Shown: positions 1 to 64,000 of the stretch, one piece after another
How positions within the stretch are numbered: the first letter of the stretch is position 1
Layout of the letters: each line of letters starts with the position of its first letter
Assembly: GCA_026988525.1 (NCBI GenBank)
Contig: JALSLC010000007.1
Coordinates: 1-64,000 of the forward strand
Reading direction: 5' to 3'
Source of the DNA: Archaeoglobaceae archaeon
GTDB taxonomy: Archaea; Halobacteriota; Archaeoglobi; Archaeoglobales; Archaeoglobaceae
Length of the DNA: 64,000 nucleotides
Translations under genes and position numbers: made by a program
The notes under the pieces: model-generated
Told to the model about the DNA's origin: nothing
What the model saw: the letters and a program-made list of their open reading frames with translations, nothing else
Databases searched by the model: none

Positions 1-662
1 AAGCTTATGTTTGTTTTTAGGTTTGTATAATTTCTGTGGAATACGTAGATAGGTTTGTTGTATCCATTGCATGATATGTCTTCTAACATTCTATCGAGCA
101 TTAGTGGGGTGATTTTGCTGTATAGAATAAAATCTCTAACAATGTAGTACAATATCTTGTAATACGATTTTATATCTAAGTCTATTTTCATATCTTTTAT
201 GAGAAAATCCAAGGTCTCTTTTAGAACTATTTCTCTTCTTTCTTTTTCTACGTCTTCTTCCTCAAGTAAATCTCGTAGAGCAATTCTTAATTCGTTTAAA
301 GCTTCAATTTCATAAGCAGATAATCTTGGCTCAATTACTACATACATCCATTCATCCAGTTCTGGATTATTTATTATAGCAACTTTACTGTAAGGCTCTT
401 GAATCCAGTAAGATTCTATGACTTCCCACCCTTCTGGGGGGTTATATTCCACGAGCGTACCAACTTTTTCTTTGGTGTATGGTTCAAAAAGTGGTTTTCT
501 TTTGAGTAAACCTTTTTTCACACCAACATTTCCTTTTAGTACATCATTTAGTAACTTTGCACTTTCTATGGACTCTACAGCTTTTAACTCATACTCTCTT
601 AATTTTTCTTTCTCATCTTTTTCATCTTTCCTATCTTTTTTCTTGCGAAAGATTTTCATCAT
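1..662 (-). CDS. Type II/IV secretion or archaellum-type ATPase (GspE/ArlI/VirB11-like), N-terminal part, cut by window edge
   Basis: About 220 codons are open on the minus strand and run off the left edge, so only the N-terminal domain is visible. The protein starts with a very basic stretch (MKIFRKKKDRKD) and continues into the segment typical of archaeal secretion ATPases just before the motor domain: YYIVRDFILY, then LMLDRMLEDISCNG, then IYVFHRNY. These match the family pattern of a helix, a PxxxDxxxEDIxCxG-like turn and a Y-x-H strand. The Walker A and B motifs would lie outside the window. Two adjacent ATG codons (662 and 659) could serve as start. Such ATPases power assembly of archaella, adhesive pili or secretion filaments from the cytoplasmic side of the membrane. 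Which of these applies cannot be told without the neighbours to the left. Confidence 0.75.
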   Translation of the reverse strand, partial: MMKIFRKKKDRKDEKDEKEKLREYELKAVESIESAKLLNDVLKGNVGVKKGLLKRKPLFEPYTKEKVGTLVEYNPPEGWEVIESYWIQEPYSKVAIINNPELDEWMYVVIEPRLSAYEIEALNELRIALRDLLEEEDVEKERREIVLKETLDFLIKDMKIDLDIKSYYKILYYIVRDFILYSKITPLMLDRMLEDISCNGYNKPIYVFHRNYTNLKTNIS

Positions 663-705
663 CACTATTGTAATGGTTAAAAAACATTAGTAATAAATTT
701 TTCTC

Positions 706-1665
706 TCAATCAAAATGTTTTGGAGATATGCTTATTTCGCCTCTTTCCCCCAATGCATAACCAAGCCTTTCTTTTATAACAAGATATGCCATTTCTGGTG
801 GTATTGCTCCAATTTCCGTAATTATAACATCTATGTAATCTCTCGGAGTTACATCAAAAGCTGGATTTCTTACTTTGATGTTTAGAGAGAGTATTTCTGG
901 TGGAGCTACCTCTTTTGCATCTCTCTCCTCTATAACTACTAACTCACCAAAGAGAGTTTTTGGACTGAATTTGTAAGTTTCAGCAGCAACCATAAACGGA
1001 ACTCTTGCTTCCTTGGCTGAAAGAGCTATCTGTGAAGTACCTATTTTATTTATTAAAGCACCATTTGCTGTAATTGTATCAGCTCCAACAACAACACAGT
1101 CTATTTCATTCATGAAGTATCTAACTGCTGAATCTACAATTAGTGTTACAGGAATCCCTTCTGAAGCTAACTCTTTAACTGTAATAAACCCCTGTCTTCT
1201 CGGTCTCGATTCAGTTGCAAATACCATTTCTATTTTTCCTTGTTTGTAAGCTTCTTTTATAACAGAGAGTGCAGCAGATGAATTGCAATGAGTCATTACG
1301 ACTGAACCTTTTTTTATTCTTTTTGCACCGAATTCTCCAATGTTTTTGTGAGCGTTTTTAACCCATTCAATAAATTCATCAGCCCTCTTTATTATGCTAC
1401 TCTTTTTTTCATCTACGCTTTCTCCACTGTAGCTCATAACATAGTTAATTGCATTGTATAAACTGACAGCAGTTGGACGTGTATTTAAAAGCGTTTTTGC
1501 AGCCCAGTTCATTTTTTCGTCAAATTCATCGGGATTTGTCGTTTCCAACAGTTCTGCAAACTTTTTTAAACACTCTGCTGCAAATTTTGCAATTCTTGCA
1601 GCTCCTCTAACCTCCATTGACTTTATTTTGTTTGCCGCATCTTTTATCAATTCTTCAGCATTCAT
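706..1665 (-). CDS. e2b2: Ribose-1,5-bisphosphate isomerase (eIF2B-alpha family)
   Basis: A 319-residue member of the eIF-2B alpha/beta/delta family. It converts ribose-1,5-bisphosphate to ribulose-1,5-bisphosphate in the archaeal AMP pathway, feeding form III RuBisCO. With the start at the ATG at 1665, the presumed catalytic cysteine is Cys127 (in MTHCNSSAAL) and the aspartate is Asp196 (in VVVGADTI). Spacing and length match characterised thermococcal R15P isomerases. ESRPRRQG and the C-terminal NPAFDVTP motif are also present. A GTG 15 bases upstream is possible but overlaps the GAGGTG site, so I prefer the ATG. RuBisCO and AMP phosphorylase are not in this window. A damaged paralogue lies at 13983-14669. 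Confidence 0.88.
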   Translation of the reverse strand: MNAEELIKDAANKIKSMEVRGAARIAKFAAECLKKFAELLETTNPDEFDEKMNWAAKTLLNTRPTAVSLYNAINYVMSYSGESVDEKKSSIIKRADEFIEWVKNAHKNIGEFGAKRIKKGSVVMTHCNSSAALSVIKEAYKQGKIEMVFATESRPRRQGFITVKELASEGIPVTLIVDSAVRYFMNEIDCVVVGADTITANGALINKIGTSQIALSAKEARVPFMVAAETYKFSPKTLFGELVVIEERDAKEVAPPEILSLNIKVRNPAFDVTPRDYIDVIITEIGAIPPEMAYLVIKERLGYALGERGEISISPKHFD

Positions 1666-1707
1666 AAGTATAATTAACACCTCACACTTCTAAAGCTTGG
1701 TGGCGGA

Positions 1708-2628
1708 ATGTTGGAGCTAACGGGAATTTTAGAAGTAACAAATAAAACAGCTATTGAAACGTTTAATATACTTAAAATAGTAATTCCAGCCATATTCTTA
1801 GGATTAATGCTTTCAAGTTATTTGTATTCAATACCTATATTTAGGAGCTTAGTTAAATTAATATCCAATTTTACTTCAAAATTTGGTTTAAAAAGTGGTG
1901 TTGCTGTTGCAGCTTTTTTAGTTCATCCCGTAACTGCATACACAATTCTTTCAGAAATGCTTAACTCTAAAAAAATAGATGAGAAAGAAGTAATAATTGC
2001 TACCATAGTTGGGACTTTTCCAAGGACTCTCAGATTAATAATTTTATTTTTAATTCCTGTAGCAATTCCAACTCTTGGAGTGTGGGGCATATACTATATT
2101 GCCTTGATACTCTTTACAAGGGCTTTAATTTCATCTTTTGGTATATTAATCGCTATGAATACATTTAGAGAAAACATAAATTTTGAAATAGATATCCCAA
2201 GAATGGATTTGAAGGCAACTATTTTAAGATTCGTAAGAATAGCTACAACTTTAACGATTACAGTATTTATTGTGATGCTTGTGTTTAACTTAGGTCTTAT
2301 GAAGTACTTTTATTCTTTTACACCCTATTTGTCTAAGATTGGTCTTCCACCTCCTTCTATAATCGTAATATCTACAGGTTTTCCAAGTATGCTTGCAGCC
2401 ATAGCTACAGCTGGTTCTCTTGTTGCTAAGGGCATTTTAACGGGAAAATCCCTACTAATTTCACTTTTCATTGCATCAATTGCACACTCCTTTGTTGAAG
2501 TAACAAGAAATACGTTTCCTGTAGCAGCATCTATTCTCGGCAAAAATACTGGTTTTAAGGTTGCCATCTGCATTCTACTGACAAGAGTAGCAGCAAATTT
2601 GATCGCAATAACTCTACTAATTCTTTAA
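1708..2628 (+). CDS. Polytopic membrane protein, nucleoside-recognition (gate) domain family
   Basis: A 306-residue, strongly hydrophobic protein with about eight predicted membrane spans and no soluble domain. The duplicated layout, with small-residue-rich segments such as LVHPVTAYTILSEML and STGFPSMLAAIATAGS, resembles the Gate/nucleoside-recognition domain found in FeoB and in many archaeal stand-alone membrane proteins. The start codon ATG lies behind GGTGGCGG and is divergent from the R15P isomerase gene, leaving a very short shared promoter region. Substrate and function are unknown. The family name comes from pattern recognition, not from a search. Confidence 0.6.
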   Translation: MLELTGILEVTNKTAIETFNILKIVIPAIFLGLMLSSYLYSIPIFRSLVKLISNFTSKFGLKSGVAVAAFLVHPVTAYTILSEMLNSKKIDEKEVIIATIVGTFPRTLRLIILFLIPVAIPTLGVWGIYYIALILFTRALISSFGILIAMNTFRENINFEIDIPRMDLKATILRFVRIATTLTITVFIVMLVFNLGLMKYFYSFTPYLSKIGLPPPSIIVISTGFPSMLAAIATAGSLVAKGILTGKSLLISLFIASIAHSFVEVTRNTFPVAASILGKNTGFKVAICILLTRVAANLIAITLLIL

Positions 2629-2655
2629 ATATCTTTAAACCTCATAATTTTACTT

Positions 2656-3744
2656 GTGTATCTATGCATGAGGTGTAGAGGCAAACTAATGTGTGGTAGA
2701 AAAAACTGTATGTTTTCTATGAAAATATCTAAGGTTGAACTTGAGGCTACACCCCCTTCAATTTTTGTGGGTAGGTTTGGTTATCCAAAAGTCTTTGCTG
2801 GACCTATGTTTTCACCATCTGATAATCCCGAATTTTATGATTCTCCCGAAAAATGGACTGGCAACATTGAGGATGTAGTTAAGCTGAGAATGAAAGTTGC
2901 AAGAGGGATGAAGCCTGTTGATGTTAAGGCTCCAGCTAATCCAGATAAATATATTTTAGAATTGCAGGAAGCAGTTTCATCAATTAAACCACTCGAATTA
3001 GAAACAAAAATTAGCAAGTTGGACTTAAAACCTAAGTTTGATACAATAGTAAAACCAGCTGGCATGTCTATCAAAATAGATGACTTTAAATTAGAAACAA
3101 ATCCAAAAATTCCTGATAAAGTGGAAAAACTTTACTACGATGATTTAAAGGCTGAAGAATCTGTTTATTATCTTTTTAAACATGGATTTAGCGATTATTA
3201 CATTCAAAAAATTATGTCTGCAGGCATGCTTGGAGAATTAAAAAATAGAAAACTTGTTCCAACAAGGTGGAGTGTTACTGCTGTACACGAAATTATAGCA
3301 AGAAAATTAAAAAGAGAAATTCTTGATTACAAAGAGATAAATGATGTTTTAATGTACCACTTTGAGCATTTTGGGAACAAGTTTTTTGTTGTATTTTATC
3401 CATCAAACTTATCTTTTGAACTTGTAGAAATTTGGGGTAATTGGGTAGGAAGGGATAGAGAATATATTAAAAATAAGAAGAGATACTCTAATCTTTCGGG
3501 AGGATACTATGCCGCAAGATTGCCTGTATTTCAATATTTAAGTAAATTAAAAAGAAAAGCTGGTATTTTGGTAGTTAGGGAAGTAACCCCAAGTTATACT
3601 GTTCCTCTCGGCGTATGGGTTGTAGAAGAGGGTATTAAGAGAGCTTTAAGAGAGAAACCAATTAAGTTTGACTCTTTTAGTGAGGCTGTAAGCCACATTA
3701 AAAATATTAAGTTTTCAAGACAGTTAACTCTCTCAGACTTTTAG
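2656..3744 (+). CDS. nreA: NreA-like DNA repair protein with zinc finger and C-terminal PCNA-interaction box
   Basis: A 362-residue protein of the archaeal NreA family, linked to DNA damage tolerance and PCNA binding. The N terminus holds four cysteines (C4, C7, C13, C18; CMRC...CGRKNC), a compact zinc site. Keeping C4 requires the GTG start at 2656 instead of the ATG at 2668. The family core FVGRFGYPKVFAGPM follows. The last seven residues, QLTLSDF, form a PIP-box-like motif (Q-x-x-L-x-x-F) exactly at the C terminus, as expected for a protein that docks on the sliding clamp. A TTTAAA stretch about 25 bases upstream suggests a leaderless transcript. Confidence in the family is high; its enzymatic role is not settled in the literature I know. 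Confidence 0.85.
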   Translation: MYLCMRCRGKLMCGRKNCMFSMKISKVELEATPPSIFVGRFGYPKVFAGPMFSPSDNPEFYDSPEKWTGNIEDVVKLRMKVARGMKPVDVKAPANPDKYILELQEAVSSIKPLELETKISKLDLKPKFDTIVKPAGMSIKIDDFKLETNPKIPDKVEKLYYDDLKAEESVYYLFKHGFSDYYIQKIMSAGMLGELKNRKLVPTRWSVTAVHEIIARKLKREILDYKEINDVLMYHFEHFGNKFFVVFYPSNLSFELVEIWGNWVGRDREYIKNKKRYSNLSGGYYAARLPVFQYLSKLKRKAGILVVREVTPSYTVPLGVWVVEEGIKRALREKPIKFDSFSEAVSHIKNIKFSRQLTLSDF

Positions 3745-3755
3745 AGGTGATGTGT

Positions 3756-4289
3756 TTGATAGAAGTTGAAGTTAAATATAAAGTAGAATGCCACGAACTA
3801 GAGATTATAGAGAAAAAACTAATTGACATGGGATATAAATTGATTAAAAGTGGAAAAGAGGTAGATATATATTTCAACTCGCCTATACGGGATTTTAGAA
3901 TAAGCGATGAAGCTTTAAGAGTTAGAATAAGTTATGAAGGCTACTTTTTAACATATAAGGGCAAAAAAATGGATAAAAAAACGAAGACAAGAGAGGAATT
4001 AAATGTAAGAATAGATAACGCTGAAATTATGCAGAAAATACTTTTTAAGCTTGGATTTAGTAGAGTTAAAGAAGTCGTAAAAAATCGAAAAATATACTTC
4101 AAAGATGATGTATATGTTTGCTTAGATAAAGTTGAAAATTTGGGATGTTTTTTAGAGTTAGAAAAAGATGTGTGTAAAAAAGATGAAGTGAAAGATTCGA
4201 TTAAAAAACTTAAAACTCTTGCTGAAAAACTGGGTATTAGGGGAGAGAGTATAACAAGTTCTTATCTGGAAATGTTAATTAACGCTTAA
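3756..4289 (+). CDS. CYTH domain protein (CyaB/thiamine-triphosphatase-like)
   Basis: About 178 residues. The protein opens with the CYTH signature E-x-E-x-K (IEVEVKYKV) and continues with alternating charged strands (LRVRISYEG, LTYKGKK, REELNV, VCLDKVENLGCFLELE) that would line the triphosphate tunnel. CYTH proteins hydrolyse or cyclise triphosphorylated substrates, and archaeal members are often called class IV adenylate cyclase or triphosphatase. I place the start at the TTG at 3756 because GAGGTG sits six bases upstream and the CYTH motif then begins at residue 2. The upstream GTG and ATG overlap that site. It follows nreA closely and its 3' end overlaps the convergent gene by 11 bases. 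Substrate unknown. Confidence 0.8.
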   Translation: MIEVEVKYKVECHELEIIEKKLIDMGYKLIKSGKEVDIYFNSPIRDFRISDEALRVRISYEGYFLTYKGKKMDKKTKTREELNVRIDNAEIMQKILFKLGFSRVKEVVKNRKIYFKDDVYVCLDKVENLGCFLELEKDVCKKDEVKDSIKKLKTLAEKLGIRGESITSSYLEMLINA

Positions 4290-5163
4290 ACCAAACACTT
4301 TCAACAAATTTTTTACATTTGTTGTAACTTAGAGATCTAGCGAACTTTGCGCATTTAACTTCGTCAATTAAATGTGGAAATTCATTTGAATCTGGTAACA
4401 TTTCTTCTTTTTTCACAATTGTTATGTAAACTAAAGCTTGAGCAGCTAATAACTCTAAATCTAAATCACTTTTTTCATTAAATCCTATGATATCTTTTAT
4501 GTATATTTCAGTCAACTCATTACCCGGATTTTTTATATATTTAATACCTATCTTTTTTGAAGCTAACTCTATTAAATTTACACTTTCAACCTTAGTCTCA
4601 TTACTTAGCTCATGTTCGAGCAAAAAGTGAATTTGTCCAGCTTCAACAGCTAATGTATTTGATTCTACGCTTAAAAGTTTTTTACTCCTCATTTTATCTC
4701 TAAGCACAAATCTTTCTGCATCAGCTTTGGCAAACTTTAGTGTATTTTCAACCATCATATCAAAGTCTTTTCTCATAAATGCTTCTTGATACTCAAGAAG
4801 TGCTGCAGTAGCTTTTCTTTCTACATTTAGAACTTTTTTAACTTCGGGCTTTTTTATGTATTCTTCATACTTTCCCTCTTCTACTGAATTGTGTATTCCT
4901 TCTATAATCTGTAAATACGGTTCTATTGGATAAATTTTAAGTTTATCTGAAATTTTAAGTAGAAATTTAGCAAAATGAAATGTGTATGTTGGAAAGGTTG
5001 TATCCACCCACTTAACATACTCCTCTATATCCATACTCTTGGAAAGTAGTTTTTTCAACTCTACTGTTTCTGGTTCCTCTAATGCAAGAGCATTGCAATT
5101 TTTAAGCTGTTGAGCAAAAAGGGGTATGTATTCTACTCTGTGGGACGTATATATTAAACGCAT
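4279..5163 (-). CDS. Uncharacterised protein, possibly TraB/TIKI-like
   Basis: A 294-residue soluble protein without a signal peptide or membrane span. It shows a loose resemblance to the TraB/TIKI/EreA-type fold: an N-terminal TSHRVEYIPLF with a following ALALEEP strand, a central FVLRDKMRSKKL and a later VEAGQIHFLLEHEL (G-x-x-H). In the TIKI group, similar GxxH and acidic motifs form a metal site. This is a weak, pattern-based assignment. The start is the ATG at 5163, preceded directly by an in-frame GTG. The gene is divergent from the cytochrome gene and shares its upstream region. Function unknown. Confidence 0.5.
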   Translation of the reverse strand: MRLIYTSHRVEYIPLFAQQLKNCNALALEEPETVELKKLLSKSMDIEEYVKWVDTTFPTYTFHFAKFLLKISDKLKIYPIEPYLQIIEGIHNSVEEGKYEEYIKKPEVKKVLNVERKATAALLEYQEAFMRKDFDMMVENTLKFAKADAERFVLRDKMRSKKLLSVESNTLAVEAGQIHFLLEHELSNETKVESVNLIELASKKIGIKYIKNPGNELTEIYIKDIIGFNEKSDLDLELLAAQALVYITIVKKEEMLPDSNEFPHLIDEVKCAKFARSLSYNKCKKFVESVWFKR

Positions 5164-5260
5164 CACGAAAGAGGTTGGATTTGTTAGTTTAAATCATTAA
5201 CGAATTTTTTAATTGTGTATTTTGTTTTAGATTATCAAGTACATCAACTATTTGAGAAAA

Positions 5261-5321
5261 TTTAAATAACATCTTTTGACAAAATTGAAATTGAGGTAGA
5301 TTAAATCGTAAGTCTGGGGTG
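5261..5321 (+). promoter_or_regulatory. Promoter and ribosome binding site of the tetrahaem cytochrome gene
   Basis: A TATA-like element TTTAAATA at 5261-5268 lies about 60 bases before the ATG at 5328, so a short 5' leader of roughly 30-40 bases is expected. A GGGGTG site at 5316-5321 is spaced six bases from the start. The combination of a promoter, a leader and a good ribosome site fits a well-expressed gene. The transcription start is inferred, not seen. Confidence 0.45.
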
Positions 5322-5327
5322 TGAATT

Positions 5328-6140
5328 ATGAATGGTAGTAAATTAGTTCTACTTGCAATAGCCTTAGTTGCAGTGGGAACTGTTGTAATGCCCCAAACAG
5401 CCTCGCTTTTCGCCGGGCAGCACTGGTGGTACAACATAAGTGGTACAGGAAACCAAGTCCCATGCCAGAAATGCCATGCAGACGTCTTTGAAGAATTAGC
5501 CCTTAGCAACTTCCACACTCACTGGGGTCCAAATGGATGGAATGCATCTGCTCCCGGTACCGCTGATCAATATGACTGTGCCGCATGCCACAGAAGCAAC
5601 TTAAGCATTCAGTATGCTCTCGTAAACGGTAGTGTTACTAACTATCAGCTCGGTAAGCAGGCTCACGCTGCAAGCGTTGTTGCATGTATGCTTTGCCATC
5701 AGGCTAATGCAAGCAGTGCTACGTCGGCTCCCGGTTACTATGCTGGTGGATTTAACATAACTTCATTCGTTAAAGCTGGAATAATACCCAAATCACCTTA
5801 TAACTACTCTAACGCAACGTATAATGGTTTGTGTGCAGCACACAACGCTTTCGTAGCAATGGCGATAAAGAACAACACGTTCCCTGACTCAACTGAGGCT
5901 TGTGTTGCTTGCCACACTCACGTTGCTGTTAAGATAGTCTGGAAACACAAGAGAAGTCTTGAATTTACAGTAAACATAACTAACCCAGTAACTCTAAGCA
6001 ACGGTGTGCACAACTGGAGCGTAAGTGATTGGAAAGTTAATGGAACTGCAACTGCTATAAGCTGGGGTAATACTAGTGGAGTAGGTAATACGAGCTACTG
6101 GAGCGGATGGCCAGGTAACGTAAGTAACATATATTCTTAA
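5328..6140 (+). CDS. Secreted tetrahaem c-type cytochrome, candidate extracellular cytochrome filament (ECN) subunit
   Basis: A 270-residue protein with an N-terminal signal sequence (about residues 1-25: basic start, hydrophobic core, MPQTASLFAG cleavage region). It has four haem c motifs CxxCH at C46-H50, C84-H88, C120-H124 and C192-H196. Further histidines (H32, H63, H65, H113, H172, H198, H207, H228) could supply distal ligands for bis-histidine haems. About fifteen N-x-S/T glycosylation sequons are spread along the chain, pointing to a heavily glycosylated surface protein. There is no membrane anchor. Tetrahaem, glycosylated, filament-forming cytochromes are known from Archaeoglobus veneficus and Pyrobaculum; this gene has the same size, haem count and secretion signal, so a nanowire subunit is a reasonable inference. 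It is monocistronic and followed by a T-rich terminator. GC and codon choice look richer than in most neighbours, consistent with high expression. A soluble periplasmic-type electron carrier is the alternative. Confidence 0.85.
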   Translation: MNGSKLVLLAIALVAVGTVVMPQTASLFAGQHWWYNISGTGNQVPCQKCHADVFEELALSNFHTHWGPNGWNASAPGTADQYDCAACHRSNLSIQYALVNGSVTNYQLGKQAHAASVVACMLCHQANASSATSAPGYYAGGFNITSFVKAGIIPKSPYNYSNATYNGLCAAHNAFVAMAIKNNTFPDSTEACVACHTHVAVKIVWKHKRSLEFTVNITNPVTLSNGVHNWSVSDWKVNGTATAISWGNTSGVGNTSYWSGWPGNVSNIYS

Positions 6141-6157
6141 TCTTTTTAATTTTTTTG
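6141..6157 (+). terminator. T-rich terminator after the cytochrome gene
   Basis: Directly after the cytochrome stop codon come T5 and T7 tracts separated by AA. Archaeal RNA polymerase terminates at such oligo-T runs without needing a hairpin. This supports the cytochrome being a single-gene transcript separate from the CobT-like gene that starts at 6195. Confidence 0.5.
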
Positions 6158-6194
6158 CCGGAATACTTATCTTCTAAGAGTTATTGCATCTATT

Positions 6195-7232
6195 ATGCAT
6201 GTGTTGGGTAGTAAAGAGCACATTAGGGACATTACAAACTTAATGAAAAAAAACGTTCTATTTATTTTCACAGTTGGAAATACATTAACTGCCGAGATAC
6301 CGGGAATAACAGTTGCAGGTGCAAATTTGGATCTTATAAAATATACACCTCCTGCCGATGTTGAGCTTTTGTACTATGGTAGATGTAAAATTATCCCCTT
6401 TCCTCCTGCAACTCCAGATGGAAAGCCAACACCCGCTTTAATAACATACACATCTCTGAGATTAACAGATGTACCATTCTTAGTTGTGGACTCAGGATTA
6501 GTTGTTAAACCTGAAATCCCCCTAATCGATGTTAGAGCTCCAGTTGGAAGAAACATTGAAAAAGAAGAAGCTATGGAATTAGAATCAGCAAAAAAATGTT
6601 TTGAATTTGCAAAAATCTTAGGAGAGAAAATATCTAAGTCTGTAGATGCACTGATAATTGGTGAGAGTATCCCTGCCGGAACTACAACAGCTGGAGCAGT
6701 TTTAAAGGCTCTTGGGATTAAGAGCAAAGTTTCTTCCAGCATGCCGGAAAATCCTGTAGAACTCAAGAAAAAAGTAATAGAAAAAGCAGTCTCAAGACTT
6801 AATGGGGATGAAAGCGTTCTTGAAATTGTTAGCTCTGTTGGAGATCCTGTAATATTAGTGGCTTCAGCAATTGCTTGTGGGAGTAAAAAGCCAGTTATAT
6901 TTGCTGGAGGAACTCAGATGGCTGCTGTAGCTCATGTAGCTGTTAGAATGGGTTTTAAAAATGGATATATAGTTACGACTAAGTACGTTGCAGAAGACAG
7001 TAGTTCAGATATCTATGCTATTTCACCTATACCAGTCGTTTCAGTTGATCCAATGCTTGGAAAATCTAAGAAAAAAGGTTTGAGAGCTTATGAAGAAGGA
7101 TTTGTAAAAGAAGGTGTTGGGGCTGGAGGTGCAACTCTTTTAGCTTATTCAAGGGGCATAGCACCTGAAAGATTCTTGTTTGAAATAGAAAAAGATTATG
7201 AAAGAATTATTGAAAGGTGTGAAAATGTTTGA
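6195..7232 (+). CDS. CobT-like nicotinate mononucleotide-dependent phosphoribosyltransferase (UPF0284 family)
   Basis: A 345-residue archaeal relative of CobT, the enzyme that activates the lower-ligand base of cobamides with nicotinate mononucleotide. Visible family segments are FLVVDSGLVVKP, the glycine-rich VGRNIEKEEA turn, ESIPAGTTTAGAVLKALG, PVIFAGGTQMAAVAHVAV and GVGAGGATLLAYSRG. The archaeal group differs enough from bacterial CobT to be kept as a separate family. The 3' end overlaps hisA by eight bases, so the two are probably co-transcribed although their pathways differ. No other cobamide gene is present nearby. The activity is inferred from the family. Confidence 0.8.
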   Translation: MHVLGSKEHIRDITNLMKKNVLFIFTVGNTLTAEIPGITVAGANLDLIKYTPPADVELLYYGRCKIIPFPPATPDGKPTPALITYTSLRLTDVPFLVVDSGLVVKPEIPLIDVRAPVGRNIEKEEAMELESAKKCFEFAKILGEKISKSVDALIIGESIPAGTTTAGAVLKALGIKSKVSSSMPENPVELKKKVIEKAVSRLNGDESVLEIVSSVGDPVILVASAIACGSKKPVIFAGGTQMAAVAHVAVRMGFKNGYIVTTKYVAEDSSSDIYAISPIPVVSVDPMLGKSKKKGLRAYEEGFVKEGVGAGGATLLAYSRGIAPERFLFEIEKDYERIIERCENV

Positions 7233-7944
7233 AGTAATACCTGCAGTCGATTTAAAAGATGGTAAGTGCGTTCAACTGCAACAAGGTCAGGCGGAAAAAG
7301 TTTTAGTTTCTCTAAAAGATCCTGTTAAAATAGCTGTAAACTGGATGGAAAGAGGTGCAAAAACTCTACACATTGTTGATTTGAGCGGAACATTTGGTGG
7401 CAATCTTTATCATGAAAAAATTATTTTTGAAATAGTAAGAGAGTCAAAAAATAGAAATGTAACAACTCAAGTTGGTGGCGGTATAAGAAATGCTAAAATA
7501 GCCGAAAATTTACTCGGAAAAGGTGTTGATAGAGTTATTGTTGGTACTCTTGCTTTTGAGAATCCAGATACTGTAAAAGCTCTTGCTAAAAAGTATCCTG
7601 AGAGGATTATTGTGGCAATTGATTCTAAGGGCGGAAAAGTAGTAGTTAAGGGGTGGAAAGAAAAAACCGATCTTTCTCCCACTGAATTTGCCAGTATTTA
7701 TGATGGTTACGACATTTTTTTACTTTACACTAACGTTGACGTAGAAGGATTAATGAAAGGTGTAAATTTAGATGTAATTAGAAATATTGTAGATAATGTT
7801 AATTTTCCGGTTTATGTTGCTGGAGGGATATCTAGTGTAGATGATGTTTTAAACATAAAGAAAACGGGAGCTAAAGGTGTAATTATAGGGTCTGCTTTGT
7901 ACACTAATAAGTTAAAATTTGAAGATTTAATTTTAAAAATTTAA
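7225..7944 (+). CDS. hisA: HisA, phosphoribosylformimino-AICAR phosphate isomerase
   Basis: A 239-residue beta-alpha barrel that catalyses the fourth step of histidine synthesis (ProFAR to PRFAR). The first strand carries the catalytic aspartate ([14 protein letters not shown], Asp9) and the mid-barrel strand carries the second ([17 protein letters not shown]). Phosphate-binding glycines are visible in QVGGGIRN and in AGGISSVDD. The ATG at 7225 is chosen because GGTG precedes it and [10 protein letters not shown] is the normal N terminus; an upstream in-frame ATG would add nine residues. It overlaps the CobT-like gene and ends three bases into the convergent uS10 gene. No other his gene is in the window. 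Confidence 0.93.
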
Positions 7945-8261
7945 CTTTCAAGAACTATTTCTATGTTTACATCCTTGGGAACTTGTATTCTCATTATCTG
8001 CCTTAAAGCTCTCTCATCAGCAGCTATATCGATTAATCTTTTATGTATTCTCATTTCCCAGTGATCGTAAGTCTCACTACCCTCTCCATCCGGTGCTTTT
8101 CTTACTGGAACAACAAGTTTTTTTGTTGGAAGTGGTACTGGCCCCCTGATTTCGACTCCAGTTTTTATAGCTATATCTTTAATTTGCTTGCAAATTCTGT
8201 CGAGATCTTTTGGATTTAGTCCCGAAAGCCTTATTCTAGCTTTATAACCTTTAATACCCAT
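7941..8261 (-). CDS. rps10: Ribosomal protein uS10
   Basis: A 106-residue small-subunit ribosomal protein. Diagnostic stretches are [45 protein letters not shown] and [13 protein letters not shown]. The ATG at 8261 is the start because AGGGTG lies six bases upstream; the longer frame uses an upstream GTG inside that site. It lies 32 bases downstream of EF-1A on the same strand, the usual archaeal str-type arrangement, so the two are probably co-transcribed. Confidence 0.96.
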
Positions 8262-8293
8262 GTTCAACACCCTATAAAAATTAAAAAATTAAA

Positions 8294-9565
8294 TTAGTCT
8301 CTTGGAGTTAAGTCCAAAACCATTCCAGCTGCAACTGTCATACCCATGTCTCTAATTGCAAACCTACCGAGTGGTGGAATCTCTTTAACTCTTTCGAGAA
8401 CCATTGGTCTTGTTGGCTGAAGCTTTACTATCGCTGCATCTCCAGTCTTGAGGAATTGTGGGTTTTCTTCTTTAACCTGACCAGTTCTTGGGTCTATCTT
8501 CTTTTGCAATTCTATGAATTTACAAGCAACTTGAGCGGTGTGTGCATGAACAACTGGTGTGTATCCAATAGTTATAGCAGTTGGGTGCTGTAATACGATT
8601 ATCTGAGCTGTGAAGTCTCTAACAACTGTTGGCGGGTTTGTTGTGTGTCCACACACATCTCCTCTTCTTATGTCGTTCTTACCCACACCTCTGACGTTGA
8701 AACCTATGTTGTCACCCGGATAAGCCTCTTTTATTGGTTCATGGTGCATTTCTATGCTCTTAACTTCACCACTTACACTTGGTGGCTCAAATATGACTTT
8801 GTCTCCAACTTTCAACACACCAGTTTCAACTCTTCCTACTGGTACCGTACCTACACCGCTTATTGAGTAAACGTCCTGTATGGGTATTCTCAGTGGTTTA
8901 TCAACGGGCTTCTCTGGTGGTTTCAGGTTGTCAAGAGCTTCAAATATCGTTGGACCTTTGTACCAAGGAGTTTTATCGCTTCTCTTTAACACGTTATCTC
9001 CATAGTAAGCTGAGGTTGGTATGAATGGTATCTCGTCAACTTTATAACCAACCATTCTGAGCAATTTTGCTACTTGCTCTTTTACTTCGTTGTACCTCTT
9101 TTCATCGTAGTTTATCTTATCCATCTTGTTTATTGCTACTATCATCTGGTTTATACCGAGAGTTCTTGCCAAGAACACGTGTTCTTTTGTCTGAGCTTGT
9201 ACTCCATCATCAGCTGCAACTACGAGTATAGCAGCATCAGCTTGGCTGGCACCAGTAATCATGTTCTTTATGAAGTCCCTATGTCCAGGGCAGTCAACTA
9301 TTGTTATTTCATACTTGTTTGTTTTGAACTTCCTGTGGGCTATGTCAATTGTTATACCTCTTTCTCTTTCTTCTTTAAGTCTATCCATTACCCACGCAAA
9401 CTCGAAAGTTGCTTTACCTTTTTCCTGAGCTTCTTTTCTATATTTCTCAATTATATGTTCTGGAATTTCTCCAGCTTCATAGAGTAGTCTCCCTATGAGG
9501 GTGCTCTTTCCATGGTCCACGTGCCCTATCATGGCAACGTTAATGTGCTCTTTCTCCTTCGCCAT
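8294..9565 (-). CDS. tuf: Translation elongation factor 1A (aEF-1A)
   Basis: A 423-residue GTPase that delivers aminoacyl-tRNA to the ribosome. All G motifs are present: GHVDHGKST (P-loop), [12 protein letters not shown] and a later TSA. Domain 2 ([19 protein letters not shown]) and domain 3 (C-terminal [17 protein letters not shown]) are complete. I place the start at the third codon of the longest frame ([10 protein letters not shown]) because GGGGGAG is spaced six bases upstream of it. Codon choice is richer in C-ending codons than in the hypothetical genes nearby, as expected for an abundant protein. It heads the EF-1A/uS10 pair. Confidence 0.98.
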
Positions 9566-9649
9566 ATACATCTCCCCCTTTCATACTTTATTATTTAAGT
9601 CGAGTTTAACAGCTTTTCAAATTTTCGTTAGCTGCAGATTCAAATCCTT

Positions 9650-9689
9650 CTCAGCATAACATATAGCTGGTATATAAAACTTTGCTGAG
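9650..9689. promoter_or_regulatory. Inverted repeat around the likely EF-1A TATA box
   Basis: CTCAGCA at 9650-9656 and TGCTGAG at 9683-9689 are perfect 7-bp inverted arms with 26 bases between them. The spacer holds TATATAAAAC (9671-9680), which reads on the minus strand as a TATA box of the EF-1A gene. The arms could be a binding site for a dimeric regulator at the core promoter, or could be chance in this composition. No protein partner can be named from the sequence. Confidence 0.3.
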
Positions 9690-9764
9690 TAGCCTTTTAT
9701 ATTTCCACAAACCAAAAGAAATATATATTTGTCTTTTTTTTAATCGAGAAAAATTTCAAAGGGG

Positions 9765-9881
9765 ATGGAGTTGAGGAGAGGTAAGAAATTCGAATATATA
9801 GAGGACTTGACTCCTGTTACAGATGAGGAATTTGAGGAATTGTTAGATAGCTATAATGAAAGAAAAAGGAAGAGAAAGTAG
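9765..9881 (+). CDS. Small charged protein of 38 residues, unknown function
   Basis: A short frame starts at the ATG at 9765 inside AAAGGGGATGG and ends with TAG, three bases before the convergent nmd3 stop codon. An AT-rich element AAATATATATTTG lies about 40 bases upstream and could be its TATA box. The product is rich in acidic residues in the middle (TDEEFEELLD) and ends in a basic tail (NERKRKRK), with no hydrophobic segment. A TTG six bases further on is an alternative start. The fit of promoter, frame and convergent stop is the only support, so this is a candidate gene. I do not recognise a family. Confidence 0.45.
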   Translation: MELRRGKKFEYIEDLTPVTDEEFEELLDSYNERKRKRK

Positions 9882-9883
9882 AA

Positions 9884-10876
9884 TTATTCTATTAGGTTTT
9901 TTGGTATTGCGTAATGTTTTCCTAAGAATTCGAATATAGCTACATTGTCTCCTATTTTTACATCTCCTATTTTTTCGACAGTTACGATCTTTCCAGAATT
10001 AAGTATCATAACTTCAAGAGTGTATTCATCTTTATTAACAACAATACCATCGTCCATTTCTTCTTTTTTTATTAGCATTGTTGCATTTTTAACATTAACA
10101 TTTTTTAATTCAGGTAAAGATAATCCTTTGTTTATTTTTGGATTTGTTATTAATATCGGCTTCTCTCTATAGACAACAACATCACCTTTTCTAAAACTGG
10201 GCAATCTAATGGAGTAAGTGAACCTATATATTTCTCTGCCGTCTCTTCTTCCTGCTATTTTTTTACTTTCAGTAATAACACCGCCCAGCCTGTTTATCAC
10301 TTCCTTAGATATCTTCTTTCCCACATTTCGCCCACCGATGTAGTAGTCTATACCTTCCTGTCTTTCTACTACTTTGCTTAAGAATGCTTTTGTATCTTCT
10401 TTATGTTTTTTAAGAATTTCAATTATTATTTTATTTACCTCGTTTATTTCACTTTCTTCTAACTTTCTACCTTTAACTCTTAATTGCAATATGCATTCGT
10501 AGTAGCCACCAGCCTCTCTACTACATTTTTCGCAAAGAACTTTATTAAATTTGAATTGAAATTCTGCAAATTCCTTTATCTTTTTCCCCCAAAAAGTTCC
10601 AGTAAGCAAAATCTCTCCTTTTTTATCTTTTAAATTCATTTCGACATTTTCAACTTTAAAATCAGGATGTATTTTTATGTTCTTTTCTAAGTGACACCAT
10701 ACAGCATCGAATAAGTCCAAATCTCTCCATTTTCCTTCGATTCTATACATTCCACATCTCGGACAGACAGTTAAGTCTATTTTTTCAATTTCAATAATTT
10801 TGTTTCTACTTAAGTAACAATCCACACAGATACTTTTGTCACTTTCTTTCCCGCATATTACACACTTCACAAACAT
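9884..10876 (-). CDS. nmd3: Archaeal NMD3-family ribosome biogenesis protein
   Basis: A 330-residue protein with the NMD3 layout: a first zinc pair CVICGKE...CVDCYL, a second CPRCGMYRIEGKW, a third CEKCSREAGGYYECILQLR, then the central RQEGIDYYIGGRNVGKKI region and beta-rich C-terminal domains. In eukaryotes NMD3 is a 60S export adaptor; archaeal homologues lack export tails and probably act in large-subunit maturation. The start is the ATG at 10876. It is divergent from argS and convergent with the 38-residue ORF. Confidence in the family is high; its role in archaea is inferred. Confidence 0.88.
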   Translation of the reverse strand: MFVKCVICGKESDKSICVDCYLSRNKIIEIEKIDLTVCPRCGMYRIEGKWRDLDLFDAVWCHLEKNIKIHPDFKVENVEMNLKDKKGEILLTGTFWGKKIKEFAEFQFKFNKVLCEKCSREAGGYYECILQLRVKGRKLEESEINEVNKIIIEILKKHKEDTKAFLSKVVERQEGIDYYIGGRNVGKKISKEVINRLGGVITESKKIAGRRDGREIYRFTYSIRLPSFRKGDVVVYREKPILITNPKINKGLSLPELKNVNVKNATMLIKKEEMDDGIVVNKDEYTLEVMILNSGKIVTVEKIGDVKIGDNVAIFEFLGKHYAIPKNLIE

Positions 10877-10954
10877 TGAGTTACTAGTTTGGACATTTCA
10901 GTTTTTTGTTTATTTCACGTTAACTCTATATAAGCAATAGATAAATTTCAAACC

Positions 10955-12622
10955 ATGTTTAGGAAACTTAGAAGAGAAGTGATTAATCTTCTTGGAGATT
11001 ATGGTGAAGAGCGGTTCTTAAGAGAGAGTGAGCATGCTGAACTATCTTCAACTATAGCATTTAAGTTAGCTAAGGAAATGAGAAAAAAACCTGAAGAAAT
11101 TGCTGAAGAAATAGTATCATCTCTTGAATTTGATACAAAGTATATAGGGAAAGTAGAAACAGTTAGAGGATACATAAACTTCTATACTAATGCTGAATAC
11201 TTAGAAGAAACTATAAACAAAATTTTAGATGAGGACGAAAACTACGGATCGTTTTCTATTGGTTTGGATAAAATTTTAATTGAACACACCTCAGCTAATC
11301 CAGATGGGCCATTACACATTGGACATATAAGAAACTCAATAATTGGAGATACTCTTGCAAGACTATTTAAAAAAGCAGGAGTCAATGTTAAAACCCATTA
11401 CTACGTTAACGACATGGGGAGGCAGATAGCGATAGCAAGTCTTGGATTTAGGAATTTTGGTATTGATAAATCAAAAAAACCAGATCATGCTATAGTTGAA
11501 GCATATATAAAAATGAATAGAGAGATAGAAAAAAATCCTGAAATTGAAGCTGATGTTGATAAATTGATGGTTGAATATGAGATGGGAAAGGATGAGGTTG
11601 TAAAACTGTTTAAAGAAGTTGTTAATTTAGCCTTAGAGGGTATTAATCAAACTTTAAGAAAATTAAACGTTTATCATGATGAGTTTGTGTGGGAGTCTGA
11701 ATTTGTTAGAAACGGGTATGTGGATAGAGTAATTGAAATGCTCGATAAAAAAAGTATGTTGAAAGAAGAAGATGGAGCTTTAGTTATAGACATGCAAAAA
11801 CTTGGATACGATAAAAATGTAGTAGTAAAAAGAAAGAATGGAACTACTTTATACATAACAAGGGATTTAGCCTATCATATCTGGAAAAACGAGAATTATG
11901 ACAACTTTATTAATGTGCTTGGGGCAGATCATAAATTGATAGGTAAACAACTTCAGGACATAATAAAAGTTCTTGGATTCAAACCCCCTGAGATCGTATT
12001 TTTTGAATTTGTATCTTTGCCTGAAGGGTCTATGAGTACGAGGAGAGGGAAATTTGTTTCAGCAGATGAATTAATAGAAAAAGTATATTTGGAAGCTAAA
12101 AATATTGTTAAAGATAGAAAAGATTTAGAAAATGAGGAAAAGGAAAAAATAGCTGAAGCTGTAGCTGTAGGTGCTTTAAGATATGATTTTGTTAAAGTTG
12201 CACCAGAAAAGCCAATGACCTTTGACTGGAGTAAAGCATTAGATTTTAAGAGGCACACTTCGGCATACATTCAATATTCACACGCAAGAGCGTGTAGCAT
12301 TCTAAGAAAGGCAGTTAGTGATGGTAAACCTGAAATAGAATTTTCAGCAGATTTGTGTAGTAGTATGGAAAGAGAGCTTGTGATTTTGCTTTCTAAGTTT
12401 TCATGGATAGTTGAAAAATCTATAAAAATGCTTAGACCAAACGTTTTTGCAGAATATCTAATGGATGTAGCATCTAAGTTTAATGATTTCTATACTGAGC
12501 ATCCAGTATTAAAGGCTGAGAGAGAATTGATGATGCACAGATTGGCTATAGTGGATTCTTGTAGAATTGTTTTAAGAAATGGTTTAGAATTGCTTGGAAT
12601 AAAACCACTTGAAAAAATGTAA
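10955..12622 (+). CDS. argS: Arginyl-tRNA synthetase
   Basis: A 555-residue class I synthetase. The N-terminal additional domain is followed by the HIGH signature in SANPDGPLHIGHIRNSIIGD. The KMSKS-equivalent region reads SMSTRRGKFV, the lysine-poor form typical of ArgRS. The C-terminal anticodon-binding helical domain contains the family stretch TSAYIQYSHARACSI. Length is normal for archaeal ArgRS. Only short spacers separate it from nmd3 on the other strand and from the membrane protein gene downstream. Confidence 0.96.
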   Translation: MFRKLRREVINLLGDYGEERFLRESEHAELSSTIAFKLAKEMRKKPEEIAEEIVSSLEFDTKYIGKVETVRGYINFYTNAEYLEETINKILDEDENYGSFSIGLDKILIEHTSANPDGPLHIGHIRNSIIGDTLARLFKKAGVNVKTHYYVNDMGRQIAIASLGFRNFGIDKSKKPDHAIVEAYIKMNREIEKNPEIEADVDKLMVEYEMGKDEVVKLFKEVVNLALEGINQTLRKLNVYHDEFVWESEFVRNGYVDRVIEMLDKKSMLKEEDGALVIDMQKLGYDKNVVVKRKNGTTLYITRDLAYHIWKNENYDNFINVLGADHKLIGKQLQDIIKVLGFKPPEIVFFEFVSLPEGSMSTRRGKFVSADELIEKVYLEAKNIVKDRKDLENEEKEKIAEAVAVGALRYDFVKVAPEKPMTFDWSKALDFKRHTSAYIQYSHARACSILRKAVSDGKPEIEFSADLCSSMERELVILLSKFSWIVEKSIKMLRPNVFAEYLMDVASKFNDFYTEHPVLKAERELMMHRLAIVDSCRIVLRNGLELLGIKPLEKM

Positions 12623-12690
12623 ATAAATTATAGTTTTCTTAAATTTTTTTAAAAAGCAAACATTATAATTTTGGTGGGTGTACAACTTTC

Positions 12691-13095
12691 ATGTCATTTC
12701 AGGAGGATGATTTGGTAAGAAGATGTATTTTAAACATTGTATTATCATTTAGTTTTGGTTTAATTCTCTTACTTTGGGCTTATGGTTTATATGGTGTAAT
12801 AAAAACTTTTAAAATATATTTTTATCCCCAATATATTGCTTTTGTTTTTGCTTTATTTTATATATTGTTTTCAATATTGCTTGAGCATAGGGGTGTTGAA
12901 ATGCCGTACATATTGGTGAGTGGAGCTATTTTATCTTTGTTTGCTACTTTTTTTATTACATGTGTTGTGAATGGGATACTGTGGATTTACAAAAAAGGCT
13001 TACCTGATTTTAATTCTTGTTTACTTGAAATTTCTTTAACATCTGTTGTCGCTTTCATAATTATTAAACTAATAACATTCAACAACAAAGCTTAA
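12691..13095 (+). CDS. Small polytopic membrane protein of unknown function
   Basis: A 134-residue protein with four predicted membrane spans (about residues 10-32, 42-62, 70-94 and 112-130) and short charged loops. The N terminus MSFQEDDLVRR is hydrophilic and probably cytoplasmic. I recognise no catalytic or binding motif. It lies between argS and spoVG in the same direction, with its own upstream AT-rich region. Function unknown. Confidence 0.65.
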   Translation: MSFQEDDLVRRCILNIVLSFSFGLILLLWAYGLYGVIKTFKIYFYPQYIAFVFALFYILFSILLEHRGVEMPYILVSGAILSLFATFFITCVVNGILWIYKKGLPDFNSCLLEISLTSVVAFIIIKLITFNNKA

Positions 13096-13139
13096 ATATC
13101 TTTTTAGTTTTAGTTGAGAGAAATACGAAGTAGGAGGAG
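13091..13139 (+). promoter_or_regulatory. Promoter and strong ribosome site of spoVG
   Basis: CTTAAATATC at 13091-13100 is a good archaeal TATA box about 50 bases before the TTG start of spoVG. AGGAGGAG at 13132-13139 is a near-perfect ribosome binding site six bases before that TTG and decides the start codon. It overlaps the 3' end of the upstream membrane protein gene, so spoVG probably has its own transcript. Confidence 0.5.
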
Positions 13140-13145
13140 TTTGAA

Positions 13146-13403
13146 TTGGTAGAAATTACTGAAGTTAGAATATATAAAGCAAAAGGAGATGGGGCTGTAA
13201 AAGCATATGCGTCTGTGTCCCTTGACAACGAATTTGTAGTCAAGGGTTTAAAAGTTCTTGAAGGAGAAAACGGTCTCTGGGTTAGTATGCCCAGTAGAAA
13301 GTTGAGAGATGGGTCATTTCAGGATATATTCCACCCCGCGAGTAAGGAAGCAAGAGAAAAGATAGTTAACGCTGTTTTGGAAGAATATAAGAGACAGGCA
13401 TAA
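13146..13403 (+). CDS. spoVG: SpoVG family nucleic-acid-binding protein
   Basis: An 85-residue protein that matches SpoVG closely: an N-terminal VTEVRI-like strand (ITEVRIYKAKGDGAVKAYASV), a central DNEFVVKGLKVLEGENGLWVSMPSRK and a C-terminal FHPASKEAREKIVNAVLEEY. SpoVG is best known in bacteria, where it binds DNA or RNA and affects septation, sporulation and virulence genes. It starts with TTG behind a strong AGGAGGAG site. Its presence in an archaeon is less common and suggests old transfer from bacteria, yet its codon use looks like that of its neighbours. Its target in this cell is unknown. Confidence 0.9.
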   Translation: MVEITEVRIYKAKGDGAVKAYASVSLDNEFVVKGLKVLEGENGLWVSMPSRKLRDGSFQDIFHPASKEAREKIVNAVLEEYKRQA

Positions 13404-13450
13404 TATTTCTTCGCAAACTTTTTAAAAATTTTGAATTTTATATATATTTT

Positions 13451-13981
13451 ATGAGAATCTTAGTTATAGGGGATACACACGTTCCCGATAGAGCTGATGA
13501 AATACCAACACCAATAAAGGAATTCATAAGACAGGGATATGATATCCTCGTTTTTACTGGAGATGCTACTACAAAAGAGATACTATCAGAAATAACAAAA
13601 ATGAGTGGTGCTGATATAGTTTATGCTGTAAGAGGAAACATGGATTATCTAAAGCTTCCGCTTCAGGAAGTATTTACTGTTAAGGGTATAAAGTTTGGAG
13701 TAATACATGGCCATGGTGTTTATCCGAGGGGTGATAGAAAAAAACTTGAAGAAATGGCAGTAAAAATGGGTGTAGACGTATTGATAAGTGGACATACACA
13801 TAGATACGATGTTTACGAGGGTAAAGTTATATTGTTAAATCCCGGATCTGCTACTGGTGTTTGGAGTGGTGGGAATGCATCAATGATCCCTTCTGCCATG
13901 TGTGTTGAAGTTGATGAAAAAATAAATATCGTGTTGTGTTTAAATGGAAAATATGAGTTTTTTGAGTTACATTCTATTTAA
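13451..13981 (+). CDS. YfcE/MJ0936-type metallophosphoesterase
   Basis: A 176-residue calcineurin-like phosphodiesterase with every metal motif in order: GDTHVPDR (D-x-H), TGDAT (GD), VRGNMD (GN-D), VIHGHG and SGHTHRYD (GHxH). The short single-domain form matches archaeal MJ0936/YfcE enzymes, which hydrolyse artificial phosphodiesters with two metal ions; the natural substrate is not known. ATG start at 13451 with a TTTATATATATTTT promoter directly upstream, so it is probably leaderless. It is convergent with the damaged eIF2B-like gene. Confidence 0.88.
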   Translation: MRILVIGDTHVPDRADEIPTPIKEFIRQGYDILVFTGDATTKEILSEITKMSGADIVYAVRGNMDYLKLPLQEVFTVKGIKFGVIHGHGVYPRGDRKKLEEMAVKMGVDVLISGHTHRYDVYEGKVILLNPGSATGVWSGGNASMIPSAMCVEVDEKINIVLCLNGKYEFFELHSI

Positions 13982-13982
13982 A

Positions 13983-14669
13983 TTATATTGAATTCCAATC
14001 AGTAATTCCTTTTTCTGTTATTAGCTTAGATAAATTGGCATCCACAAATTCAAACGGATAAACGACCTTTGGAGATTTATCAAGTTTGTAAAGTGGAGAT
14101 ACGACAAATCTTTCCAATCCAAAATGCTTGGAAACAAGCATTAAAGGTAAAGTACCCAATTTATTCACAAGACCTCTATTATTTATTGCATCTGCACCAC
14201 AAATTGAAATTTCACATTTTTTGGCATATATGCCCATTTCTGAGTCTTCTATAACTTTTACATCATATTTTTCTTTGAGCCTTTCTGCTGTAAAAAGCCC
14301 CTATTTACCTGGTCTTGAAATTAAAACATATATTTTTGCTGGATTTGAGAGCATTATAGACTTTTCTACAATTCCACTTCTGCTTATTGTAATCATATTT
14401 TTATCATTTAAAAATTTAGATAGATTAAGTGCTGAAAAATAATTTGATTTTTCAACTTCTTTTTTTATTTCTATAGCTGATTTAGTTTTTATCAATTTTA
14501 GTGTTTTTACTAAACCAGCCATACTTTCATGTACCTTTGCTATTTTTTCCGCTAAATTTATAGCTTTATTTTTATCTTCTTTTTCCACTTTTACAAGCAA
14601 ATCTAACGCATCTATTAATATTCCCGAACATCCTCTTTTTCTATCTTTTAATAAATTTTCGACATTCAT
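13983..14669 (-). pseudogene. eIF2B-alpha/R15P-isomerase-like paralogue interrupted by an in-frame TAG
   Basis: The frame runs from the ATG at 14669, coupled by an ATGA overlap to the upstream radical SAM gene, to a TAA at about 13983. It is broken by one in-frame TAG at 14301-14303. On both sides the translation is family-like: before it VLISRPGK (the ESRP element), after it GLFTAERLKEKYDVKV, then MGIYAKK and CGADAINNRGLVNKLG with the conserved GAD aspartate. No frameshift is needed, and a single base change from a Glu or Gln codon would explain the stop. The cysteine of true R15P isomerase is replaced in SRSG, so this was a different subfamily of about 228 residues. It could be a fresh pseudogene, a sequencing error, or a read-through gene; TAG is an ordinary stop elsewhere in the window. 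Confidence 0.75.
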
Positions 14670-15697
14670 TCTACCAAATTCAAATTAAATTCTTTTGCTA
14701 TTTCCATTGCTCTTTTAATCTCTTCGCGATTCAATCTTCTTGCAATTTCCTTCCATTTTTCTGGATACATTGATACAAGGAATTCAGGTCTATACTGGTA
14801 CATCATGTTAAATCTAACTTTGGGTATGTTTTTGCTTACCCACTCTGCTATTTTGTATGTACAGCATTCCAAGTTATTTGGCATAACTAAGTGCCTTAGT
14901 AGAATTTCACCAGTTTCATAAGCTCTTTTAAAATTTCTTGTAACAACATTCCAATAATTTTTTACCTTAGAATACTTCTCTGCACATTTATCGTTACCGT
15001 ATTTAAAATCTCCAAGCCAGACATCTACAACATCTTCTATCACTTCAGCTAACTCTTCAGTGTGATACATATTAGAATTCCAGATTACTGGCACATTTAA
15101 CCTTACGTTACTTAGGATTTCCATAATTGTGTGAGCGTGTTGATCTGGATTGCCTCCTACAAAGTTAACGTTTCTACTACCTTGTAAAAACCTAATTTCT
15201 ATTATCTTTGCCATCTCTCTTGGATTTACCAAATAATCATCCTCGTAAACTATATCGTAGTTTTGACAAAAAACGCAAGCAAAAGTACACCTATTGAAAA
15301 ATATTGTATGTGAAGGAATTAATTCTGGTTCTTCTCCCATATGTAGAAATTCTGATGAGTAATAACTTTCAACACTGCATTTACAAAAACCCCTCTTAAC
15401 GTATCTATCTACTTTACACTTTCTTTCACAGAAATTGCAGTTGTGAAGTCTCTTTTTTAGTAGATCTGCTTTTAAGTGTAAAAATGAATATTCTGGAAAA
15501 TTTAAATTACTAATATCAACTTCGTTCTCATCGAATTCTAAAATAACTTTTTTAAACTCCTTCTTAAGTTTTTTATGCTCTTTTTCTATTTCATCCCCAT
15601 CTACTCTCTCAGCTTCGATACTTTTTGCTATTAAAAATTTAGCAATTCCATTTCCAGAACATATAAGGCTATATCTCTCTAATCCCGGAACTTCCAA
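14666..15697 (-). CDS. Radical SAM protein, PflA-like with extra cysteine cluster
   Basis: A 343-residue radical SAM enzyme. The SAM iron-sulfur motif CxxxCxxC is at C137, C141 and C144 (RCTFACVFCQNYDI). Upstream lies a further cysteine set (C87, C90, C94, C105, C107 in NCNFCERKCKVD and GFCKCS), as in the archaeal and bacterial PflA-like family that has an N-terminal CxxCxxxC domain. The glycine-rich SAM contact is FVGGNPDQH. The reaction is unknown. It overlaps the upstream phosphoribosyltransferase gene by 19 bases and the downstream eIF2B-like gene by an ATGA junction, so the three form one operon. Confidence 0.82.
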   Translation of the reverse strand: MEVPGLERYSLICSGNGIAKFLIAKSIEAERVDGDEIEKEHKKLKKEFKKVILEFDENEVDISNLNFPEYSFLHLKADLLKKRLHNCNFCERKCKVDRYVKRGFCKCSVESYYSSEFLHMGEEPELIPSHTIFFNRCTFACVFCQNYDIVYEDDYLVNPREMAKIIEIRFLQGSRNVNFVGGNPDQHAHTIMEILSNVRLNVPVIWNSNMYHTEELAEVIEDVVDVWLGDFKYGNDKCAEKYSKVKNYWNVVTRNFKRAYETGEILLRHLVMPNNLECCTYKIAEWVSKNIPKVRFNMMYQYRPEFLVSMYPEKWKEIARRLNREEIKRAMEIAKEFNLNLVE

Positions 15698-16332
15698 ACT
15701 TTTTCCCCTCTTCTATTGCCCTCCTCTAATATACCCCTTCTTACCATTTCCTCAAGAACATCTTCAAGTTTTCCCGGTTGAGAAATTTCAAGAGCAGTAG
15801 GATCAATTCCAAATTCTTCATATAGTTTCCACTTTATTTCCCATAAGCTTAGAAACTCATCAGTAATTACTTTTTCCAGTAAATCTATCATTTCTTCATA
15901 AAAATTCCAGGGGAATACTATCCATACATCTTCAATAACGTAATCGCCAAAGTAATGTGGGATGTACGAGGATGATTGTTTAAGTACTAATACTGCAGTT
16001 TTTACTTCCTCACCTTCACAAAGTTCTTCTGCCAGTTCAAGACTTCTACCAGTATTTGCTACATCATCAACGATCAAAATTTTTCCTTTTGCTTGGGAAA
16101 AATCATCTTTTGAAACCTCTGGAATCAATCTTGTCGTAGCTGAGTAATGCTTTGCCCTCACACTAATCAAATCTTTTATCCCAAGCATATCACACAGTAT
16201 ATTTCCTGCAAACCAACCTCCTCTCGCCAAAGCTACAATGCAGTCGGGCATGTAGTCATCTTCTCTTATCTGTTCAGCTAATTTTTTACATAGCCTATCC
16301 ATGTAGTACCAGTTTGTTATCGTCACCTTCAT
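15679..16332 (-). CDS. Phosphoribosyltransferase with C-terminal winged-helix-like extension
   Basis: A 217-residue type I phosphoribosyltransferase. The PRPP loop is ILIVDDVANTGRSLEL, with the upstream ALARGGWFAGNILCDMLG typical of archaeal purine/xanthine-guanine enzymes. The first 145 residues make the catalytic domain. The remaining 70 (LSLWEIKWKLYEEFG... LEDVLEEMVRRGILEEG) look like a helical, winged-helix-type tail. It probably salvages a purine base with PRPP. It is the first gene of a three-gene operon with a radical SAM enzyme and an eIF2B-like protein, which hints at a role in ribose phosphate or nucleotide metabolism. Substrate not determinable. Confidence 0.8.
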   Translation of the reverse strand: MKVTITNWYYMDRLCKKLAEQIREDDYMPDCIVALARGGWFAGNILCDMLGIKDLISVRAKHYSATTRLIPEVSKDDFSQAKGKILIVDDVANTGRSLELAEELCEGEEVKTAVLVLKQSSSYIPHYFGDYVIEDVWIVFPWNFYEEMIDLLEKVITDEFLSLWEIKWKLYEEFGIDPTALEISQPGKLEDVLEEMVRRGILEEGNRRGEKVWKFRD

Positions 16333-16372
16333 ACTATTAGTTATTTTTTTCAGTTTTTCAGCTTTTCCTTAA

Positions 16373-17950
16373 CTAATCCTTTGGTCTTTTAACAACTCTA
16401 AAGATTTCATCTTTTAGCTTCTTACCCGTTTTCTTTTCCCATTCTTCAATAGGTATGCTAAACTCCTCGTGAATTTTATCTCTATATATCTCCGGTAAAA
16501 CGTTAAATGCACAGAAAGGAATTATTCTTCCGTCAGGCGTGCTGTAGTGTATTACACATCTTTTAACTCTTTCTATGTCGTAATTGTATAAATCTTGGAA
16601 GTGCATCATACCTATGAACAAAGTTCTGACATGGAATTCGCTTAAAGCTGTGTAATCGTGCCTAACTAAAACGTCAAAGAGTATTTTACTGATATCAAAT
16701 CCTTTTGGAGCTTTTGAGTTATCAACAAACTTTCTAACATCGAGTATTCCTTTTAGCATTTTTAAAGTTTTAATTCTGCTGTTAGCCAATTCTTCTGCCT
16801 TTTCATCAAGATATTCAAAAAATCCTTCAACATCAACAAACCTTGTAATTGGTACGATTTTCCCATCTATGTTAAAAACGTAGGTAGCCATACCACAAGC
16901 AAAATGACAGCTAAACTCATATTGTGGTTCTCCCGTTATTGCTTCCACTATATGTGTTATTGGTGTAACACTTGGTACAGGATAAAAATCCCACCTTGAA
17001 ATTTCTCCATTAGTTTGCTCTTCTATCTTTTTAATTACATCGGGTATAGTTATTCTGTATTTTTCTCTATCTTTCTTTGGCATACTTCCAACCAAGCTCA
17101 CCGGTTGGAAGTTAACACCTCTAACAACATCCATGTTATCTATAGCGTATCTTATTATATCTCCTATTTGATGATCGTTTACAGTTCTTATTATAGTTGG
17201 GACAAAAACAATACCAAGTTCAGCTTTTCTGCAGTTTTCAAGTATGCTTGGAACTTCCTTTATATTCTTGGGGTTTGTTTTTTCATCTACACCATCAAAA
17301 GATAAATAGACTGTATTTACTCCAGCCTCTTTTACTTTTACTGCAAGTTCAGGATCTGTTGCAAGTTTTATTCCATTGGTGTTTAGCTGTACATGTTCAA
17401 TACCTTCATTTTTTATAGCTTTAATTATTTCTATTAGATCTTCTCTAAGTGTAGGCTCTCCTCCGGTCAACTGTACGGCATTACAGCCTACAGGTTTCAT
17501 ATCTCTTGCAATTCTTACCATTTCGATTATTTGTTCGATTGAGGGTTCGTAAACGTATCCAGCTCTTCTTGCATAGAAAAAGCAATACCAACAAGCAAGA
17601 TCGCATCTATTAGTTAAAACTATATTTAACAAAGCAGTATGACTCTTGTGCATGGGACATAAACCACAGGAAAATGGACATCCATTTTTGCAGTCTGTGT
17701 TTGGAGTTTCAATACCTTTACCATCATGAGCAAAACGTGATGCTTTTCTAAACATTTCAACGTCTCCCCAATAGACATCCTTAAATTCACCGTGTTCTGG
17801 ACATTGCTTTTTTATCATTACCTTTCCATTTTCTTCATATACTGTAGCATTGATGACTTTGAAACATTCAGGGCAAAGAGAAATCGTTTTATAGGGCAAC
17901 TTAATTTCCTCGGATTTTTTACTTTTCGTTTTATGTCTCAAAATACTCAC
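16373..17950 (-). CDS. tes: Tetraether lipid synthase (radical SAM, Tes family)
   Basis: A 525-residue multi-cluster radical SAM protein. N-terminal cysteines C26, C29 and C50 (LCPECF, KQCPEHGEF) are followed by a cysteine group C87, C91, C95, C98 (DCKNGCPFSCGLC). The radical SAM motif is C116, C120, C123 (NRCDLACWYC). A late cysteine set lies near IHYSTPDGRIIPFC. This order and length match the MJ0619-type enzyme that joins two archaeol chains into tetraether or macrocyclic membrane lipids. The start is the GTG at 17950, seven bases after GGAGGTG. The gene is divergent from carS, another lipid enzyme, which supports the call. Other members of this family carry out related methylene couplings, so the exact product is inferred. 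Confidence 0.82.
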   Translation of the reverse strand: MSILRHKTKSKKSEEIKLPYKTISLCPECFKVINATVYEENGKVMIKKQCPEHGEFKDVYWGDVEMFRKASRFAHDGKGIETPNTDCKNGCPFSCGLCPMHKSHTALLNIVLTNRCDLACWYCFFYARRAGYVYEPSIEQIIEMVRIARDMKPVGCNAVQLTGGEPTLREDLIEIIKAIKNEGIEHVQLNTNGIKLATDPELAVKVKEAGVNTVYLSFDGVDEKTNPKNIKEVPSILENCRKAELGIVFVPTIIRTVNDHQIGDIIRYAIDNMDVVRGVNFQPVSLVGSMPKKDREKYRITIPDVIKKIEEQTNGEISRWDFYPVPSVTPITHIVEAITGEPQYEFSCHFACGMATYVFNIDGKIVPITRFVDVEGFFEYLDEKAEELANSRIKTLKMLKGILDVRKFVDNSKAPKGFDISKILFDVLVRHDYTALSEFHVRTLFIGMMHFQDLYNYDIERVKRCVIHYSTPDGRIIPFCAFNVLPEIYRDKIHEEFSIPIEEWEKKTGKKLKDEIFRVVKRPKD

Positions 17951-18125
17951 ATTTACACCTCCACATTTGCAACAGTTTTTAATATTACTTGTTAGTTATA
18001 TCAGTTTTTCTTAAGTTAAGAGTGACTGAGCTTAAATTTTATTGCCTACAATTTTTAAAAACAAATTATTTATCTTAAGATTTATGTTTTGCTAAAGAAT
18101 ATTTTGAAAAATAGTTCAAACTCTC

Positions 18126-18165
18126 GAATCCAAACGAATATAAGCTTTAGTTTACTTTTGGATTC
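18126..18165. promoter_or_regulatory. Perfect 9-bp inverted repeat around the carS core promoter
   Basis: GAATCCAAA at 18126-18134 and TTTGGATTC at 18157-18165 are exact inverted arms with a 22-base spacer. The second arm ends on the base before the carS ATG. The spacer holds GAATATAAGC, a TATA-like box about 25 bases before the ATG, so the transcript is probably leaderless and the arms bracket the core promoter. This is a plausible operator for a repressor of membrane-lipid genes; the regulator is unknown. Confidence 0.5.
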
Positions 18166-18717
18166 ATGCAACTACTAACCTTAATTATGCGTACGATTTG
18201 GTTAATGTTACCCTCCTACACACCAAATAACTTTGCAGTCATTTTTGGAGGCGGAAAACCTATCGATCTTGGAAAAAACTTTATAGATGGAAGAAGAATC
18301 CTTGGTAATGGAAAGACATACAGAGGTATGATTGCTGGAGTGTTAGGTGGGTTAATTGTAGCTCATTGTGAGTTTTTAATTGAAAAATTGTTTAACTTTC
18401 ATATTTTTACAACTCTCAGTTATTTAGAATTTCTAAAACTTGCTTTTGTTCTATCTTTTGGTTCTATTTTAGGGGATTGTTTTGGAAGTTTTATAAAAAG
18501 AAGGTTTGGTGTGGAGAGAGGGGAGAAATTTCCTATACTTGATCAATATGACTTTCTCTTAGTCTCACTTTTCTTAGCCTGGCTGTTTTGTAGGAAACAG
18601 TTTCAAAGTTTATTTACATTTGATGTAATAATTGTGGCTTTTATTTTAACACCAATTTTGCATAGACTTGTTAACATAATAGCATATAAACTCGGACTAA
18701 AAGACGTTCCATGGTGA
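18166..18717 (+). CDS. carS: CDP-archaeol synthase
   Basis: A 183-residue membrane enzyme that transfers CTP to unsaturated archaetidic acid to form CDP-archaeol, the precursor of polar headgroups. Family stretches are NNFAVIFGGGKPIDLGKNFIDGRRILGNGKTYRG and the later FGSILGDCFGSFIKRRFGVERGEKFPILDQYDF with the acidic metal-binding residues. About five membrane spans surround these loops. It overlaps pyrE by seven bases. It lies head to head with the tetraether synthase gene, making a small archaeal-lipid locus. Confidence 0.93.
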   Translation: MQLLTLIMRTIWLMLPSYTPNNFAVIFGGGKPIDLGKNFIDGRRILGNGKTYRGMIAGVLGGLIVAHCEFLIEKLFNFHIFTTLSYLEFLKLAFVLSFGSILGDCFGSFIKRRFGVERGEKFPILDQYDFLLVSLFLAWLFCRKQFQSLFTFDVIIVAFILTPILHRLVNIIAYKLGLKDVPW

Positions 18718-19244
18718 TGGTTTTGAAGGAAAAAATAGCAAAAAAAATGGTGGATATAGGTGCAGTAAAAAAAGGTGAATTCATTTTATCTTCGGGTAAA
18801 AAAAGTAACTTCTACGTTGATGTAAAATTGGCTTGTACTTATCCTGACTTGCTTAAGAATATCGTGGAGTGTATATCTAACTTAGCTGATGACTTTGATT
18901 CCATAGCTTGTATAGAGCTTGGGGGAGTGCCAATTGCTACAGCTCTATCCATAAAAACAAATAAAAGAATGGTAATCCTTAGAAAAAAGAAAAAAGATTA
19001 TGGAATAAAGAGTGATTTAATTGGAGTTATACAGGATGGGGAAGTTGTGCTGGTGGTAGAAGATGTAACGACTACCGGTAAATCAGCTATATCTACTGTT
19101 GAGAGAGTTAGAAGTTTTGGAGCTAAGGTTTTTCAAGTTATCTCAGTTGTAGATAGAGGAGAAGGAGCAGTAGAAAACTTAGCTAAGGTGGGTGTTGAGC
19201 TATCCTCTGTTTTAACAATTAAAGATTTACTAAAATTTCTTTAA
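18711..19244 (+). CDS. pyrE: Orotate phosphoribosyltransferase
   Basis: A 177-residue enzyme that joins orotate to PRPP to give OMP in pyrimidine synthesis. Typical motifs are GAVKKGEFILSSGKKSNFYVDVK at the N terminus, the lysine-rich flexible loop LRKKKKDYG, and the PRPP loop VVLVVEDVTTTGKSAI. The frame overlaps the 3' end of carS; the second in-frame codon set (GTG/ATG around 18711-18720) leaves the exact start uncertain by a few residues. Co-transcription with carS is likely. Confidence 0.93.
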   Translation: MVMVLKEKIAKKMVDIGAVKKGEFILSSGKKSNFYVDVKLACTYPDLLKNIVECISNLADDFDSIACIELGGVPIATALSIKTNKRMVILRKKKKDYGIKSDLIGVIQDGEVVLVVEDVTTTGKSAISTVERVRSFGAKVFQVISVVDRGEGAVENLAKVGVELSSVLTIKDLLKFL

Positions 19245-19256
19245 TTTATATTTAAT

Positions 19257-20513
19257 TTATTTTATTTTATGTCTATATAGGATTTCAAAAATAAACGAGC
19301 TACCGAGTATAATTAAAAGTACAGCAATATCTGTTAAACTTTTTACTGTAACATATATTAGGGTTAGTAGTGCCAATATACACATAGTTGATCCAAGTAT
19401 CGTTATTAGCGGGTTGGCTTTCGTTTCTCTTCTAAGCTTAAAGTTTGCTACATTTACAGCAAAAAATATTATTAAAAAACCAGCACTTCCAAGAGTTGAA
19501 ATATTCGAAAGCTTTAAAGTGTTGGCCATAATTAGAGTTAAGGCTGAAGTTAATATCAGACCTTCAACAGGTTTGTTCCATACTTTCTTTTCCATAAAAG
19601 ATGGCATTTCCCTATATTTTGCTATTATATAACTAACTCTTGCTGAACCGTATAGAGTTGCATTTATTGCTGATCCAGTAGATAACAAGGCAGCTATGGC
19701 TATGAGTGTAAATCCAGCTTTTCCAAGAAAAGGTTTTGCTGCAGCGGCAAGAGCGTAATCTCTTGCATTTATTATTTGTTGGAAGGGTAAGTTGCCCACA
19801 GTGACTATTGCAACTGAAACATAGAGAAATACAACAAAACCAACAGCAGTGTAGTATGCTTTGGGTAAAAAAGATAGATCTTCTACATCCAGTGCCGTAT
19901 TAGCTATTAATTCAAAACCCTCGTAAGCAAGAAAGATTATCATGCCCCCAGCAATTAATTCAACTGGCGAAGGTATGTGTGTATAAAATCTTGAAATTTT
20001 TATGCTCCACAGACCAGCTAATACAAAAAACATTAAAATAGCTACTTTAATAGCCACAATATACTCTTCCACTTCACCTACAACTCCAGCACTCATTAGA
20101 TTTAGAATGGTCATAACTAAGATTATTAGCGTTGTAAAAAGGTGCCTATAAAATTCAAACGGATGAAAAAAGCTGGCAGCATAACTTCCAAATGCGTAAG
20201 AGTATAGAGATAGCATAACTATGTAACTTTCCCATAAAAGTACGTTTAAAGAACCTGTAATTATCCCTACTCCAAAAGCTCTGTTAAGGAATTCTACAGT
20301 CCCTCCTGGACTTGGGTATGTTACTGTTAACTTAGCATAGGAGTAAGAGGTTATTAATGCAATTAACCCTGCAAGAAAAAATGCTAAGGGTGTAGCGCCT
20401 CCAGAAAGTTGAACTGCTAAACCAAGAACAGCAAATATGCCACCACCGACCATACCGCCTATACCTATTGAGACCGCCGACCAAAATCCTATTTTTTCCT
20501 TCACTAATATCAA
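19257..20513 (-). CDS. APC-superfamily amino acid permease
   Basis: A 418-residue membrane protein with about twelve predicted spans. It has the APC N-terminal signature GIGGMVGGGIFAVLG, where unwound helix 1 binds substrate, and the helix 6 segment GGMIIFLAYEGFELIANTALD. Such permeases import amino acids by ion coupling or exchange. The specific substrate cannot be read from the sequence. The gene is convergent with pyrE and lies just downstream of the DNA glycosylase gene on the same strand. Confidence 0.85.
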   Translation of the reverse strand: MILVKEKIGFWSAVSIGIGGMVGGGIFAVLGLAVQLSGGATPLAFFLAGLIALITSYSYAKLTVTYPSPGGTVEFLNRAFGVGIITGSLNVLLWESYIVMLSLYSYAFGSYAASFFHPFEFYRHLFTTLIILVMTILNLMSAGVVGEVEEYIVAIKVAILMFFVLAGLWSIKISRFYTHIPSPVELIAGGMIIFLAYEGFELIANTALDVEDLSFLPKAYYTAVGFVVFLYVSVAIVTVGNLPFQQIINARDYALAAAAKPFLGKAGFTLIAIAALLSTGSAINATLYGSARVSYIIAKYREMPSFMEKKVWNKPVEGLILTSALTLIMANTLKLSNISTLGSAGFLIIFFAVNVANFKLRRETKANPLITILGSTMCILALLTLIYVTVKSLTDIAVLLIILGSSFIFEILYRHKIK

Positions 20514-20528
20514 ATTGTTTCTCTAAGT

Positions 20529-21398
20529 TTATTTTGTTTTTTGTTGTTTTTTGTTTTGCACCTTTCTATCGTAACATACTATGTAGAACGCCAATAAGCT
20601 TTTCCACTTACCAAACGGGTCAATTATCTCTCTAACATCTTTATCTTTTACATCTTTTAATCTTAAATTAAAAATTCTTGATATACCCCTTCTAATTCCA
20701 AGATCGCTTGCAGGATAAGTGTTTTTTCTGAAAGCATAGTTTAAAAATAATTCAGCACTCCATCTACCTATTCCTTTAAACTTAGTCATATAATCTATTG
20801 CATCACTTTCACTCATTTTTTCCACTTTTTTTAAATTTAATTCTCCATTTAAAATTTTTTCAGTTAAATTAAGTATATATTTATATCTATAACCAAGTTT
20901 AGCATCTTTAATTTTTTCACCAATTTTAGCTATTTTTATTTCATTTGGAAATTTATATAATTTTATTTTTTTATTTTTTATAGTTTCTTCTACTTTATCT
21001 CCAGAAATCATAACTAAACTTTCGATTGTCTTCATTGCAAATTCAAAATTTACTTGTTGTTGTGCTATCGTTTCAATTAACGCCTGATATGGTTTTGGTG
21101 ATGCTGGACTTCTTAGACCATAAAATTCATCTATAAGAAATGAAAATTTTGAATCTGAAATTTCTGAATAGAAGTCATCTAATTTTATATCCATTCCAAG
21201 TATAAATTTTAATTTATTTTTTGCCTTCCTCTTTTTGGTAGAGCCTTCTAAAAATTTATTTGAAAAAATAAAATTATCTCCATCATATCCAACTATGCCA
21301 TTCTCTAAGCATATGTAAAAAGTTTCATCCTTATAACACCATGTACCATTTCTTATCATTTCGTGTGTTGTTATTTTCAACCACTTTTGCTTGGTCAT
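20529..21398 (-). CDS. AlkA-type DNA-3-methyladenine glycosylase (HhH-GPD)
   Basis: A 289-residue base-excision repair glycosylase. The C-terminal half contains the helix-hairpin-helix and GPD elements FKGIGRWSAELFLNYAF followed by YPASDLGIRRG, where the aspartate is the catalytic residue. The N-terminal half has the family stretch YQALIETIAQQQVNFEFAMKTIE. Size and order match archaeal AlkA, which removes alkylated bases. The basic C-terminal tail (NKKQQKTK) may aid DNA binding. It is the gene divergent from the membrane oxidoreductase operon. Confidence 0.87.
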   Translation of the reverse strand: MTKQKWLKITTHEMIRNGTWCYKDETFYICLENGIVGYDGDNFIFSNKFLEGSTKKRKAKNKLKFILGMDIKLDDFYSEISDSKFSFLIDEFYGLRSPASPKPYQALIETIAQQQVNFEFAMKTIESLVMISGDKVEETIKNKKIKLYKFPNEIKIAKIGEKIKDAKLGYRYKYILNLTEKILNGELNLKKVEKMSESDAIDYMTKFKGIGRWSAELFLNYAFRKNTYPASDLGIRRGISRIFNLRLKDVKDKDVREIIDPFGKWKSLLAFYIVCYDRKVQNKKQQKTK

Positions 21399-21664
21399 AG
21401 TTGCTTTAGAAACTATTTTTGCTTTTTATGTTTTCGAAATTAGATTACCTTTTATTGGTAACCATCTTATTAATCGTGAAGGACTTAAATAGCTTATTCA
21501 AACTGACAATGGTTTATCAAACATTTTGATAAATGAATTATAACATAATACCAAATTAATTATAAGATTACCTCTGGAAAATAAAGCTTTAATATTATAA
21601 AACAAAAAACTTATATACTTTTATTAAATGCAATCTTACAAAAATTAGGAGGTGCGAGTAAAAC
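21399..21664 (+). promoter_or_regulatory. Upstream region of the HmeCD-type operon with palindrome, TATA box and ribosome site
   Basis: This 266-base gene-free stretch holds a perfect palindrome TTTATCAAA-CAT-TTTGATAAA (21513-21533), a TATA box TTATATA at about 21611-21617 and an AGGAGGTG ribosome site at 21647-21654, ten bases before the ATG. The palindrome lies about 80 bases upstream of the TATA box, where an activator or a repressor of either divergent gene could bind, or it could end the glycosylase leader as a hairpin. Nothing else gene-like was seen here. Confidence 0.45.
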
Positions 21665-22600
21665 ATGCCAATTTCGGCATTGATGGCATTATCTTATGCT
21701 GCATTCGCTATTTTCGTTATCGTAGTAGCATCTAAGTGGGTTAAGTGGTCTTCAATGCCCATGCATCTTAGATGGGAGCTGTATCCAGTACCACACGAAG
21801 CTGGAAGAAATCAATATGGAGGCAGCTATATTGAAGAGGTAGATTACTGGAAAAAACCAAGGGAGACAACTCTCGCAGGAGAGCTAAAAGATATGTTCTC
21901 AGAAATGCTATTCATAAAAAGAGTTTATGAATACAAGAGACCACTGTGGTGGTTAACGTATCCTTTCCATGCAGGAATATACTTGATATTGGCTTGGTTT
22001 TTCCTATTGTTCGTTCATGGAATTCTAAGTGTATATATTAGCATACCAGTACTGGCAAAAGTAGTCTATTATTTAATACAGATCTGTGGGACAATAGGCA
22101 TTATTGCGGCAACTTTGGGTTGTATTGGACTTATTATCAGGAGATTTAGTGATAAAGACATGCTCAACTATACTGCTGGGGTAGAGATATTCAATCTGTT
22201 TTTTATACTAATAGTACTTTTAACTGGTATTGCTACATGGATAACTTACGATCCTAACTTTCAGCATGCTATGGAGTTTATGAAAGCTTTAGTTGCCTTT
22301 AACTCAGCATATCTACCCAAACTTACCACAATTGCTGAAGTACACGTAATTCTACTTTGCCTTTTGTGGATATATATACCGTTTACAAAGATGTCTCACT
22401 TTATTGGAAAGTACTTTACTTTCCACAAAGTTCTATGGGATGATGAATTGAACGTTCCGGGTAGTAAGGTGGAAGCTAAGGTTAGGGAACTAACCAGATT
22501 ACCAATGCCTTGGAGTGCTCCGCATGTTGATACTGGTAAAAGTTGGGATGAAAACGCTCTTGAAAATCCTAAGGATGAGTGGGGGAGGTGGAAATATTGA
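21665..22600 (+). CDS. hmeC: DsrM/HmeC-type cytochrome b subunit of a menaquinol oxidoreductase
   Basis: A 311-residue membrane protein of the NarI/DsrM/HmeC group. One N-terminal span (about 3-24) is followed by a soluble loop and then four or five spans from about residue 100 to 250. Histidines on these spans (YPFHAGIYLI, FLLFVHGILS, EVHVILL, KMSHFIGKYFTFHK) can bind two b haems. These subunits exchange electrons between menaquinone and the iron-sulfur partner encoded next. In Archaeoglobus the Hme complex and in sulfate reducers DsrMK link the quinone pool to heterodisulfide- or DsrC-type thiols. The stop codon overlaps the TTG start of the next gene. Confidence 0.82.
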   Translation: MPISALMALSYAAFAIFVIVVASKWVKWSSMPMHLRWELYPVPHEAGRNQYGGSYIEEVDYWKKPRETTLAGELKDMFSEMLFIKRVYEYKRPLWWLTYPFHAGIYLILAWFFLLFVHGILSVYISIPVLAKVVYYLIQICGTIGIIAATLGCIGLIIRRFSDKDMLNYTAGVEIFNLFFILIVLLTGIATWITYDPNFQHAMEFMKALVAFNSAYLPKLTTIAEVHVILLCLLWIYIPFTKMSHFIGKYFTFHKVLWDDELNVPGSKVEAKVRELTRLPMPWSAPHVDTGKSWDENALENPKDEWGRWKY

Positions 22601-24207
22601 GTAGAGAGATAAAGCCTGAGGATGCAGCTTCACCTGTAGATCAGCTTGTTAAACTTACAGTTAGAGATTTGGAAAAGTTACCACCACCTTATGATAAACC
22701 GGGAATGGAACCAGAACTAACAGATCCTAAGCCAGAGTGGAAAGAAAAATATGCAACTGATTTGGATGGATATATTGCTATAGACTTGCCTTGGAAACCT
22801 AAAAACAAGGAAGAAGAAGAAAGATTGATTAAAAGCTTTTTAAATGGGCTGAACAAACTTTTAACTAAGGAAGGAAATTGGACGTTTTTACAACCATTGC
22901 TTTTATCTCTTGAATATTGTGCTAAGTGTCAGACTTGCAGTAATGCTTGTCCAATTTACATCATGAGTGGTAAGCAAGAAGTTTACAAACCAACATGGAG
23001 AGCAGAAATTTTGAGAAGAATATGGAAGAAATATTGTACACCAGCTGGTAAAATATTTGGAAAATTCGTTTCTGGAGATATTGAACTGAATGCTAAAACT
23101 TTGATGAGGTTGGCAGAATCAGCATATAGATGTACACTTTGTAGGAGGTGTACTCAGACTTGTCCCATTGGTGTTGACAACGGATTAATTAGTCATGAGA
23201 TTAGAAAGCTTTTCAGTCAGGAAATGGGAATCGCTCCAAAAGCATTACATGAATTGGGTACAGTACAACATCTTAAAGTTGGTTCAAGCACAGGTCTAAC
23301 ACCTGATGGTGTAAAAGATATAATAGAATTTATAGAGGATGACATAGAAGATAAAATAGGTAAAAGAATAAAAATACCTGTTGATGAAAAAGGAGCAGAT
23401 ATCTTGCTTATACACAATGCTGGTGAATTCTTAAGCTGGCCAGAAAATCCAGCTGCATTTGCAATTCTGTTTGAAGAGGCTGGAATCAGTTGGACTTTAA
23501 GTAGTGAGCAAGTTGCATACGATGCTGTTAACTATGGTGTATGGTACGATGATCTACAACTTGCAAGAATAGCTGCTAAACATGCTGAAATAGCTAATAA
23601 GCTTGAAGTCAACAAGATAGTTGTTGGAGAATGTGGACACGCACATAAAGCAATAACAGTCATAGCTGATAGAGTTCTTCACGACGATATATGGATTCCA
23701 AGAGAAAGCTGTATGCCTATTCTTTGGGAAATAGTCAAAAAAGAAAAAATAAACTTCGATCCTGAAAAGAATAACTTTCCAGTAACTCTGCACGATCCTT
23801 GTAATATGGTTAGACTTATGGGTGTTGTTGAACCGCAGAGAAAGATATTGAGAAAGTTAGCTCCACAATTTAGAGAAATGGAACCACATGGTGTATATAA
23901 TTACTGCTGTGGTGGAGGAAGTGGATTTGCAATAATGCAGTCTATGAACTTCCCAGAGTGGAGAAATGCTGTAGCAACAAGAATGAAATTTAAGCAAGTG
24001 CTTGAGGCATTTAAAGATTGCTTAGATCCGAGTATAAACAAATACATTTGTGCTCCGTGCTCTAACTGTAAAGGTGCTATTAGAGATATGCTATCTTACT
24101 ATCAAGCATCGGAAAGACTTAGCATATACTATGGAGGATTAGTAGAATTAATGGTAAATGCAATGGTTGACTTAGAAGAACCCTTTGTGGAATGGGAGTT
24201 CCACTAA
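22597..24207 (+). CDS. hmeD: DsrK/HmeD-type iron-sulfur subunit with HdrD-like catalytic centre
   Basis: About 536 residues with two classical ferredoxin-type clusters, CAKCQTCSNACPI and CTLCRRCTQTCPIG. These are followed by an HdrD-like C-terminal part with the CCG motif: HDPCNM, then NYCCGGGSGF, then ICAPCSNCKGA. That motif binds the non-cubane [4Fe-4S] centre used for disulfide chemistry in HdrB/HdrD/DsrK. The start is the TTG at 22597, which overlaps the hmeC stop (ATTGA) and is preceded by GGGGGAGGTG. Together with hmeC it makes a two-gene membrane complex; hmeA, B and E-like genes are not adjacent. The thiol or disulfide partner is not encoded in the window. Confidence 0.83.
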   Translation: MSREIKPEDAASPVDQLVKLTVRDLEKLPPPYDKPGMEPELTDPKPEWKEKYATDLDGYIAIDLPWKPKNKEEEERLIKSFLNGLNKLLTKEGNWTFLQPLLLSLEYCAKCQTCSNACPIYIMSGKQEVYKPTWRAEILRRIWKKYCTPAGKIFGKFVSGDIELNAKTLMRLAESAYRCTLCRRCTQTCPIGVDNGLISHEIRKLFSQEMGIAPKALHELGTVQHLKVGSSTGLTPDGVKDIIEFIEDDIEDKIGKRIKIPVDEKGADILLIHNAGEFLSWPENPAAFAILFEEAGISWTLSSEQVAYDAVNYGVWYDDLQLARIAAKHAEIANKLEVNKIVVGECGHAHKAITVIADRVLHDDIWIPRESCMPILWEIVKKEKINFDPEKNNFPVTLHDPCNMVRLMGVVEPQRKILRKLAPQFREMEPHGVYNYCCGGGSGFAIMQSMNFPEWRNAVATRMKFKQVLEAFKDCLDPSINKYICAPCSNCKGAIRDMLSYYQASERLSIYYGGLVELMVNAMVDLEEPFVEWEFH

Positions 24208-24272
24208 TTTTTATTTTTAAATTTTAATAATTTTTGACAAAAACTTATTTAGCGAGAATTGTAACCTTGTTT

Positions 24273-25730
24273 ATGCCCTATGAAGATCTTAGAGAATTTA
24301 TTGAAAAGCTTGATAGTGAAAATGAATTAGCGAGAATTAGTAGGGAAGTAGATCCCGTTTTAGAAATGACGGAAATTGCAGATAGAGCTGTTAAATCTGG
24401 TGGAAAGGCTTTACTATTTGAAAATCCCAAAGGTTATAATATTCCTGTTTTTATGAATGCTTTTGGAACAGAAAAAAGAATGAAAATTGCTCTTGAAGTA
24501 GAAAGATTTGAAGAAATAGGTGAAAGACTTGTAGAACTCTCGAAAATTAGACCTTCATCCTTCTTAGATGGTATAAAGAGTCTTAGTGCAATAAAAGATT
24601 TGTCATCTTTTATACCAAAAACAGTTAAGTCTAAGAAAGCACCGTGTAAGGAAGTTATTGAAGAACCAAACCTGTATAAACTGCCAATTCTAAAATGCTG
24701 GCCAAAAGATGCTGGAAGATTCATAACATTTCCTGTCGTAATAACTAAGGATCCCGAAACCGGGGAATTAAACGCGGGAATGTACAGGATGCAAGTATTT
24801 GATTCAAAAACTACGGGAATGCATTGGCAAATACATAAACATGGTGCTTTACATTTAAAAAAGTTGAGTGAAAAAAACGGAGATAAACTTGAGGTTGCAG
24901 TAGCTATTGGTGTGGATCCAGCAATACTCTATGCATCTACAGCACCTTTACCTGAAAATCTTAGTGAATTCATGTTTGCTGGATTTATAAGGAGGGAGAG
25001 AGTTAAACTTGTAGAATGTGAAACTGTAGATTTAAAAGTTCCAGCTACAGCTGAAATTGTACTTGAGGGTTATGTAAAACCAGACGAGTTAAGAGTTGAA
25101 GGGCCATTTGGTGATCATACTGGCTACTATACACCTCCTGAACCATATCCCGTTTTCCATGTTGAATGTATTACTATGAGAGAAAATCCCATATATCATG
25201 CTACTGTTGTTGGTAAACCCCCTATGGAAGATGCGTGGCTTGGAAAAGCTACAGAGAGAATCTTCTTACCATTAATAAAAATGATACATCCGGAAATTGT
25301 TGATATAAATTTACCTATAGAAGCGGGATTTCATAATCTGGCAATAGTATCTATAAATAAGAGATATCCGGGGCATGCAAAAAAAGTCATGTTTGCTCTT
25401 TGGAGTATGGGTATGCTATCTTTAACAAAAATTGTTATTGTTGTTGATAGTGATATAAACGTTCAGAACATGAAAGAAGTTCTTTGGGCAGTTACCAGTA
25501 GATTTGATCCAGAAAGAGATGTTGTACTAATTCCATCTTGCCCTATAGATAGTTTAGATCACTCGACATATATGCCAAATCTTGGTGGAAAGCTGGGAAT
25601 AGATGCAACTAAAAAGTGGAAAGAGGAAGGATTCGAAAGAGAATGGCCTGATGTAGTAGAAATGAGCGAAGATGTTAAAAAAAGAGTAGATTTAATGTGG
25701 GATGAATTAAAAAAATTAATAATTCAATAG
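24273..25730 (+). CDS. UbiD-family decarboxylase (prenyl-FMN dependent)
   Basis: A 485-residue UbiD protein. Motifs seen include NAGMYRMQVFD (the conserved arginine), EIVLEGYVKPDELRVEGPFGDHTGYY (the two conserved acidic residues of the E-R-E centre and the loop that binds prenylated FMN) and PPMEDAWLGKATERIFLPLIK. The ATG at 24273 (MPYEDLREFIEKL) is the family N terminus; a longer frame adds thirteen unlikely residues. UbiD enzymes decarboxylate aromatic acids, including the last carboxyl of futalosine-pathway menaquinone precursors. mqnA and mqnC lie 4-6 kb downstream, which makes a menaquinone role plausible but not proven. It follows the HmeCD-type genes after a T-rich gap. Confidence 0.85.
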   Translation: MPYEDLREFIEKLDSENELARISREVDPVLEMTEIADRAVKSGGKALLFENPKGYNIPVFMNAFGTEKRMKIALEVERFEEIGERLVELSKIRPSSFLDGIKSLSAIKDLSSFIPKTVKSKKAPCKEVIEEPNLYKLPILKCWPKDAGRFITFPVVITKDPETGELNAGMYRMQVFDSKTTGMHWQIHKHGALHLKKLSEKNGDKLEVAVAIGVDPAILYASTAPLPENLSEFMFAGFIRRERVKLVECETVDLKVPATAEIVLEGYVKPDELRVEGPFGDHTGYYTPPEPYPVFHVECITMRENPIYHATVVGKPPMEDAWLGKATERIFLPLIKMIHPEIVDINLPIEAGFHNLAIVSINKRYPGHAKKVMFALWSMGMLSLTKIVIVVDSDINVQNMKEVLWAVTSRFDPERDVVLIPSCPIDSLDHSTYMPNLGGKLGIDATKKWKEEGFEREWPDVVEMSEDVKKRVDLMWDELKKLIIQ

Positions 25731-26620
25731 TAGGGCTCCCTTAAATTTACAGCTTTTTTTATCGCATTAATTAATTCTTTTCCTTCCAATCCTACTACTT
25801 TTATCCCTTCATCTCTCATGAGACATGGTTTTACTTTTCCATCTGATGTAACTCTTATTCTGTTACAGTGCATGCAAAATTCTCTATTGTTGACTGGTTT
25901 TATAAATTCTACAACAACATTTCCTATCTTATACTGTCTACGGAAATGCATACCTCTAAGAATGACAGCTTCTGCTTTGGATGCTATTTCTTTTTCTAAA
26001 TTGGTAATATCTTTGTAGTACTTTTCAAGTCCCGGCAATTTTAAAATTTCTATTACTTGCAGTATAGTTTTTATAGATTCTGAATTCATGTTTGAAATAA
26101 ATTCCATCATTTCTGAAACCTGATCATCATTTAGTCCTTTTAAAATAACCATATTTACTTTTATAGGTGTTAATTTGGCATCACATGCAGTAGCTATTCC
26201 GTCTATGACTTTATTGACATCTCCTCCTCTAGTTATGTATTTATAAACGTCTCTTCTTAAAGAGTCAAGACTAACATTAACTCTGTCAAGCCCAGAATCT
26301 TTTAAGTCCCATGCGAGTTTTGATAAATAAATACCGTTAGTTGTCATCGATATCTCTTTAAAATCAGGCATTGAAGAAATAATGTCACATACATCTCTTC
26401 TTAATAAAGGCTCTCCACCAGTAATTTTGACTTTTTTAATTCCAAGCTCTTTAAATGCTTTTGCAATCTTGGAGATTTCTTCTACACTCATTTCCGTTTT
26501 ATTCTCTTTTTTACTCTCTTTTTGACCTTCTCTATGGCAATAAATACAATTTAAGTTGCATTTCATTGTAATAGCGATTCTTAAATTTGTTATTATTCTT
26601 CCAAATCTATCAATGAGCAT
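25724..26620 (-). CDS. moaA: MoaA, GTP 3',8-cyclase (molybdenum cofactor synthesis)
   Basis: A 298-residue radical SAM enzyme that starts molybdopterin synthesis from GTP. The SAM motif is C21, C25, C28 (KCNLNCIYCHR), the glycine-rich motif is TGGEPLLRRD, and the C-terminal second cluster reads FCMHCNRIRVTSDGKVKPCL. This is the compact archaeal form. It overlaps the mobA gene by 28 bases on the same strand and the UbiD gene by seven bases at its 3' end. The mobA-moaA pair suggests one operon for cofactor assembly. Confidence 0.94.
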   Translation of the reverse strand: MLIDRFGRIITNLRIAITMKCNLNCIYCHREGQKESKKENKTEMSVEEISKIAKAFKELGIKKVKITGGEPLLRRDVCDIISSMPDFKEISMTTNGIYLSKLAWDLKDSGLDRVNVSLDSLRRDVYKYITRGGDVNKVIDGIATACDAKLTPIKVNMVILKGLNDDQVSEMMEFISNMNSESIKTILQVIEILKLPGLEKYYKDITNLEKEIASKAEAVILRGMHFRRQYKIGNVVVEFIKPVNNREFCMHCNRIRVTSDGKVKPCLMRDEGIKVVGLEGKELINAIKKAVNLREPYY

Positions 26621-27270
26621 ATTTTCTCAGCTCTTTTTAAATCATCTAATCTATTGATATTGAAAAAAGAAATTAGCTTACGATCTATGCGTCTAATTCT
26701 CTCGATATTAATGAATTCTACGTCATTCATTCTCTCAACAGCTCTCATTATTTTGAATTCTTTTTTTTGTATAGCCTCTTCGAAGGCATGAATTGAAGTT
26801 CTTGAATAGTATGCAAGTAGCGGTTCTTTTTTACCGTTTTCCCATTCAGGGATTAAAGCGTCACAATTTTTTTTAATTCCTGTTTTATATAAAAATTCTA
26901 CGACTTCTGATTTAACAAAAGGCATGTCTCCTCCAATTATTACTGTACTACCTTCTGTTAAAGCTGTATATATTCCCCCCATTGGACCAATTCCATCTAT
27001 TAAATCAACAAGGATTTTAGCTTTAAATTTTTTTGCTATTTCGTTATATTTTTTAATGTTATCCTGTCTGCATACGATTGAAATTGAAAATTTACTCATC
27101 TCTGCTAATATTCGATCTATTATCCTTTTCCCGCAAATTTTTAGCAGAGGTTTATCAAAAAAACCCATTCTTCTACCTTTTCCCCCCACTAATACTGAAA
27201 CAAGACAGTTCACAATTTTACTTTCGTTATTACTGAATATATATCTTGCTTGGTATGTTTTGTTTACCAT
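26593..27270 (-). CDS. mobA: MobA-like molybdopterin nucleotidyltransferase
   Basis: About 205-225 residues. The nucleotidyltransferase signature is SVLVGGKGRRMGFFDKPLL, followed by IIGGDMPFVKSEVVEFL (metal-binding aspartate) and a C-terminal IDRKLISFFNINRLDDLKRAE, the usual MobA ending. It attaches GMP to molybdopterin. The ATG at 27270 gives an extended N terminus of about 20 residues; a GTG just before the signature is an alternative and would match the normal family length better. It precedes moaA with overlap. Confidence 0.87.
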   Translation of the reverse strand: MVNKTYQARYIFSNNESKIVNCLVSVLVGGKGRRMGFFDKPLLKICGKRIIDRILAEMSKFSISIVCRQDNIKKYNEIAKKFKAKILVDLIDGIGPMGGIYTALTEGSTVIIGGDMPFVKSEVVEFLYKTGIKKNCDALIPEWENGKKEPLLAYYSRTSIHAFEEAIQKKEFKIMRAVERMNDVEFINIERIRRIDRKLISFFNINRLDDLKRAEKICSLIDLEE

Positions 27271-27309
27271 TAGACAGATATTTATTTCCTGAAAAATTTA
27301 ATACAACCT

Positions 27310-28416
27310 ATGGATGAAGTTCTAAAAGAGTTAGAACATTATCTTTCAAAGGATATACCATATTCTCGAGTTCTAAGTTCTATGTGCACAAACCCACACC
27401 CCATAGCTGTTAAAGCACATTGCATGTTCTTAAGAACAAATCTTGGAGATCCCGGTCTTTTTCCGGGTACATTTGAATTAGAGAAGAAAGTTTTGTCTAT
27501 CTTGGGCAACTTCTTTGGATGTGAGAGTGCAGTAGGTTACATTAGCACTGGTGGTACTGAGAGTAACATTCAGGCTATTAGAGCAGCAAGAAACGTTTGG
27601 AAAAAAAGTAATAGGGGTAATATTATTGTACCGGAATCAGCCCATTTTTCTTTTGATAAAATTGGCGATTTACTTGGAATTGAAGTAAGAAAAGCCAAGC
27701 TTGATGAAGAATATAAAGCTGATCTATCAGATGTTGAGAGATTAGTAGATGATGAAACTTTTGCTATAGTGGGTATTGCGGGAACGACTGAGTTGGGGCA
27801 GGTTGATGATATTAAGTCACTATCTAAGATTGCATTGGAAAAAGGAATTTTCTTGCATGTAGATGCTGCTTTTGGTGGATTTGTGTTACCATTTATTGGA
27901 AAGAAAGATTTTGACTTCAGAGTTAAAGGAGTTAGCTCTCTCGCAGTAGATCCTCATAAAATGGGGTTGGCTACAATACCGGCTGGTGTAATAATGTTTA
28001 GAGAGGAGAGCTATTTATCATCGCTATGTGTGGAAACACCGTACTTAACTTCTTCAAGACAGTACACTTTAACTGGTACAAGACCCGGAACAGGCGCAGC
28101 TTCAATATATGCTGTGTTGAAGTACTTGGGTTTTGATGGATTAAAAAAAGTTGTATTGGAGTGTATGAGAATAACAAAGATGCTAAAAGAAGAGGTGGAA
28201 GCAATTGGTCTGGAACCAGTAATAGAACCTGTAACAAATGTCGTTTGCTTTAAATGTAAAGCTTTTAGGCTTAGAGAACTACTACTTAGAGAAGGATGGT
28301 TTGTTTCAGCTATCAATAGACCTGAGGCTATAAGGTGTGTTATAATGCCCCATGTAACTGAGGATATTGCGCTTGATTTTGTTAGTTCTCTTAAGAAAAC
28401 CCTAAGTTTTATTTAA
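27310..28416 (+). CDS. mfnA: MfnA-type L-tyrosine/L-aspartate decarboxylase (PLP)
   Basis: A 368-residue group II PLP decarboxylase. The PLP lysine lies in SLAVDPHKMGLATIPAG and the PLP-anchoring aspartate in LHVDAAFGGFVLPF. GYISTGGTESNIQAIRAAR binds the phosphate. Archaeal MfnA makes tyramine for methanofuran in methanogens and beta-alanine from aspartate in non-methanogens such as Thermococcales. An Archaeoglobus-like organism could use either product because it has methanofuran-type C1 chemistry. It is divergent from mobA with a TATTTATTT promoter. Confidence 0.88.
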   Translation: MDEVLKELEHYLSKDIPYSRVLSSMCTNPHPIAVKAHCMFLRTNLGDPGLFPGTFELEKKVLSILGNFFGCESAVGYISTGGTESNIQAIRAARNVWKKSNRGNIIVPESAHFSFDKIGDLLGIEVRKAKLDEEYKADLSDVERLVDDETFAIVGIAGTTELGQVDDIKSLSKIALEKGIFLHVDAAFGGFVLPFIGKKDFDFRVKGVSSLAVDPHKMGLATIPAGVIMFREESYLSSLCVETPYLTSSRQYTLTGTRPGTGAASIYAVLKYLGFDGLKKVVLECMRITKMLKEEVEAIGLEPVIEPVTNVVCFKCKAFRLRELLLREGWFVSAINRPEAIRCVIMPHVTEDIALDFVSSLKKTLSFI

Positions 28417-28917
28417 TTTCTTCTTTCTAATTAGATAGTAGGGATATAAAATTGGAAAAGCATTTATCTCCATATTAAATTCTGGTACTTTAACTTTAAC
28501 TGGCAAAAATGAGAATAGAAGTAATATCAAGTTATATGGTGGTAGATTTTTTAAAATCATTGCGGGGGTTACACCAACAGTTAAAACAACAATTAAAATT
28601 AAAGTTTTCTTCGCAGCATCAATTTGTGCATTTAAAAGCTCTTTTTCGATTTCAACACCTTCTTTATCCATAATTTTCCCAAAAACAGCTTTTGTTTTAA
28701 ATTGAGCTAATACATCACAAAATTCCGGAGATGGTATTTTAACATACGTATTCCTTCCAATTTGCGCTATAACTATACTTTTCATAAATCCAAGCTTAAA
28801 TTTTATCATCTTTGGTCTGGAATAATTTTTTATTTTATAATCTATTTTCTTCCATTTTAAATATTTTTCTATCTCTTTAGCTACTTTTTTATAATCTGTT
28901 TCGAGAATGTACTTCAC
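28402..28917 (-). CDS. Membrane-associated protein of unknown function
   Basis: A 171-residue protein. The first 100 residues are soluble and basic (YLKWKKIDYKIKNYSRPKMIKFKLGF, IVAQIGRNTYVKI), followed by two closely spaced hydrophobic segments (about 104-124 and 127-140) and a short tail with KVPEFNMEINAFPILYPYYLIRKKK. I see no catalytic motif. It is convergent with mfnA, overlapping by 15 bases. Function unknown. Confidence 0.6.
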   Translation of the reverse strand: MKYILETDYKKVAKEIEKYLKWKKIDYKIKNYSRPKMIKFKLGFMKSIVIAQIGRNTYVKIPSPEFCDVLAQFKTKAVFGKIMDKEGVEIEKELLNAQIDAAKKTLILIVVLTVGVTPAMILKNLPPYNLILLLFSFLPVKVKVPEFNMEINAFPILYPYYLIRKKKLNKT

Positions 28918-28988
28918 AATTTAAGGGCTTTATTAGATTTTATTAACTTTCCGAAAAAAGTAAAATTGTTTAACTATTTACTAATTTT

Positions 28989-29375
28989 ATGCTCGCGAGA
29001 TTGAGAGGTCATCACCTAATATGCTTGCAATTTTATAGGGGAGAAGGATACGACGAAAAATTTGTTAAAAATCTTGAAGCAGTTCTCAGTAGGGTTGAAA
29101 AAGAGGGTGCTTTAATAGTTGAGGGTGCTGATGACATTTGCTCAGCCTGTCCATATCTTGTTGATGGAAAATGTAGGTATTCTGAGGGTTCTGATGAAGA
29201 AATAAAATATCTTGATGTATTAGCCTTAAATTTACTTGATTTATCTCCTGAAAGCATTGTTAAATGGAAAGATGTAAAAAAGAGGATTGAAAATTTGGGA
29301 GTTCTTGAAATCTGGATGAAGGAGGCTTGCAGTAATTGCGATTGGAGAAAAGTTTGTCATATTGAGTATTTGTGA
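28989..29375 (+). CDS. DUF1284 family cysteine-rich protein
   Basis: A 128-residue protein that opens with LARLRGHHLICLQFYRGEGY, the family hallmark. It has two cysteine groups, ICSACPYLVDGKCRY and ACSNCDWRKVC, that could hold an iron-sulfur cluster or zinc. Such proteins are common in anaerobic archaea and bacteria but have no assigned reaction. It is followed seven bases later by the DUF371 gene, so the two are probably co-transcribed. ATG start at 28989. Confidence 0.8.
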   Translation: MLARLRGHHLICLQFYRGEGYDEKFVKNLEAVLSRVEKEGALIVEGADDICSACPYLVDGKCRYSEGSDEEIKYLDVLALNLLDLSPESIVKWKDVKKRIENLGVLEIWMKEACSNCDWRKVCHIEYL

Positions 29376-29381
29376 CCAGCT

Positions 29382-29798
29382 ATGAGGTTTGTAATAAGGG
29401 CTGAGGGACATCCCAATATTAGAGCAACACATAAATCTACACTGGAAATAACTAAAGAAAGTAATCTAACTCCGAAAGGCGATTGTATCGTTGGAATAAA
29501 TGCGGAATTTGGAATTTCGGAAATTCCACAGGAAATAAAGGGGTCTCTCTTATTACAAAAAACAGTAACGATAACGCTTGAACTCCCGGAATATGGATTA
29601 AGGGAGGAGATAGAGGCTTTGGGAGATAAAAGACTGACCTTTACTCATCCTACAGACATAGTAGTTAGAAAAAGTAACTTTGTTTGTGGAAGGACACTTG
29701 CAGTTAGAGCCAATAAAGCGGCAATAAACTTAGATAGAGAATTTATTTCTTTACTTAAAGATAAAGCTGAATTGTTATTTATAATTGAGATTGAGTAA
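29382..29798 (+). CDS. DUF371 family protein
   Basis: A 138-residue archaeal protein with the recognisable opening FVIRAEGHPNIRATHKSTLEITKE and a later TFTHPTDIVVRKSNFVCGRTLAVRANKAA. It is predicted soluble and beta-rich. The family is nearly restricted to archaea and has no assigned role. The conserved histidines and the single cysteine suggest a possible metal or ligand site, which is only a guess. It starts six bases after the DUF1284 stop. Confidence 0.8.
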   Translation: MRFVIRAEGHPNIRATHKSTLEITKESNLTPKGDCIVGINAEFGISEIPQEIKGSLLLQKTVTITLELPEYGLREEIEALGDKRLTFTHPTDIVVRKSNFVCGRTLAVRANKAAINLDREFISLLKDKAELLFIIEIE

Positions 29799-29845
29799 CT
29801 AATTAACAGGAAATTGTTTTCTAACTTTTTATTTATTTGGTAGTC

Positions 29846-30586
29846 ATGAAAGTAAAAATTGGTAAATTTGGATTAGTTAACAATTTCTTACCATATATGT
29901 ATTTGGAAGGTGATTTTGAAATAATTGAGAGTAATCCAAGGGAAATGGCAATTAAACTTATTTCTGGAGAGATAGATTACGCACCAGTTCCTGCATATTT
30001 TTATCTTAAAAATAAAGAAAAATTGAGACATTATTCTTTTTGTATAGCTTCTGATGGTGAAGTTTTGAGTGTTGTAGTTGTCTCTCGAAAAAATAGGATT
30101 GGTGATTGTATTGCAGTAACATCTGAAACGATGACTTCAATCAACTTATTAAAAATAATTTTGAAGGAAAATAATTTAAATGTAAAGTTAATACCTGCAT
30201 CTACAAACAAGGCAGAAGAGCTTTTGAAGTTAGCAGACTCCGCATTACTAATTGGGGATGAAGCTATAAAAGCGAGAATGATTTATAGAGTTGTTATGGA
30301 CTTAGGGGAGGAGTGGAAAGATATAACTGGATATCCAATGGTTTTTGGACTATCTACATCTTTAAACATCAAGGATTTAAGTTTTGTAGATAATGCTTTG
30401 ATAAAAAGTATTGAGGAAAGTATGAAAAAATTTGATGAAGTTGTGGAAGTAGCATCAAATCAGTTTAAATTGCCTCCTGAATTTCTCAGGAAATATTTTA
30501 AAATACTAATATACAGGTTAGGTAAAAAAGAAAGAAAAGGTTTAGAAGAGTTTGAGTCGAGATGCATAGAACTTAATTTGCTTTAG
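29846..30586 (+). CDS. mqnA: MqnA, chorismate dehydratase (futalosine menaquinone pathway)
   Basis: A 246-residue periplasmic-binding-protein-like enzyme that dehydrates chorismate to 3-enolpyruvyl-benzoate, the first step of the futalosine route. The N terminus KIGKFGLVNNFLPYMYLEGDFEII followed by REMAIKLISGEIDYAPVPAYFYLKN fits MqnA. The late segment has the usual helical pattern ending in FRLGKKERKGLEEF. ATG at 29846 replaces an upstream TTG that adds three residues. Only eleven bases separate it from mqnC, so they form one unit. MqnD has a related fold; gene order with mqnC and the N-terminal motif favour MqnA. Confidence 0.82.
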   Translation: MKVKIGKFGLVNNFLPYMYLEGDFEIIESNPREMAIKLISGEIDYAPVPAYFYLKNKEKLRHYSFCIASDGEVLSVVVVSRKNRIGDCIAVTSETMTSINLLKIILKENNLNVKLIPASTNKAEELLKLADSALLIGDEAIKARMIYRVVMDLGEEWKDITGYPMVFGLSTSLNIKDLSFVDNALIKSIEESMKKFDEVVEVASNQFKLPPEFLRKYFKILIYRLGKKERKGLEEFESRCIELNLL

Positions 30587-30597
30587 GAGGTTTTATT

Positions 30598-31668
30598 ATG
30601 AAAAGTTACATAGAAAAGAATCTAAATGGAGTTGATTTAACTTTTGAAGAAGCTATGGAGCTTTTTGAAATGCCACTACCGGTTGTTGGAAAAATAGCTG
30701 ATACAATAAGAAAAAAGAAATGTGGAGATTTAGTAACATTTGTAGCTGACAGAAATATTAATTACACTAACGTTTGTGTATCCAAGTGTAAGTTTTGTGC
30801 GTTTTATGCTAGAAAAAAAGAGGATGAATACGTTCTTAGTTATGATGAGATATTAAAAAAAATTGAGGAGGCTGAAAAATTTGGAGTTACTCAAATTCTT
30901 CTTCAGGGTGGAATAAATCCAAATTTGGGTATTGAATGGTTTGAAAGACTCTTTAGACTTATAAAGTCTAAGCATCCTAAGATACAACTTCATGCACTAT
31001 CTCCTCCAGAAATATATTTTCTTGCAGAAAAAGAAAATTTAAGCATTGAAGAAGTCTTAAAAAGATTGATTAAGGCTGGAATGGATTCTTTACCTGGGGG
31101 TGGTGCTGAAGTTTTAAGTGACAGAGTTAGAAAAATAGTTAGCCCCAACAAAGTAGGAAGTGATGGATGGATTGAGGTTATGAGAGTAGCACATAAGTTG
31201 GGATTGAAGAGTAGTGCTACTATGATGTTTGGACATTTAGATAAAGATGAGGATATATTAGAGCATTTATTTAGGATAAGAGATCTTCAAAAAGAAACTG
31301 GTGGTTTTACAGCTTTTGTTTGTTGGACATTTCAACCAGAAAGAACAGAACTATATAGAAAAGGTTTAGTAAAACATCCTGTTTCTGCAGCTAGATATCT
31401 TAGAGTTTTAGCAATATCAAGAATAGTTTTACATAATTTTAGAAACATTCAAGCTTCATGGCTTACTCAGGATTTTGATATAGCTGCTCTCGCCTTATTT
31501 TTTGGAGCTAATGATTTTGGTGGAACTATGCTTGAAGAGAACGTTGTTAGAGCTACAGGAAAAAAATTTAGACCAGCAAGAATTGATGAAATAGTTAAAG
31601 CAGTTAAAGCAGTTGGTAGGCCAGTTGCACAGAGGAATACCCTTTATCAAATAATTAAAGAATTTTAG
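30598..31668 (+). CDS. mqnC: MqnC, cyclic dehypoxanthinyl futalosine synthase (radical SAM)
   Basis: A 356-residue radical SAM enzyme that closes the carbocycle in futalosine-derived menaquinone synthesis. The SAM motif is C60, C64, C67 (VCVSKCKFCAFYA). Further family stretches are ILLQGGINPNLGIEWFERLF, HALSPPEIYF, SLPGGGAEVLSDRVRKIVSP, and FVCWTFQPERTEL. MqnE and CofH are close relatives, but the SLPGGGAEVLSDRVR region and the mqnA neighbour favour MqnC. It has a GGAGG site seven bases before the ATG. Confidence 0.85.
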   Translation: MKSYIEKNLNGVDLTFEEAMELFEMPLPVVGKIADTIRKKKCGDLVTFVADRNINYTNVCVSKCKFCAFYARKKEDEYVLSYDEILKKIEEAEKFGVTQILLQGGINPNLGIEWFERLFRLIKSKHPKIQLHALSPPEIYFLAEKENLSIEEVLKRLIKAGMDSLPGGGAEVLSDRVRKIVSPNKVGSDGWIEVMRVAHKLGLKSSATMMFGHLDKDEDILEHLFRIRDLQKETGGFTAFVCWTFQPERTELYRKGLVKHPVSAARYLRVLAISRIVLHNFRNIQASWLTQDFDIAALALFFGANDFGGTMLEENVVRATGKKFRPARIDEIVKAVKAVGRPVAQRNTLYQIIKEF

Positions 31669-32424
31669 TTATTCTTTTTTCTTTTTAAAGTACTCTAAAA
31701 TTTCAATGGGTATTGGCAAAACTATGGTTGTATTGTTAACCATTCCTATTTCGCTTAGAGTTTGTAGAACTCTCAACAATGGTGCAACGTGACTCTGCTC
31801 TATTATTTTTGATGCTTTAAGCAACGTTTCAGATGCTTGTAGTTCACCCTCTGCCTTAATTATTTTGGCCCTTTTCTCTCTTTCAGCTTCGGCTTGCATG
31901 GCCATAATCTTTCTCATTTCTTCTGGTATTTCTACGTCTTTTATTTCTACAGCTGAAACTCTTACACCCCATGGATTTGTTTCTTCATCAAGAATTTCTC
32001 TTAATTTTGCGTTTATCCTTTCTCTATTAGATAACAATTCGTCCAAATCTACTTGTCCAATTACGCTCCTCAAAGTAGTTTGTGCGAGTTGAGCGGTGGC
32101 TAATTTATAATTTTCGACCTCTACTACTGCTTTTCCGGGATCTACAACTCTAAAGTAAACGACTGCATTTACACTAACAGGAACATTATCTTTTGTCAGA
32201 GTATCTTGTTTTGGAACATCGTATGTTATCGTTCTAAGGTCTATTTTTGTTAAAGTTTCAATAAAAGGTATCACGAAAAATATACCGGGTCCTCTAACAC
32301 CTACTAATCTACCTAACCTAAATATTACTGCCCTCTCATACTCTTTTACAATTCTTAAACCGGAAAGCAGAAAAATTATTAATATTATTATCGCTAAGAT
32401 CACTAAAACTTCAATTCCAAACAT
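31669..32424 (-). CDS. Slipin/stomatin-like SPFH membrane protein
   Basis: About 251 residues from the ATG at 32424 (MFGIEVLVIL). A single N-terminal span is followed by the SPFH core: KEYERAVIFRLGRLVGVRGPGIFFVIPFI, DVPKQDTLTKDNVPVSVNAVVYFRV and the long helical EAEREKRAKIIKAEGELQASE. Such proteins assemble in rings on the membrane. In archaea they often sit beside an NfeD-type protease, which is not present here. The gene is convergent with mqnC and divergent from the ATP synthase operon. A longer frame upstream adds 24 residues without support. Confidence 0.9.
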   Translation of the reverse strand: MFGIEVLVILAIIILIIFLLSGLRIVKEYERAVIFRLGRLVGVRGPGIFFVIPFIETLTKIDLRTITYDVPKQDTLTKDNVPVSVNAVVYFRVVDPGKAVVEVENYKLATAQLAQTTLRSVIGQVDLDELLSNRERINAKLREILDEETNPWGVRVSAVEIKDVEIPEEMRKIMAMQAEAEREKRAKIIKAEGELQASETLLKASKIIEQSHVAPLLRVLQTLSEIGMVNNTTIVLPIPIEILEYFKKKKE

Positions 32425-32693
32425 AGTATGGTATCCATTTTTTAATGATATATTAATCTTTCGATAAAAATTATTCTTTGTTTTTAATATTGCCAATTTT
32501 TTACTAAATTTTTAAGTATTTTTTAGTAAGACATAATACTTTAATTATCAATAATTATAGAGTAAATATGGACAAAACCATAATCGGGGACGAATTATCT
32601 GAAAAAGATGGAATACAAAAATGACAAACTTTAAATATTTCTGAGATTTTGGCTACTTTAGGAATTATTTAAAAAATGCTAAAGGTGATCACC
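32425..32693 (+). promoter_or_regulatory. Upstream region of the A-ATP synthase operon
   Basis: This gene-free stretch between the slipin and the ATPase genes holds a good TATA box ACTTTAAATATTT at about 32628-32640, with a probable transcript start some 25 bases later. GGTGATC lies just before the ATG of atpH at 32694. An 18-codon frame at 32568-32624 was seen but has no support as a gene. The rest is AT-rich without clear repeats. Confidence 0.45.
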
Positions 32694-33023
32694 ATGGAAA
32701 GGACAGAGATTCTTGAAAGGATTAAAGAAGCAGAGTTAAAAGTTGAACAGGACATTGAAGATGCAAAAAATGAGGCAAAACAGATTATTTTAAAAGCTAA
32801 GGAAGAAGCAAGAAAGATTATCGAAGAGGCTGAAAAAGAGGCTGAAAAAATTAAAGCTGAAATTATGGAGAAAGCTAAAGCTGAGGTGGAACAAGAAAAA
32901 GCAAAAATCAAGGAGCAGTGGTTGCAGCAGATATCTGCAGTTGAGAAAAAAGGTAAGGATAATGCTTGGAATGCAGCCGAATTTCTATATAATGAATTTG
33001 TAGGGATGGTGGAACATGCTTAA
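32694..33023 (+). CDS. atpH: A-type ATP synthase subunit H
   Basis: A 109-residue coiled-coil protein made almost only of charged heptads (EILERIKEAELKVEQDIEDAKNE, ARKIIEEAEKEAEKIKAE). Subunit H pairs with subunit E to form the peripheral stalks that hold the catalytic head against rotation. The ATG at 32694 is chosen because GGTGATC lies just upstream; the longer frame starts 18 bases earlier. It overlaps atpI by eight bases and heads the operon. Confidence 0.87.
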   Translation: MERTEILERIKEAELKVEQDIEDAKNEAKQIILKAKEEARKIIEEAEKEAEKIKAEIMEKAKAEVEQEKAKIKEQWLQQISAVEKKGKDNAWNAAEFLYNEFVGMVEHA

Positions 33024-35058
33024 GCCAGTAAAAATGGTTAAAGTCTCAGTAGTGGGGCCCAAGGAATACTTGGCCACCACGTCTGAGGCTCTACACAGAG
33101 CTTTTGCATTACACATAGAGGACCCGGTCGAGGATGAGTATTTCAAACTTGGAGAACCATTGGAAAAAGCATCGACTACCTCTAAGTATTTAGTTCTACT
33201 CAGAAGCTATATATCTCACCTAAAAATAGATCCAAGCAAGATTTTTCCAAGCAGAAAATATAGGGCAAGTGAAATTGAATCTCAAATACAGCAAAAACTT
33301 GATGAATTCCAGCAAGAAATTGGAACAAGAATTGACAAAATTAAAACCCTTTCTGATAGGCTAAAGTCTATAGATGAAGAGCTAAAAGCCCTTGAACCAT
33401 TGAAAGTTCTGGGCATACCTCCAAAACTTTTGAAAGGTTACAAATACCTTAGGTGCTTTGTTGGTATAGTAAGAGATAATCCAGAGGAAAAAATTAGAGA
33501 AATAACTTCTGATTACGAAATATTCATAAAAGAGTACGAAAAAGAGTATGTTGTCGCCGTTTTTGTTAGGAAAAACGTAGAAGAAAAAGTTTATGCCGTT
33601 TTGCAAGAACTATCCTTCAGAGAAATATCAGTTCCCGATGTTGAAAACATTGAAGACAGAATAAAAGAACTTTTTGATGAAAAAGCTAGAATTCAGGATG
33701 AAATAGAAAAAATTGAAAAAGAGCTTGAAGAAATAAAAGAGAAAGAAGTAGAATTTATGCTTGCTATGGAAGAGTATCTTAGCATAGAACTTGAAAAAGC
33801 TGAATTACCACTTAGAACCTTAGTCTCCAAGTACGCCTTTATGATTGTTGGTTACGTTCCAGCAAAAGAATTTGACAAATTAAAGAAAGAAGTTGAAACA
33901 AGTACTGGTGGCAAAGTTATAGTAGAGCAAGTAGAAGACAAAGAATTCAATCCTCCAACAATGCTTAAGAATCCAGCAGGTGTTAGAAACTTTGAATTGT
34001 TAACAACAACTTTTGGAGTACCAAAATACCATGAGATTGATCCAACGCTTTTCATGTCTATAATGTTCCCGATTTTCTTTGGAATGATGCTTGGTGATGT
34101 TGGTTATGGTTTAGCTGTCCTCGCTTTAGCAGTATTTCTTAAGAGCATCTATAAGACGGAAGGTTGGCAGAGATTACTTAACATACTTATATACTCTGGA
34201 ATTTCAACAGTGATATTTGGGCTGATATATGGTGAGTTCTTTGGAGCAGAAATATTTGGGCCTGAGAGTATATTTGGTCTTAAAAACATAATGCCTCTGT
34301 TTCCGAGAGCTGGTAGTGGGGAAATGGCTGAGATAGCTGCATACGATGTAAAATTCTTGCTTTTGATAACATTGTTCATAGGTTTGGCTGTTATAATATT
34401 TGGATTCGTTCTTGGATTCATCAATGTTTACAAGGAACATGGTTTCAAAGAGGCTCTATTGGAGAAAGGAACATGGATTTTTGGTATGCTTGGACTTGGT
34501 TTTGCCATAGTGGGATTCACATACAACCTTGGTGTTTACCATCAGATAGCATACTACACGTTTCATATGAACGTAAATCCACACTTTGCAAAACAACCAT
34601 CATTACCATTGCCAATAACTCCTGGATGGCAAAATGGAGTTAATATATTCTATATAGTTGCACTCCCCCTCGTAGTAGTATGGCTAATAATGCTTCTAAT
34701 GCATGAAATTCCAAAGATGGGTGGTATAGGTGCTGTAATGGGCTTAGAACTGCTAACTTACTTTGGACAGGTTTTGAGCTTTGCTAGAATTTTGGCTATT
34801 GGTCTATCATCAGTTTACATAGCCTTTGTTGCAAACTTCATGGGCGGACTAATAATGAAGAAAGGCGGTGCACTAATAATAGCTGGAATTCTTGTAATGT
34901 TGATATTCCACGGAATAAACTATTTACTTGGTATCCTCGATCCGGGTCTTCAGTCTCTTCGATTGCACTACGTCGAGTTCTTTACAAAGTTCTTTGAAGG
35001 TGGAGGTAGGATATTCAAGCCGTTTGGTAGGGTGAAAAGGTTTTTGGAGGATGAGTAA
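33016..35058 (+). CDS. atpI: A-type ATP synthase subunit I (a subunit)
   Basis: A 680-residue membrane protein. The first 340 residues are soluble, with long coiled-coil helices that contact the peripheral stalks; the rest contains about eight spans. MFPIFFGMMLGDVGYGLAVL begins the membrane part and the essential arginine lies in LSFARILAIGLSSVYIAFVANF, facing the rotor ring. It forms the ion half-channels. It precedes the first rotor gene by 18 bases. Confidence 0.95.
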   Translation: MLKPVKMVKVSVVGPKEYLATTSEALHRAFALHIEDPVEDEYFKLGEPLEKASTTSKYLVLLRSYISHLKIDPSKIFPSRKYRASEIESQIQQKLDEFQQEIGTRIDKIKTLSDRLKSIDEELKALEPLKVLGIPPKLLKGYKYLRCFVGIVRDNPEEKIREITSDYEIFIKEYEKEYVVAVFVRKNVEEKVYAVLQELSFREISVPDVENIEDRIKELFDEKARIQDEIEKIEKELEEIKEKEVEFMLAMEEYLSIELEKAELPLRTLVSKYAFMIVGYVPAKEFDKLKKEVETSTGGKVIVEQVEDKEFNPPTMLKNPAGVRNFELLTTTFGVPKYHEIDPTLFMSIMFPIFFGMMLGDVGYGLAVLALAVFLKSIYKTEGWQRLLNILIYSGISTVIFGLIYGEFFGAEIFGPESIFGLKNIMPLFPRAGSGEMAEIAAYDVKFLLLITLFIGLAVIIFGFVLGFINVYKEHGFKEALLEKGTWIFGMLGLGFAIVGFTYNLGVYHQIAYYTFHMNVNPHFAKQPSLPLPITPGWQNGVNIFYIVALPLVVVWLIMLLMHEIPKMGGIGAVMGLELLTYFGQVLSFARILAIGLSSVYIAFVANFMGGLIMKKGGALIIAGILVMLIFHGINYLLGILDPGLQSLRLHYVEFFTKFFEGGGRIFKPFGRVKRFLEDE

Positions 35059-35063
35059 TTTAG

Positions 35064-35309
35064 GGAGGTGAATTAAATGGTATTGGATATTGCAAAAGGT
35101 TTGGTGGCAATTGGTGCTGGTCTTGCAGTTGGATTAGCTGGTATTGGTGCTGGTCTTGGTGAAAGCGGTATAGGTGCTGCGGCAGTAGGAGCTACAGCAG
35201 AAGACAGAGGCTTCTTTGGTCTTGGTATATTGTTCACAGTTCTACCAGAAACAATAGTCATATTCGGTCTAGTTATATCATTCATACTGATGTTCGCATT
35301 TAAGTAAAC
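35064..35309 (+). repeat. Direct repeat copy 1 (246 bp) containing atpK1
   Basis: From GGAGGTGAATTAA before the start codon to AAGTAAAC after the stop, this stretch is identical base for base to 35546-35791. The repeat covers the ribosome site, the whole rotor-subunit gene and five bases downstream. Flanking bases differ immediately outside. Copy spacing is 482 bases. Confidence 0.97.
35077..35307 (+). CDS. atpK: A-type ATP synthase rotor subunit K (c), copy 1
   Basis: A 76-residue hairpin with two membrane helices. Helix 1 is glycine-rich (IGAGLAVGLAGIGAGLGESGIG) with Glu29; helix 2 has the ion-binding Glu58 in VLPETIVIFG, followed by Thr59. One carboxylate in a two-helix hairpin is the ancestral rotor form, which favours ATP synthesis over pumping. 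The Glu-Thr pair is also found in sodium rings, but the helix 1 glutamine of those rings is replaced by GES, so the coupling ion is uncertain. GGAGGTG lies six bases before the ATG. An identical gene lies at 35559-35789. Confidence 0.95.
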   Translation: MVLDIAKGLVAIGAGLAVGLAGIGAGLGESGIGAAAVGATAEDRGFFGLGILFTVLPETIVIFGLVISFILMFAFK

Positions 35310-35323
35310 AAACAAAAAGCTTC

Positions 35324-35341
35324 AAAATTTTAATTTTTTTT
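35324..35341 (+). terminator. Internal terminator-like T8 tract after atpK1
   Basis: AATTTTAATTTTTTTT precedes GGGAAGGA, the ribosome site of the next gene. Archaeal polymerase pauses or stops at such tracts. Similar tracts follow atpA and atpB in the same operon, and one follows the cytochrome gene. Partial termination here would raise rotor-subunit transcript relative to downstream genes, which is inference. Confidence 0.35.
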
Positions 35342-35351
35342 GGGAAGGAAT

Positions 35352-35546
35352 ATGAGATACGAGGAAGACGAACTATCAAACAAAATTGCAAGGTGGATCG
35401 ATAAAAAGATACTTAATGATAGGAATATCGAGCTATTCCTAAAGTATTATTGGATAGTATCCACATTTAGACTCGTACTTGGCTTTACGTTGTTGGTATT
35501 GATAGTTGTGATGGGCTACAGGCTTGATAGCTTAATTCCTAAGTAG
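35352..35546 (+). CDS. Small single-span membrane protein between the two atpK genes
   Basis: A 64-residue protein from the ATG at 35352, with GGAAGGA just upstream; a TTG four codons earlier is less likely. The N-terminal 30 residues are charged (YEEDELSNKIARWIDKKILNDRNIELF). One membrane segment follows (about 34-56: YWIVSTFRLVLGFTLLVLIVVMGY), and the tail DSLIPK is short. I know no subunit of the A1AO enzyme with this pattern. Its position between two rotor genes and its overlap with the repeat by one base suggest a role in rotor assembly or in the membrane sector, comparable to AtpI/UncI-type helpers of bacteria. That is inference from context only. Confidence 0.75.
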   Translation: MRYEEDELSNKIARWIDKKILNDRNIELFLKYYWIVSTFRLVLGFTLLVLIVVMGYRLDSLIPK

Positions 35547-35791
35547 GAGGTGAATTAAATGGTATTGGATATTGCAAAAGGTTTGGTGGCAATTGGTGCT
35601 GGTCTTGCAGTTGGATTAGCTGGTATTGGTGCTGGTCTTGGTGAAAGCGGTATAGGTGCTGCGGCAGTAGGAGCTACAGCAGAAGACAGAGGCTTCTTTG
35701 GTCTTGGTATATTGTTCACAGTTCTACCAGAAACAATAGTCATATTCGGTCTAGTTATATCATTCATACTGATGTTCGCATTTAAGTAAAC
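35546..35791 (+). repeat. Direct repeat copy 2 (246 bp) containing atpK2
   Basis: Identical to 35064-35309 over all 246 bases, including silent third positions. The repeat begins at the last base of the stop codon of the small membrane protein and ends five... two bases after the atpK2 stop (AAGTAAAC), where the two copies diverge (next base A in copy 1, G in copy 2). Confidence 0.97.
35559..35789 (+). CDS. atpK: A-type ATP synthase rotor subunit K (c), copy 2
   Basis: A 76-residue protein identical in every residue to copy 1, with Glu58 as ion site and the same GGAGGTG ribosome site. Since the two products are the same, the duplication changes dosage and not ring composition. The rotor ring needs about ten copies per enzyme, so extra dosage is useful. 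The lack of any silent difference shows a very recent duplication, gene conversion between copies, or an assembly artefact. Confidence 0.95.
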   Translation: MVLDIAKGLVAIGAGLAVGLAGIGAGLGESGIGAAAVGATAEDRGFFGLGILFTVLPETIVIFGLVISFILMFAFK

Positions 35792-35809
35792 GCAAAGGAG
35801 AGATCAAAA

Positions 35810-36376
35810 ATGCCACTCGAAGCAGTGCTTGAGGAAATACGAAAAAGTGGTGAAGAGCGAATACAACAGATACTCGAAGATGCAAAAAAACAGGCTGAGG
35901 AAATTATAGCGGAAGCAAAAGCTGAAGCTGAGGAAATAATTAAAAAAGCAAGAGAAGAAGCAGAAAAAGAAGCTGAAAGATACAAAAAACAGGAAATCTC
36001 AAGCGTCAATCTTGAAATGAAAAGATTAATGTTGAACAAGAGAAAAGAAATTTTAGAGGAAGTTTTGAATATTGTGAAAGATAGGATTAAGAAGATGGAT
36101 CCAGAAGAAAAGAGAAAATTGCTGGAAAAACTAATTGATAGTTGTGAGCTTGAAGAAGCGGTAGTTTACTCTAATAAAGATGACGAAAATTTGGTTAGGG
36201 AAATAATTTCTAACAAAAAAGGATACAGATATGGTGGAAATATAGATTGTCTTGGTGGAGTCATTCTTGAGAGCACTGATGGAGAGGTGAGGTTAAACCT
36301 TACCTTTGACGATATACTATCCCAAGTTTATGAAAGTAAAATGAGTGAAGTATCTAAAATCCTGTTCGGGGAGTGA
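35810..36376 (+). CDS. atpE: A-type ATP synthase subunit E
   Basis: A 188-residue peripheral-stalk subunit. The N-terminal half is a coiled coil (EIRKSGEERIQQILEDAKKQ onward, with repeats of AEAKAEAEEI) that pairs with subunit H, and the C-terminal half is the globular head-binding domain (YGGNIDCLGGVILESTDGEVRLNLTFDDIL). AAAGGAGAGATC lies upstream of the ATG. It follows atpK2 by 20 bases. Confidence 0.93.
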   Translation: MPLEAVLEEIRKSGEERIQQILEDAKKQAEEIIAEAKAEAEEIIKKAREEAEKEAERYKKQEISSVNLEMKRLMLNKRKEILEEVLNIVKDRIKKMDPEEKRKLLEKLIDSCELEEAVVYSNKDDENLVREIISNKKGYRYGGNIDCLGGVILESTDGEVRLNLTFDDILSQVYESKMSEVSKILFGE

Positions 36377-36382
36377 TTGACT

Positions 36383-37402
36383 ATGTTAACTCTCGGTAAG
36401 AAATCTCAATGGGCGTACATTGTTGCAAGAGTAAAAGTGATGAAAAGAAGCTTGATACCAAAAGAGGAATTTAGAAAGCTCTTAAACATGGACTTTCACG
36501 AAGTTGTAAGGTATCTTGAAGAATCCGAATACAAGAAAGAGATAGATGAACTATCTTACAAATATACTGGTCCAAGACTTATTGACTACGCACTATCACT
36601 TCATTTATTTAGAAAATATAGGAGAATCCTTGATGTATCTTTCGGTGCTGCAAAAGAGCTAATATTCGAATATTTAAAGAGATGGGATATCTGGAACATA
36701 ATAAACATCTTGAGAGGTAAGCTTGCAAATGTCAGCCAAGAAGAGATCGAGGAAACACTTGTTCCTGTCGGAGAGTTCAGCTACGATTTCTACAAGTCTT
36801 TGACTGCAAAGGACATAGATGAAATAATCAAAGCTTTTGATAGAACACCCTACTATGAAACTCTTTCAAAGATTGGGCAAGAATCTATAGGGCAGATAGA
36901 AGATGAGCTTTACAAAATATACTATTCACAGATATTAAATCTGAAGACACCAGATCAACCTCTAAAACTCTTCGTTGATTTTATAAGGAAAGAAATAGAT
37001 ATTAAGAATGCGAAAACAATACTTAGGCTTAAACTGGATGACGTACCCTCAGAAAAAATAATTGAAAAAATAATTCCGGGAGGGTATCAACTTGACTTAG
37101 ACGAAGCAAGAAAGCTCGTTAGCTTACCTCTTGATGAACTCGTTAAAGCTTTGGAGGGATACTGGTTCTGGAAAGATATAACTTTGGAGGAAGGAAGCTT
37201 TTCAAAAGTTGAAATAAAACTGGATGGAGTTTGGATGGAAGAAGTGGCAAAGAAGGCAGATCACTACCCACTGTCGATACTACCAGTATTACACTACATG
37301 TGTCTTAAAAAGATTGAAGTGGACAATTTAAGAGTTATTGGGTGGGGTAAATGGGAAGGTCTATCAAATGAAGCTATAGAAGAGCAGTTGGTGATGGTAT
37401 GA
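36383..37402 (+). CDS. atpC: A-type ATP synthase subunit C
   Basis: A 339-residue helical, funnel-shaped subunit that links the central stalk to the rotor ring. The pattern WAYIVARVKVMKRSLIPKEEFRKLLNM near the start and three homologous helical segments with YYSQILNLKTPDQPLKLFVDFIRKEIDIKNAKTILRLK match the family. The ATG at 36383 is preferred over a TTG two codons upstream, as GGGGAG is then nine bases away. The stop overlaps the atpF start as ATGA. Confidence 0.92.
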   Translation: MLTLGKKSQWAYIVARVKVMKRSLIPKEEFRKLLNMDFHEVVRYLEESEYKKEIDELSYKYTGPRLIDYALSLHLFRKYRRILDVSFGAAKELIFEYLKRWDIWNIINILRGKLANVSQEEIEETLVPVGEFSYDFYKSLTAKDIDEIIKAFDRTPYYETLSKIGQESIGQIEDELYKIYYSQILNLKTPDQPLKLFVDFIRKEIDIKNAKTILRLKLDDVPSEKIIEKIIPGGYQLDLDEARKLVSLPLDELVKALEGYWFWKDITLEEGSFSKVEIKLDGVWMEEVAKKADHYPLSILPVLHYMCLKKIEVDNLRVIGWGKWEGLSNEAIEEQLVMV

Positions 37403-37698
37403 GCCGTTTGATAGTAGTAGGGGATCCGGATTTCAATCTTGGATTTAGGCTTGTTGGTATCAGAGATATTATTGATGTTGAGAATGAGGAGGAATTACCG
37501 CAAATAGTTGAAAGTTTACTTGGTAAGAAAGGTATAGTTGTAATAAAGTATGATTTTTATAAAAAATTGCCTCTCCATGTTAAGATGAGGGTGGAGGAAA
37601 GTCTTGAACCCACTTTTGTTAAGGTGGGTGGCGAGGCTGGTGTAGAAGAGTTAAGAGAAAAGATAAGAAAGGCAATAGGTGTTGACCTATGGAAGTGA
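37399..37698 (+). CDS. atpF: A-type ATP synthase subunit F
   Basis: A 99-residue central-stalk subunit. It has the family opening [21 protein letters not shown] and the later [13 protein letters not shown] followed by a C-terminal helix that reaches into the head. It overlaps atpC by four bases and atpA by ten, so translation of the three is coupled. Confidence 0.93.
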
Positions 37699-39434
37699 AA
37701 ACGTCTGGTAGGGTTGGTGAAGTTTATAGAGTTTCTGGACCATTAGTAGTGGCGGAAGGAATAAAGCCGAGGATGTACGACGTCTGCTATGTAGGTGAAG
37801 AAGGTTTAATGGGTGAAGTAGTAGGTATTGTTGGGAACAAAACGCTTGTACAGGTTTACGAAGACACTTCTGGAATAAAACCGGGAGACAGAGTTGAAAA
37901 TACAGGAATGCCCTTAAGCGTTGAATTAGGGCCTGGTCTTATTAAATCATTCTATGATGGTGTTCAGAGACCACTACCAGCCTTAAAAGAGGCAAGTGGT
38001 GACTTTATAAGCAGAGGTATTCATGTTCCGGGACTGGACAGAAACAAAAAATGGGATTTCAAGCCTGTTGTTAAGAAAGGTGACAAAGTAAAGGGTGGAG
38101 ATATCTTAGGAGTAGTTAAGGAGTCAGAGTTAGTTGAACACAAAGTTTTAGTTCCACCAAAAATAGGAGAGAGGACTATAACTGAGATATACGATGGTAG
38201 TTTTACAGTAGAGGACACAATAGCGGTTCTTGACGATGGAACCGAACTAAAGATGTATCACAAATGGCCTGTTAGAGAAGCGAGACCATATCAGGAAAAG
38301 CTACCGCCAGTAATACCCCTAATCACAGGACAGAGAATCTTAGACACAATGTTCCCAGTAGCTAAGGGTGGTACAGCTGCAATTCCCGGACCATTTGGTA
38401 GTGGTAAAACTGTTACACAGCATCAGCTTGCAAAGTGGAGTGATGCACACATAGTCGTTTACATAGGTTGTGGCGAAAGAGGAAACGAGATGACAGAAGT
38501 TCTTGAAGAATTCCCAGAACTAATAGACCCAAGAAGTGGAAAACCACTTATGGAGAGAACAGTTTTAATAGCTAATACATCAAACATGCCTGTTGCAGCA
38601 AGAGAAGCTTCAGTTTACACTGGAATTACCATAGCTGAATACTTCAGGGACATGGGATATGATGTGAGTATAATGGCAGATTCAACAAGCAGATGGGCTG
38701 AAGCTATGAGAGAAATCTCTGGAAGACTTGAAGAGATGCCGGGTGAAGAAGGTTACCCTGCATATTTAGCATCAAGAATTGCTGAGTTCTACGAGAGGGC
38801 TGGTAGAGTTAAAACTCTTTCAGGAAATATTGGAAGCGTAACTGTCGTAGGAGCAGTTTCTCCACCGGGTGGAGACTTCAGTGAACCAGTTACACAGAAC
38901 ACACTCAGAATAGTGAAAGTCTTCTGGGCGTTAGATGCAAAACTTGCTGCAAGAAGACACTTCCCAGCTATAAACTGGTTGCAGAGTTACAGCTTGTACG
39001 TTGAAACCCTTAGGGAATGGTACGAAAAGAATGTTGCACCAGATTGGGGCGAATTGAGAAGATGGGCTATGGAAGTTCTGCAGGAAGAGGCTAACTTGCA
39101 GGAAATCGTTCAGTTGGTCGGTAGCGATGCTTTACCAGAATCTCAGAGAATTTTGCTTGAAGTTGCAAGACTGATTAGAGAAGTGTTCCTACAACAGTAT
39201 GCATACCATCCAGTTGACTCATTCTGTTCACCTCAGAAACAGTACGATTTACTCAAAGCAATAAAGACTTTGAACGATTGGTTCTACAAAGCACTTGAAC
39301 AGGGTAAGCTAATAGATGAAATACTGAACGTTCCGGGTAAGGAAGAATTTGCAAGAGCAAAGTTTGAGGAAGATTACAAGACCGCTCTTGAGAATGCTAT
39401 GAACAAGATAAAAGCCGCCTTATTTGGTGAATAA
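37689..39434 (+). CDS. atpA: A-type ATP synthase catalytic subunit A
   Basis: A 581-residue catalytic subunit. The P-loop is the A-type [18 protein letters not shown], the catalytic glutamate region is [15 protein letters not shown], and [30 protein letters not shown] is the signature. The bulge domain unique to A/V-type A subunits lies around residues 110-190. There is no intein in the P-loop region. It hydrolyses or makes ATP at three sites in the head with subunit B. The start codon overlaps atpF. Confidence 0.98.
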
Positions 39435-39449
39435 TTTTAAATTTTTTTG
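39435..39449 (+). terminator. Internal terminator-like T7 tract after atpA
   Basis: TTTTAAATTTTTTTGG follows the atpA stop and runs into the GGTGGTGG ribosome region of atpB. It resembles the tract after atpK1 and after atpB. It could cause partial termination or serve only as an unstructured spacer that frees the ribosome site. Confidence 0.3.
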
Positions 39450-39461
39450 GTGGTGGTGGTA

Positions 39462-40877
39462 ATGAAGGAGTATAAAACAATTAGTAAAGTAGCAGGACCT
39501 TTAATATTTGTTGAAAAAACAGAGCCTGTTGGCTTTGGAGAACTCGTTACTATTACTCTACCTGATGGAACTGTTAAGAGAGGTCAGGTTTTGGATACTT
39601 CAAAAGATATTGTGGTCGTTCAGGTTTTCGAAGGTACGAGAGGTATTGATTCATCTTCAACTGTTAGATTTACTGGAGATATAGTTAGATTGCCTTGTTC
39701 AAAAGACATGCTTGGTAGAGTTCTATCTGGAAGTGGAGAACCAATAGACGGTGGTCCAAAGATAGTGCCTGAAGAGAGGAGAGAAATTATAGGTGCAGCT
39801 ATAAATCCATACGCAAGACAGTATCCGAGGGAATTTATACAGACTGGTATATCTGCAATAGACGGTATGAACACCTTAGTTAGAGGACAGAAATTGCCGA
39901 TATTCAGCGGTTCTGGATTACCTCACAACGACATAGCCTTGCAGATTGCTAGGCAGGCAAAGGTTAGAGGTGAAGGTGAAGAATTCGCAGTTATTTTCGC
40001 TGCTATGGGTATTACACATGAGGAAGCTTACCAGTTTATGAAAGATTTTGAAAGAACTGGAGCTCTTGAAAGAGCAGTTGTTTTCTTAAACTTGGCTAGT
40101 GACCCGGCTATAGAGAGAATTTTGACTCCGAGAATGGCTCTAACTGCAGCAGAGTTCTTAGCTTACGAGTATGATCTGCACGTCTTAGTCATCCTTACAG
40201 ATATGACTAACTACTGTGAAGCTTTAAGAGAAATGTCTGCTGCAAGAGAAGAAGTTCCCGGTAGAAGAGGTTATCCGGGATACATGTACACAGACTTAGC
40301 CACTATATATGAAAGAGCTGGAAGAATTAGAGGAAGAAAGGGAACAATCACTCAGATGCCTATACTTACAATGCCCGGTGACGATATAACTCATCCCATT
40401 CCAGACCTTACTGGATACATAACTGAGGGACAGATCGTTCTTAGCAGAGAACTTCACGCAAAGGGTATATACCCACCAATAGACGTTCTGCCATCTCTCA
40501 GCAGGTTGATGAAGGAAGGTATTGGAGAGGGAATGACGAGAGACGACCATGTCCAGTGGAACGACCAGATGTACGCAGCTTATGCAGAGGGTGTTGACCT
40601 GAGAGGTTTAGTAGCAATAGTCGGTGAAGAGGCTTTGTCGGAGAGGGATAGAGCTTATCTGAGATTTGCAGACGAGTTCGAGAAGAGATTCATTCAGCAG
40701 GGCAAGTATGAAGATAGAGACATCGAATATACACTCGACTTGGGTTGGGAATTGTTAGCTCTCCTACCTGAAAGCGAGTTAACAAAGATTGAGAAGAAGT
40801 ACATAGAGAAGTATCACCCAGCTTACAGAAAGAAGAGAGAAGAGAAGACTGAAGAAGCTGCGGAGGCTGCAGCTTAA
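39462..40877 (+). CDS. atpB: A-type ATP synthase regulatory subunit B
   Basis: A 471-residue non-catalytic head subunit. It lacks a working P-loop ([19 protein letters not shown] at that position), as B subunits do, and has the conserved [33 protein letters not shown] signature. The C-terminal tail is rich in lysine, glutamate and alanine ([15 protein letters not shown]). The ATG at 39462 ([10 protein letters not shown]) follows a GGTGGTGGTGG run; an upstream GTG-rich extension is unlikely to be translated. Confidence 0.97.
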
Positions 40878-40890
40878 TTTAATTTTTTTT
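40878..40890 (+). terminator. Internal terminator-like T8 tract after atpB
   Basis: TTTAATTTTTTTT is followed at once by GGAGGG, the atpD ribosome site. It is the third such tract inside the operon and has the same T-AA-T layout as the one after atpK1. Confidence 0.3.
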
Positions 40891-40903
40891 GGAGGGATAG
40901 CTA

Positions 40904-41551
40904 ATGACAATGTCGGACATAAAACCTACGAGAATGGAGCTTATAAAGTTAAAGAGAAGGATAAAGATGGCTACTAGAGGTCACGCATTGCTAAAGATGA
41001 AAAGAGACGGCTTAATAATGGAGTTCAGAGAAATATTGGAGGAGGCGAAAGAGGTCATTGGAGGAATGGTGGATAAGTACAACAAGGCGAGAGAAAAAAT
41101 GGCTTTAGCAAAAGCTGTTGACGGCGTTCTTGCGGTGAAAGCAGTAGCTATATCTTGTCAGTGTGAACCGACTTTTACGATAAAGAGAAAGAACATAATG
41201 GGTGTAGTAGTTCCAGTTGTTAAAAGAGAAAAAATCAGGAGAAAAGTCGTTGAAAGAGAATATGGAGTAATAGCCACTACTGCGAGAATTGACGAGGCAG
41301 TAGCTGCTTACGAGGAATTGGTTGATGCTATACTCGAAGTAGCAGAAATCGAGACTACTGTAAAAAGATTAATAGAGGAAATTGAAAGGACAAAGAGGAG
41401 AGTTAACGCTCTCGAATACAGAGTAATTCCGAGCATGAAAGAAGCAGCAAAGTATATAACATTTAAACTCGAAGAACAGGATAGAGAGAACATAATAAGG
41501 TTGAAGAAGATAAAGTCTAAGATGGCTCAGAAAGAGGCTGCCAAAGCTTAA
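40904..41551 (+). CDS. atpD: A-type ATP synthase subunit D (central stalk)
   Basis: A 215-residue coiled-coil rotor shaft. The N-terminal PTRMELIKLKRRIKMATRGHALLKMKRDGLI and the C-terminal ETTVKRLIEEIERTKRRVNALEYRVIPSM are diagnostic. It couples rotation of the K ring to the A/B head. GGAGGG is spaced seven bases before the ATG. It is the last intact gene of the operon, followed at once by the convergent damaged transporter. Confidence 0.96.
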   Translation: MTMSDIKPTRMELIKLKRRIKMATRGHALLKMKRDGLIMEFREILEEAKEVIGGMVDKYNKAREKMALAKAVDGVLAVKAVAISCQCEPTFTIKRKNIMGVVVPVVKREKIRRKVVEREYGVIATTARIDEAVAAYEELVDAILEVAEIETTVKRLIEEIERTKRRVNALEYRVIPSMKEAAKYITFKLEEQDRENIIRLKKIKSKMAQKEAAKA

Positions 41552-41561
41552 ATTAAAAAAT

Positions 41562-42677
41562 TTAACTATTTTTATTAACCAATCTCGTATTTCTTAGGTG
41601 TTCTGTTCCTTTAACGAATAGTGCAGCAATTATTAAGCTTATCGTAACTATTGGTATAGCTGTTGTGAATACGGCATGTAAGCTTTTTATGAACGCATCC
41701 GTAATTTCTAATAGTGGCAAAATTTTACCCTTAGTTACAAGTAAGCTCATCATTTTTATCATTTGAGGGGTCGGAATTGTGCTTCCAAAGTTTACGATTA
41801 ACTCGTTCATCTTTCTGGTAAAAATAGCTCCTCCAAAACTTATGCCTATGCTACTCTCCAGCGAATTAGATGTTTGGAATGTTCCACTCGCCATTCCAGC
41901 TTTTTTCCTTTGGAACTGAACTCATCATAACGTTCATGGCTGCCGGCATCATCATATCAATACCTGAACCAAGTGTAGTGAAAGGTATGGCGAGAGACCA
42001 GAAGTCATCGTTTACACTTATGTTAGACAACATGTGTAAGCCTGAAATGAAGTGAAATGGTGTAGCTGTAAAATTCCTTTATCTTGAACAGGCTAACATC
42101 TAATATTGGATATTCACAATTAACTTCTCTCGCGACGAAAGCAATTAACCAAGCAATAGAAATTACGAAGCTGAGAACTGTTTTCCTGTTCCACCAATCC
42201 CAGTCTTGGCCTTTTATTACTGCGAGGGTGAAAAATCCAAGACCAATTGCTAATAGTATAACTCTGATGTAGTCTATAGGCTCTTTCGCAACACCCCCAA
42301 GGGGGTGGGAATAACAGTAAAGCGGCGATTATACCAACTACACCAATAGGAACGTTTATGTAAAAAACCCAGTGCCAGCTCAAGTTAGTTGTTAACAATC
42401 CACCTATTACTGGGCCTAAGGCAAAGGACGTTGCTATTAAGATCGATTCAACTCCCATAGCCGCCCCTCTGCCCCGAAGGGAATAGCTCCGTTATAAGAG
42501 CTAAGCTGTTACTTATTATAACCGCTCCATTGACGGCTTGAACAACTCTAAACAGTATGAAAAATCTTTGGTAGAGCTACCATTTAGAATGCTTGTATTC
42601 ATTACGACCATAAACATCCCTATTAATGGTATTAATGAAAGCCATGGATTTTCCCCACCCAAGTTTTTACCGAACAT
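41562..42677 (-). pseudogene. Decayed MFS drug-efflux-type transporter (EmrB/QacA family)
   Basis: Minus-strand fragments in different frames join into one EmrB-like protein. The start is MFGKNLGGENPWLSLIPLIG (from 42677), then a jump to FRVVQAVNGAVIISNSLALI, ELFPSGQRG, and after a shift AAMGVESILIATSFALGPVI, GGLLTTNLSWHWVFYINVP and GVVGIIAALLLFPPP. A further shift leads to VILLAIGLGFFTLAVIKGQD and then to FTTLGSGIDMMMPAAMNVMM and the C-terminal MASGTFQTSNSLESSIGISFGGAIF. At least three frameshifts and an internal deletion after the first membrane helix are visible. The span encodes about 370 residues against more than 450 for intact relatives. The gene cannot make a working pump. Confidence 0.85.
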
Positions 42678-43182
42678 TTGGATACCGAATATACTTGACC
42701 ATCCTAATCCAGCACCCGTTCTTCTCTTTTTCTAAGAATCCAAATTTTCTGTAAAAACTTATAGCTTCGTAGTTTCTTTCTCCAACCCATAATTCTAATT
42801 TATCTCTACTTTTTTGCTTAGCGTAGTTTATAGCTTCCCTCATAAGTAAAGTTCCAATTCCCAGTCCTCTCCATTCTCTATTCACGAATATTTCATGAAT
42901 TTCACAAACATAGTTATTTTCGTATTTGCTATACCAATTTGAATCACATGCTATAAATCCAACACCTCTAATTAATTCCCAATCAAAACTTTGAGTTTTA
43001 ACTAAGATATCAGCTGAAAAAAATCCTTTTTCATCTCTCTTCATTAACCATTTGAAGTAACCTCTAACATCTCTTTTTGTCGAGTATGCATAAAATTCTA
43101 AGCCCCTATATGCATTTAAGTAGCATCTTACAAAATTTTCGCAGTCATCTATATTCGCTTTTCTCGTTATTATTTTTATCAC
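42667..43182 (-). CDS. GNAT family N-acetyltransferase
   Basis: A 171-residue acetyltransferase. The acetyl-CoA loop is NREWRGLGIGTLLMREAINYAK (R/Q-x-x-G-x-G/A), followed by the usual LWVGERNYEAISFYRKFGFLEKEK end. Its N-terminal half has family-like strands and IACDSNWYSK. The last codons overlap the start of the decayed transporter by about eleven bases. It may acetylate a protein, amine or antibiotic; the substrate is not readable. Confidence 0.85.
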   Translation of the reverse strand: MIKIITRKANIDDCENFVRCYLNAYRGLEFYAYSTKRDVRGYFKWLMKRDEKGFFSADILVKTQSFDWELIRGVGFIACDSNWYSKYENNYVCEIHEIFVNREWRGLGIGTLLMREAINYAKQKSRDKLELWVGERNYEAISFYRKFGFLEKEKNGCWIRMVKYIRYPNVR

Positions 43183-43220
43183 AATAAAATTTAATTCTCT
43201 TTTAAGTATTAAATACTACG

Positions 43221-44192
43221 ATGAACATTGAAAAAGCTAAATGTTTAATTAAAAAACTCGCAAAAATAGATTCTCAATCTGGTAGGGAAAAAGAACTTTC
43301 AGAATTTTTAGTTAGTTATTTAAAGAGGCTTGGTTACTCTCCTAAAATTGACGAAGTAGGTAACGTTGTTGTTGATTTTAAAAAAGATTTGTGGGTTACA
43401 GCACACTTGGATACTGTAGAAAGAGTTTCAGATTTTAGAGAGATGGGAAATCTATGTTTTGGAACTGGTGTGGCTGATGATAAAGCAAGTATCGCAGCAA
43501 TACTATTGGCTCTTGAAAAAGCTGCTTTCAACTGCGTATTTTTTGTTGATGAAGAAGAAACAGGGATAGGTTCACAACACTTCGCAGAAGTTAGAAAACC
43601 AAGTAAAGCTATTGTAATGGAACCAACCGAACTTAAAATATGCTCAAAACATTGGGGTGTTTTTGAATTTCAAGTTGATGTAGTAGGTGAGAAATCTCAC
43701 GCATCTATGCCTAAGAAAAATGCAATTGAACTGGCAATTGAGCTAATTAATAAACTTAAAGTGAAAGGTAAGCTTAACTTACTTGGTATTTGGTCTAAAC
43801 CTGAAAACATCTATGTTACTCCCTATCTTTGTACAGTTAAAATGGAATATTTAATTTCTTCAGGGTTTGTTTCCAAACTTATATTTGAAACTCTCGAAAT
43901 TGCAGAGAAGTATGGTAAAGTTAAGATTTTAGAAGTGGCAGATCCATTTGAATCTATTCTTGTTCATAAAATTCTTGAAAAAGCAGTTATATTAGCGGGA
44001 ATTGAGCCAGAAACTGGATACATGCCTTCCTGGACAGATGCTGTAAATTTGAATAAAAAGGGATGGGATACTGTTGTTTTTGGGCCGGGAAATCTTGAAA
44101 ATTGTCATACTGAACGTGAGTATGTTGATGTTAGAGATGTTGTACTAGCATCAAGAGTACTTGAAAACTTAAGGAAAATATATAATGTGTAA
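43221..44192 (+). CDS. M20 family metallopeptidase (ArgE/LysK-like deacylase)
   Basis: A 323-residue zinc enzyme. Metal ligands are seen in VTAHLDTV (His and Asp), GVADDKASIAA (Asp) and FVDEEETGIGSQH (catalytic Glu and ligand Glu). A dimerisation domain (about 160-265) follows, and the closing CHTEREYVDVRDVV contains the last histidine. Short members of this group remove acyl or carrier-protein groups from ornithine or lysine (LysK) or cut small peptides. argC lies 16 kb away, but no other arginine gene is adjacent. A second, longer M20 enzyme is at 57885-59087. Confidence 0.82.
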   Translation: MNIEKAKCLIKKLAKIDSQSGREKELSEFLVSYLKRLGYSPKIDEVGNVVVDFKKDLWVTAHLDTVERVSDFREMGNLCFGTGVADDKASIAAILLALEKAAFNCVFFVDEEETGIGSQHFAEVRKPSKAIVMEPTELKICSKHWGVFEFQVDVVGEKSHASMPKKNAIELAIELINKLKVKGKLNLLGIWSKPENIYVTPYLCTVKMEYLISSGFVSKLIFETLEIAEKYGKVKILEVADPFESILVHKILEKAVILAGIEPETGYMPSWTDAVNLNKKGWDTVVFGPGNLENCHTEREYVDVRDVVLASRVLENLRKIYNV

Positions 44193-44207
44193 GGAAATTG
44201 ATAGTCT

Positions 44208-44927
44208 ATGGTTCCTTCAAAGTTTTCAATAATGAGTGTGGGTAATGAAATCTTGGCAGGTGATATAGACAATACAAATGCAACATACCTTGCAAAGAAA
44301 TTGACTATGTCTGGGCATGATGTTTTGAGAATAGTAGTTGTTCCGGATGATGTTGATGATATAGCCTCAGAATTGAGAAGGTTAAGGAAAATTTCTGAGT
44401 TTGTTATTGTTACGGGTGGATTGGGTGTAACTCATGATGATGTTACTGCAGAAGGTGTTGCAAAAGCTCTTGGAAAAAAGCTTGTTTTGAACAAAGATGC
44501 TGTAAAAACGATGGAAGGTAGAGTTAGCAGTAGAAAAGCGATTGAAAAAATGGCCACTCTTCCTGAGGGGGCAAGAGTTATAAAAAATGATGTAGGTGCA
44601 GCACCGGGATTTATTATTGAAAATGTCTTAGTTATGCCCGGAGTCCCCGAAGAAATGAAAGATATATTCTCAAAAGTTGAAAAAGAATTTGGATGCTTGC
44701 CATACTATGAGGAAAGAGTTAGAGTTGAAAGTTTTGAAGATAAAATTGCAGACATTTTAAAAGAGTTATCTGAGAAATACAAAGAAATTTCCATAGGTAG
44801 CTATCCAAAAAAAGGATACGTAAAAGTCAAGTTTAACGGACATGATAAAAATCTCGTAAGTAAAGCTAAGGAAGAATTTTTAAGAGCTCTTGAGAAAATA
44901 GGAATACCTTACAGAGAGCTGACTTAG
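44208..44927 (+). CDS. CinA-like/MoaB-type molybdopterin-binding domain protein
   Basis: A 239-residue protein with the MoCF-binding fold: FSIMSVGNEILAGDIDNTNATYLAKKL at the start, FVIVTGGLGVTHDDVTAEGVAKALGK in the middle and GFIIENVLVMPGVPEEMKDIF later. It lacks the C-terminal amidase domain of bacterial CinA. Archaeal stand-alone forms may act as ADP-ribose pyrophosphatase or in cofactor metabolism; the role is not settled. It is followed one base later by the RibD-like gene, so co-transcription is likely. Confidence 0.82.
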   Translation: MVPSKFSIMSVGNEILAGDIDNTNATYLAKKLTMSGHDVLRIVVVPDDVDDIASELRRLRKISEFVIVTGGLGVTHDDVTAEGVAKALGKKLVLNKDAVKTMEGRVSSRKAIEKMATLPEGARVIKNDVGAAPGFIIENVLVMPGVPEEMKDIFSKVEKEFGCLPYYEERVRVESFEDKIADILKELSEKYKEISIGSYPKKGYVKVKFNGHDKNLVSKAKEEFLRALEKIGIPYRELT

Positions 44928-44928
44928 A

Positions 44929-45582
44929 ATGAAGCCGTTTGTTTTTATAAATGCGGCAATCAGTATAGATGGGAGACTTACTGATTGGAGAAGGAAACAA
45001 GTTAGAATATCCTGTAAAGAAGATTTGATTAGAGTTGATAAATTAAGAGCCGAAAGTGATGCCATATTGGTAGGAATTGGTACTGTTTTATCAGATAACC
45101 CCTCTCTAACAGTCAAATCAAACGAGCTTAGAAAAAAGAGAATTTCAGAAGGTAAGGATCCAAATCCTATTAGAATTGTACTTGATAGCAAAGCGAGAAC
45201 ACCTGTGAACTCTAAGATTTTGTCTAAGGATGCGAGAACTATAATCGCAGTAACAAATAAAGCTGATGAAAACAGAGTTGCAGAATTGAAGGAGTATGCA
45301 GAGATAGTAGTATTAGGAGAAGATAAAGTAAATTTGTATTCACTTATGTCTTTTTTAAGTAAAATTGGTGTTAGAAAACTTATGGTGGAAGGCGGGGGTA
45401 AAGTTATTGCAAGCTTTTTAAAGAGCAATCTTGTTGATAAAATATATACCTATGTTGGTGGTTTTGTTTTTGGAGAAGGAGTGAGCTTTGCTGAAGGCCG
45501 AGTTAATGCAAGGTTTAAACTTGCAAGTGTTGAGAGGATAGGTAGTGGAGTAGTTCTTGAATGGATTCCAATAAATTCGTAA
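44929..45582 (+). CDS. arfC: 2,5-diamino-6-ribosylamino-pyrimidinone 5'-phosphate reductase (archaeal RibD-like)
   Basis: A 217-residue NADPH-dependent reductase of the archaeal riboflavin and F420 pathway, reducing the ribosyl side chain to ribityl. Typical segments are KPFVFINAAISIDGRLTDW, LRAESDAILVGIGTVLSDNPSLTV, IRIVLDSKARTP and LMVEGGGKVIASFLKSNLVD. No deaminase domain is present, as in archaea. It starts one base after the CinA-like gene. Confidence 0.9.
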   Translation: MKPFVFINAAISIDGRLTDWRRKQVRISCKEDLIRVDKLRAESDAILVGIGTVLSDNPSLTVKSNELRKKRISEGKDPNPIRIVLDSKARTPVNSKILSKDARTIIAVTNKADENRVAELKEYAEIVVLGEDKVNLYSLMSFLSKIGVRKLMVEGGGKVIASFLKSNLVDKIYTYVGGFVFGEGVSFAEGRVNARFKLASVERIGSGVVLEWIPINS

Positions 45583-45641
45583 TCGCTTACAAACCTAATA
45601 AAAATAAAAAGATTAATAATATCTTAGCAATAATTCCAATT

Positions 45642-46595
45642 ATGAGCCCCATATATGTTATTGGACACAAGAACCCGGACACGGACTCAATAGCATCTGC
45701 AATAGTTACTGCCTACTTGTTGAACAAATGGAAAGAAAAAGGCTGTGGAATAATAAAGGTAGATGATGAGGTAATTCCCGCAAAACAGGGAGAACCAAAT
45801 CCAGAAACTGCTTTTGCCCTTGAAAAATTTGGTGTTAGTGTTCCTGAAACAGTTACTGATGTTGATGGTAAAAAAGTTGTGTTAGTTGATCACAGTGAGC
45901 TTTCTCAAGCTCCAGAAAACCTTGACAAAGCTGAACTAATTGGAATAATTGATCACCACAAAATTGGGGATGTAACCACACCAAACCCAATCCTCTTCGT
46001 GAACTTCCCAGTAGGTTGTACGGGAACAGTACTAAAGCTCTTGTTTGATTGGACTGGCGTAGAAATACCAAAAGATATGGCTGGTTTAATGCTATCAGCT
46101 ATCTTAAGCGATACAGTCATATTCAAATCTGCAACTACAACTGAACTCGACAAAAAAGTTGCGGAGGAGTTAGCCAAGATTGCAGGAATCGACAATATAG
46201 TTCAATTTGGAATTGATCTCAAATGTAAATTGGCTGATGTCAGTAACTTAAGTGCAAGAGATATAATTACGAGAGACTTTAAAGATTTTGACATGTCTGG
46301 TAAAAAAGTTGGAATTGGACAAGTTGAACTTATTGATTTGGGTGTTATTAAAGACAGAATAGATGAGATTTACGAAGAAATGAAGAAGATGAAGGAGGAA
46401 GGAGGATACCACAGCGTAATCCTTATGCTAACAGACATAATGAAGGAAGGAACAGAACTCCTGGTTGTGACAGATGATCCAAGTGTTATAGAAAAAGCAT
46501 TTGGTGTAAAGCTTGAAGGAAAGAGCGTCTGGCTTGATGGAGTAATGAGCAGAAAGAAGCAGGTAGTACCACCCCTTCAAAAAGCGTTTGCCTGA
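45642..46595 (+). CDS. ppaC: Manganese-dependent inorganic pyrophosphatase (family II)
   Basis: A 317-residue DHH-type enzyme that hydrolyses pyrophosphate. Motifs are VIGHKNPDTDSIASAIV (N-terminal metal site), VLVDHSELSQ and the DHH motif IIDHHKIGD, with the C-terminal substrate loop SRKKQVVPPL. The ATG at 45642 (MSPIYVIG) is the family start; the frame remains open further upstream. A TTAATAATATC element about 30 bases before it suggests a leaderless transcript. Codons look like those of an abundant protein. Confidence 0.95.
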   Translation: MSPIYVIGHKNPDTDSIASAIVTAYLLNKWKEKGCGIIKVDDEVIPAKQGEPNPETAFALEKFGVSVPETVTDVDGKKVVLVDHSELSQAPENLDKAELIGIIDHHKIGDVTTPNPILFVNFPVGCTGTVLKLLFDWTGVEIPKDMAGLMLSAILSDTVIFKSATTTELDKKVAEELAKIAGIDNIVQFGIDLKCKLADVSNLSARDIITRDFKDFDMSGKKVGIGQVELIDLGVIKDRIDEIYEEMKKMKEEGGYHSVILMLTDIMKEGTELLVVTDDPSVIEKAFGVKLEGKSVWLDGVMSRKKQVVPPLQKAFA

Positions 46596-46619
46596 TTTTT
46601 AATTTTTAGCTAATTTTTT

Positions 46620-47174
46620 ATGACAAACAAACTTGGTACACTTGGATATTTGTTTATTTTATTTGGTTTAATTTTAATGTACTTCTCACCATTGTCTGGT
46701 TTTTTATGTGTTTTTGGTGCTATTTTAGTTGCGATAGCTTGGATTAACTTGGGAAGAAACAGTAAAGAAAAAGTTATGATTGGAAATGGAGTAATAATGC
46801 TAATCATACTTATATTATCTTTTTTACTGCCTATTATTGCTGTTTTATTTTGGAATTTTAAAATTCTATCGTTAGGTTTGCTTTTAGTTTTGGCAATTAC
46901 TTATTTTTCTCTTCTGTTTGATTTGCTCTCTCATTTAAAAGCTTACTTGAGATATAGAGCTAAGGGCTTTGCTTTGGCTTTTATCCTTCGTTTAGTTTGT
47001 TTTTTACTCTCAATTTTTGTTTTTTACTCGTTTAAACAAGTGTTTGAAATCAATTCTTTTAGTGAAATGATGAATATTCAAAAATTGACTCCTCAAATAT
47101 CTGTTTTTGGTTTGTTTGTCATATTGGCAAATCTATTCTCAGCAATTGGTTTTAGTAGCATAAGAGAAAAATAA
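46620..47174 (+). CDS. Membrane protein, DUF996-like
   Basis: A 184-residue protein with six predicted spans. The opening TNKLGTLGYLFILFGLILMYFSP and the short basic loop WINLGRNSKEKVMIGN resemble archaeal DUF996 proteins. There is no enzymatic motif. It starts 24 bases after ppaC behind a T-rich tract. Function unknown; the family name is tentative. Confidence 0.6.
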   Translation: MTNKLGTLGYLFILFGLILMYFSPLSGFLCVFGAILVAIAWINLGRNSKEKVMIGNGVIMLIILILSFLLPIIAVLFWNFKILSLGLLLVLAITYFSLLFDLLSHLKAYLRYRAKGFALAFILRLVCFLLSIFVFYSFKQVFEINSFSEMMNIQKLTPQISVFGLFVILANLFSAIGFSSIREK

Positions 47175-47195
47175 CCAACTGGATTTAGATTTAAA

Positions 47196-48356
47196 GTGTT
47201 AAATATTAGAAGCTTTGAAGATAGAAATACGAATGAAAAAGTTTTTGTAATAAGAAATTTCATAGAAGTAAGAATACCAATTAAACATTTTAAAAAACTT
47301 GAGAGGAAATATCCACTTGAGTATATTATATCGATGGGTGAACCAAGAAGACTACTCAGTCATGTAACAAAAAGAAATCTTGAAGTTATAACTAAGGAAA
47401 GCGGAATACCTTTACTTGGAAACCCCTACTTTGGAATAATAGATAGAGGAACGAACTTACTCCAAGTTAGAGGAGTTACTGGTTGTAATTTTTGTTGTGC
47501 GTTCTGTAGTGTAGATGAAGGTAAATGTAGTAAGACAAGAATTACTGATTACGTCGTAGAACCAGAATATTTGGCAAAATGCGTTAAAGATTTAGCAAAG
47601 TTTAAAGGAAAAGGTGTTGAAGTACACTTAGATGGGCAAGGTGAACCAACTTTATACCCGTACATGGAGGAATTACTTAAAAGAATCAGAAAAATAAGTG
47701 AAGTTGAAGTTATTTCAATGCAAACGAATGGTTCTCTGTTAAATGAAGAAAAAATTGAAATGCTCGAAAAGTATGTTGATAGAATAAATCTATCAATAAG
47801 TGCATTGGATAAAAGAATAGCTAACATACTTTCTGGCGTAAAATATCCATTGGAGAAAATTCTAAATGTAGCAAAAAAAATTGCGGAAAGCAAAATTGAT
47901 CTGTTAATAGCTCCAGTTTGGGTTCCGGGATATAACGATAGGGAGATAAGAAAGATAATAGAATTCTCTCTAAGTATTGGAGCTGGAAAGAAGTGGCCTC
48001 CTTTGGGAATACAAAAATATATACCTTACAAACATGGTAGAAAAGTTAAGACTAAACCTATGAGTTTTCCGCAGTTTTATTCTCGATTAAAAGAGCTTGA
48101 AAAAGAATACGGTATAAAACTAATTCTTAGTCCAGATGACTTTGGAATTGAAAAAAGGGAGAGATATCCTTCTCCAATAAGAAAAGGGGAAATTTTAATT
48201 GGAAGAATTGTTTTACCTGGTAGGCTAAAAAATGAAAAAATAGTTTCTGTTAAAGAAAGAACAATTACTGTCAAAACTAATAAGAAAGTCGGCGATTACG
48301 TTAAATTTGAAGTAGTAAGAACGAGTGATGGAATATATCTTGGTGAAGAAGTTTAG
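47196..48356 (+). CDS. Radical SAM protein with C-terminal TRAM-like domain
   Basis: A 386-residue enzyme. The SAM motif is C97, C101, C104 (GCNFCCAFCSVDEG), the SAM contact is VHLDGQGEPTLYPYMEEL, and the last 55 residues (GEILIGRIVLPGRLKNEKIVSVKERT, then GDYVKFEVVRTSDGIY) look like a TRAM-type RNA-binding barrel. This layout suggests an RNA-modifying radical SAM enzyme, although it lacks the MiaB N-terminal domain. It starts at the GTG at 47196. The ASCH gene follows after twelve bases, another possible RNA-related protein, so the pair may act together. Confidence 0.78.
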   Translation: MLNIRSFEDRNTNEKVFVIRNFIEVRIPIKHFKKLERKYPLEYIISMGEPRRLLSHVTKRNLEVITKESGIPLLGNPYFGIIDRGTNLLQVRGVTGCNFCCAFCSVDEGKCSKTRITDYVVEPEYLAKCVKDLAKFKGKGVEVHLDGQGEPTLYPYMEELLKRIRKISEVEVISMQTNGSLLNEEKIEMLEKYVDRINLSISALDKRIANILSGVKYPLEKILNVAKKIAESKIDLLIAPVWVPGYNDREIRKIIEFSLSIGAGKKWPPLGIQKYIPYKHGRKVKTKPMSFPQFYSRLKELEKEYGIKLILSPDDFGIEKRERYPSPIRKGEILIGRIVLPGRLKNEKIVSVKERTITVKTNKKVGDYVKFEVVRTSDGIYLGEEV

Positions 48357-48367
48357 TAGGTGATCTA

Positions 48368-48907
48368 ATGAAACATCTTGAATTTAAAAATAAATATAAG
48401 AAATTACTTGTATGTGGTAAGAAAAAATCTACGATTAGAAAAAAATGTTACGTTAAAGAGGGAGAAGAAGTTTTTGTTCACTGTGGGGGCAAAATCATAG
48501 GTAAGGCTAAAATAATAAAAGTTGAAGAAAAAAATCTTGATAAAATAGACGATGCTATAGCTAAGGAAGAAGGATTTAACAATAAAGAAGAGTTAATTAA
48601 AGAAATTAGAAATATATATGGGAATATTGAAAAAGTTTATTTAATAAAGTTTGAATTTGAACCTTTTGAAAAACCAATACTACCTGAAGAAATGTACTAT
48701 GGTTCTGAAGATTTAATAGAAATAGCTAAAAAATCCTTAAAAAATCTTGAGCTTGATGAGAAAGAGAAATATATACTCAATTTATTTTTGGAATGCGGTA
48801 GTTTAAAGAAAACAGCAATCAAACTTGGAGGAGTATGGGAAAGAAAAAAAGTAAGAGATTTATTAAGAAAATGCTTTAAAATGCTTAAAGAAAAAAATCT
48901 TATCTGA
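48368..48907 (+). CDS. ASCH domain protein
   Basis: A 179-residue protein. The N-terminal 95 residues match an archaeal ASCH fold, with KHLEFKNKYKKLLVCGKKKSTIRKK (basic RNA-binding edge), EEVFVHCGGKIIGKAKIIKV and EGFNNKEELIKEIRNIYG. The C-terminal 70 residues are helical, with a helix-turn-helix-like end (LKKTAIKLGGVWERKKVRDLLRKCFKML). ASCH proteins are thought to bind RNA. It is convergent with the PAC2 gene, overlapping by eight bases. Confidence 0.8.
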   Translation: MKHLEFKNKYKKLLVCGKKKSTIRKKCYVKEGEEVFVHCGGKIIGKAKIIKVEEKNLDKIDDAIAKEEGFNNKEELIKEIRNIYGNIEKVYLIKFEFEPFEKPILPEEMYYGSEDLIEIAKKSLKNLELDEKEKYILNLFLECGSLKKTAIKLGGVWERKKVRDLLRKCFKMLKEKNLI

Positions 48908-49679
48908 AGTATCTTAAGTCTTCTTCACCCTTCCACTGCTGCATAGTGCTCTCCTGTAATTCTTTTATTTGGGCTATTAATTTCTCCATTTCTTTTGCTC
49001 TTTCATTTAAGGCTTCTAAACTAACTTCCAACTTTAGAATTTTCATAAGAACTTCAAGCACAGCTTTAGCACTTTTCGGATCAACCATATATCCTGAAGT
49101 AACACCCATAAGACTTGCTGCATCTATGCCTTCAAGCATAGCTACTCCAAGTAGCAAACCTGAAGCTCCAATAATTCCCCCACCCGGTTCACCTTCCTCA
49201 AATTTAACGCCATACTGTTTTAATTCCTCTACAAGTTCTTTCTTGTTTGCTGCTCCAAGAACGTATGGTTCTTCAACTAACTTTCCTATTCCGTAACCGC
49301 CAAGTGTAAAAATCCTCTTTGTATTGAATTTTTTTGCTATATCTATGTATGTGTTTACAAGTTCGAAATGTCCTTCGTTGCTTATACTCTGGAAATCTCC
49401 TACAAGTATCAGTAGATCTGGACTCTCTCCCTCAGATTTGTATGCATATATTTCGTTTTTTGGTATAGAAATAGTTCCATCATCTTTCACCATTACTTGA
49501 GGTGGGAAATGATGAGAGTAAATTTCCACTATTTTTTCTGTTTTTAGCTCTTTTACAAGATGATCGGCTACCAATTTACCAACATGACCTATTCCGGGTA
49601 AACCCTCTATAAAAATTGGATTTTTTATTGAAATATCTTCCGGATTTACTGTATATCTAACATCAACTCTTTTTAACAT
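48900..49679 (-). CDS. PAC2-family protein (proteasome assembly chaperone-like)
   Basis: A 259-residue protein of the PAC2 family with the opening VDVRYTVNPEDISIKNPIFIEGLPGIGHVGKLVADHLV and the later FTLGGYGIGKLVEEPYV and GASGLLLGVAMLEGIDAASLMGVTSGY. The C-terminal helix (ALNERAKEMEKLIAQIKEL) is coiled. In eukaryotes relatives help assemble the 20S proteasome; archaeal members are only inferred to do so. The ATG at 49679 follows AGGAGGTG, which lies inside the last codons of nop10. It is the last gene of the aIF2-alpha/nop10/PAC2 cluster. Confidence 0.88.
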   Translation of the reverse strand: MLKRVDVRYTVNPEDISIKNPIFIEGLPGIGHVGKLVADHLVKELKTEKIVEIYSHHFPPQVMVKDDGTISIPKNEIYAYKSEGESPDLLILVGDFQSISNEGHFELVNTYIDIAKKFNTKRIFTLGGYGIGKLVEEPYVLGAANKKELVEELKQYGVKFEEGEPGGGIIGASGLLLGVAMLEGIDAASLMGVTSGYMVDPKSAKAVLEVLMKILKLEVSLEALNERAKEMEKLIAQIKELQESTMQQWKGEEDLRYFR

Positions 49680-49684
49680 TAACT

Positions 49685-49861
49685 TCACCTCCTATAAAAG
49701 AAACCTAACTCTTTTCTAAGCTTTCTTCTATACTTTCCATATGGGTCTTCAGGTGAAAACCTTGGTGGAATGGGCATTACAGTTTTTGTACCGCACTTTG
49801 GACAAACATCCTTTAATGTATATGTATTGCATTTAGGACACTTTCTCATTCTAACTTTCAT
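49685..49861 (-). CDS. nop10: H/ACA ribonucleoprotein Nop10
   Basis: A 58-residue protein. The N-terminal zinc ribbon has CPKC at about residue 8 and CPKCG at about residue 20 ([12 protein letters not shown], then VCPKCGTKT). The linker [20 protein letters not shown] is the Nop10 hallmark that binds the Cbf5 pseudouridine synthase. It ends in a basic helix. The start is the ATG at 49861, twelve bases after the aIF2-alpha stop region. The order aIF2-alpha, nop10, PAC2 is conserved in many archaea, which supports the call. Confidence 0.95.
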
Positions 49862-49873
49862 TTTATAGACACC

Positions 49874-50689
49874 TTATACTTGCTCTCTAACAAAGTTACC
49901 AACACCACCAAGTTTTTTTATCGCTTTTAAGACTGCGTTTGTTATGTTCTTTAATGCTTTTTCTGCTATCTTGTAGTCTTCAGCCTCAACAGTTACTCTG
50001 TATCTTGGAGCACCTATGTATTCAATTTTCATTTCAACGTTCTTAGCTTGTTTATATGCTTCCATCAGAGCCTTCTTTATTCTTTCAATACCATCTGGTG
50101 CATTACTTCTGAGCTCAAAGTATCCTCTAACTTTCACTTTTGGTGGTTTTATATTTTCTTTTGCAATTTCAGCCATTGTTTTAGCCAATTTTTCTCCTAC
50201 AATATCTACTACGACTTCTTCGCCTTCAAATGCAATTTCTTCAAAAGCTCCATAAACAGTATCAAACGTTTTTATTAGTTTTTTTCCTATTTTTATTAGC
50301 TCTTTTTTATCAATGCCTAATTTTTCTCCTGCTATCTCTAACCACTTAAATGCTTTCATTTCGTTTTTCCATTGTAATATTTTTTCTCTTTTCTGTCTTT
50401 CATTTACATCTTTTATTGATAGATCTATATGGCCTCTCTTGGGATTAACATCGAGAACTTTGCAAACTACTTTTTGCCCTTTCTTAACGTAGTCTCTTAT
50501 ATCTTTAATCCATCCCGGAGCTACTTCACTTATATGAACAAGACCTTCTTTGTTTTCGTACTCATCGAGGGATACAAAAGCTCCAAAATCAAGAACTCTT
50601 GTTACAGTCCCAATTACTACTTCTCCCTTAGAAGGATAACCATCCCTCTTTATAATGAATTTTTCTTGTTTTTTATCTTTTTCAGACAT
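49874..50689 (-). CDS. eif2a: Translation initiation factor aIF2 subunit alpha
   Basis: A 271-residue protein with an N-terminal S1 domain (GEVVIGTVTRVLDFGAFVSLDEYENKEGLVHISEVAPGWIKDIRDYVKKGQKVVCKVLDV), a helical middle domain (residues about 95-170) and a C-terminal alpha-beta domain that binds the gamma subunit. It takes part in delivery of initiator tRNA. ATG at 50689. It heads the cluster with nop10 and the PAC2 gene on the minus strand. Confidence 0.95.
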   Translation of the reverse strand: MSEKDKKQEKFIIKRDGYPSKGEVVIGTVTRVLDFGAFVSLDEYENKEGLVHISEVAPGWIKDIRDYVKKGQKVVCKVLDVNPKRGHIDLSIKDVNERQKREKILQWKNEMKAFKWLEIAGEKLGIDKKELIKIGKKLIKTFDTVYGAFEEIAFEGEEVVVDIVGEKLAKTMAEIAKENIKPPKVKVRGYFELRSNAPDGIERIKKALMEAYKQAKNVEMKIEYIGAPRYRVTVEAEDYKIAEKALKNITNAVLKAIKKLGGVGNFVREQV

Positions 50690-50752
50690 CTTTTTTCATT
50701 ACGCATTGTACAATTTAAGGTTTTTGAAAGGTTAATCAAAAAAGCAATTTTA

Positions 50753-50769
50753 AGATATACTCTATATCT
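50753..50769. promoter_or_regulatory. Palindrome AGATATA-CTC-TATATCT between aIF2-alpha and the phosphatase gene
   Basis: Perfect 7-bp arms (50753-50759 and 50763-50769) with a three-base centre sit in the 152-base gap between two divergent genes. It is close to a TATA-like stretch GATATATATTTTA at about 50789-50801 for the phosphatase. It could be a binding site for a phosphate-type regulator, but simple AT-rich palindromes arise easily here. Confidence 0.25.
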
Positions 50770-50841
50770 AATCTCTATTGTATATTCGATATATATTTTA
50801 TTTAGATAAGATTTATTTACCAAAGAATAACTTTTACTTTT

Positions 50842-53109
50842 ATGACTTCAGTAAAGTCTGTAGTAATTGCAGCAACAATTCTAATTTTGGCAATGCATAC
50901 AGCTTTTGGTTTAAAATTTGCAGTGATAGCGGATCCACACGTATGCGTGTTCAAAACGCAGAACACGGCCAAACTATATTCGAACAGCTACGAAAGGTTC
51001 GAAAAAGTCTTAAAGGATGTTGACGGGAAAGTTAATTTTGTGCTGGTTCTGGGCGATTTGACAAGGAATTCTGAGCCAGAAAACCATCTTGCAGCTTTGA
51101 GAGCTCTCGAATCATTGCATATTCCTTGGTACGTTATTCCCGGAAATCACGATGTAGATAAGGAATGGCTGAAAGGCAAGCCCCACTGGACTTTAAAGGA
51201 TTTCATAAACCACTACGAGCCTTGGCTCTTCAGAGGTAAGAGCTACTACGCAGTAAGGGTTTCGAAGAACGTTCTGCTTATATGCTTGAACACGAACGAT
51301 CCAGAAAAGATGCTGTACGACACTTGGGGAGGACATATATCGGAGAAGCAGTTGAGATGGCTCGAAAACGTGCTTAAGCATGCAAAGGAGAAGTGGATAA
51401 TAATCGCGGAGCATCACGCATTGCTGTTCCACCCCACTCCCTGGGATAAGGGAGGAATGAACCCCAACTTCAGGGTTTCTAACTACAAAGAGGTGCTCAG
51501 CATCTTGGAAAAATACGCTAACAAGCACCATATCGTAGTCTTCTGCGGGCACTTGCACACTACAGACATAGCATACTACCACGGAATATACGAGGTGGCT
51601 TGTCCATCCCTATGCACGTATCCTCTCGCCTACAGGATAGTGGAGATAAAGGGAGACGAGATGAAAATAAGGTTCGTCTGGTATCCGAATGAAACTCAGC
51701 AGAAGATGGCGATGGAGACAGCCCTAAAGCACGGATGGACTGAGAAGAGTTTGGAAGTCGCCAAGGGTATGCCTTGGGACAGAAACGTAACTCTCTCGTT
51801 CGACCACGGAATAAAGAACGTTATACTCATGATAGGAGATGGAATGGGCTTAGCTCAGTTGCATCTTACCGAACTGACATACGGAAACCTGACGATGGAG
51901 CACTTCAACTGGACTTCAACCGGCTATGAGTTAACGGATTCTCTTAGCGGGGAAGTGACGGATTCGGCTGCTGCTGGAACCGCTTTAGCTACAGGCTTTA
52001 AGACTTACAACGAGATGGATTCGATGGTTTGGAAGGACGGAAAGCTATATTCTCTGCCCACGGTTTTGGAGTTGGCTGAGAAGCTGGGCAAATCGACCGG
52101 CTTAGTTACTACGACGAGGATTACCGACGCAACTCCAGCAGTATTTGCAGCCCACGTGAAGTATAGGCACATGGAAAAGGACATAGCCCTGCAGGAAATA
52201 GAGCATAAGGTGAACGTTCTTTTGGGAGGTGGATTGAAAGAGTTCAACAGTTCAACTCTAACTCTCGCAAAGAAGGAAGGATACGTAATAGTTTACAACA
52301 GAACGCAGTTGGAGAAGGCTAACGGCGATCACATCTTGGGTCTGTTTGCGGAAGACAACATTCCCTTCGTCCTTGATAGAGGTAAGGATATACCCAACCT
52401 TCCAGAAATGACCGAAAAGGCTCTTGAAGTTCTGAGTAGGAATCCCAAGGGGTTCTTCATAATGGTCGAGGGTGGAAGGATAGATCACGCATGCCACATA
52501 AACGACCCAGCTTCGGTAGTAGCGGAAACGTTGGAATTCGATAAGGCTGTTGCAACTGCTTTGGACTTCGCGAGGCTCGGGCATACTGTAGTAATCGTTA
52601 CCGCCGATCACGAAACCGGAGGACTTACGCTGGGAGTCAAATACGGCAGATCGATAGACTTCAACAAGCTGAAGCACATAAAGAGGAGCGTTTACTACAT
52701 GGCCGAGCTAATAAAGAAGGGAGAGAATCCGGCTGAGGTTGTTAAGAAGTATGCGAACATAACTCTAACGCCGGAAGAGGTTAAGGAGATAGAGAGCGTT
52801 ATCGGGCAGAAGTATCAGCCGGCAGATAAGTTGGGAGAGATAATATGCAAGCATCTCGGCTTGAAATTTGCAACCCACGTTCACAGCGGTGTTCCAGTAC
52901 CAAGGATGATCTACGGTTACGAATTCGACGGATTCCACCACCATGTCGAAACTGCGAAGCTAATGGCGAAGCTACTTCTGGGCAAGCTAACGCCGAAAGC
53001 TAAGGAGGTCTTGGAATACGTGGGTAACTTCAGCTACGTTAAGCCCTCCTTAGACTTAAATCACAACGGCGTTATAGATTTCTTGGACGTTCTCTTAGCT
53101 AACCACTAA
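50842..53109 (+). CDS. Secreted two-domain phosphatase: calcineurin-like phosphoesterase fused to PhoA-type alkaline phosphatase, with C-terminal calcium-loop motif
   Basis: A 755-residue protein with a signal peptide (about 1-23). Domain 1 (about 24-285) has every metallophosphoesterase motif: D31-x-H33, G71-D72, GNHD at 101-104, H191-H192 and GHLH at 236-239. Domain 2 (about 320-715) is an alkaline phosphatase: IGDGMG with D333, the phosphoserine site DSAAAG (S375), EGGRIDHACH, and TADHETGG. The last 20 residues, DLNHNGVIDFLDVL, look like a half dockerin or EF-hand calcium loop. Two unlike phosphatases in one chain suggest sequential cleavage of diesters then monoesters outside the cell. 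The gene is visibly richer in GC and in C- or G-ending codons than its flanks, except for its signal-peptide region, so transfer from another lineage is likely. Confidence 0.9.
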   Translation: MTSVKSVVIAATILILAMHTAFGLKFAVIADPHVCVFKTQNTAKLYSNSYERFEKVLKDVDGKVNFVLVLGDLTRNSEPENHLAALRALESLHIPWYVIPGNHDVDKEWLKGKPHWTLKDFINHYEPWLFRGKSYYAVRVSKNVLLICLNTNDPEKMLYDTWGGHISEKQLRWLENVLKHAKEKWIIIAEHHALLFHPTPWDKGGMNPNFRVSNYKEVLSILEKYANKHHIVVFCGHLHTTDIAYYHGIYEVACPSLCTYPLAYRIVEIKGDEMKIRFVWYPNETQQKMAMETALKHGWTEKSLEVAKGMPWDRNVTLSFDHGIKNVILMIGDGMGLAQLHLTELTYGNLTMEHFNWTSTGYELTDSLSGEVTDSAAAGTALATGFKTYNEMDSMVWKDGKLYSLPTVLELAEKLGKSTGLVTTTRITDATPAVFAAHVKYRHMEKDIALQEIEHKVNVLLGGGLKEFNSSTLTLAKKEGYVIVYNRTQLEKANGDHILGLFAEDNIPFVLDRGKDIPNLPEMTEKALEVLSRNPKGFFIMVEGGRIDHACHINDPASVVAETLEFDKAVATALDFARLGHTVVIVTADHETGGLTLGVKYGRSIDFNKLKHIKRSVYYMAELIKKGENPAEVVKKYANITLTPEEVKEIESVIGQKYQPADKLGEIICKHLGLKFATHVHSGVPVPRMIYGYEFDGFHHHVETAKLMAKLLLGKLTPKAKEVLEYVGNFSYVKPSLDLNHNGVIDFLDVLLANH

Positions 53110-53145
53110 ATTTTTTATTCTTTTATTTTTACAACATAAATTAAA

Positions 53146-54174
53146 ATGAGTGTGAAATTAATTAAAAATATAAAAAAATCACTTTCTCTACCTAAGGATA
53201 TTTTATTTAGGGAAGCAAAAAAAATTAGAGACAAATATTTTGATAGAAAAATTTATTTAAGAGCTATAATAGAATTCTCTAATATTTGTGTTAACAACTG
53301 TGCATACTGTGGTATTAGAAGAGGTGCTAATATAAAAAGATATGCTATGGATGAAAAGGAAATAGTTAGATTAGCACACTACGCTGAGGATTTGGGATAT
53401 GGGACTGTAGTTTTGCAATCTGGACAGAACAACTTGTATGATGAAAAACTCTGTAGGATAATTAAAGAAATAAAGGAAACTACAAAGCTTGCTGTAACTC
53501 TTTCAGTTGGGGAAAAAAGTGAAGAAGTATATAAAAAATGGAGGGAAGCTGGAGCGGATAGGTATCTTTTAAAACAAGAGACCTCTAATGCTGAACTTTT
53601 TAAAAAACTTACAGGTAGAGAGTTAAGTAGAAGATTTGAGTGTTTGAGACATTTAATAAATCTGGGATATGAGACTGGATCAGGAAATATAGTTGGTTTG
53701 CCGGGACAGAGGATAGATGATATAGTAAACGATATTGTAACTTTTGTTAATTGGGATTTTGATATGCTTGGTATAGGGCCATTTATACCTTGTTTGGATA
53801 CTCCATTGGAAAAACAAAATCCGGGAAGTGTTGAATTAACGATGAAAGTGATTGCAGTAACCAGAATTTTGTGTGCTGATACAAACATTCCAGCTACAAC
53901 AGCTTTAAGAACAAAAATTGGAGATATTAATGATATATTCGAGTGTGGAGCTAATGTAGTAATGGGTAATGTAACACCTGTAGAATATAGAAGACTTTAC
54001 AGAATATACCCCGGAAAAGTATGCTTTTTTTTGGATCCTGAAACTTGGCTTGGAAACATAATGGAACTAATAAAATCTTGTGGGCTAAAACCCAGCGGTG
54101 AAAGAGGTGATAGAAAACGTAACAATAAAAAAATTTGTGGTGAAAAAATTTTGGAAAAAATTATCGAAAAATAG
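53146..54174 (+). CDS. hydE: HydE-like radical SAM protein (orphan [FeFe]-hydrogenase maturase homologue)
   Basis: A 342-residue radical SAM protein. The SAM cluster cysteines are C48, C52, C55 (NICVNNCAYCGIRRG), followed by RYAMDEKEIVRLAHYAEDLGYGTVVLQSGQ, AVTLSVGEKS, GADRYLLKQET and GIGPFIPCLDTPL, which all match HydE. In bacteria HydE works with HydF and HydG to make the H-cluster; neither is present nor is a hydrogenase. Relatives such as HmdB and PylB have other roles, and the archaeal orphan could serve another cofactor. The basic C-terminal extension (GERGDRKRNNKK) is unusual. A short regulator gene follows. Confidence 0.8.
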   Translation: MSVKLIKNIKKSLSLPKDILFREAKKIRDKYFDRKIYLRAIIEFSNICVNNCAYCGIRRGANIKRYAMDEKEIVRLAHYAEDLGYGTVVLQSGQNNLYDEKLCRIIKEIKETTKLAVTLSVGEKSEEVYKKWREAGADRYLLKQETSNAELFKKLTGRELSRRFECLRHLINLGYETGSGNIVGLPGQRIDDIVNDIVTFVNWDFDMLGIGPFIPCLDTPLEKQNPGSVELTMKVIAVTRILCADTNIPATTALRTKIGDINDIFECGANVVMGNVTPVEYRRLYRIYPGKVCFFLDPETWLGNIMELIKSCGLKPSGERGDRKRNNKKICGEKILEKIIEK

Positions 54175-54195
54175 AAATTCTGGTGTTATATATTT

Positions 54196-54456
54196 TTGGG
54201 TATGGGTGAAAAAGTTAGAGATAGAGAACATCATGAGAGATTGTTTAAAGCAGCATTAAATCCTTTAAGAAGAAAAATTGTAGCATGTATCGGTATTCAA
54301 GGAAAAACAAGAGATGAAGTAAAAAAAGAACTCAACTTAACTGATTTCCAACTTAAATTTAACATTGACTATTTAATTCAACAAGGGTTTGTTGTTGAAG
54401 AAAATGGAAAGCTTAAACTTACTGATGATGGAATAGAATTGCTTGAAGCTGGTTAA
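54196..54456 (+). CDS. Small winged helix-turn-helix DNA-binding protein
   Basis: An 86-residue protein with one winged helix: ALNPLRRKIVACIGIQGKTR, DEVKKELNLTDFQLKFNIDYLIQQ, then the wing GFVVEENGKLKLTDDGIELLEAG. This is the ArsR/MarR-like archaeal layout with a helix-turn-helix at about 40-62. It has no sensor domain, so any effector is unknown. It is 22 bases downstream of the HydE-like gene and convergent with the DUF401 permease gene, which it overlaps by four bases. Confidence 0.8.
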   Translation: MGMGEKVRDREHHERLFKAALNPLRRKIVACIGIQGKTRDEVKKELNLTDFQLKFNIDYLIQQGFVVEENGKLKLTDDGIELLEAG

Positions 54457-55646
54457 ACTAAAAAGTAGAAAACGAGAGATGTTAAGGCTATAAACGCAAC
54501 TGCTGGAATTAAAAATTTGTAAGTTTTTGACATGTCTGCATGGAAGTATTCTGATGTTAAAGCAAAACAAAGGTGCATGGGGGATAGCATAACACCACAG
54601 TATCCTCCAGCGATAGTTATCATTAGTCTTTCTGGTACTAAATTACTCCCAACTCCGATAAATGCTGTTAATAGTGGGAGGGCAATTGAAGAGTAACTAA
54701 GCTCTATACCGGTAGCAAATCCAATTATAAATGAAACAGAAAAGGCAGCTATAGATGCAGGGATACCAAAGTACTCTAAATGATGGAGGAACGTTTCTGC
54801 CGAGTGAGTGTACTCTATTAATGCTTTATAACCCATTACTGCAAATATGAGAATAATTATTTTTATATCAAATGTTTTTTTCAGTATTTTTGCTATATCT
54901 TTTACATGAGCTTTATTCTGAATGTAAACTACTAATATCGCTAATATCAGAGTATATAGCATATCTATTTTTACAATTAAAACTAAGATAGCCACAATAA
55001 TTATGGGGTAAAAGGACTTCAACATGTATTTAATAGATTTTAGATTAAAAGAAAAATATTCTATTTTTAAAATATTCAACTTAAATGCGTAAATCAATGC
55101 AGTAATTAATGCTGAAATACCTATTATGAAACAAGATCTAACAATTTCTATTGGTGAAACTTCAACTACTGCAGTGGCAATTATTATGCTTGGATAAAGT
55201 GGCCAAATCGTTACCCATACGTGTCTAAACCAGTAATTAATAAAAGTAGCTTCTTCAGGACTTAAACTATACTTCTTTACGAGTTTGTTAATCATAACAG
55301 CTGAAACTAAAGCACCTCCCGGCATAGGCAACAATCCAACGAGTAGAGGAAGTAAGGAAACGCTAAATTTGTGTACAAGTTCCTCAGCTGATTTTTGTAA
55401 TTCTTCAAACAATCCAAAGTATTCCATAGAATAACCAAGTGTAAATGCAAAAATTACAAGCAATACAACTTTTATCGTTGAAATAGAAATCATAGAGAGT
55501 GCTAAAACTTTAAAAGATACCAATCCCACACTTAGCAAACCTAAGATTACAGCTCCCGTGAGTATTGCAAGACATATGCTCACTCTAAACCTTATTAGTA
55601 TGAGTATTACTAATACTGATATAAGCAAGGCTAAGGCTGTATCCAT
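54453..55646 (-). CDS. DUF401 family membrane transporter-like protein
   Basis: A 397-residue protein with about eleven spans. The family stretch VGLLPMPGGALVSAVMINKLVKKYSLSPEEATFINYWFRHVWVTIWPLYPSIIIA is clear, and the C-terminal FSYSSIALPLLTAF-type re-entrant segments resemble ion-transporter (CitMHS/ArsB-like) proteins. The transported compound is unknown. The gene is divergent from purQ and convergent with the small regulator. Confidence 0.8.
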   Translation of the reverse strand: MDTALALLISVLVILILIRFRVSICLAILTGAVILGLLSVGLVSFKVLALSMISISTIKVVLLVIFAFTLGYSMEYFGLFEELQKSAEELVHKFSVSLLPLLVGLLPMPGGALVSAVMINKLVKKYSLSPEEATFINYWFRHVWVTIWPLYPSIIIATAVVEVSPIEIVRSCFIIGISALITALIYAFKLNILKIEYFSFNLKSIKYMLKSFYPIIIVAILVLIVKIDMLYTLILAILVVYIQNKAHVKDIAKILKKTFDIKIIILIFAVMGYKALIEYTHSAETFLHHLEYFGIPASIAAFSVSFIIGFATGIELSYSSIALPLLTAFIGVGSNLVPERLMITIAGGYCGVMLSPMHLCFALTSEYFHADMSKTYKFLIPAVAFIALTSLVFYFLV

Positions 55647-55707
55647 CCTGTGATGAGCATTTGCAAAAACAAATAAATTTTTTTACAACCTTGTATGTTA
55701 AAAATTT

Positions 55708-56508
55708 ATGGATATCGACGAAATTAAGGTAGCTGTGGTTAGAATTGAAGGAACTAATTGTGAAGAAGAAACGGTAAAAGCATTCAAAGAATGTGGTGTT
55801 TTTGCTGAATGTGTTCATCTCAAGCAGTTTTACAGTGATATGATTAGAGATAATGAGCAGAGGTCTTTTAATGACTATAATTGCATAGTTTTTCCGGGTG
55901 GTTTTTCAGCTGGAGACTACATTAGAGCTGGAGCAATATTTTCTGCAAGATTAAAAAGTGTTTTAAAAAAAGATTTAGAGGATTTTATAAAAAATGGATA
56001 TCCTGTATTGGGGATATGTAATGGATTTCAAGTTCTAGTTGAGTTGGGAGCCTTACCGGGGTTTGATGAGGATAAACCTATTAGTGATAAACCGATGATG
56101 GCTCTTACAATAAACAATTCAAGCAAATTTGAATGTCGTCCATGTTTCTTAAAACATGAAAATAAAGGTAAATGTATATTCACTTGGAAACTTGGGAAAA
56201 AGGAAGTTGTTATGTTTCCAGTTGCTCATGCTGAAGGTAAAGTAACTTTTCCTATGGAAAAGGAACAAGAGTATGTAGAAACTCTTAGATCGAACGATCA
56301 AATCGTTTTTAGATATGTGGACAGAGATGGTAACTACTCTGGCTATCCATGGAATCCAAACGGTAGTATCTATAACATTGCAGGTATTTGTAATGTATTG
56401 GGCAATGTCATGGGTATGATGCCTCATCCCGAAAGGGCTTTTTGGTATCCATATACTCAAGGCAGAGTAATTTTTGAAAGTGTAATTGAATATATGAAAA
56501 GGCTATGA
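55708..56508 (+). CDS. purQ: Phosphoribosylformylglycinamidine synthase subunit I (glutaminase)
   Basis: A 266-residue class I glutamine amidotransferase that supplies ammonia to PurL. The nucleophilic cysteine lies in YPVLGICNGFQVLVELGALPG; the opening VAVVRIEGTNCEEETVKAF and the closing GMMPHPERAFWYPY (catalytic His and Glu) are diagnostic. It is about 40 residues longer than the short bacterial form, mostly around PMMALTINNSSKFECRPCFL. The last four bases overlap the mechanosensitive channel gene (ATGA). Confidence 0.94.
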   Translation: MDIDEIKVAVVRIEGTNCEEETVKAFKECGVFAECVHLKQFYSDMIRDNEQRSFNDYNCIVFPGGFSAGDYIRAGAIFSARLKSVLKKDLEDFIKNGYPVLGICNGFQVLVELGALPGFDEDKPISDKPMMALTINNSSKFECRPCFLKHENKGKCIFTWKLGKKEVVMFPVAHAEGKVTFPMEKEQEYVETLRSNDQIVFRYVDRDGNYSGYPWNPNGSIYNIAGICNVLGNVMGMMPHPERAFWYPYTQGRVIFESVIEYMKRL

Positions 56509-57314
56509 CACTGAGCGAGATACTATATGCAAAAGTTTACGGAAATTTAACACCTATAAAAATTATTAGTTTAATAATAATCTTTGTTTTATCTATAGTA
56601 TTAGCTACTTTTATAAGGTTGAGACTTAGATACTACTTGAAAGATAAATTACCAAAAGATAGGCTCGATCTTTTGCTTAAGTTTGTTTACTATTCTATAA
56701 TTTTTATAGTTGTACTATCAATTTTACCTGAAATAGGTGTAAATATTTCAGGTTTGTTTGTTGCTGGTGGAATATTTGGTTTAATATTAGGTTTTGCAAG
56801 TCAAAGTATAGTTTCTAATCTTGTTTCGGGAGTATTTATAATGTTCGAGAGACCCATAAAAATTGGAGATCAAGTAGAGATAGATGGTGTTTCAGGGTTT
56901 GTTGAGGATATACATATCATGTCAACTTTAATAAGAACTTACGATGGGATTTTCGTCAGAATACCTAACGATAAGGTATTTACATCAAAAATCTCTAACT
57001 ACGTAACAAATGTAGTTAGGAGGTTCGAATACACTATTGGAATTAGCTATTCCGATGATGCTGATAAAGCAATAGAAGTAATTAAGAGGGTAATAGATTC
57101 TGAACCTTTTGCATTGAAGTATCCTGAACCTCAAGTTTTTGTTAAACAGTTAAGCGATAGTAGCGTTGATATAACTGTTAGAATTTGGGCTCCGATTCAG
57201 GTATGGTACGACGTCAGAATGAAACTCTTGTGGGAGATAAAGAAAGCTATTGAAGAAGAAGGAATTGAAATACCCTATCCTCAAAGAGTGGTTTGGCTTA
57301 GAATTGAAGAGTAA
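56505..57314 (+). CDS. MscS-family mechanosensitive channel
   Basis: A 269-residue small MscS channel with three N-terminal membrane helices. The pore helix and its following segment read GGIFGLILGFASQSIVSNLVSGVFIMFERPIKIGDQVEIDGVSGFVEDI, which is the family signature. The C-terminal alpha-beta vestibule follows. It opens under osmotic downshock. It overlaps purQ by four bases, so the two are co-transcribed, and a regulator gene follows. Confidence 0.93.
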   Translation: MTLSEILYAKVYGNLTPIKIISLIIIFVLSIVLATFIRLRLRYYLKDKLPKDRLDLLLKFVYYSIIFIVVLSILPEIGVNISGLFVAGGIFGLILGFASQSIVSNLVSGVFIMFERPIKIGDQVEIDGVSGFVEDIHIMSTLIRTYDGIFVRIPNDKVFTSKISNYVTNVVRRFEYTIGISYSDDADKAIEVIKRVIDSEPFALKYPEPQVFVKQLSDSSVDITVRIWAPIQVWYDVRMKLLWEIKKAIEEEGIEIPYPQRVVWLRIEE

Positions 57315-57369
57315 ATAGTAAATAAATTTAACAGTACATCTGAAAAACAAAAACGGTGGTGATAATCTG

Positions 57370-57852
57370 TTGGAAAAATTATTTCTTCATACAAAAACAG
57401 TAGATGTATTAATCAAGATACTTGAAGCAGAGGATAAGGGGGAGAAAGTTTATCCTTTATCTATTTCAAGAGAAGTAAACTCACCCTACAGTTACGTTTC
57501 AAAAATACTGAGTGAATTTGAAAAAAATGCTATAATCGAAAGTGTACATTCGGGGAGAATGAGATTTGTAAAGTTAACAGATGATGGTAAACAGTTGGCA
57601 AAAAAGTTAAAGGACATTAGAGAAATGCTTAAAAAAGATTTTGTTACTCGAAAAAAATTAAAAATTATTTCGGAATTCATAAGAAAATATGAAAAAAGAA
57701 AATTTGATGAAAACGAAAAAATATTTGTTTATGCACCCATAATGATGGAATTAAGTAATATTACGAAAAAATCAAAAAATCTTGATGAAGAAACATATTG
57801 TGTAGCTACAGAAATGTTAAAAAAAGTATCTGAAATTATAAAAAAATCGTAA
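57370..57852 (+). CDS. Winged helix-turn-helix regulator (MarR/PadR-like)
   Basis: A 160-residue protein. The N-terminal winged helix (YPLSISREVNSPYSYVSKILSEFEKNAIIESVHSGRMRFVKLTDDG) binds DNA, and the C-terminal 80 residues are helical and charged (REMLKKDFVTRKKLKIISEF, KFDENEKIFVYAPIMMEL), probably for dimerisation. The start is a TTG behind GGTGGTGAT. It stands between the MscS and M20 genes in the same direction; the target is unknown. Confidence 0.75.
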   Translation: MEKLFLHTKTVDVLIKILEAEDKGEKVYPLSISREVNSPYSYVSKILSEFEKNAIIESVHSGRMRFVKLTDDGKQLAKKLKDIREMLKKDFVTRKKLKIISEFIRKYEKRKFDENEKIFVYAPIMMELSNITKKSKNLDEETYCVATEMLKKVSEIIKKS

Positions 57853-57884
57853 AAAGTTTTTAAAGTATAGGGTTTACTTTACTT

Positions 57885-59087
57885 ATGGAATTTCTGAATG
57901 AATTGGAAAACTTAAGAGATGAAATGGTAGAAACATTGTGTGACTTAATTAGAATAAAAGCTATTGGACCTGATAATGGAGGAGTAGGAGAATTTGACAG
58001 AGCTGTTTACATTCAAAGAAAATTTGAGGATTGGGGTTTAGATGTAGAGAGATATGATGCTGTAGATGAACGAGCAAAAGGAGGTATAAGACCAAATCTT
58101 GTTGTTAGATTAAAAAATCCCGGTAAAAAGAGAATATGGATAGTTACACATATGGATGTCGTACCAGAAGGGGATTTGTCCTTATGGGATACGCCTCCTT
58201 TTGAGCCAGTTATAAAGGATGGCAAAGTATATGGTAGAGGTAGTGAGGACAATACACAACCACTCGTTTCCTCAATGTATGCTGCAAGAGTTCTTTCAAA
58301 CTATTCTAATCTAAAAAGAGAATTTTGTTTAGCATTTGTTAGTGATGAAGAAACGGGAAGTAAATATGGTATTCAACATTTAATAAAAGAAGGTCTGTTT
58401 GAAAAAGGAGATTTATTTGTAGTTCCAGATGCTGGAACACCCGATGGAAAAAGTATTGAAGTGGCAGAAAAAAGCATACTATGGTTGAAATTTATAGTTG
58501 AAGGAAAACAAGCTCATGCAAGTATGACTCATTTATCTGTTAATGCAAACAGAGAGGCTATGAAATTACTGCTTTTAGTTGATGAAACTTTACATTCTAA
58601 ATTTAATGCTAAGGATGACTTGTTTTTACCACCTGAATCTACTTTTGAACCGACTAAGAGAGAAAAGAACGTAGATAACATAAATACAATCCCCGGAAAA
58701 GATATTAGCTATTTTGATTGCAGAGTGTTGCCATCTTATCCATTAGATGATGTAATAAAAAGTGTAGAACAAATTATTGAAAACTTCAATTTAAAAAGTA
58801 AAGCAAAAGCAAAGTATGAAATTATACAAAGAGAAGAATCTCCTTCAACATCTCCTGAGAGTGAAGTTGTATCTTTACTGAAAAAAGCAATAAAAAAAGT
58901 TTCAAATGTTGATGCAGTACCCGTTGGATTTGGAGGGAATACTTGTGCTTCCTTCTTTAGAAAAGCTGGTTACGAAGCAGCTGTTTGGAGTACTGTAGAT
59001 GGAACTGCACATCAACCTAATGAGTATGCTGTAATAGATTATATGGTGAAAGATGCAAAAGTTTTCTCTTTACTACCAATGCTATAA
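57885..59087 (+). CDS. M20 family metallohydrolase (ArgE/DapE-like)
   Basis: A 400-residue zinc enzyme. The ligands and base are in WIVTHMDVVPEGD, VYGRGSEDNTQPLVSSMYA, AFVSDEETGSKYGIQHLI and VVPDAGTPDGKSIEVAEKSILWLKF. The closing segment TVDGTAHQPNEYAVIDYMV holds the last ligand histidine. Archaeal members of this length are called acetylornithine deacetylase or succinyl-diaminopimelate desuccinylase without proof; a peptidase role is equally open. It follows the regulator gene by about 30 bases. Confidence 0.85.
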   Translation: MEFLNELENLRDEMVETLCDLIRIKAIGPDNGGVGEFDRAVYIQRKFEDWGLDVERYDAVDERAKGGIRPNLVVRLKNPGKKRIWIVTHMDVVPEGDLSLWDTPPFEPVIKDGKVYGRGSEDNTQPLVSSMYAARVLSNYSNLKREFCLAFVSDEETGSKYGIQHLIKEGLFEKGDLFVVPDAGTPDGKSIEVAEKSILWLKFIVEGKQAHASMTHLSVNANREAMKLLLLVDETLHSKFNAKDDLFLPPESTFEPTKREKNVDNINTIPGKDISYFDCRVLPSYPLDDVIKSVEQIIENFNLKSKAKAKYEIIQREESPSTSPESEVVSLLKKAIKKVSNVDAVPVGFGGNTCASFFRKAGYEAAVWSTVDGTAHQPNEYAVIDYMVKDAKVFSLLPML

Positions 59088-59229
59088 ACTCTTTTGTTAA
59101 TTTTTACATTCTAATTTAGCATTTTAATTAAATTTTAGTTTGCGTTAGTTTTAGTAGTATAGTATTATGTTTTGGTAAACCTAAAATATTTAATAATTGA
59201 AACTTTATTTTTTACTACGGTGATTAACT

Positions 59230-59808
59230 ATGAATGTGCCAGAGGAAGTAAAAGAAATACTTTATCCAGACGAGTCAGTAAAATATTGTATTAAAAGAAA
59301 ACTAATTAACGAATTAAAGCCAAAATACTTGATTGTTACTGATAGAAGAATTATATATTTAGATCAAAAAATTCTTAAAAGATATGAAATATTGGATATA
59401 CCATACGAGAAACTTGAAAAAGTTTACTTTAAAATAGGCGGTATTGGTGCTAAATTCGTTGTAAGAGATGAAAATGGAAAATCTATTGAATTAACTTGGA
59501 TGGACAAAAAAGAAGTCAAAGAGGCTATAGAAGCTATAAAAGAAGCTATTAATGCAATTGCTGTAGAACCGGTCTCTATTAAAAAGAAAAAAGGATTAAT
59601 CGGCGAGGAATGGTATCTATTTAAACCTAAGGAACTAATAGTAAGGAATTTACCAATGACTCAAGTTATCGAAAGACAAGTTATTAAAAGAAATGATAAA
59701 ACTGATCCGTTAGAAAAGCTAAAAAAGCTCAAAGAGTTATATGAAGAAGGAATTATCACAAAAGAAGAATTTGAAGAGAAAAAGAAAAAATTACTCGAAC
59801 AATTGTAA
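59230..59808 (+). CDS. PH-like domain protein with C-terminal SHOCT motif
   Basis: A 192-residue soluble protein. Residues 10-110 form a bacterial-type PH domain (LKPKYLIVTDRRIIYLDQKIL, then IPYEKLEKVYFKIGGIGAKFVVRDENGKSIELTW). The last 35 residues are a classic SHOCT helix pair (DPLEKLKKLKELYEEGIITKEEFEEKKKKLLEQL), a short oligomerisation motif usually at protein ends. Function unknown; such proteins are often membrane- or assembly-related. It is convergent with argC. Confidence 0.85.
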   Translation: MNVPEEVKEILYPDESVKYCIKRKLINELKPKYLIVTDRRIIYLDQKILKRYEILDIPYEKLEKVYFKIGGIGAKFVVRDENGKSIELTWMDKKEVKEAIEAIKEAINAIAVEPVSIKKKKGLIGEEWYLFKPKELIVRNLPMTQVIERQVIKRNDKTDPLEKLKKLKELYEEGIITKEEFEEKKKKLLEQL

Positions 59809-59818
59809 TATCTCTTTT

Positions 59819-60811
59819 TTATGGGAACAAGGGCGGTGTAAACAAACCTTCCTTCTCATCAAAGCCGAGCATTAAGTTCATATTTTGTACAGCCTGACCA
59901 CTCGCTCCTTTAACGAGGTTATCTATTGCTGATATTGCTACAACTCTTTCTCCATCAAATTTTATAGAAATATCACAGAAGTTGCTTCCTCTAACCCAGC
60001 TCAATCTTATGCTTTCTTGCAATCTCACAAAAGGTTTTTCTGCGTAAAACTTCTTGTAAATTTCTTCAATTTCTTTTTCACTTAGCTCTTCTTTCACATC
60101 TTTTAAAAAAACATGTGCTATAGTCAAAATACCTCTTGATCCCGGATAAACTTGGGGAGTAAAGTAAACTTTACACTTCAACTCCTGTATCATTTCGTAA
60201 ACGTGTCTGTGATTAGTAACTTTGTAGGGGACTATAGCTTCGTGTAGATTGGGGTAGTGTGTAAAATCGCTTGCTTTTACACCCGCTCCAGTTATTCCAC
60301 TTTTACAATCAAAAACAACTCTATCTATCAATTCTTTTTCTGCAAGTGGATATACAGATAGAATGCATCCAGTTGGATAGCAACCAGGATTTGCTACAAG
60401 TTGAGCTTTTTTAATTTTTTCTCTATAAATCTCTGGTAAACCGTAAACAGCATCTATGTATCCTGTATGTTTACCATAAACTTTCTCGTAGACGTCCTTA
60501 CTTAATCTATAGTCTGCTGAAAGATCAACTACCTTTATACCTATATCTACTAAGGACGGAACGTAATTCATAGCTTCCCCATGTGGTACAGCTGTAAATA
60601 CAAGATCGCATTTTTCTAAATATTTTAATTCAGGTTTTATAAATTCCAATTCATAAAAACATTTCAAAAATGGGTGTAACTGGTAAACTTTTTTACCTTC
60701 GTATTTTCTGGAAGTTACAGCAACAACTTCTACCTCTTTGTGTGTAGCGAGAATTCTAAGTAACTCTGATCCAGTATAACCACTTCCACCTATTATCCCA
60801 ATGTATTTCAT
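59819..60811 (-). CDS. argC: N-acetyl-gamma-glutamyl-phosphate (or LysW-type) reductase
   Basis: A 330-residue NADPH enzyme of arginine synthesis. GIIGGSGYTGSELLRIL is the dinucleotide site, and the catalytic cysteine lies in LVANPGCYPTGCILSVYPL; GITGAGVKASDFTHYP and VYPGSRGILTIAHV follow. Archaea may use a LysW carrier version for lysine or ornithine; lysW is not near, so the acetyl form is the default. A TATA-like AAATATATTAAG lies about 25 bases upstream of the start. Confidence 0.93.
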   Translation of the reverse strand: MKYIGIIGGSGYTGSELLRILATHKEVEVVAVTSRKYEGKKVYQLHPFLKCFYELEFIKPELKYLEKCDLVFTAVPHGEAMNYVPSLVDIGIKVVDLSADYRLSKDVYEKVYGKHTGYIDAVYGLPEIYREKIKKAQLVANPGCYPTGCILSVYPLAEKELIDRVVFDCKSGITGAGVKASDFTHYPNLHEAIVPYKVTNHRHVYEMIQELKCKVYFTPQVYPGSRGILTIAHVFLKDVKEELSEKEIEEIYKKFYAEKPFVRLQESIRLSWVRGSNFCDISIKFDGERVVAISAIDNLVKGASGQAVQNMNLMLGFDEKEGLFTPPLFP

Positions 60812-60869
60812 AACTTAAACTGTGTGAGATTAAACTTAATATATTTACCATTTTTAGCAACTTTATTTC

Positions 60870-60957
60870 TAACCCTAAATTAGCTAAATTGACATTTGGG
60901 TTATACTGTTGATTATAATGTATTGACCATACAGTAAACCTTTTTAATTTAGGGTTA
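60870..60957. promoter_or_regulatory. 13-bp perfect inverted repeat with third half-site upstream of bioY
   Basis: TAACCCTAAATTA at 60870-60882 and TAATTTAGGGTTA at 60945-60957 are exact inverted copies 62 bases apart. A third similar half-site, ATTTGGGTTA, lies at 60894-60903. A shorter pair TACTGT/ACAGTA lies between. The right arm ends six bases before the bioY TTG start, so a bound protein would block transcription or translation. BirA-type operators exist in archaea upstream of biotin genes, which makes a biotin regulator the first guess, although the sequence is not the classical bacterial one. Confidence 0.6.
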
Positions 60958-60962
60958 ACTGA

Positions 60963-61592
60963 TTGAATATGGAAAATAAGTTCATGAGGTTGAGTTTGTC
61001 AGTAATGTTAGCAGTGGTAACTGCAATATCTGCTCAACTTAAATTCAACCTTGGTCCAGTACCATACACAATGCAGAATTTTGGTGTAGTTCTCTCCGGA
61101 CTTTTACTTGGAAGGTATGGTGCAATACCTCAGCTAATTTACCTTGGAATGATTGCTGCTGGAATACCAGCTGCGAGTGGTTTTAAGGGTGGTGTAGGAG
61201 TTCTTTTTGGATTTACAGCAGGTTATCTCTGGTCTTTTCCACTTGCAGCAACACTTATAGGGATTGCAAGAGAGAAAATATGGAAAAAGAGGACAAGAAA
61301 AGAACTATTTCTACTTTGGATATCAAGCTGTTTTACAGTGATTCCAGTTTATTTATTTGGATTTCTTGTATTCTATAAATTTGCTACAGGTAGTAAAATT
61401 TCTCCACTGTTAATTAAGTACTGTAAAGCTGTGGAGAGTAGATTACATCTCAATTTATCACCATTTTGGATGATTTTTATGTCATCAGTTATTATATTTG
61501 TTCCTCAAGATTACTTTATGGATCATTTACTTGCAGTTCTTGTTTTTGCCTACATTGACAAAATGTTAAGGGAGAGGGGTATTGTTGTCTAA
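60963..61592 (+). CDS. bioY: BioY, biotin-binding subunit of an ECF transporter
   Basis: A 209-residue membrane protein with about six spans. The BioY signature is intact: FNLGPVPYTMQNFGVVLSGLLLGRYGAIPQLIYLGMIAAGIP, then GGVGVLFGFTAGYLWSFPLAATLIG. It binds biotin outside and delivers it through the energising module encoded next. The TTG at 60963 or the ATG six bases on could be the start. It overlaps the ATPase gene by eleven bases. Confidence 0.92.
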   Translation: MNMENKFMRLSLSVMLAVVTAISAQLKFNLGPVPYTMQNFGVVLSGLLLGRYGAIPQLIYLGMIAAGIPAASGFKGGVGVLFGFTAGYLWSFPLAATLIGIAREKIWKKRTRKELFLLWISSCFTVIPVYLFGFLVFYKFATGSKISPLLIKYCKAVESRLHLNLSPFWMIFMSSVIIFVPQDYFMDHLLAVLVFAYIDKMLRERGIVV

Positions 61593-62805
61593 AATTTATT
61601 TAAATATAGAATATAAATACCCTTCTAAAAGTTCCTCTTCTAAAAACAAAGTAAGGCTGGAATTTAAAGCTGATTACGGAGAAAAAGTATTTTTAACTGG
61701 TAGAACGGGTAGTGGAAAATCAACTTTACTTAGAATTTTGAATGGTCTGATACCAGAAATGTACGGTGGAGATTTTAGAGGAAAGGTATCCATATATGGT
61801 AGGCAGGGTAACAATAAAGATGTATTTTTAATCACGCAATATCCTGAGGAACAGATAATCTGCGATAATGTTTTAGAGGAAGTAGCTTTTCCATTAATCC
61901 AAAGAGGTTTTGAATGGCGTGAAGCTATTGAAAGAGCTGAGGAAATACTGACAAAATTGAGACTTAACGACTTAATTGATATGAAAACTTTTGAACTTTC
62001 GGATGGGCAAAAACAGGCAGTTATAATATGTAGTGGGATTGTATGTGATTGTAAGTGCATAGCAATAGATGAAATGGCTCATTTGCATCCTTCCATAGTT
62101 AAGGAGGTTACTTCATACCTACTAAAAGATGATAGAACTTTTATTTTATCCGAACATAGAACTCAACTTTCTGAAGGATTTGATAGGATTTTTTGGCTTG
62201 AAGGAGGTAGTTTAAAGTTAGATCCCGTATTAGATTATAATCTTTATGAAAAAAAAGAGGGTAAGATATTAGTTCATGCAAGAGATGCTGTGGTATATAG
62301 ATGTGGAAAAAAAGTTTTAGATTGTTTAAATTTTAAAGTGAGAGAAGGGGAAGTTGTAGCTTTAGTGGGTGTTAATGGAGCTGGAAAAACAAGTTTATTG
62401 AGGGCTGTAGCAGGTTTTGAAAAAAGTAAGGGAATAGAAGTAAATGGAAAAGTTGGTTTCTCTTTCCAGTATCCAAGTTATTCTTTGAATACAGACAGAG
62501 TTATTGATGAAGTAGATATTAGATATCTACATTACTTCAATCTAATTAATATAAGCTTAAGACACCCTCATTCGCTTAGTGGAGGTGAAAAAAGAATGGT
62601 TTCATCTTTAAAAGCTCTTAAATCGAAGATTGTATTGTTGGATGAACCAACTGCGGGATTAGATGAAAAGCTAAGATTTGCTTTTATGAGTAGAATTATT
62701 AAAATTGCAAGAGAGGAGGGAAAAGCTGTATTGATTTCTACTCACGATGAAAATATAGCTGAAATGTGCGACTTTGTTTTGGAGTTGACTCCGAATGAAA
62801 ATTGA
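61582..62805 (+). CDS. ECF transporter energising ATPase, two ABC domains fused
   Basis: A 407-residue protein with two ABC cassettes in one chain. Cassette 1 (about 5-215) has GRTGSGKSTLL, LSDGQKQAVI and CIAIDEM. Cassette 2 (about 230-400) has GVNGAGKTSLL, LSGGEKRMVSSL, VLLDEPTAG and a switch histidine in STHDENIA. Most ECF systems have separate EcfA and EcfA' subunits, so here a gene fusion fixes a one-to-one heterodimer. Cassette 1 has a shortened signature region and LSDGQ instead of LSGGQ, hinting at the weaker site. It overlaps bioY and ecfT, forming one operon. Confidence 0.9.
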   Translation: MLSKIYLNIEYKYPSKSSSSKNKVRLEFKADYGEKVFLTGRTGSGKSTLLRILNGLIPEMYGGDFRGKVSIYGRQGNNKDVFLITQYPEEQIICDNVLEEVAFPLIQRGFEWREAIERAEEILTKLRLNDLIDMKTFELSDGQKQAVIICSGIVCDCKCIAIDEMAHLHPSIVKEVTSYLLKDDRTFILSEHRTQLSEGFDRIFWLEGGSLKLDPVLDYNLYEKKEGKILVHARDAVVYRCGKKVLDCLNFKVREGEVVALVGVNGAGKTSLLRAVAGFEKSKGIEVNGKVGFSFQYPSYSLNTDRVIDEVDIRYLHYFNLINISLRHPHSLSGGEKRMVSSLKALKSKIVLLDEPTAGLDEKLRFAFMSRIIKIAREEGKAVLISTHDENIAEMCDFVLELTPNEN

Positions 62806-63454
62806 GGGTAGAACAGCTATAGTTTCCTCATTATTACTAACAACTTCAATTTACATTTCTGGTTTTTCTATTTATATATCTACTTTAGTTTTAGTTCTTG
62901 TATTTTTATTTTTTCCAAAAATAATTTTAAATATTAAAAAATTTATACCTTTTTTAATGTTCTTTTTTTTATCATCTTTTATTCTCTCAAGCTTGTACTA
63001 TTCTATCAAAATCACTCTTTCAATTTTTGCTATATTGATGTCTGGTCTTATTGTAACTAATTTAAGTACCTCTGAATTTTCAAAAGCATTAACGTATTTT
63101 AAAATTCCTGAATCTTGGGCACTCTCAGTGAGTTTGGCTTTAAGAATGCTTAGAGTATTAGAAACAGATATTTGTAGATGTTTTGAAGCTGCAAAATTGG
63201 ACTCTAAAAGTAAATTTGAAACATACTTTAAAGTTTTAAAAGCATTTACAGCTATTGCCGTATTAAGAAGTGTTTCTCTTGCCGAGGCACTCTATTGTAA
63301 AGGATATTCCGGGAAAGTTCTGGGAGAGTTGAGAAAACCAAGTTTAAAAGATGTGGTTTTTTTGTTGTTATCTATATTTGTTCTTATTTTATCTTTATTA
63401 CTATTTTTCGAAAATAAGATCTACTTTGCCATTTGCGTTACCCTCAAGCCTTAA
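62795..63454 (+). CDS. ecfT: EcfT-type transmembrane subunit of the biotin ECF transporter
   Basis: A 219-residue protein with five or six spans. The coupling-helix region contains ALSVSLALRMLRVLETDICRCFEAAKLDSKS and RSVSLAEALYCKGYSGK, which resemble the A-R-x/S-R-G coupling motifs of EcfT. It connects the two ATPase domains to BioY. It overlaps the ATPase gene by eleven bases. Its 3' end overlaps the convergent small secreted protein gene by 54 bases. Confidence 0.85.
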   Translation: MKIEGRTAIVSSLLLTTSIYISGFSIYISTLVLVLVFLFFPKIILNIKKFIPFLMFFFLSSFILSSLYYSIKITLSIFAILMSGLIVTNLSTSEFSKALTYFKIPESWALSVSLALRMLRVLETDICRCFEAAKLDSKSKFETYFKVLKAFTAIAVLRSVSLAEALYCKGYSGKVLGELRKPSLKDVVFLLLSIFVLILSLLLFFENKIYFAICVTLKP

Positions 63455-63769
63455 ACTACACAACCCGTTTTGATTGAATGTAACGTCACAAATCCCCGAT
63501 TTATTAAAAATTTTTGAATAGATGGGTTTAAAATTTAATAATATATCCACTTTTAGTTTACCGCTTTTTAATTCAACTATGAGTTTTGCTTTTTCACCTT
63601 TATTCACTCTGTAAACTCCGAAAACATTGGATCCGCTAAATCCATTAATTTTAACATGTACACCTGACGAATCAATATATGAAACCCCTTCCATTACATT
63701 TCCAAATGTAGCTATAAGAAGAGTAAATAATGTTATTAGTGAAAGTGCTATTATAATTCTAAGTTTCAT
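63401..63769 (-). CDS. Small secreted or membrane-anchored protein, unknown function
   Basis: A 122-residue protein with an N-terminal hydrophobic segment (about 4-23) that serves as a signal or anchor, then a beta-rich domain (GVHVKINGFSGSNVFGVYRV, GEKAKLIVELKSGKLKVDILLN) with two cysteines in SGICDVTFNQNGLCSL that may form a disulfide outside the cell. I recognise no family. Its 3' end overlaps ecfT by 54 bases. It is divergent from the ornithine cyclodeaminase-type gene. Confidence 0.65.
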   Translation of the reverse strand: MKLRIIIALSLITLFTLLIATFGNVMEGVSYIDSSGVHVKINGFSGSNVFGVYRVNKGEKAKLIVELKSGKLKVDILLNFKPIYSKIFNKSGICDVTFNQNGLCSLRLEGNANGKVDLIFEK

Positions 63770-63885
63770 AATCAGGCTTAATATATTTGGATACTTATCT
63801 TTTTTGTTTTTAGTAAAGTTTAAATTTTATTTTACTTAACTCGGTAAAGGTAAAAGTATAAATTACTTTTAAACGTATTTCGGCT

Positions 63886-64000
63886 ATGGAACTGGAAATT
63901 GAACTTAAAGGACACATAATAGATTCAATGATTCTACCAAAAGTGTTGGATATAATAATGGATATGGGCGGAGATTTTGAAATACTTAAGTTGGATGTTG
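63886..64000 (+). CDS. Archaeal ornithine cyclodeaminase-type (LOR/SDH-domain family) protein, 5' end only
   Basis: The first 38 codons are visible before the window ends. The opening [20 protein letters not shown] followed by [18 protein letters not shown] matches the start of the archaeal LOR/SDH-domain family (TIGR00300 type), for which a methanogen member has ornithine cyclodeaminase activity (ornithine to proline). AGTATAAAT about 25 bases upstream of the ATG suggests a leaderless transcript. The call depends on the N terminus alone. Confidence 0.7.

Follow-up and report, generated by a model that had tools for sequence, protein, structure and literature searches.

A tetrahaem c-type cytochrome gene from an Archaeoglobaceae archaeon is supported, by homology and by structure prediction, as a member of the known AvECN nanowire family, and recurrent gene conversion is shown to keep its haem-4/C-terminal segment alike between the tetrahaem genes and a pentahaem paralogue. 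The N-terminal segment around His32 and haem 1 is sometimes homogenised likewise, on a smaller scale, and exact genome-specific tracts show that conversion occurred separately in several lineages. The gene lies in a 64,000-nucleotide stretch (hereafter the window) of a 1.43 Mb genome of 39 contigs (G000), which belongs to the same family as Archaeoglobus veneficus and whose named relatives are Archaeoglobaceae MAGs. Taken as a whole, this reading, in which an AvECN-family wire subunit has ends converted with those of a pentahaem paralogue and, less surely, shares a partner or interface with it, is very probably correct. The family and fold of the protein are already known; what merits the attention of specialists is the conversion pattern.

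The protein contains exactly four CxxCH motifs (at residues 46, 84, 120, and 192) and 12 histidines, four within these motifs and exactly eight elsewhere (32, 63, 65, 113, 172, 198, 207, and 228). Hydropathy reveals one hydrophobic stretch, at the N-terminus, and by this measure the protein is predicted to be secreted without a membrane anchor. A first-pass annotation of this DNA had proposed just such a protein, with a signal peptide and no other anchor, four CxxCH motifs, at least eight spare histidines for distal ligation, and about fifteen N-x-S/T sequons in 270 residues. These counts were borne out (16 sequons, 15 of them in the mature part), except that only four of the eight spare histidines (32, 63, 113, and 172) are conserved as ligand candidates. 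The number of mature sequons compares with a mean of 4.1 (SD 1.8) in shuffled sequences and was matched by none of 10,000 shuffles, which rules out a chance origin; the excess is present in all 18 orthologues tested, and sequons 36, 143, 238, and 248 are common to the window protein and AvECN.

Within the window the gene is monocistronic, the surrounding gene order is kept in sister genomes (L042 and L044), and candidate flanking signals are visible by eye (Table 1), while a consensus scan for bacterial signals around this archaeal gene found none. The earlier description of a gene standing alone, as for a structural protein, is accurate for this locus, with a putative promoter and terminator, but is untypical of nanowire subunits, because other cytochrome genes follow the orthologue in related genera. 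In a sister genus, a tetrahaem protein with a hydrophobic N-terminus is encoded directly after the nanowire gene; none is found beside the window gene.

Table 1 Features of the window gene and related loci (window positions unless a locus is named).
Feature	Position	Strand	Basis or remark
ECN-type tetrahaem c-type cytochrome, 270 aa	5328..6140	+	Intact ORF
TATA-like box TTTAAATA	5261..5268	+	By eye
Shine-Dalgarno-like GGGGTG	5316..5321	+	By eye
Signal peptide, residues 1 to ~25 (predicted)	5328..5402	+	Hydropathy; 220 of 262 residues of 8E5G modelled
Second homogenised segment, residues about 19–56 (His32, haem 1)	5383..5495	+	90.3% to C30 paralogue
His32 in SLFAGQHWWYN motif, distal haem-ligand candidate	5421..5423	+	101/101 relatives
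Haem-binding motif 1, CQKCH (46–50)	5463..5477	+	Motif count
His63, distal ligand candidate	5514..5516	+	100/101 relatives
Haem-binding motif 2, CAACH (84–88)	5577..5591	+	Motif count
His113, distal ligand candidate	5664..5666	+	101/101 relatives
Haem-binding motif 3, CMLCH (120–124)	5685..5699	+	Motif count
His172, distal ligand candidate	5841..5843	+	101/101 relatives
Conversion tract shared with C30 pentahaem paralogue of G000	5894..6075	+	99.5% over 182 bp (BLAST); 178 bp exact, 5894–6071
Haem-binding motif 4, CVACH (192–196)	5901..5915	+	Motif count
C-terminal beta-hairpin domain, residues 202–247 (predicted)	5931..6068	+	AlphaFold2 model, overall pLDDT 80
T-rich terminator-like tracts after stop	6143..6156	+	By eye
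Tetrahaem protein of a sister genus, 306–312 aa	L043:6958-7878, L047:6959-7897, L048:6896-7831, L049:6910-7836, L052:6950-7879		

A phmmer search of the PDB returned a single significant match, 8E5G (E = 2.1e-58, residues 1–263). The 8E5G chain sequence is identical to a protein encoded in a closed genome of the same family (G020), which must therefore be A. veneficus or be indistinguishable from it at the nanowire gene. In an alignment of 101 relatives, in which a few CxCH variants were set to the same cysteine columns, residues H32, C46, C49, H50, C84, C87, H88, H113, C120, C123, H124, H172, C192, C195, and H196 are invariant, and the conserved histidines and cysteines are the set that four bis-His haems would need. 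His207, to which a narrower alignment had pointed as a fourth distal ligand, was rejected, since just 50 of the 101 relatives retain it, as against 100 that retain His63. According to a review (PMC12203936), the distal histidine of three of the four AvECN haems comes from another subunit, which fits the four conserved distal histidines of the window protein.

Structure prediction points the same way. An AlphaFold2 model of the haem-free monomer built with the 101-sequence alignment reached a mean pLDDT of 80.4 and a pTM of 0.70 (a model from 18 close orthologues, with a pLDDT of 42, was set aside), and a Foldseek search of the PDB with it recovered 8e5g (E = 2.4e-13, probability 1.00, TM 0.60/0.72) and nothing else of significance, the next match having E = 1.3. 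Of the results that the first-pass annotation had named as counting against it, among them a fold unrelated to the filament cytochromes, none was encountered; the predicted monomer instead matches the AvECN fold alone. With full-length homology to 8E5G and all ligand positions kept, its interpretation as a nanowire subunit gains support. A homologue is present in 22 of 55 genomes of the family, and relatives were found in ANME-1, Syntrophoarchaeum, and Methanoperedens.

In the majority of genomes that have the tetrahaem gene there is also a pentahaem paralogue, in which the same ligands are joined by an extra histidine and CxxCH inserted after haem 3 and before haem 4. The two genes adjoin each other in A. 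veneficus (G020) and in a second closed genome (G027); in G000 the pentahaem paralogue lies on another contig (C30), at least ~20 kb from the window gene. A further G000 contig (C25) encodes an ECN paralogue (L033:9502-10191, minus strand) that has three CxxCH motifs and, in place of the haem-2 motif, the contracted form CxCH, which several ANME-1 homologues show at the same site; a 2019 paper by Ferousi et al., cited in PMC7096707, names a functional contracted haem motif in its title. The end of this gene is overlapped by one for a nine-CxxCH protein with an ECN-like N-terminus and module (L033:8189-9505, minus strand), a candidate for the base or tip of a wire, and A. veneficus and further genomes have these two genes together as well. 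On contig C6, G000 encodes two five-CxxCH cytochromes with lipoprotein-like N-termini (L035:5066-5695 and 5700-6311, minus strand), and a similar pair is found near the A. veneficus nine-haem locus (L040:11584-12730).

Comparison of the G000 tetrahaem and pentahaem genes reveals a mosaic. Over residues 189–250, which encompass haem 4 and the beta-hairpin, their DNA is 97–99% identical, as opposed to about 48% over residues 61–188. Of the homogenised ends, the N-terminal one carries His32 and haem 1 and the C-terminal one haem 4 and the beta-hairpin; the divergent middle carries haems 2–3 and the extra haem. In the N-terminal segment, the window gene is also 87.7% identical to the C25 paralogue over positions 5368–5497, a stretch of 116 bp is 99.1% identical between the C30 and C25 paralogues, and exact runs of 84–86 bp occur in two other genomes (G023 and G040). 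At residues identical between the G000 tetrahaem and pentahaem proteins, the C-terminal segment uses the same codon at 55 of 55 sites and the middle segment at 14 of 44 (p = 6e-15). This contrast was examined in 14 genomes, including the closed G020 and G027, one ANME-1, and one Syntrophoarchaeum; it reaches p < 1e-4 in 7 and p < 0.05 in 10, counts that are not independent trials because the genomes are related. The mosaic is seen in both closed genomes, the ANME-1 genome, and the Syntrophoarchaeum genome, while, among the 14, G039 and G019 lack it and in G041 and G038 it falls short of significance. An assembly artefact is unlikely to underlie the identical tracts, because G020 and G027, each a single contig, carry them; in G027 the exact tract spans 252 bp and reaches the stop codon.

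In principle, purifying selection or a common codon usage, and not gene conversion, might have produced the matching ends, as the N-terminal motif and the haem-4 region are conserved at the protein level. Such an account is hardly credible here. The complete codon agreement within G000 compares with 38 of 53 sites, showing no excess, when the C-terminal segment is compared with its orthologue in a sister genome, and selection on protein or codon usage sits poorly with exact runs of 178 bp in G000 and 252 bp in G027. The segment trees also conflict: in the tree of the middle segment, tetrahaem and pentahaem sequences are kept apart with 2 changes, and a single pentahaem clade is not rejected (p = 0.23), whereas the C-terminal segment mixes the paralogues with 11 changes and rejects one clade (p-AU = 0.0002). 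Because parts of one gene differ in history, a tree of the whole protein cannot tell which nanowire genes are orthologous. We found no earlier report of conversion between nanowire genes in the literature searched, a search that did not extend to the original AvECN paper.

By analogy with AvECN, from which both filament formation and electron transport are extrapolated, the secreted tetrahaem cytochrome would polymerise extracellularly into an insulated haem chain that would pass electrons from respiration to a partner or acceptor outside the cell, its haems probably being bis-His ligated with most of the distal histidines supplied by a neighbouring subunit. Multihaem electron shuttles are common, and G000 encodes further paralogues (the C30 pentahaem protein and the C25 protein with three CxxCH motifs plus CxCH), so the window protein might instead be a monomeric or small-oligomer shuttle of the pseudoperiplasm that kept the nanowire fold and lost polymerisation, leaving the wire to a paralogue. 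We consider this improbable: it is the window copy, not the paralogues, that comes nearest to AvECN in the number of its haems and the pattern of its ligands, it keeps the His32 motif and the C-terminal domain, and 8E5G is its only relative in the PDB. Still less probable is a wire built mainly from the pentahaem paralogue, to which the window protein would contribute a cap, an adaptor, or a minor subunit. That paralogue keeps equal ligands, adds a fifth haem site, and shares the converted ends, but the filament solved from A. veneficus is made of the tetrahaem protein despite the adjoining pentahaem gene. The wire-subunit reading is thus preferred, while the place of the window protein as the main filament builder among the several G000 paralogues is unproven.

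If neighbouring subunits are joined through donated histidines as in AvECN, the homogenised ends are likely to be polymerisation interfaces, and their match suggests that the two paralogues could contact one another or a partner that both share. We are less sure of this step, in which tetrahaem and pentahaem subunits would engage an identical partner or interface, perhaps within a single filament. A mixed filament in which both kinds of subunit are joined through matched ends, with the pentahaem subunit acting for example as a branch, tap, or end piece, is a doubtful but conceivable extension, which the conversion raises without proving. Conversion can also persist wherever the ends are similar enough to recombine, with no need for a shared interface, and both explanations may hold.

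A search for c-type cytochrome maturation genes, which the first-pass annotation had proposed, recovered CcmF-type, CcmC-type, and CcmE genes in G000; with the one STT3/AglB-type oligosaccharyltransferase gene, these make c-type maturation possible and protein N-glycosylation probable. The ccmC gene (L117:1345-1998, minus strand, contig C6) lies inside a dsr cluster, where dsr genes and a ferredoxin gene immediately precede it. An apparent in-frame TGA in ccmC came from a match that overran the gene end, and the 217-aa ccmC is intact. G000 also encodes dsrA, with a second dsr-like gene adjoining, and an operon that ends in DsrJ and whose remaining genes resemble DsrO, P, M, and K (DsrMKJOP). 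The organism probably reduces sulfite or sulfate, and with DsrA and DsrMKJOP genes present, extracellular electron transfer is not its sole possible respiration.

A menaquinone-linked membrane complex in the window had been cited as support for extracellular electron transfer. A NarI-like and DsrK-like pair is indeed present (21665-24207), distinct from the dsrMK of the DsrMKJOP operon on another contig; it is apparently a second Hdr/Dsr-type membrane complex and is plausible as a quinone- or heterodisulfide-linked one. It lies 15 kb from the cytochrome gene with no operonic link, however, and is at best weak, non-specific evidence for the function of the cytochrome. Elsewhere the window encodes a secreted protein of 755 aa (50842-53109) in which a calcineurin-like phosphoesterase is fused to an alkaline phosphatase and which has a dockerin-like end, DLNHNGVIDFLDVLLA, recognised by eye.

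These results extend a nanowire family of proven structure to a small-genome Archaeoglobaceae lineage with sulfite-reduction genes. The new part is the recurrent conversion in Archaeoglobaceae, ANME-1, and Syntrophoarchaeum, which to our knowledge is unreported. It provides testable grounds to seek mixed subunits in archaeal cytochrome filaments, a question that extends to the filaments of methane- and alkane-oxidising consortia.

PcECN (PDB 8E5F), OmcE, OmcS, and OmcZ are likewise cytochrome polymers with stacked haems, and the tetrahaem ones are alike in haem arrangement. None of the four matched the window protein by sequence in the PDB (phmmer) or by fold (Foldseek), and they represent families separate from it. 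Related proteins include the small multihaem cytochromes noted in ANME and Syntrophoarchaeum (PMC9012536), with which the relatives found here agree, and MmcX, whose tree joins 3–5-haem proteins of the Ca. Serpentinarchaeum (Methanocellales), ANME, and Syntrophoarchaeum lineages with Archaeoglobales (PMC11176372, PMC9012536). A comparison of MmcX with AvECN has been published, together with experiments in Shewanella in which MmcX is reported to have supported the uptake of electrons rather than their export, and a membrane-binding site has been reported for it (PMC11176372). At about 27–51% identity, MmcX and the small ANME and Syntrophoarchaeum cytochromes are farther from the window protein than AvECN is. 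The pentahaem PHC family (ExtKL, Gsu2801, cable-bacteria sPHC, and c552) is reported to resemble AvECN in how its haems are arranged and in having a C-terminal beta hairpin; of its five haems, haem II is the one AvECN lacks (PMC11976967). The window protein has four haem sites, not five, and falls outside the PHC family; the extra haem of the Archaeoglobaceae pentahaem paralogue, unlike haem II of PHC, lies between AvECN haems 3 and 4.

AvECN itself (F2KMU8, AEA46122; PDB 8E5G) has been seen as a filament in A. veneficus, whereas the window member is known from sequence and model alone. The two differ in mature sequons (15 in the window protein, 9 in AvECN), in the loop joining haems 1 and 2, which is longer in the window protein, and in gene context, the window gene being solitary and the A. 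veneficus gene adjoining a pentahaem gene. They are homologous over their full length at about 45% identity and share four CxxCH motifs, equal positions of proximal and distal histidines, a signal peptide, the predicted fold, and a C-terminal beta-hairpin.
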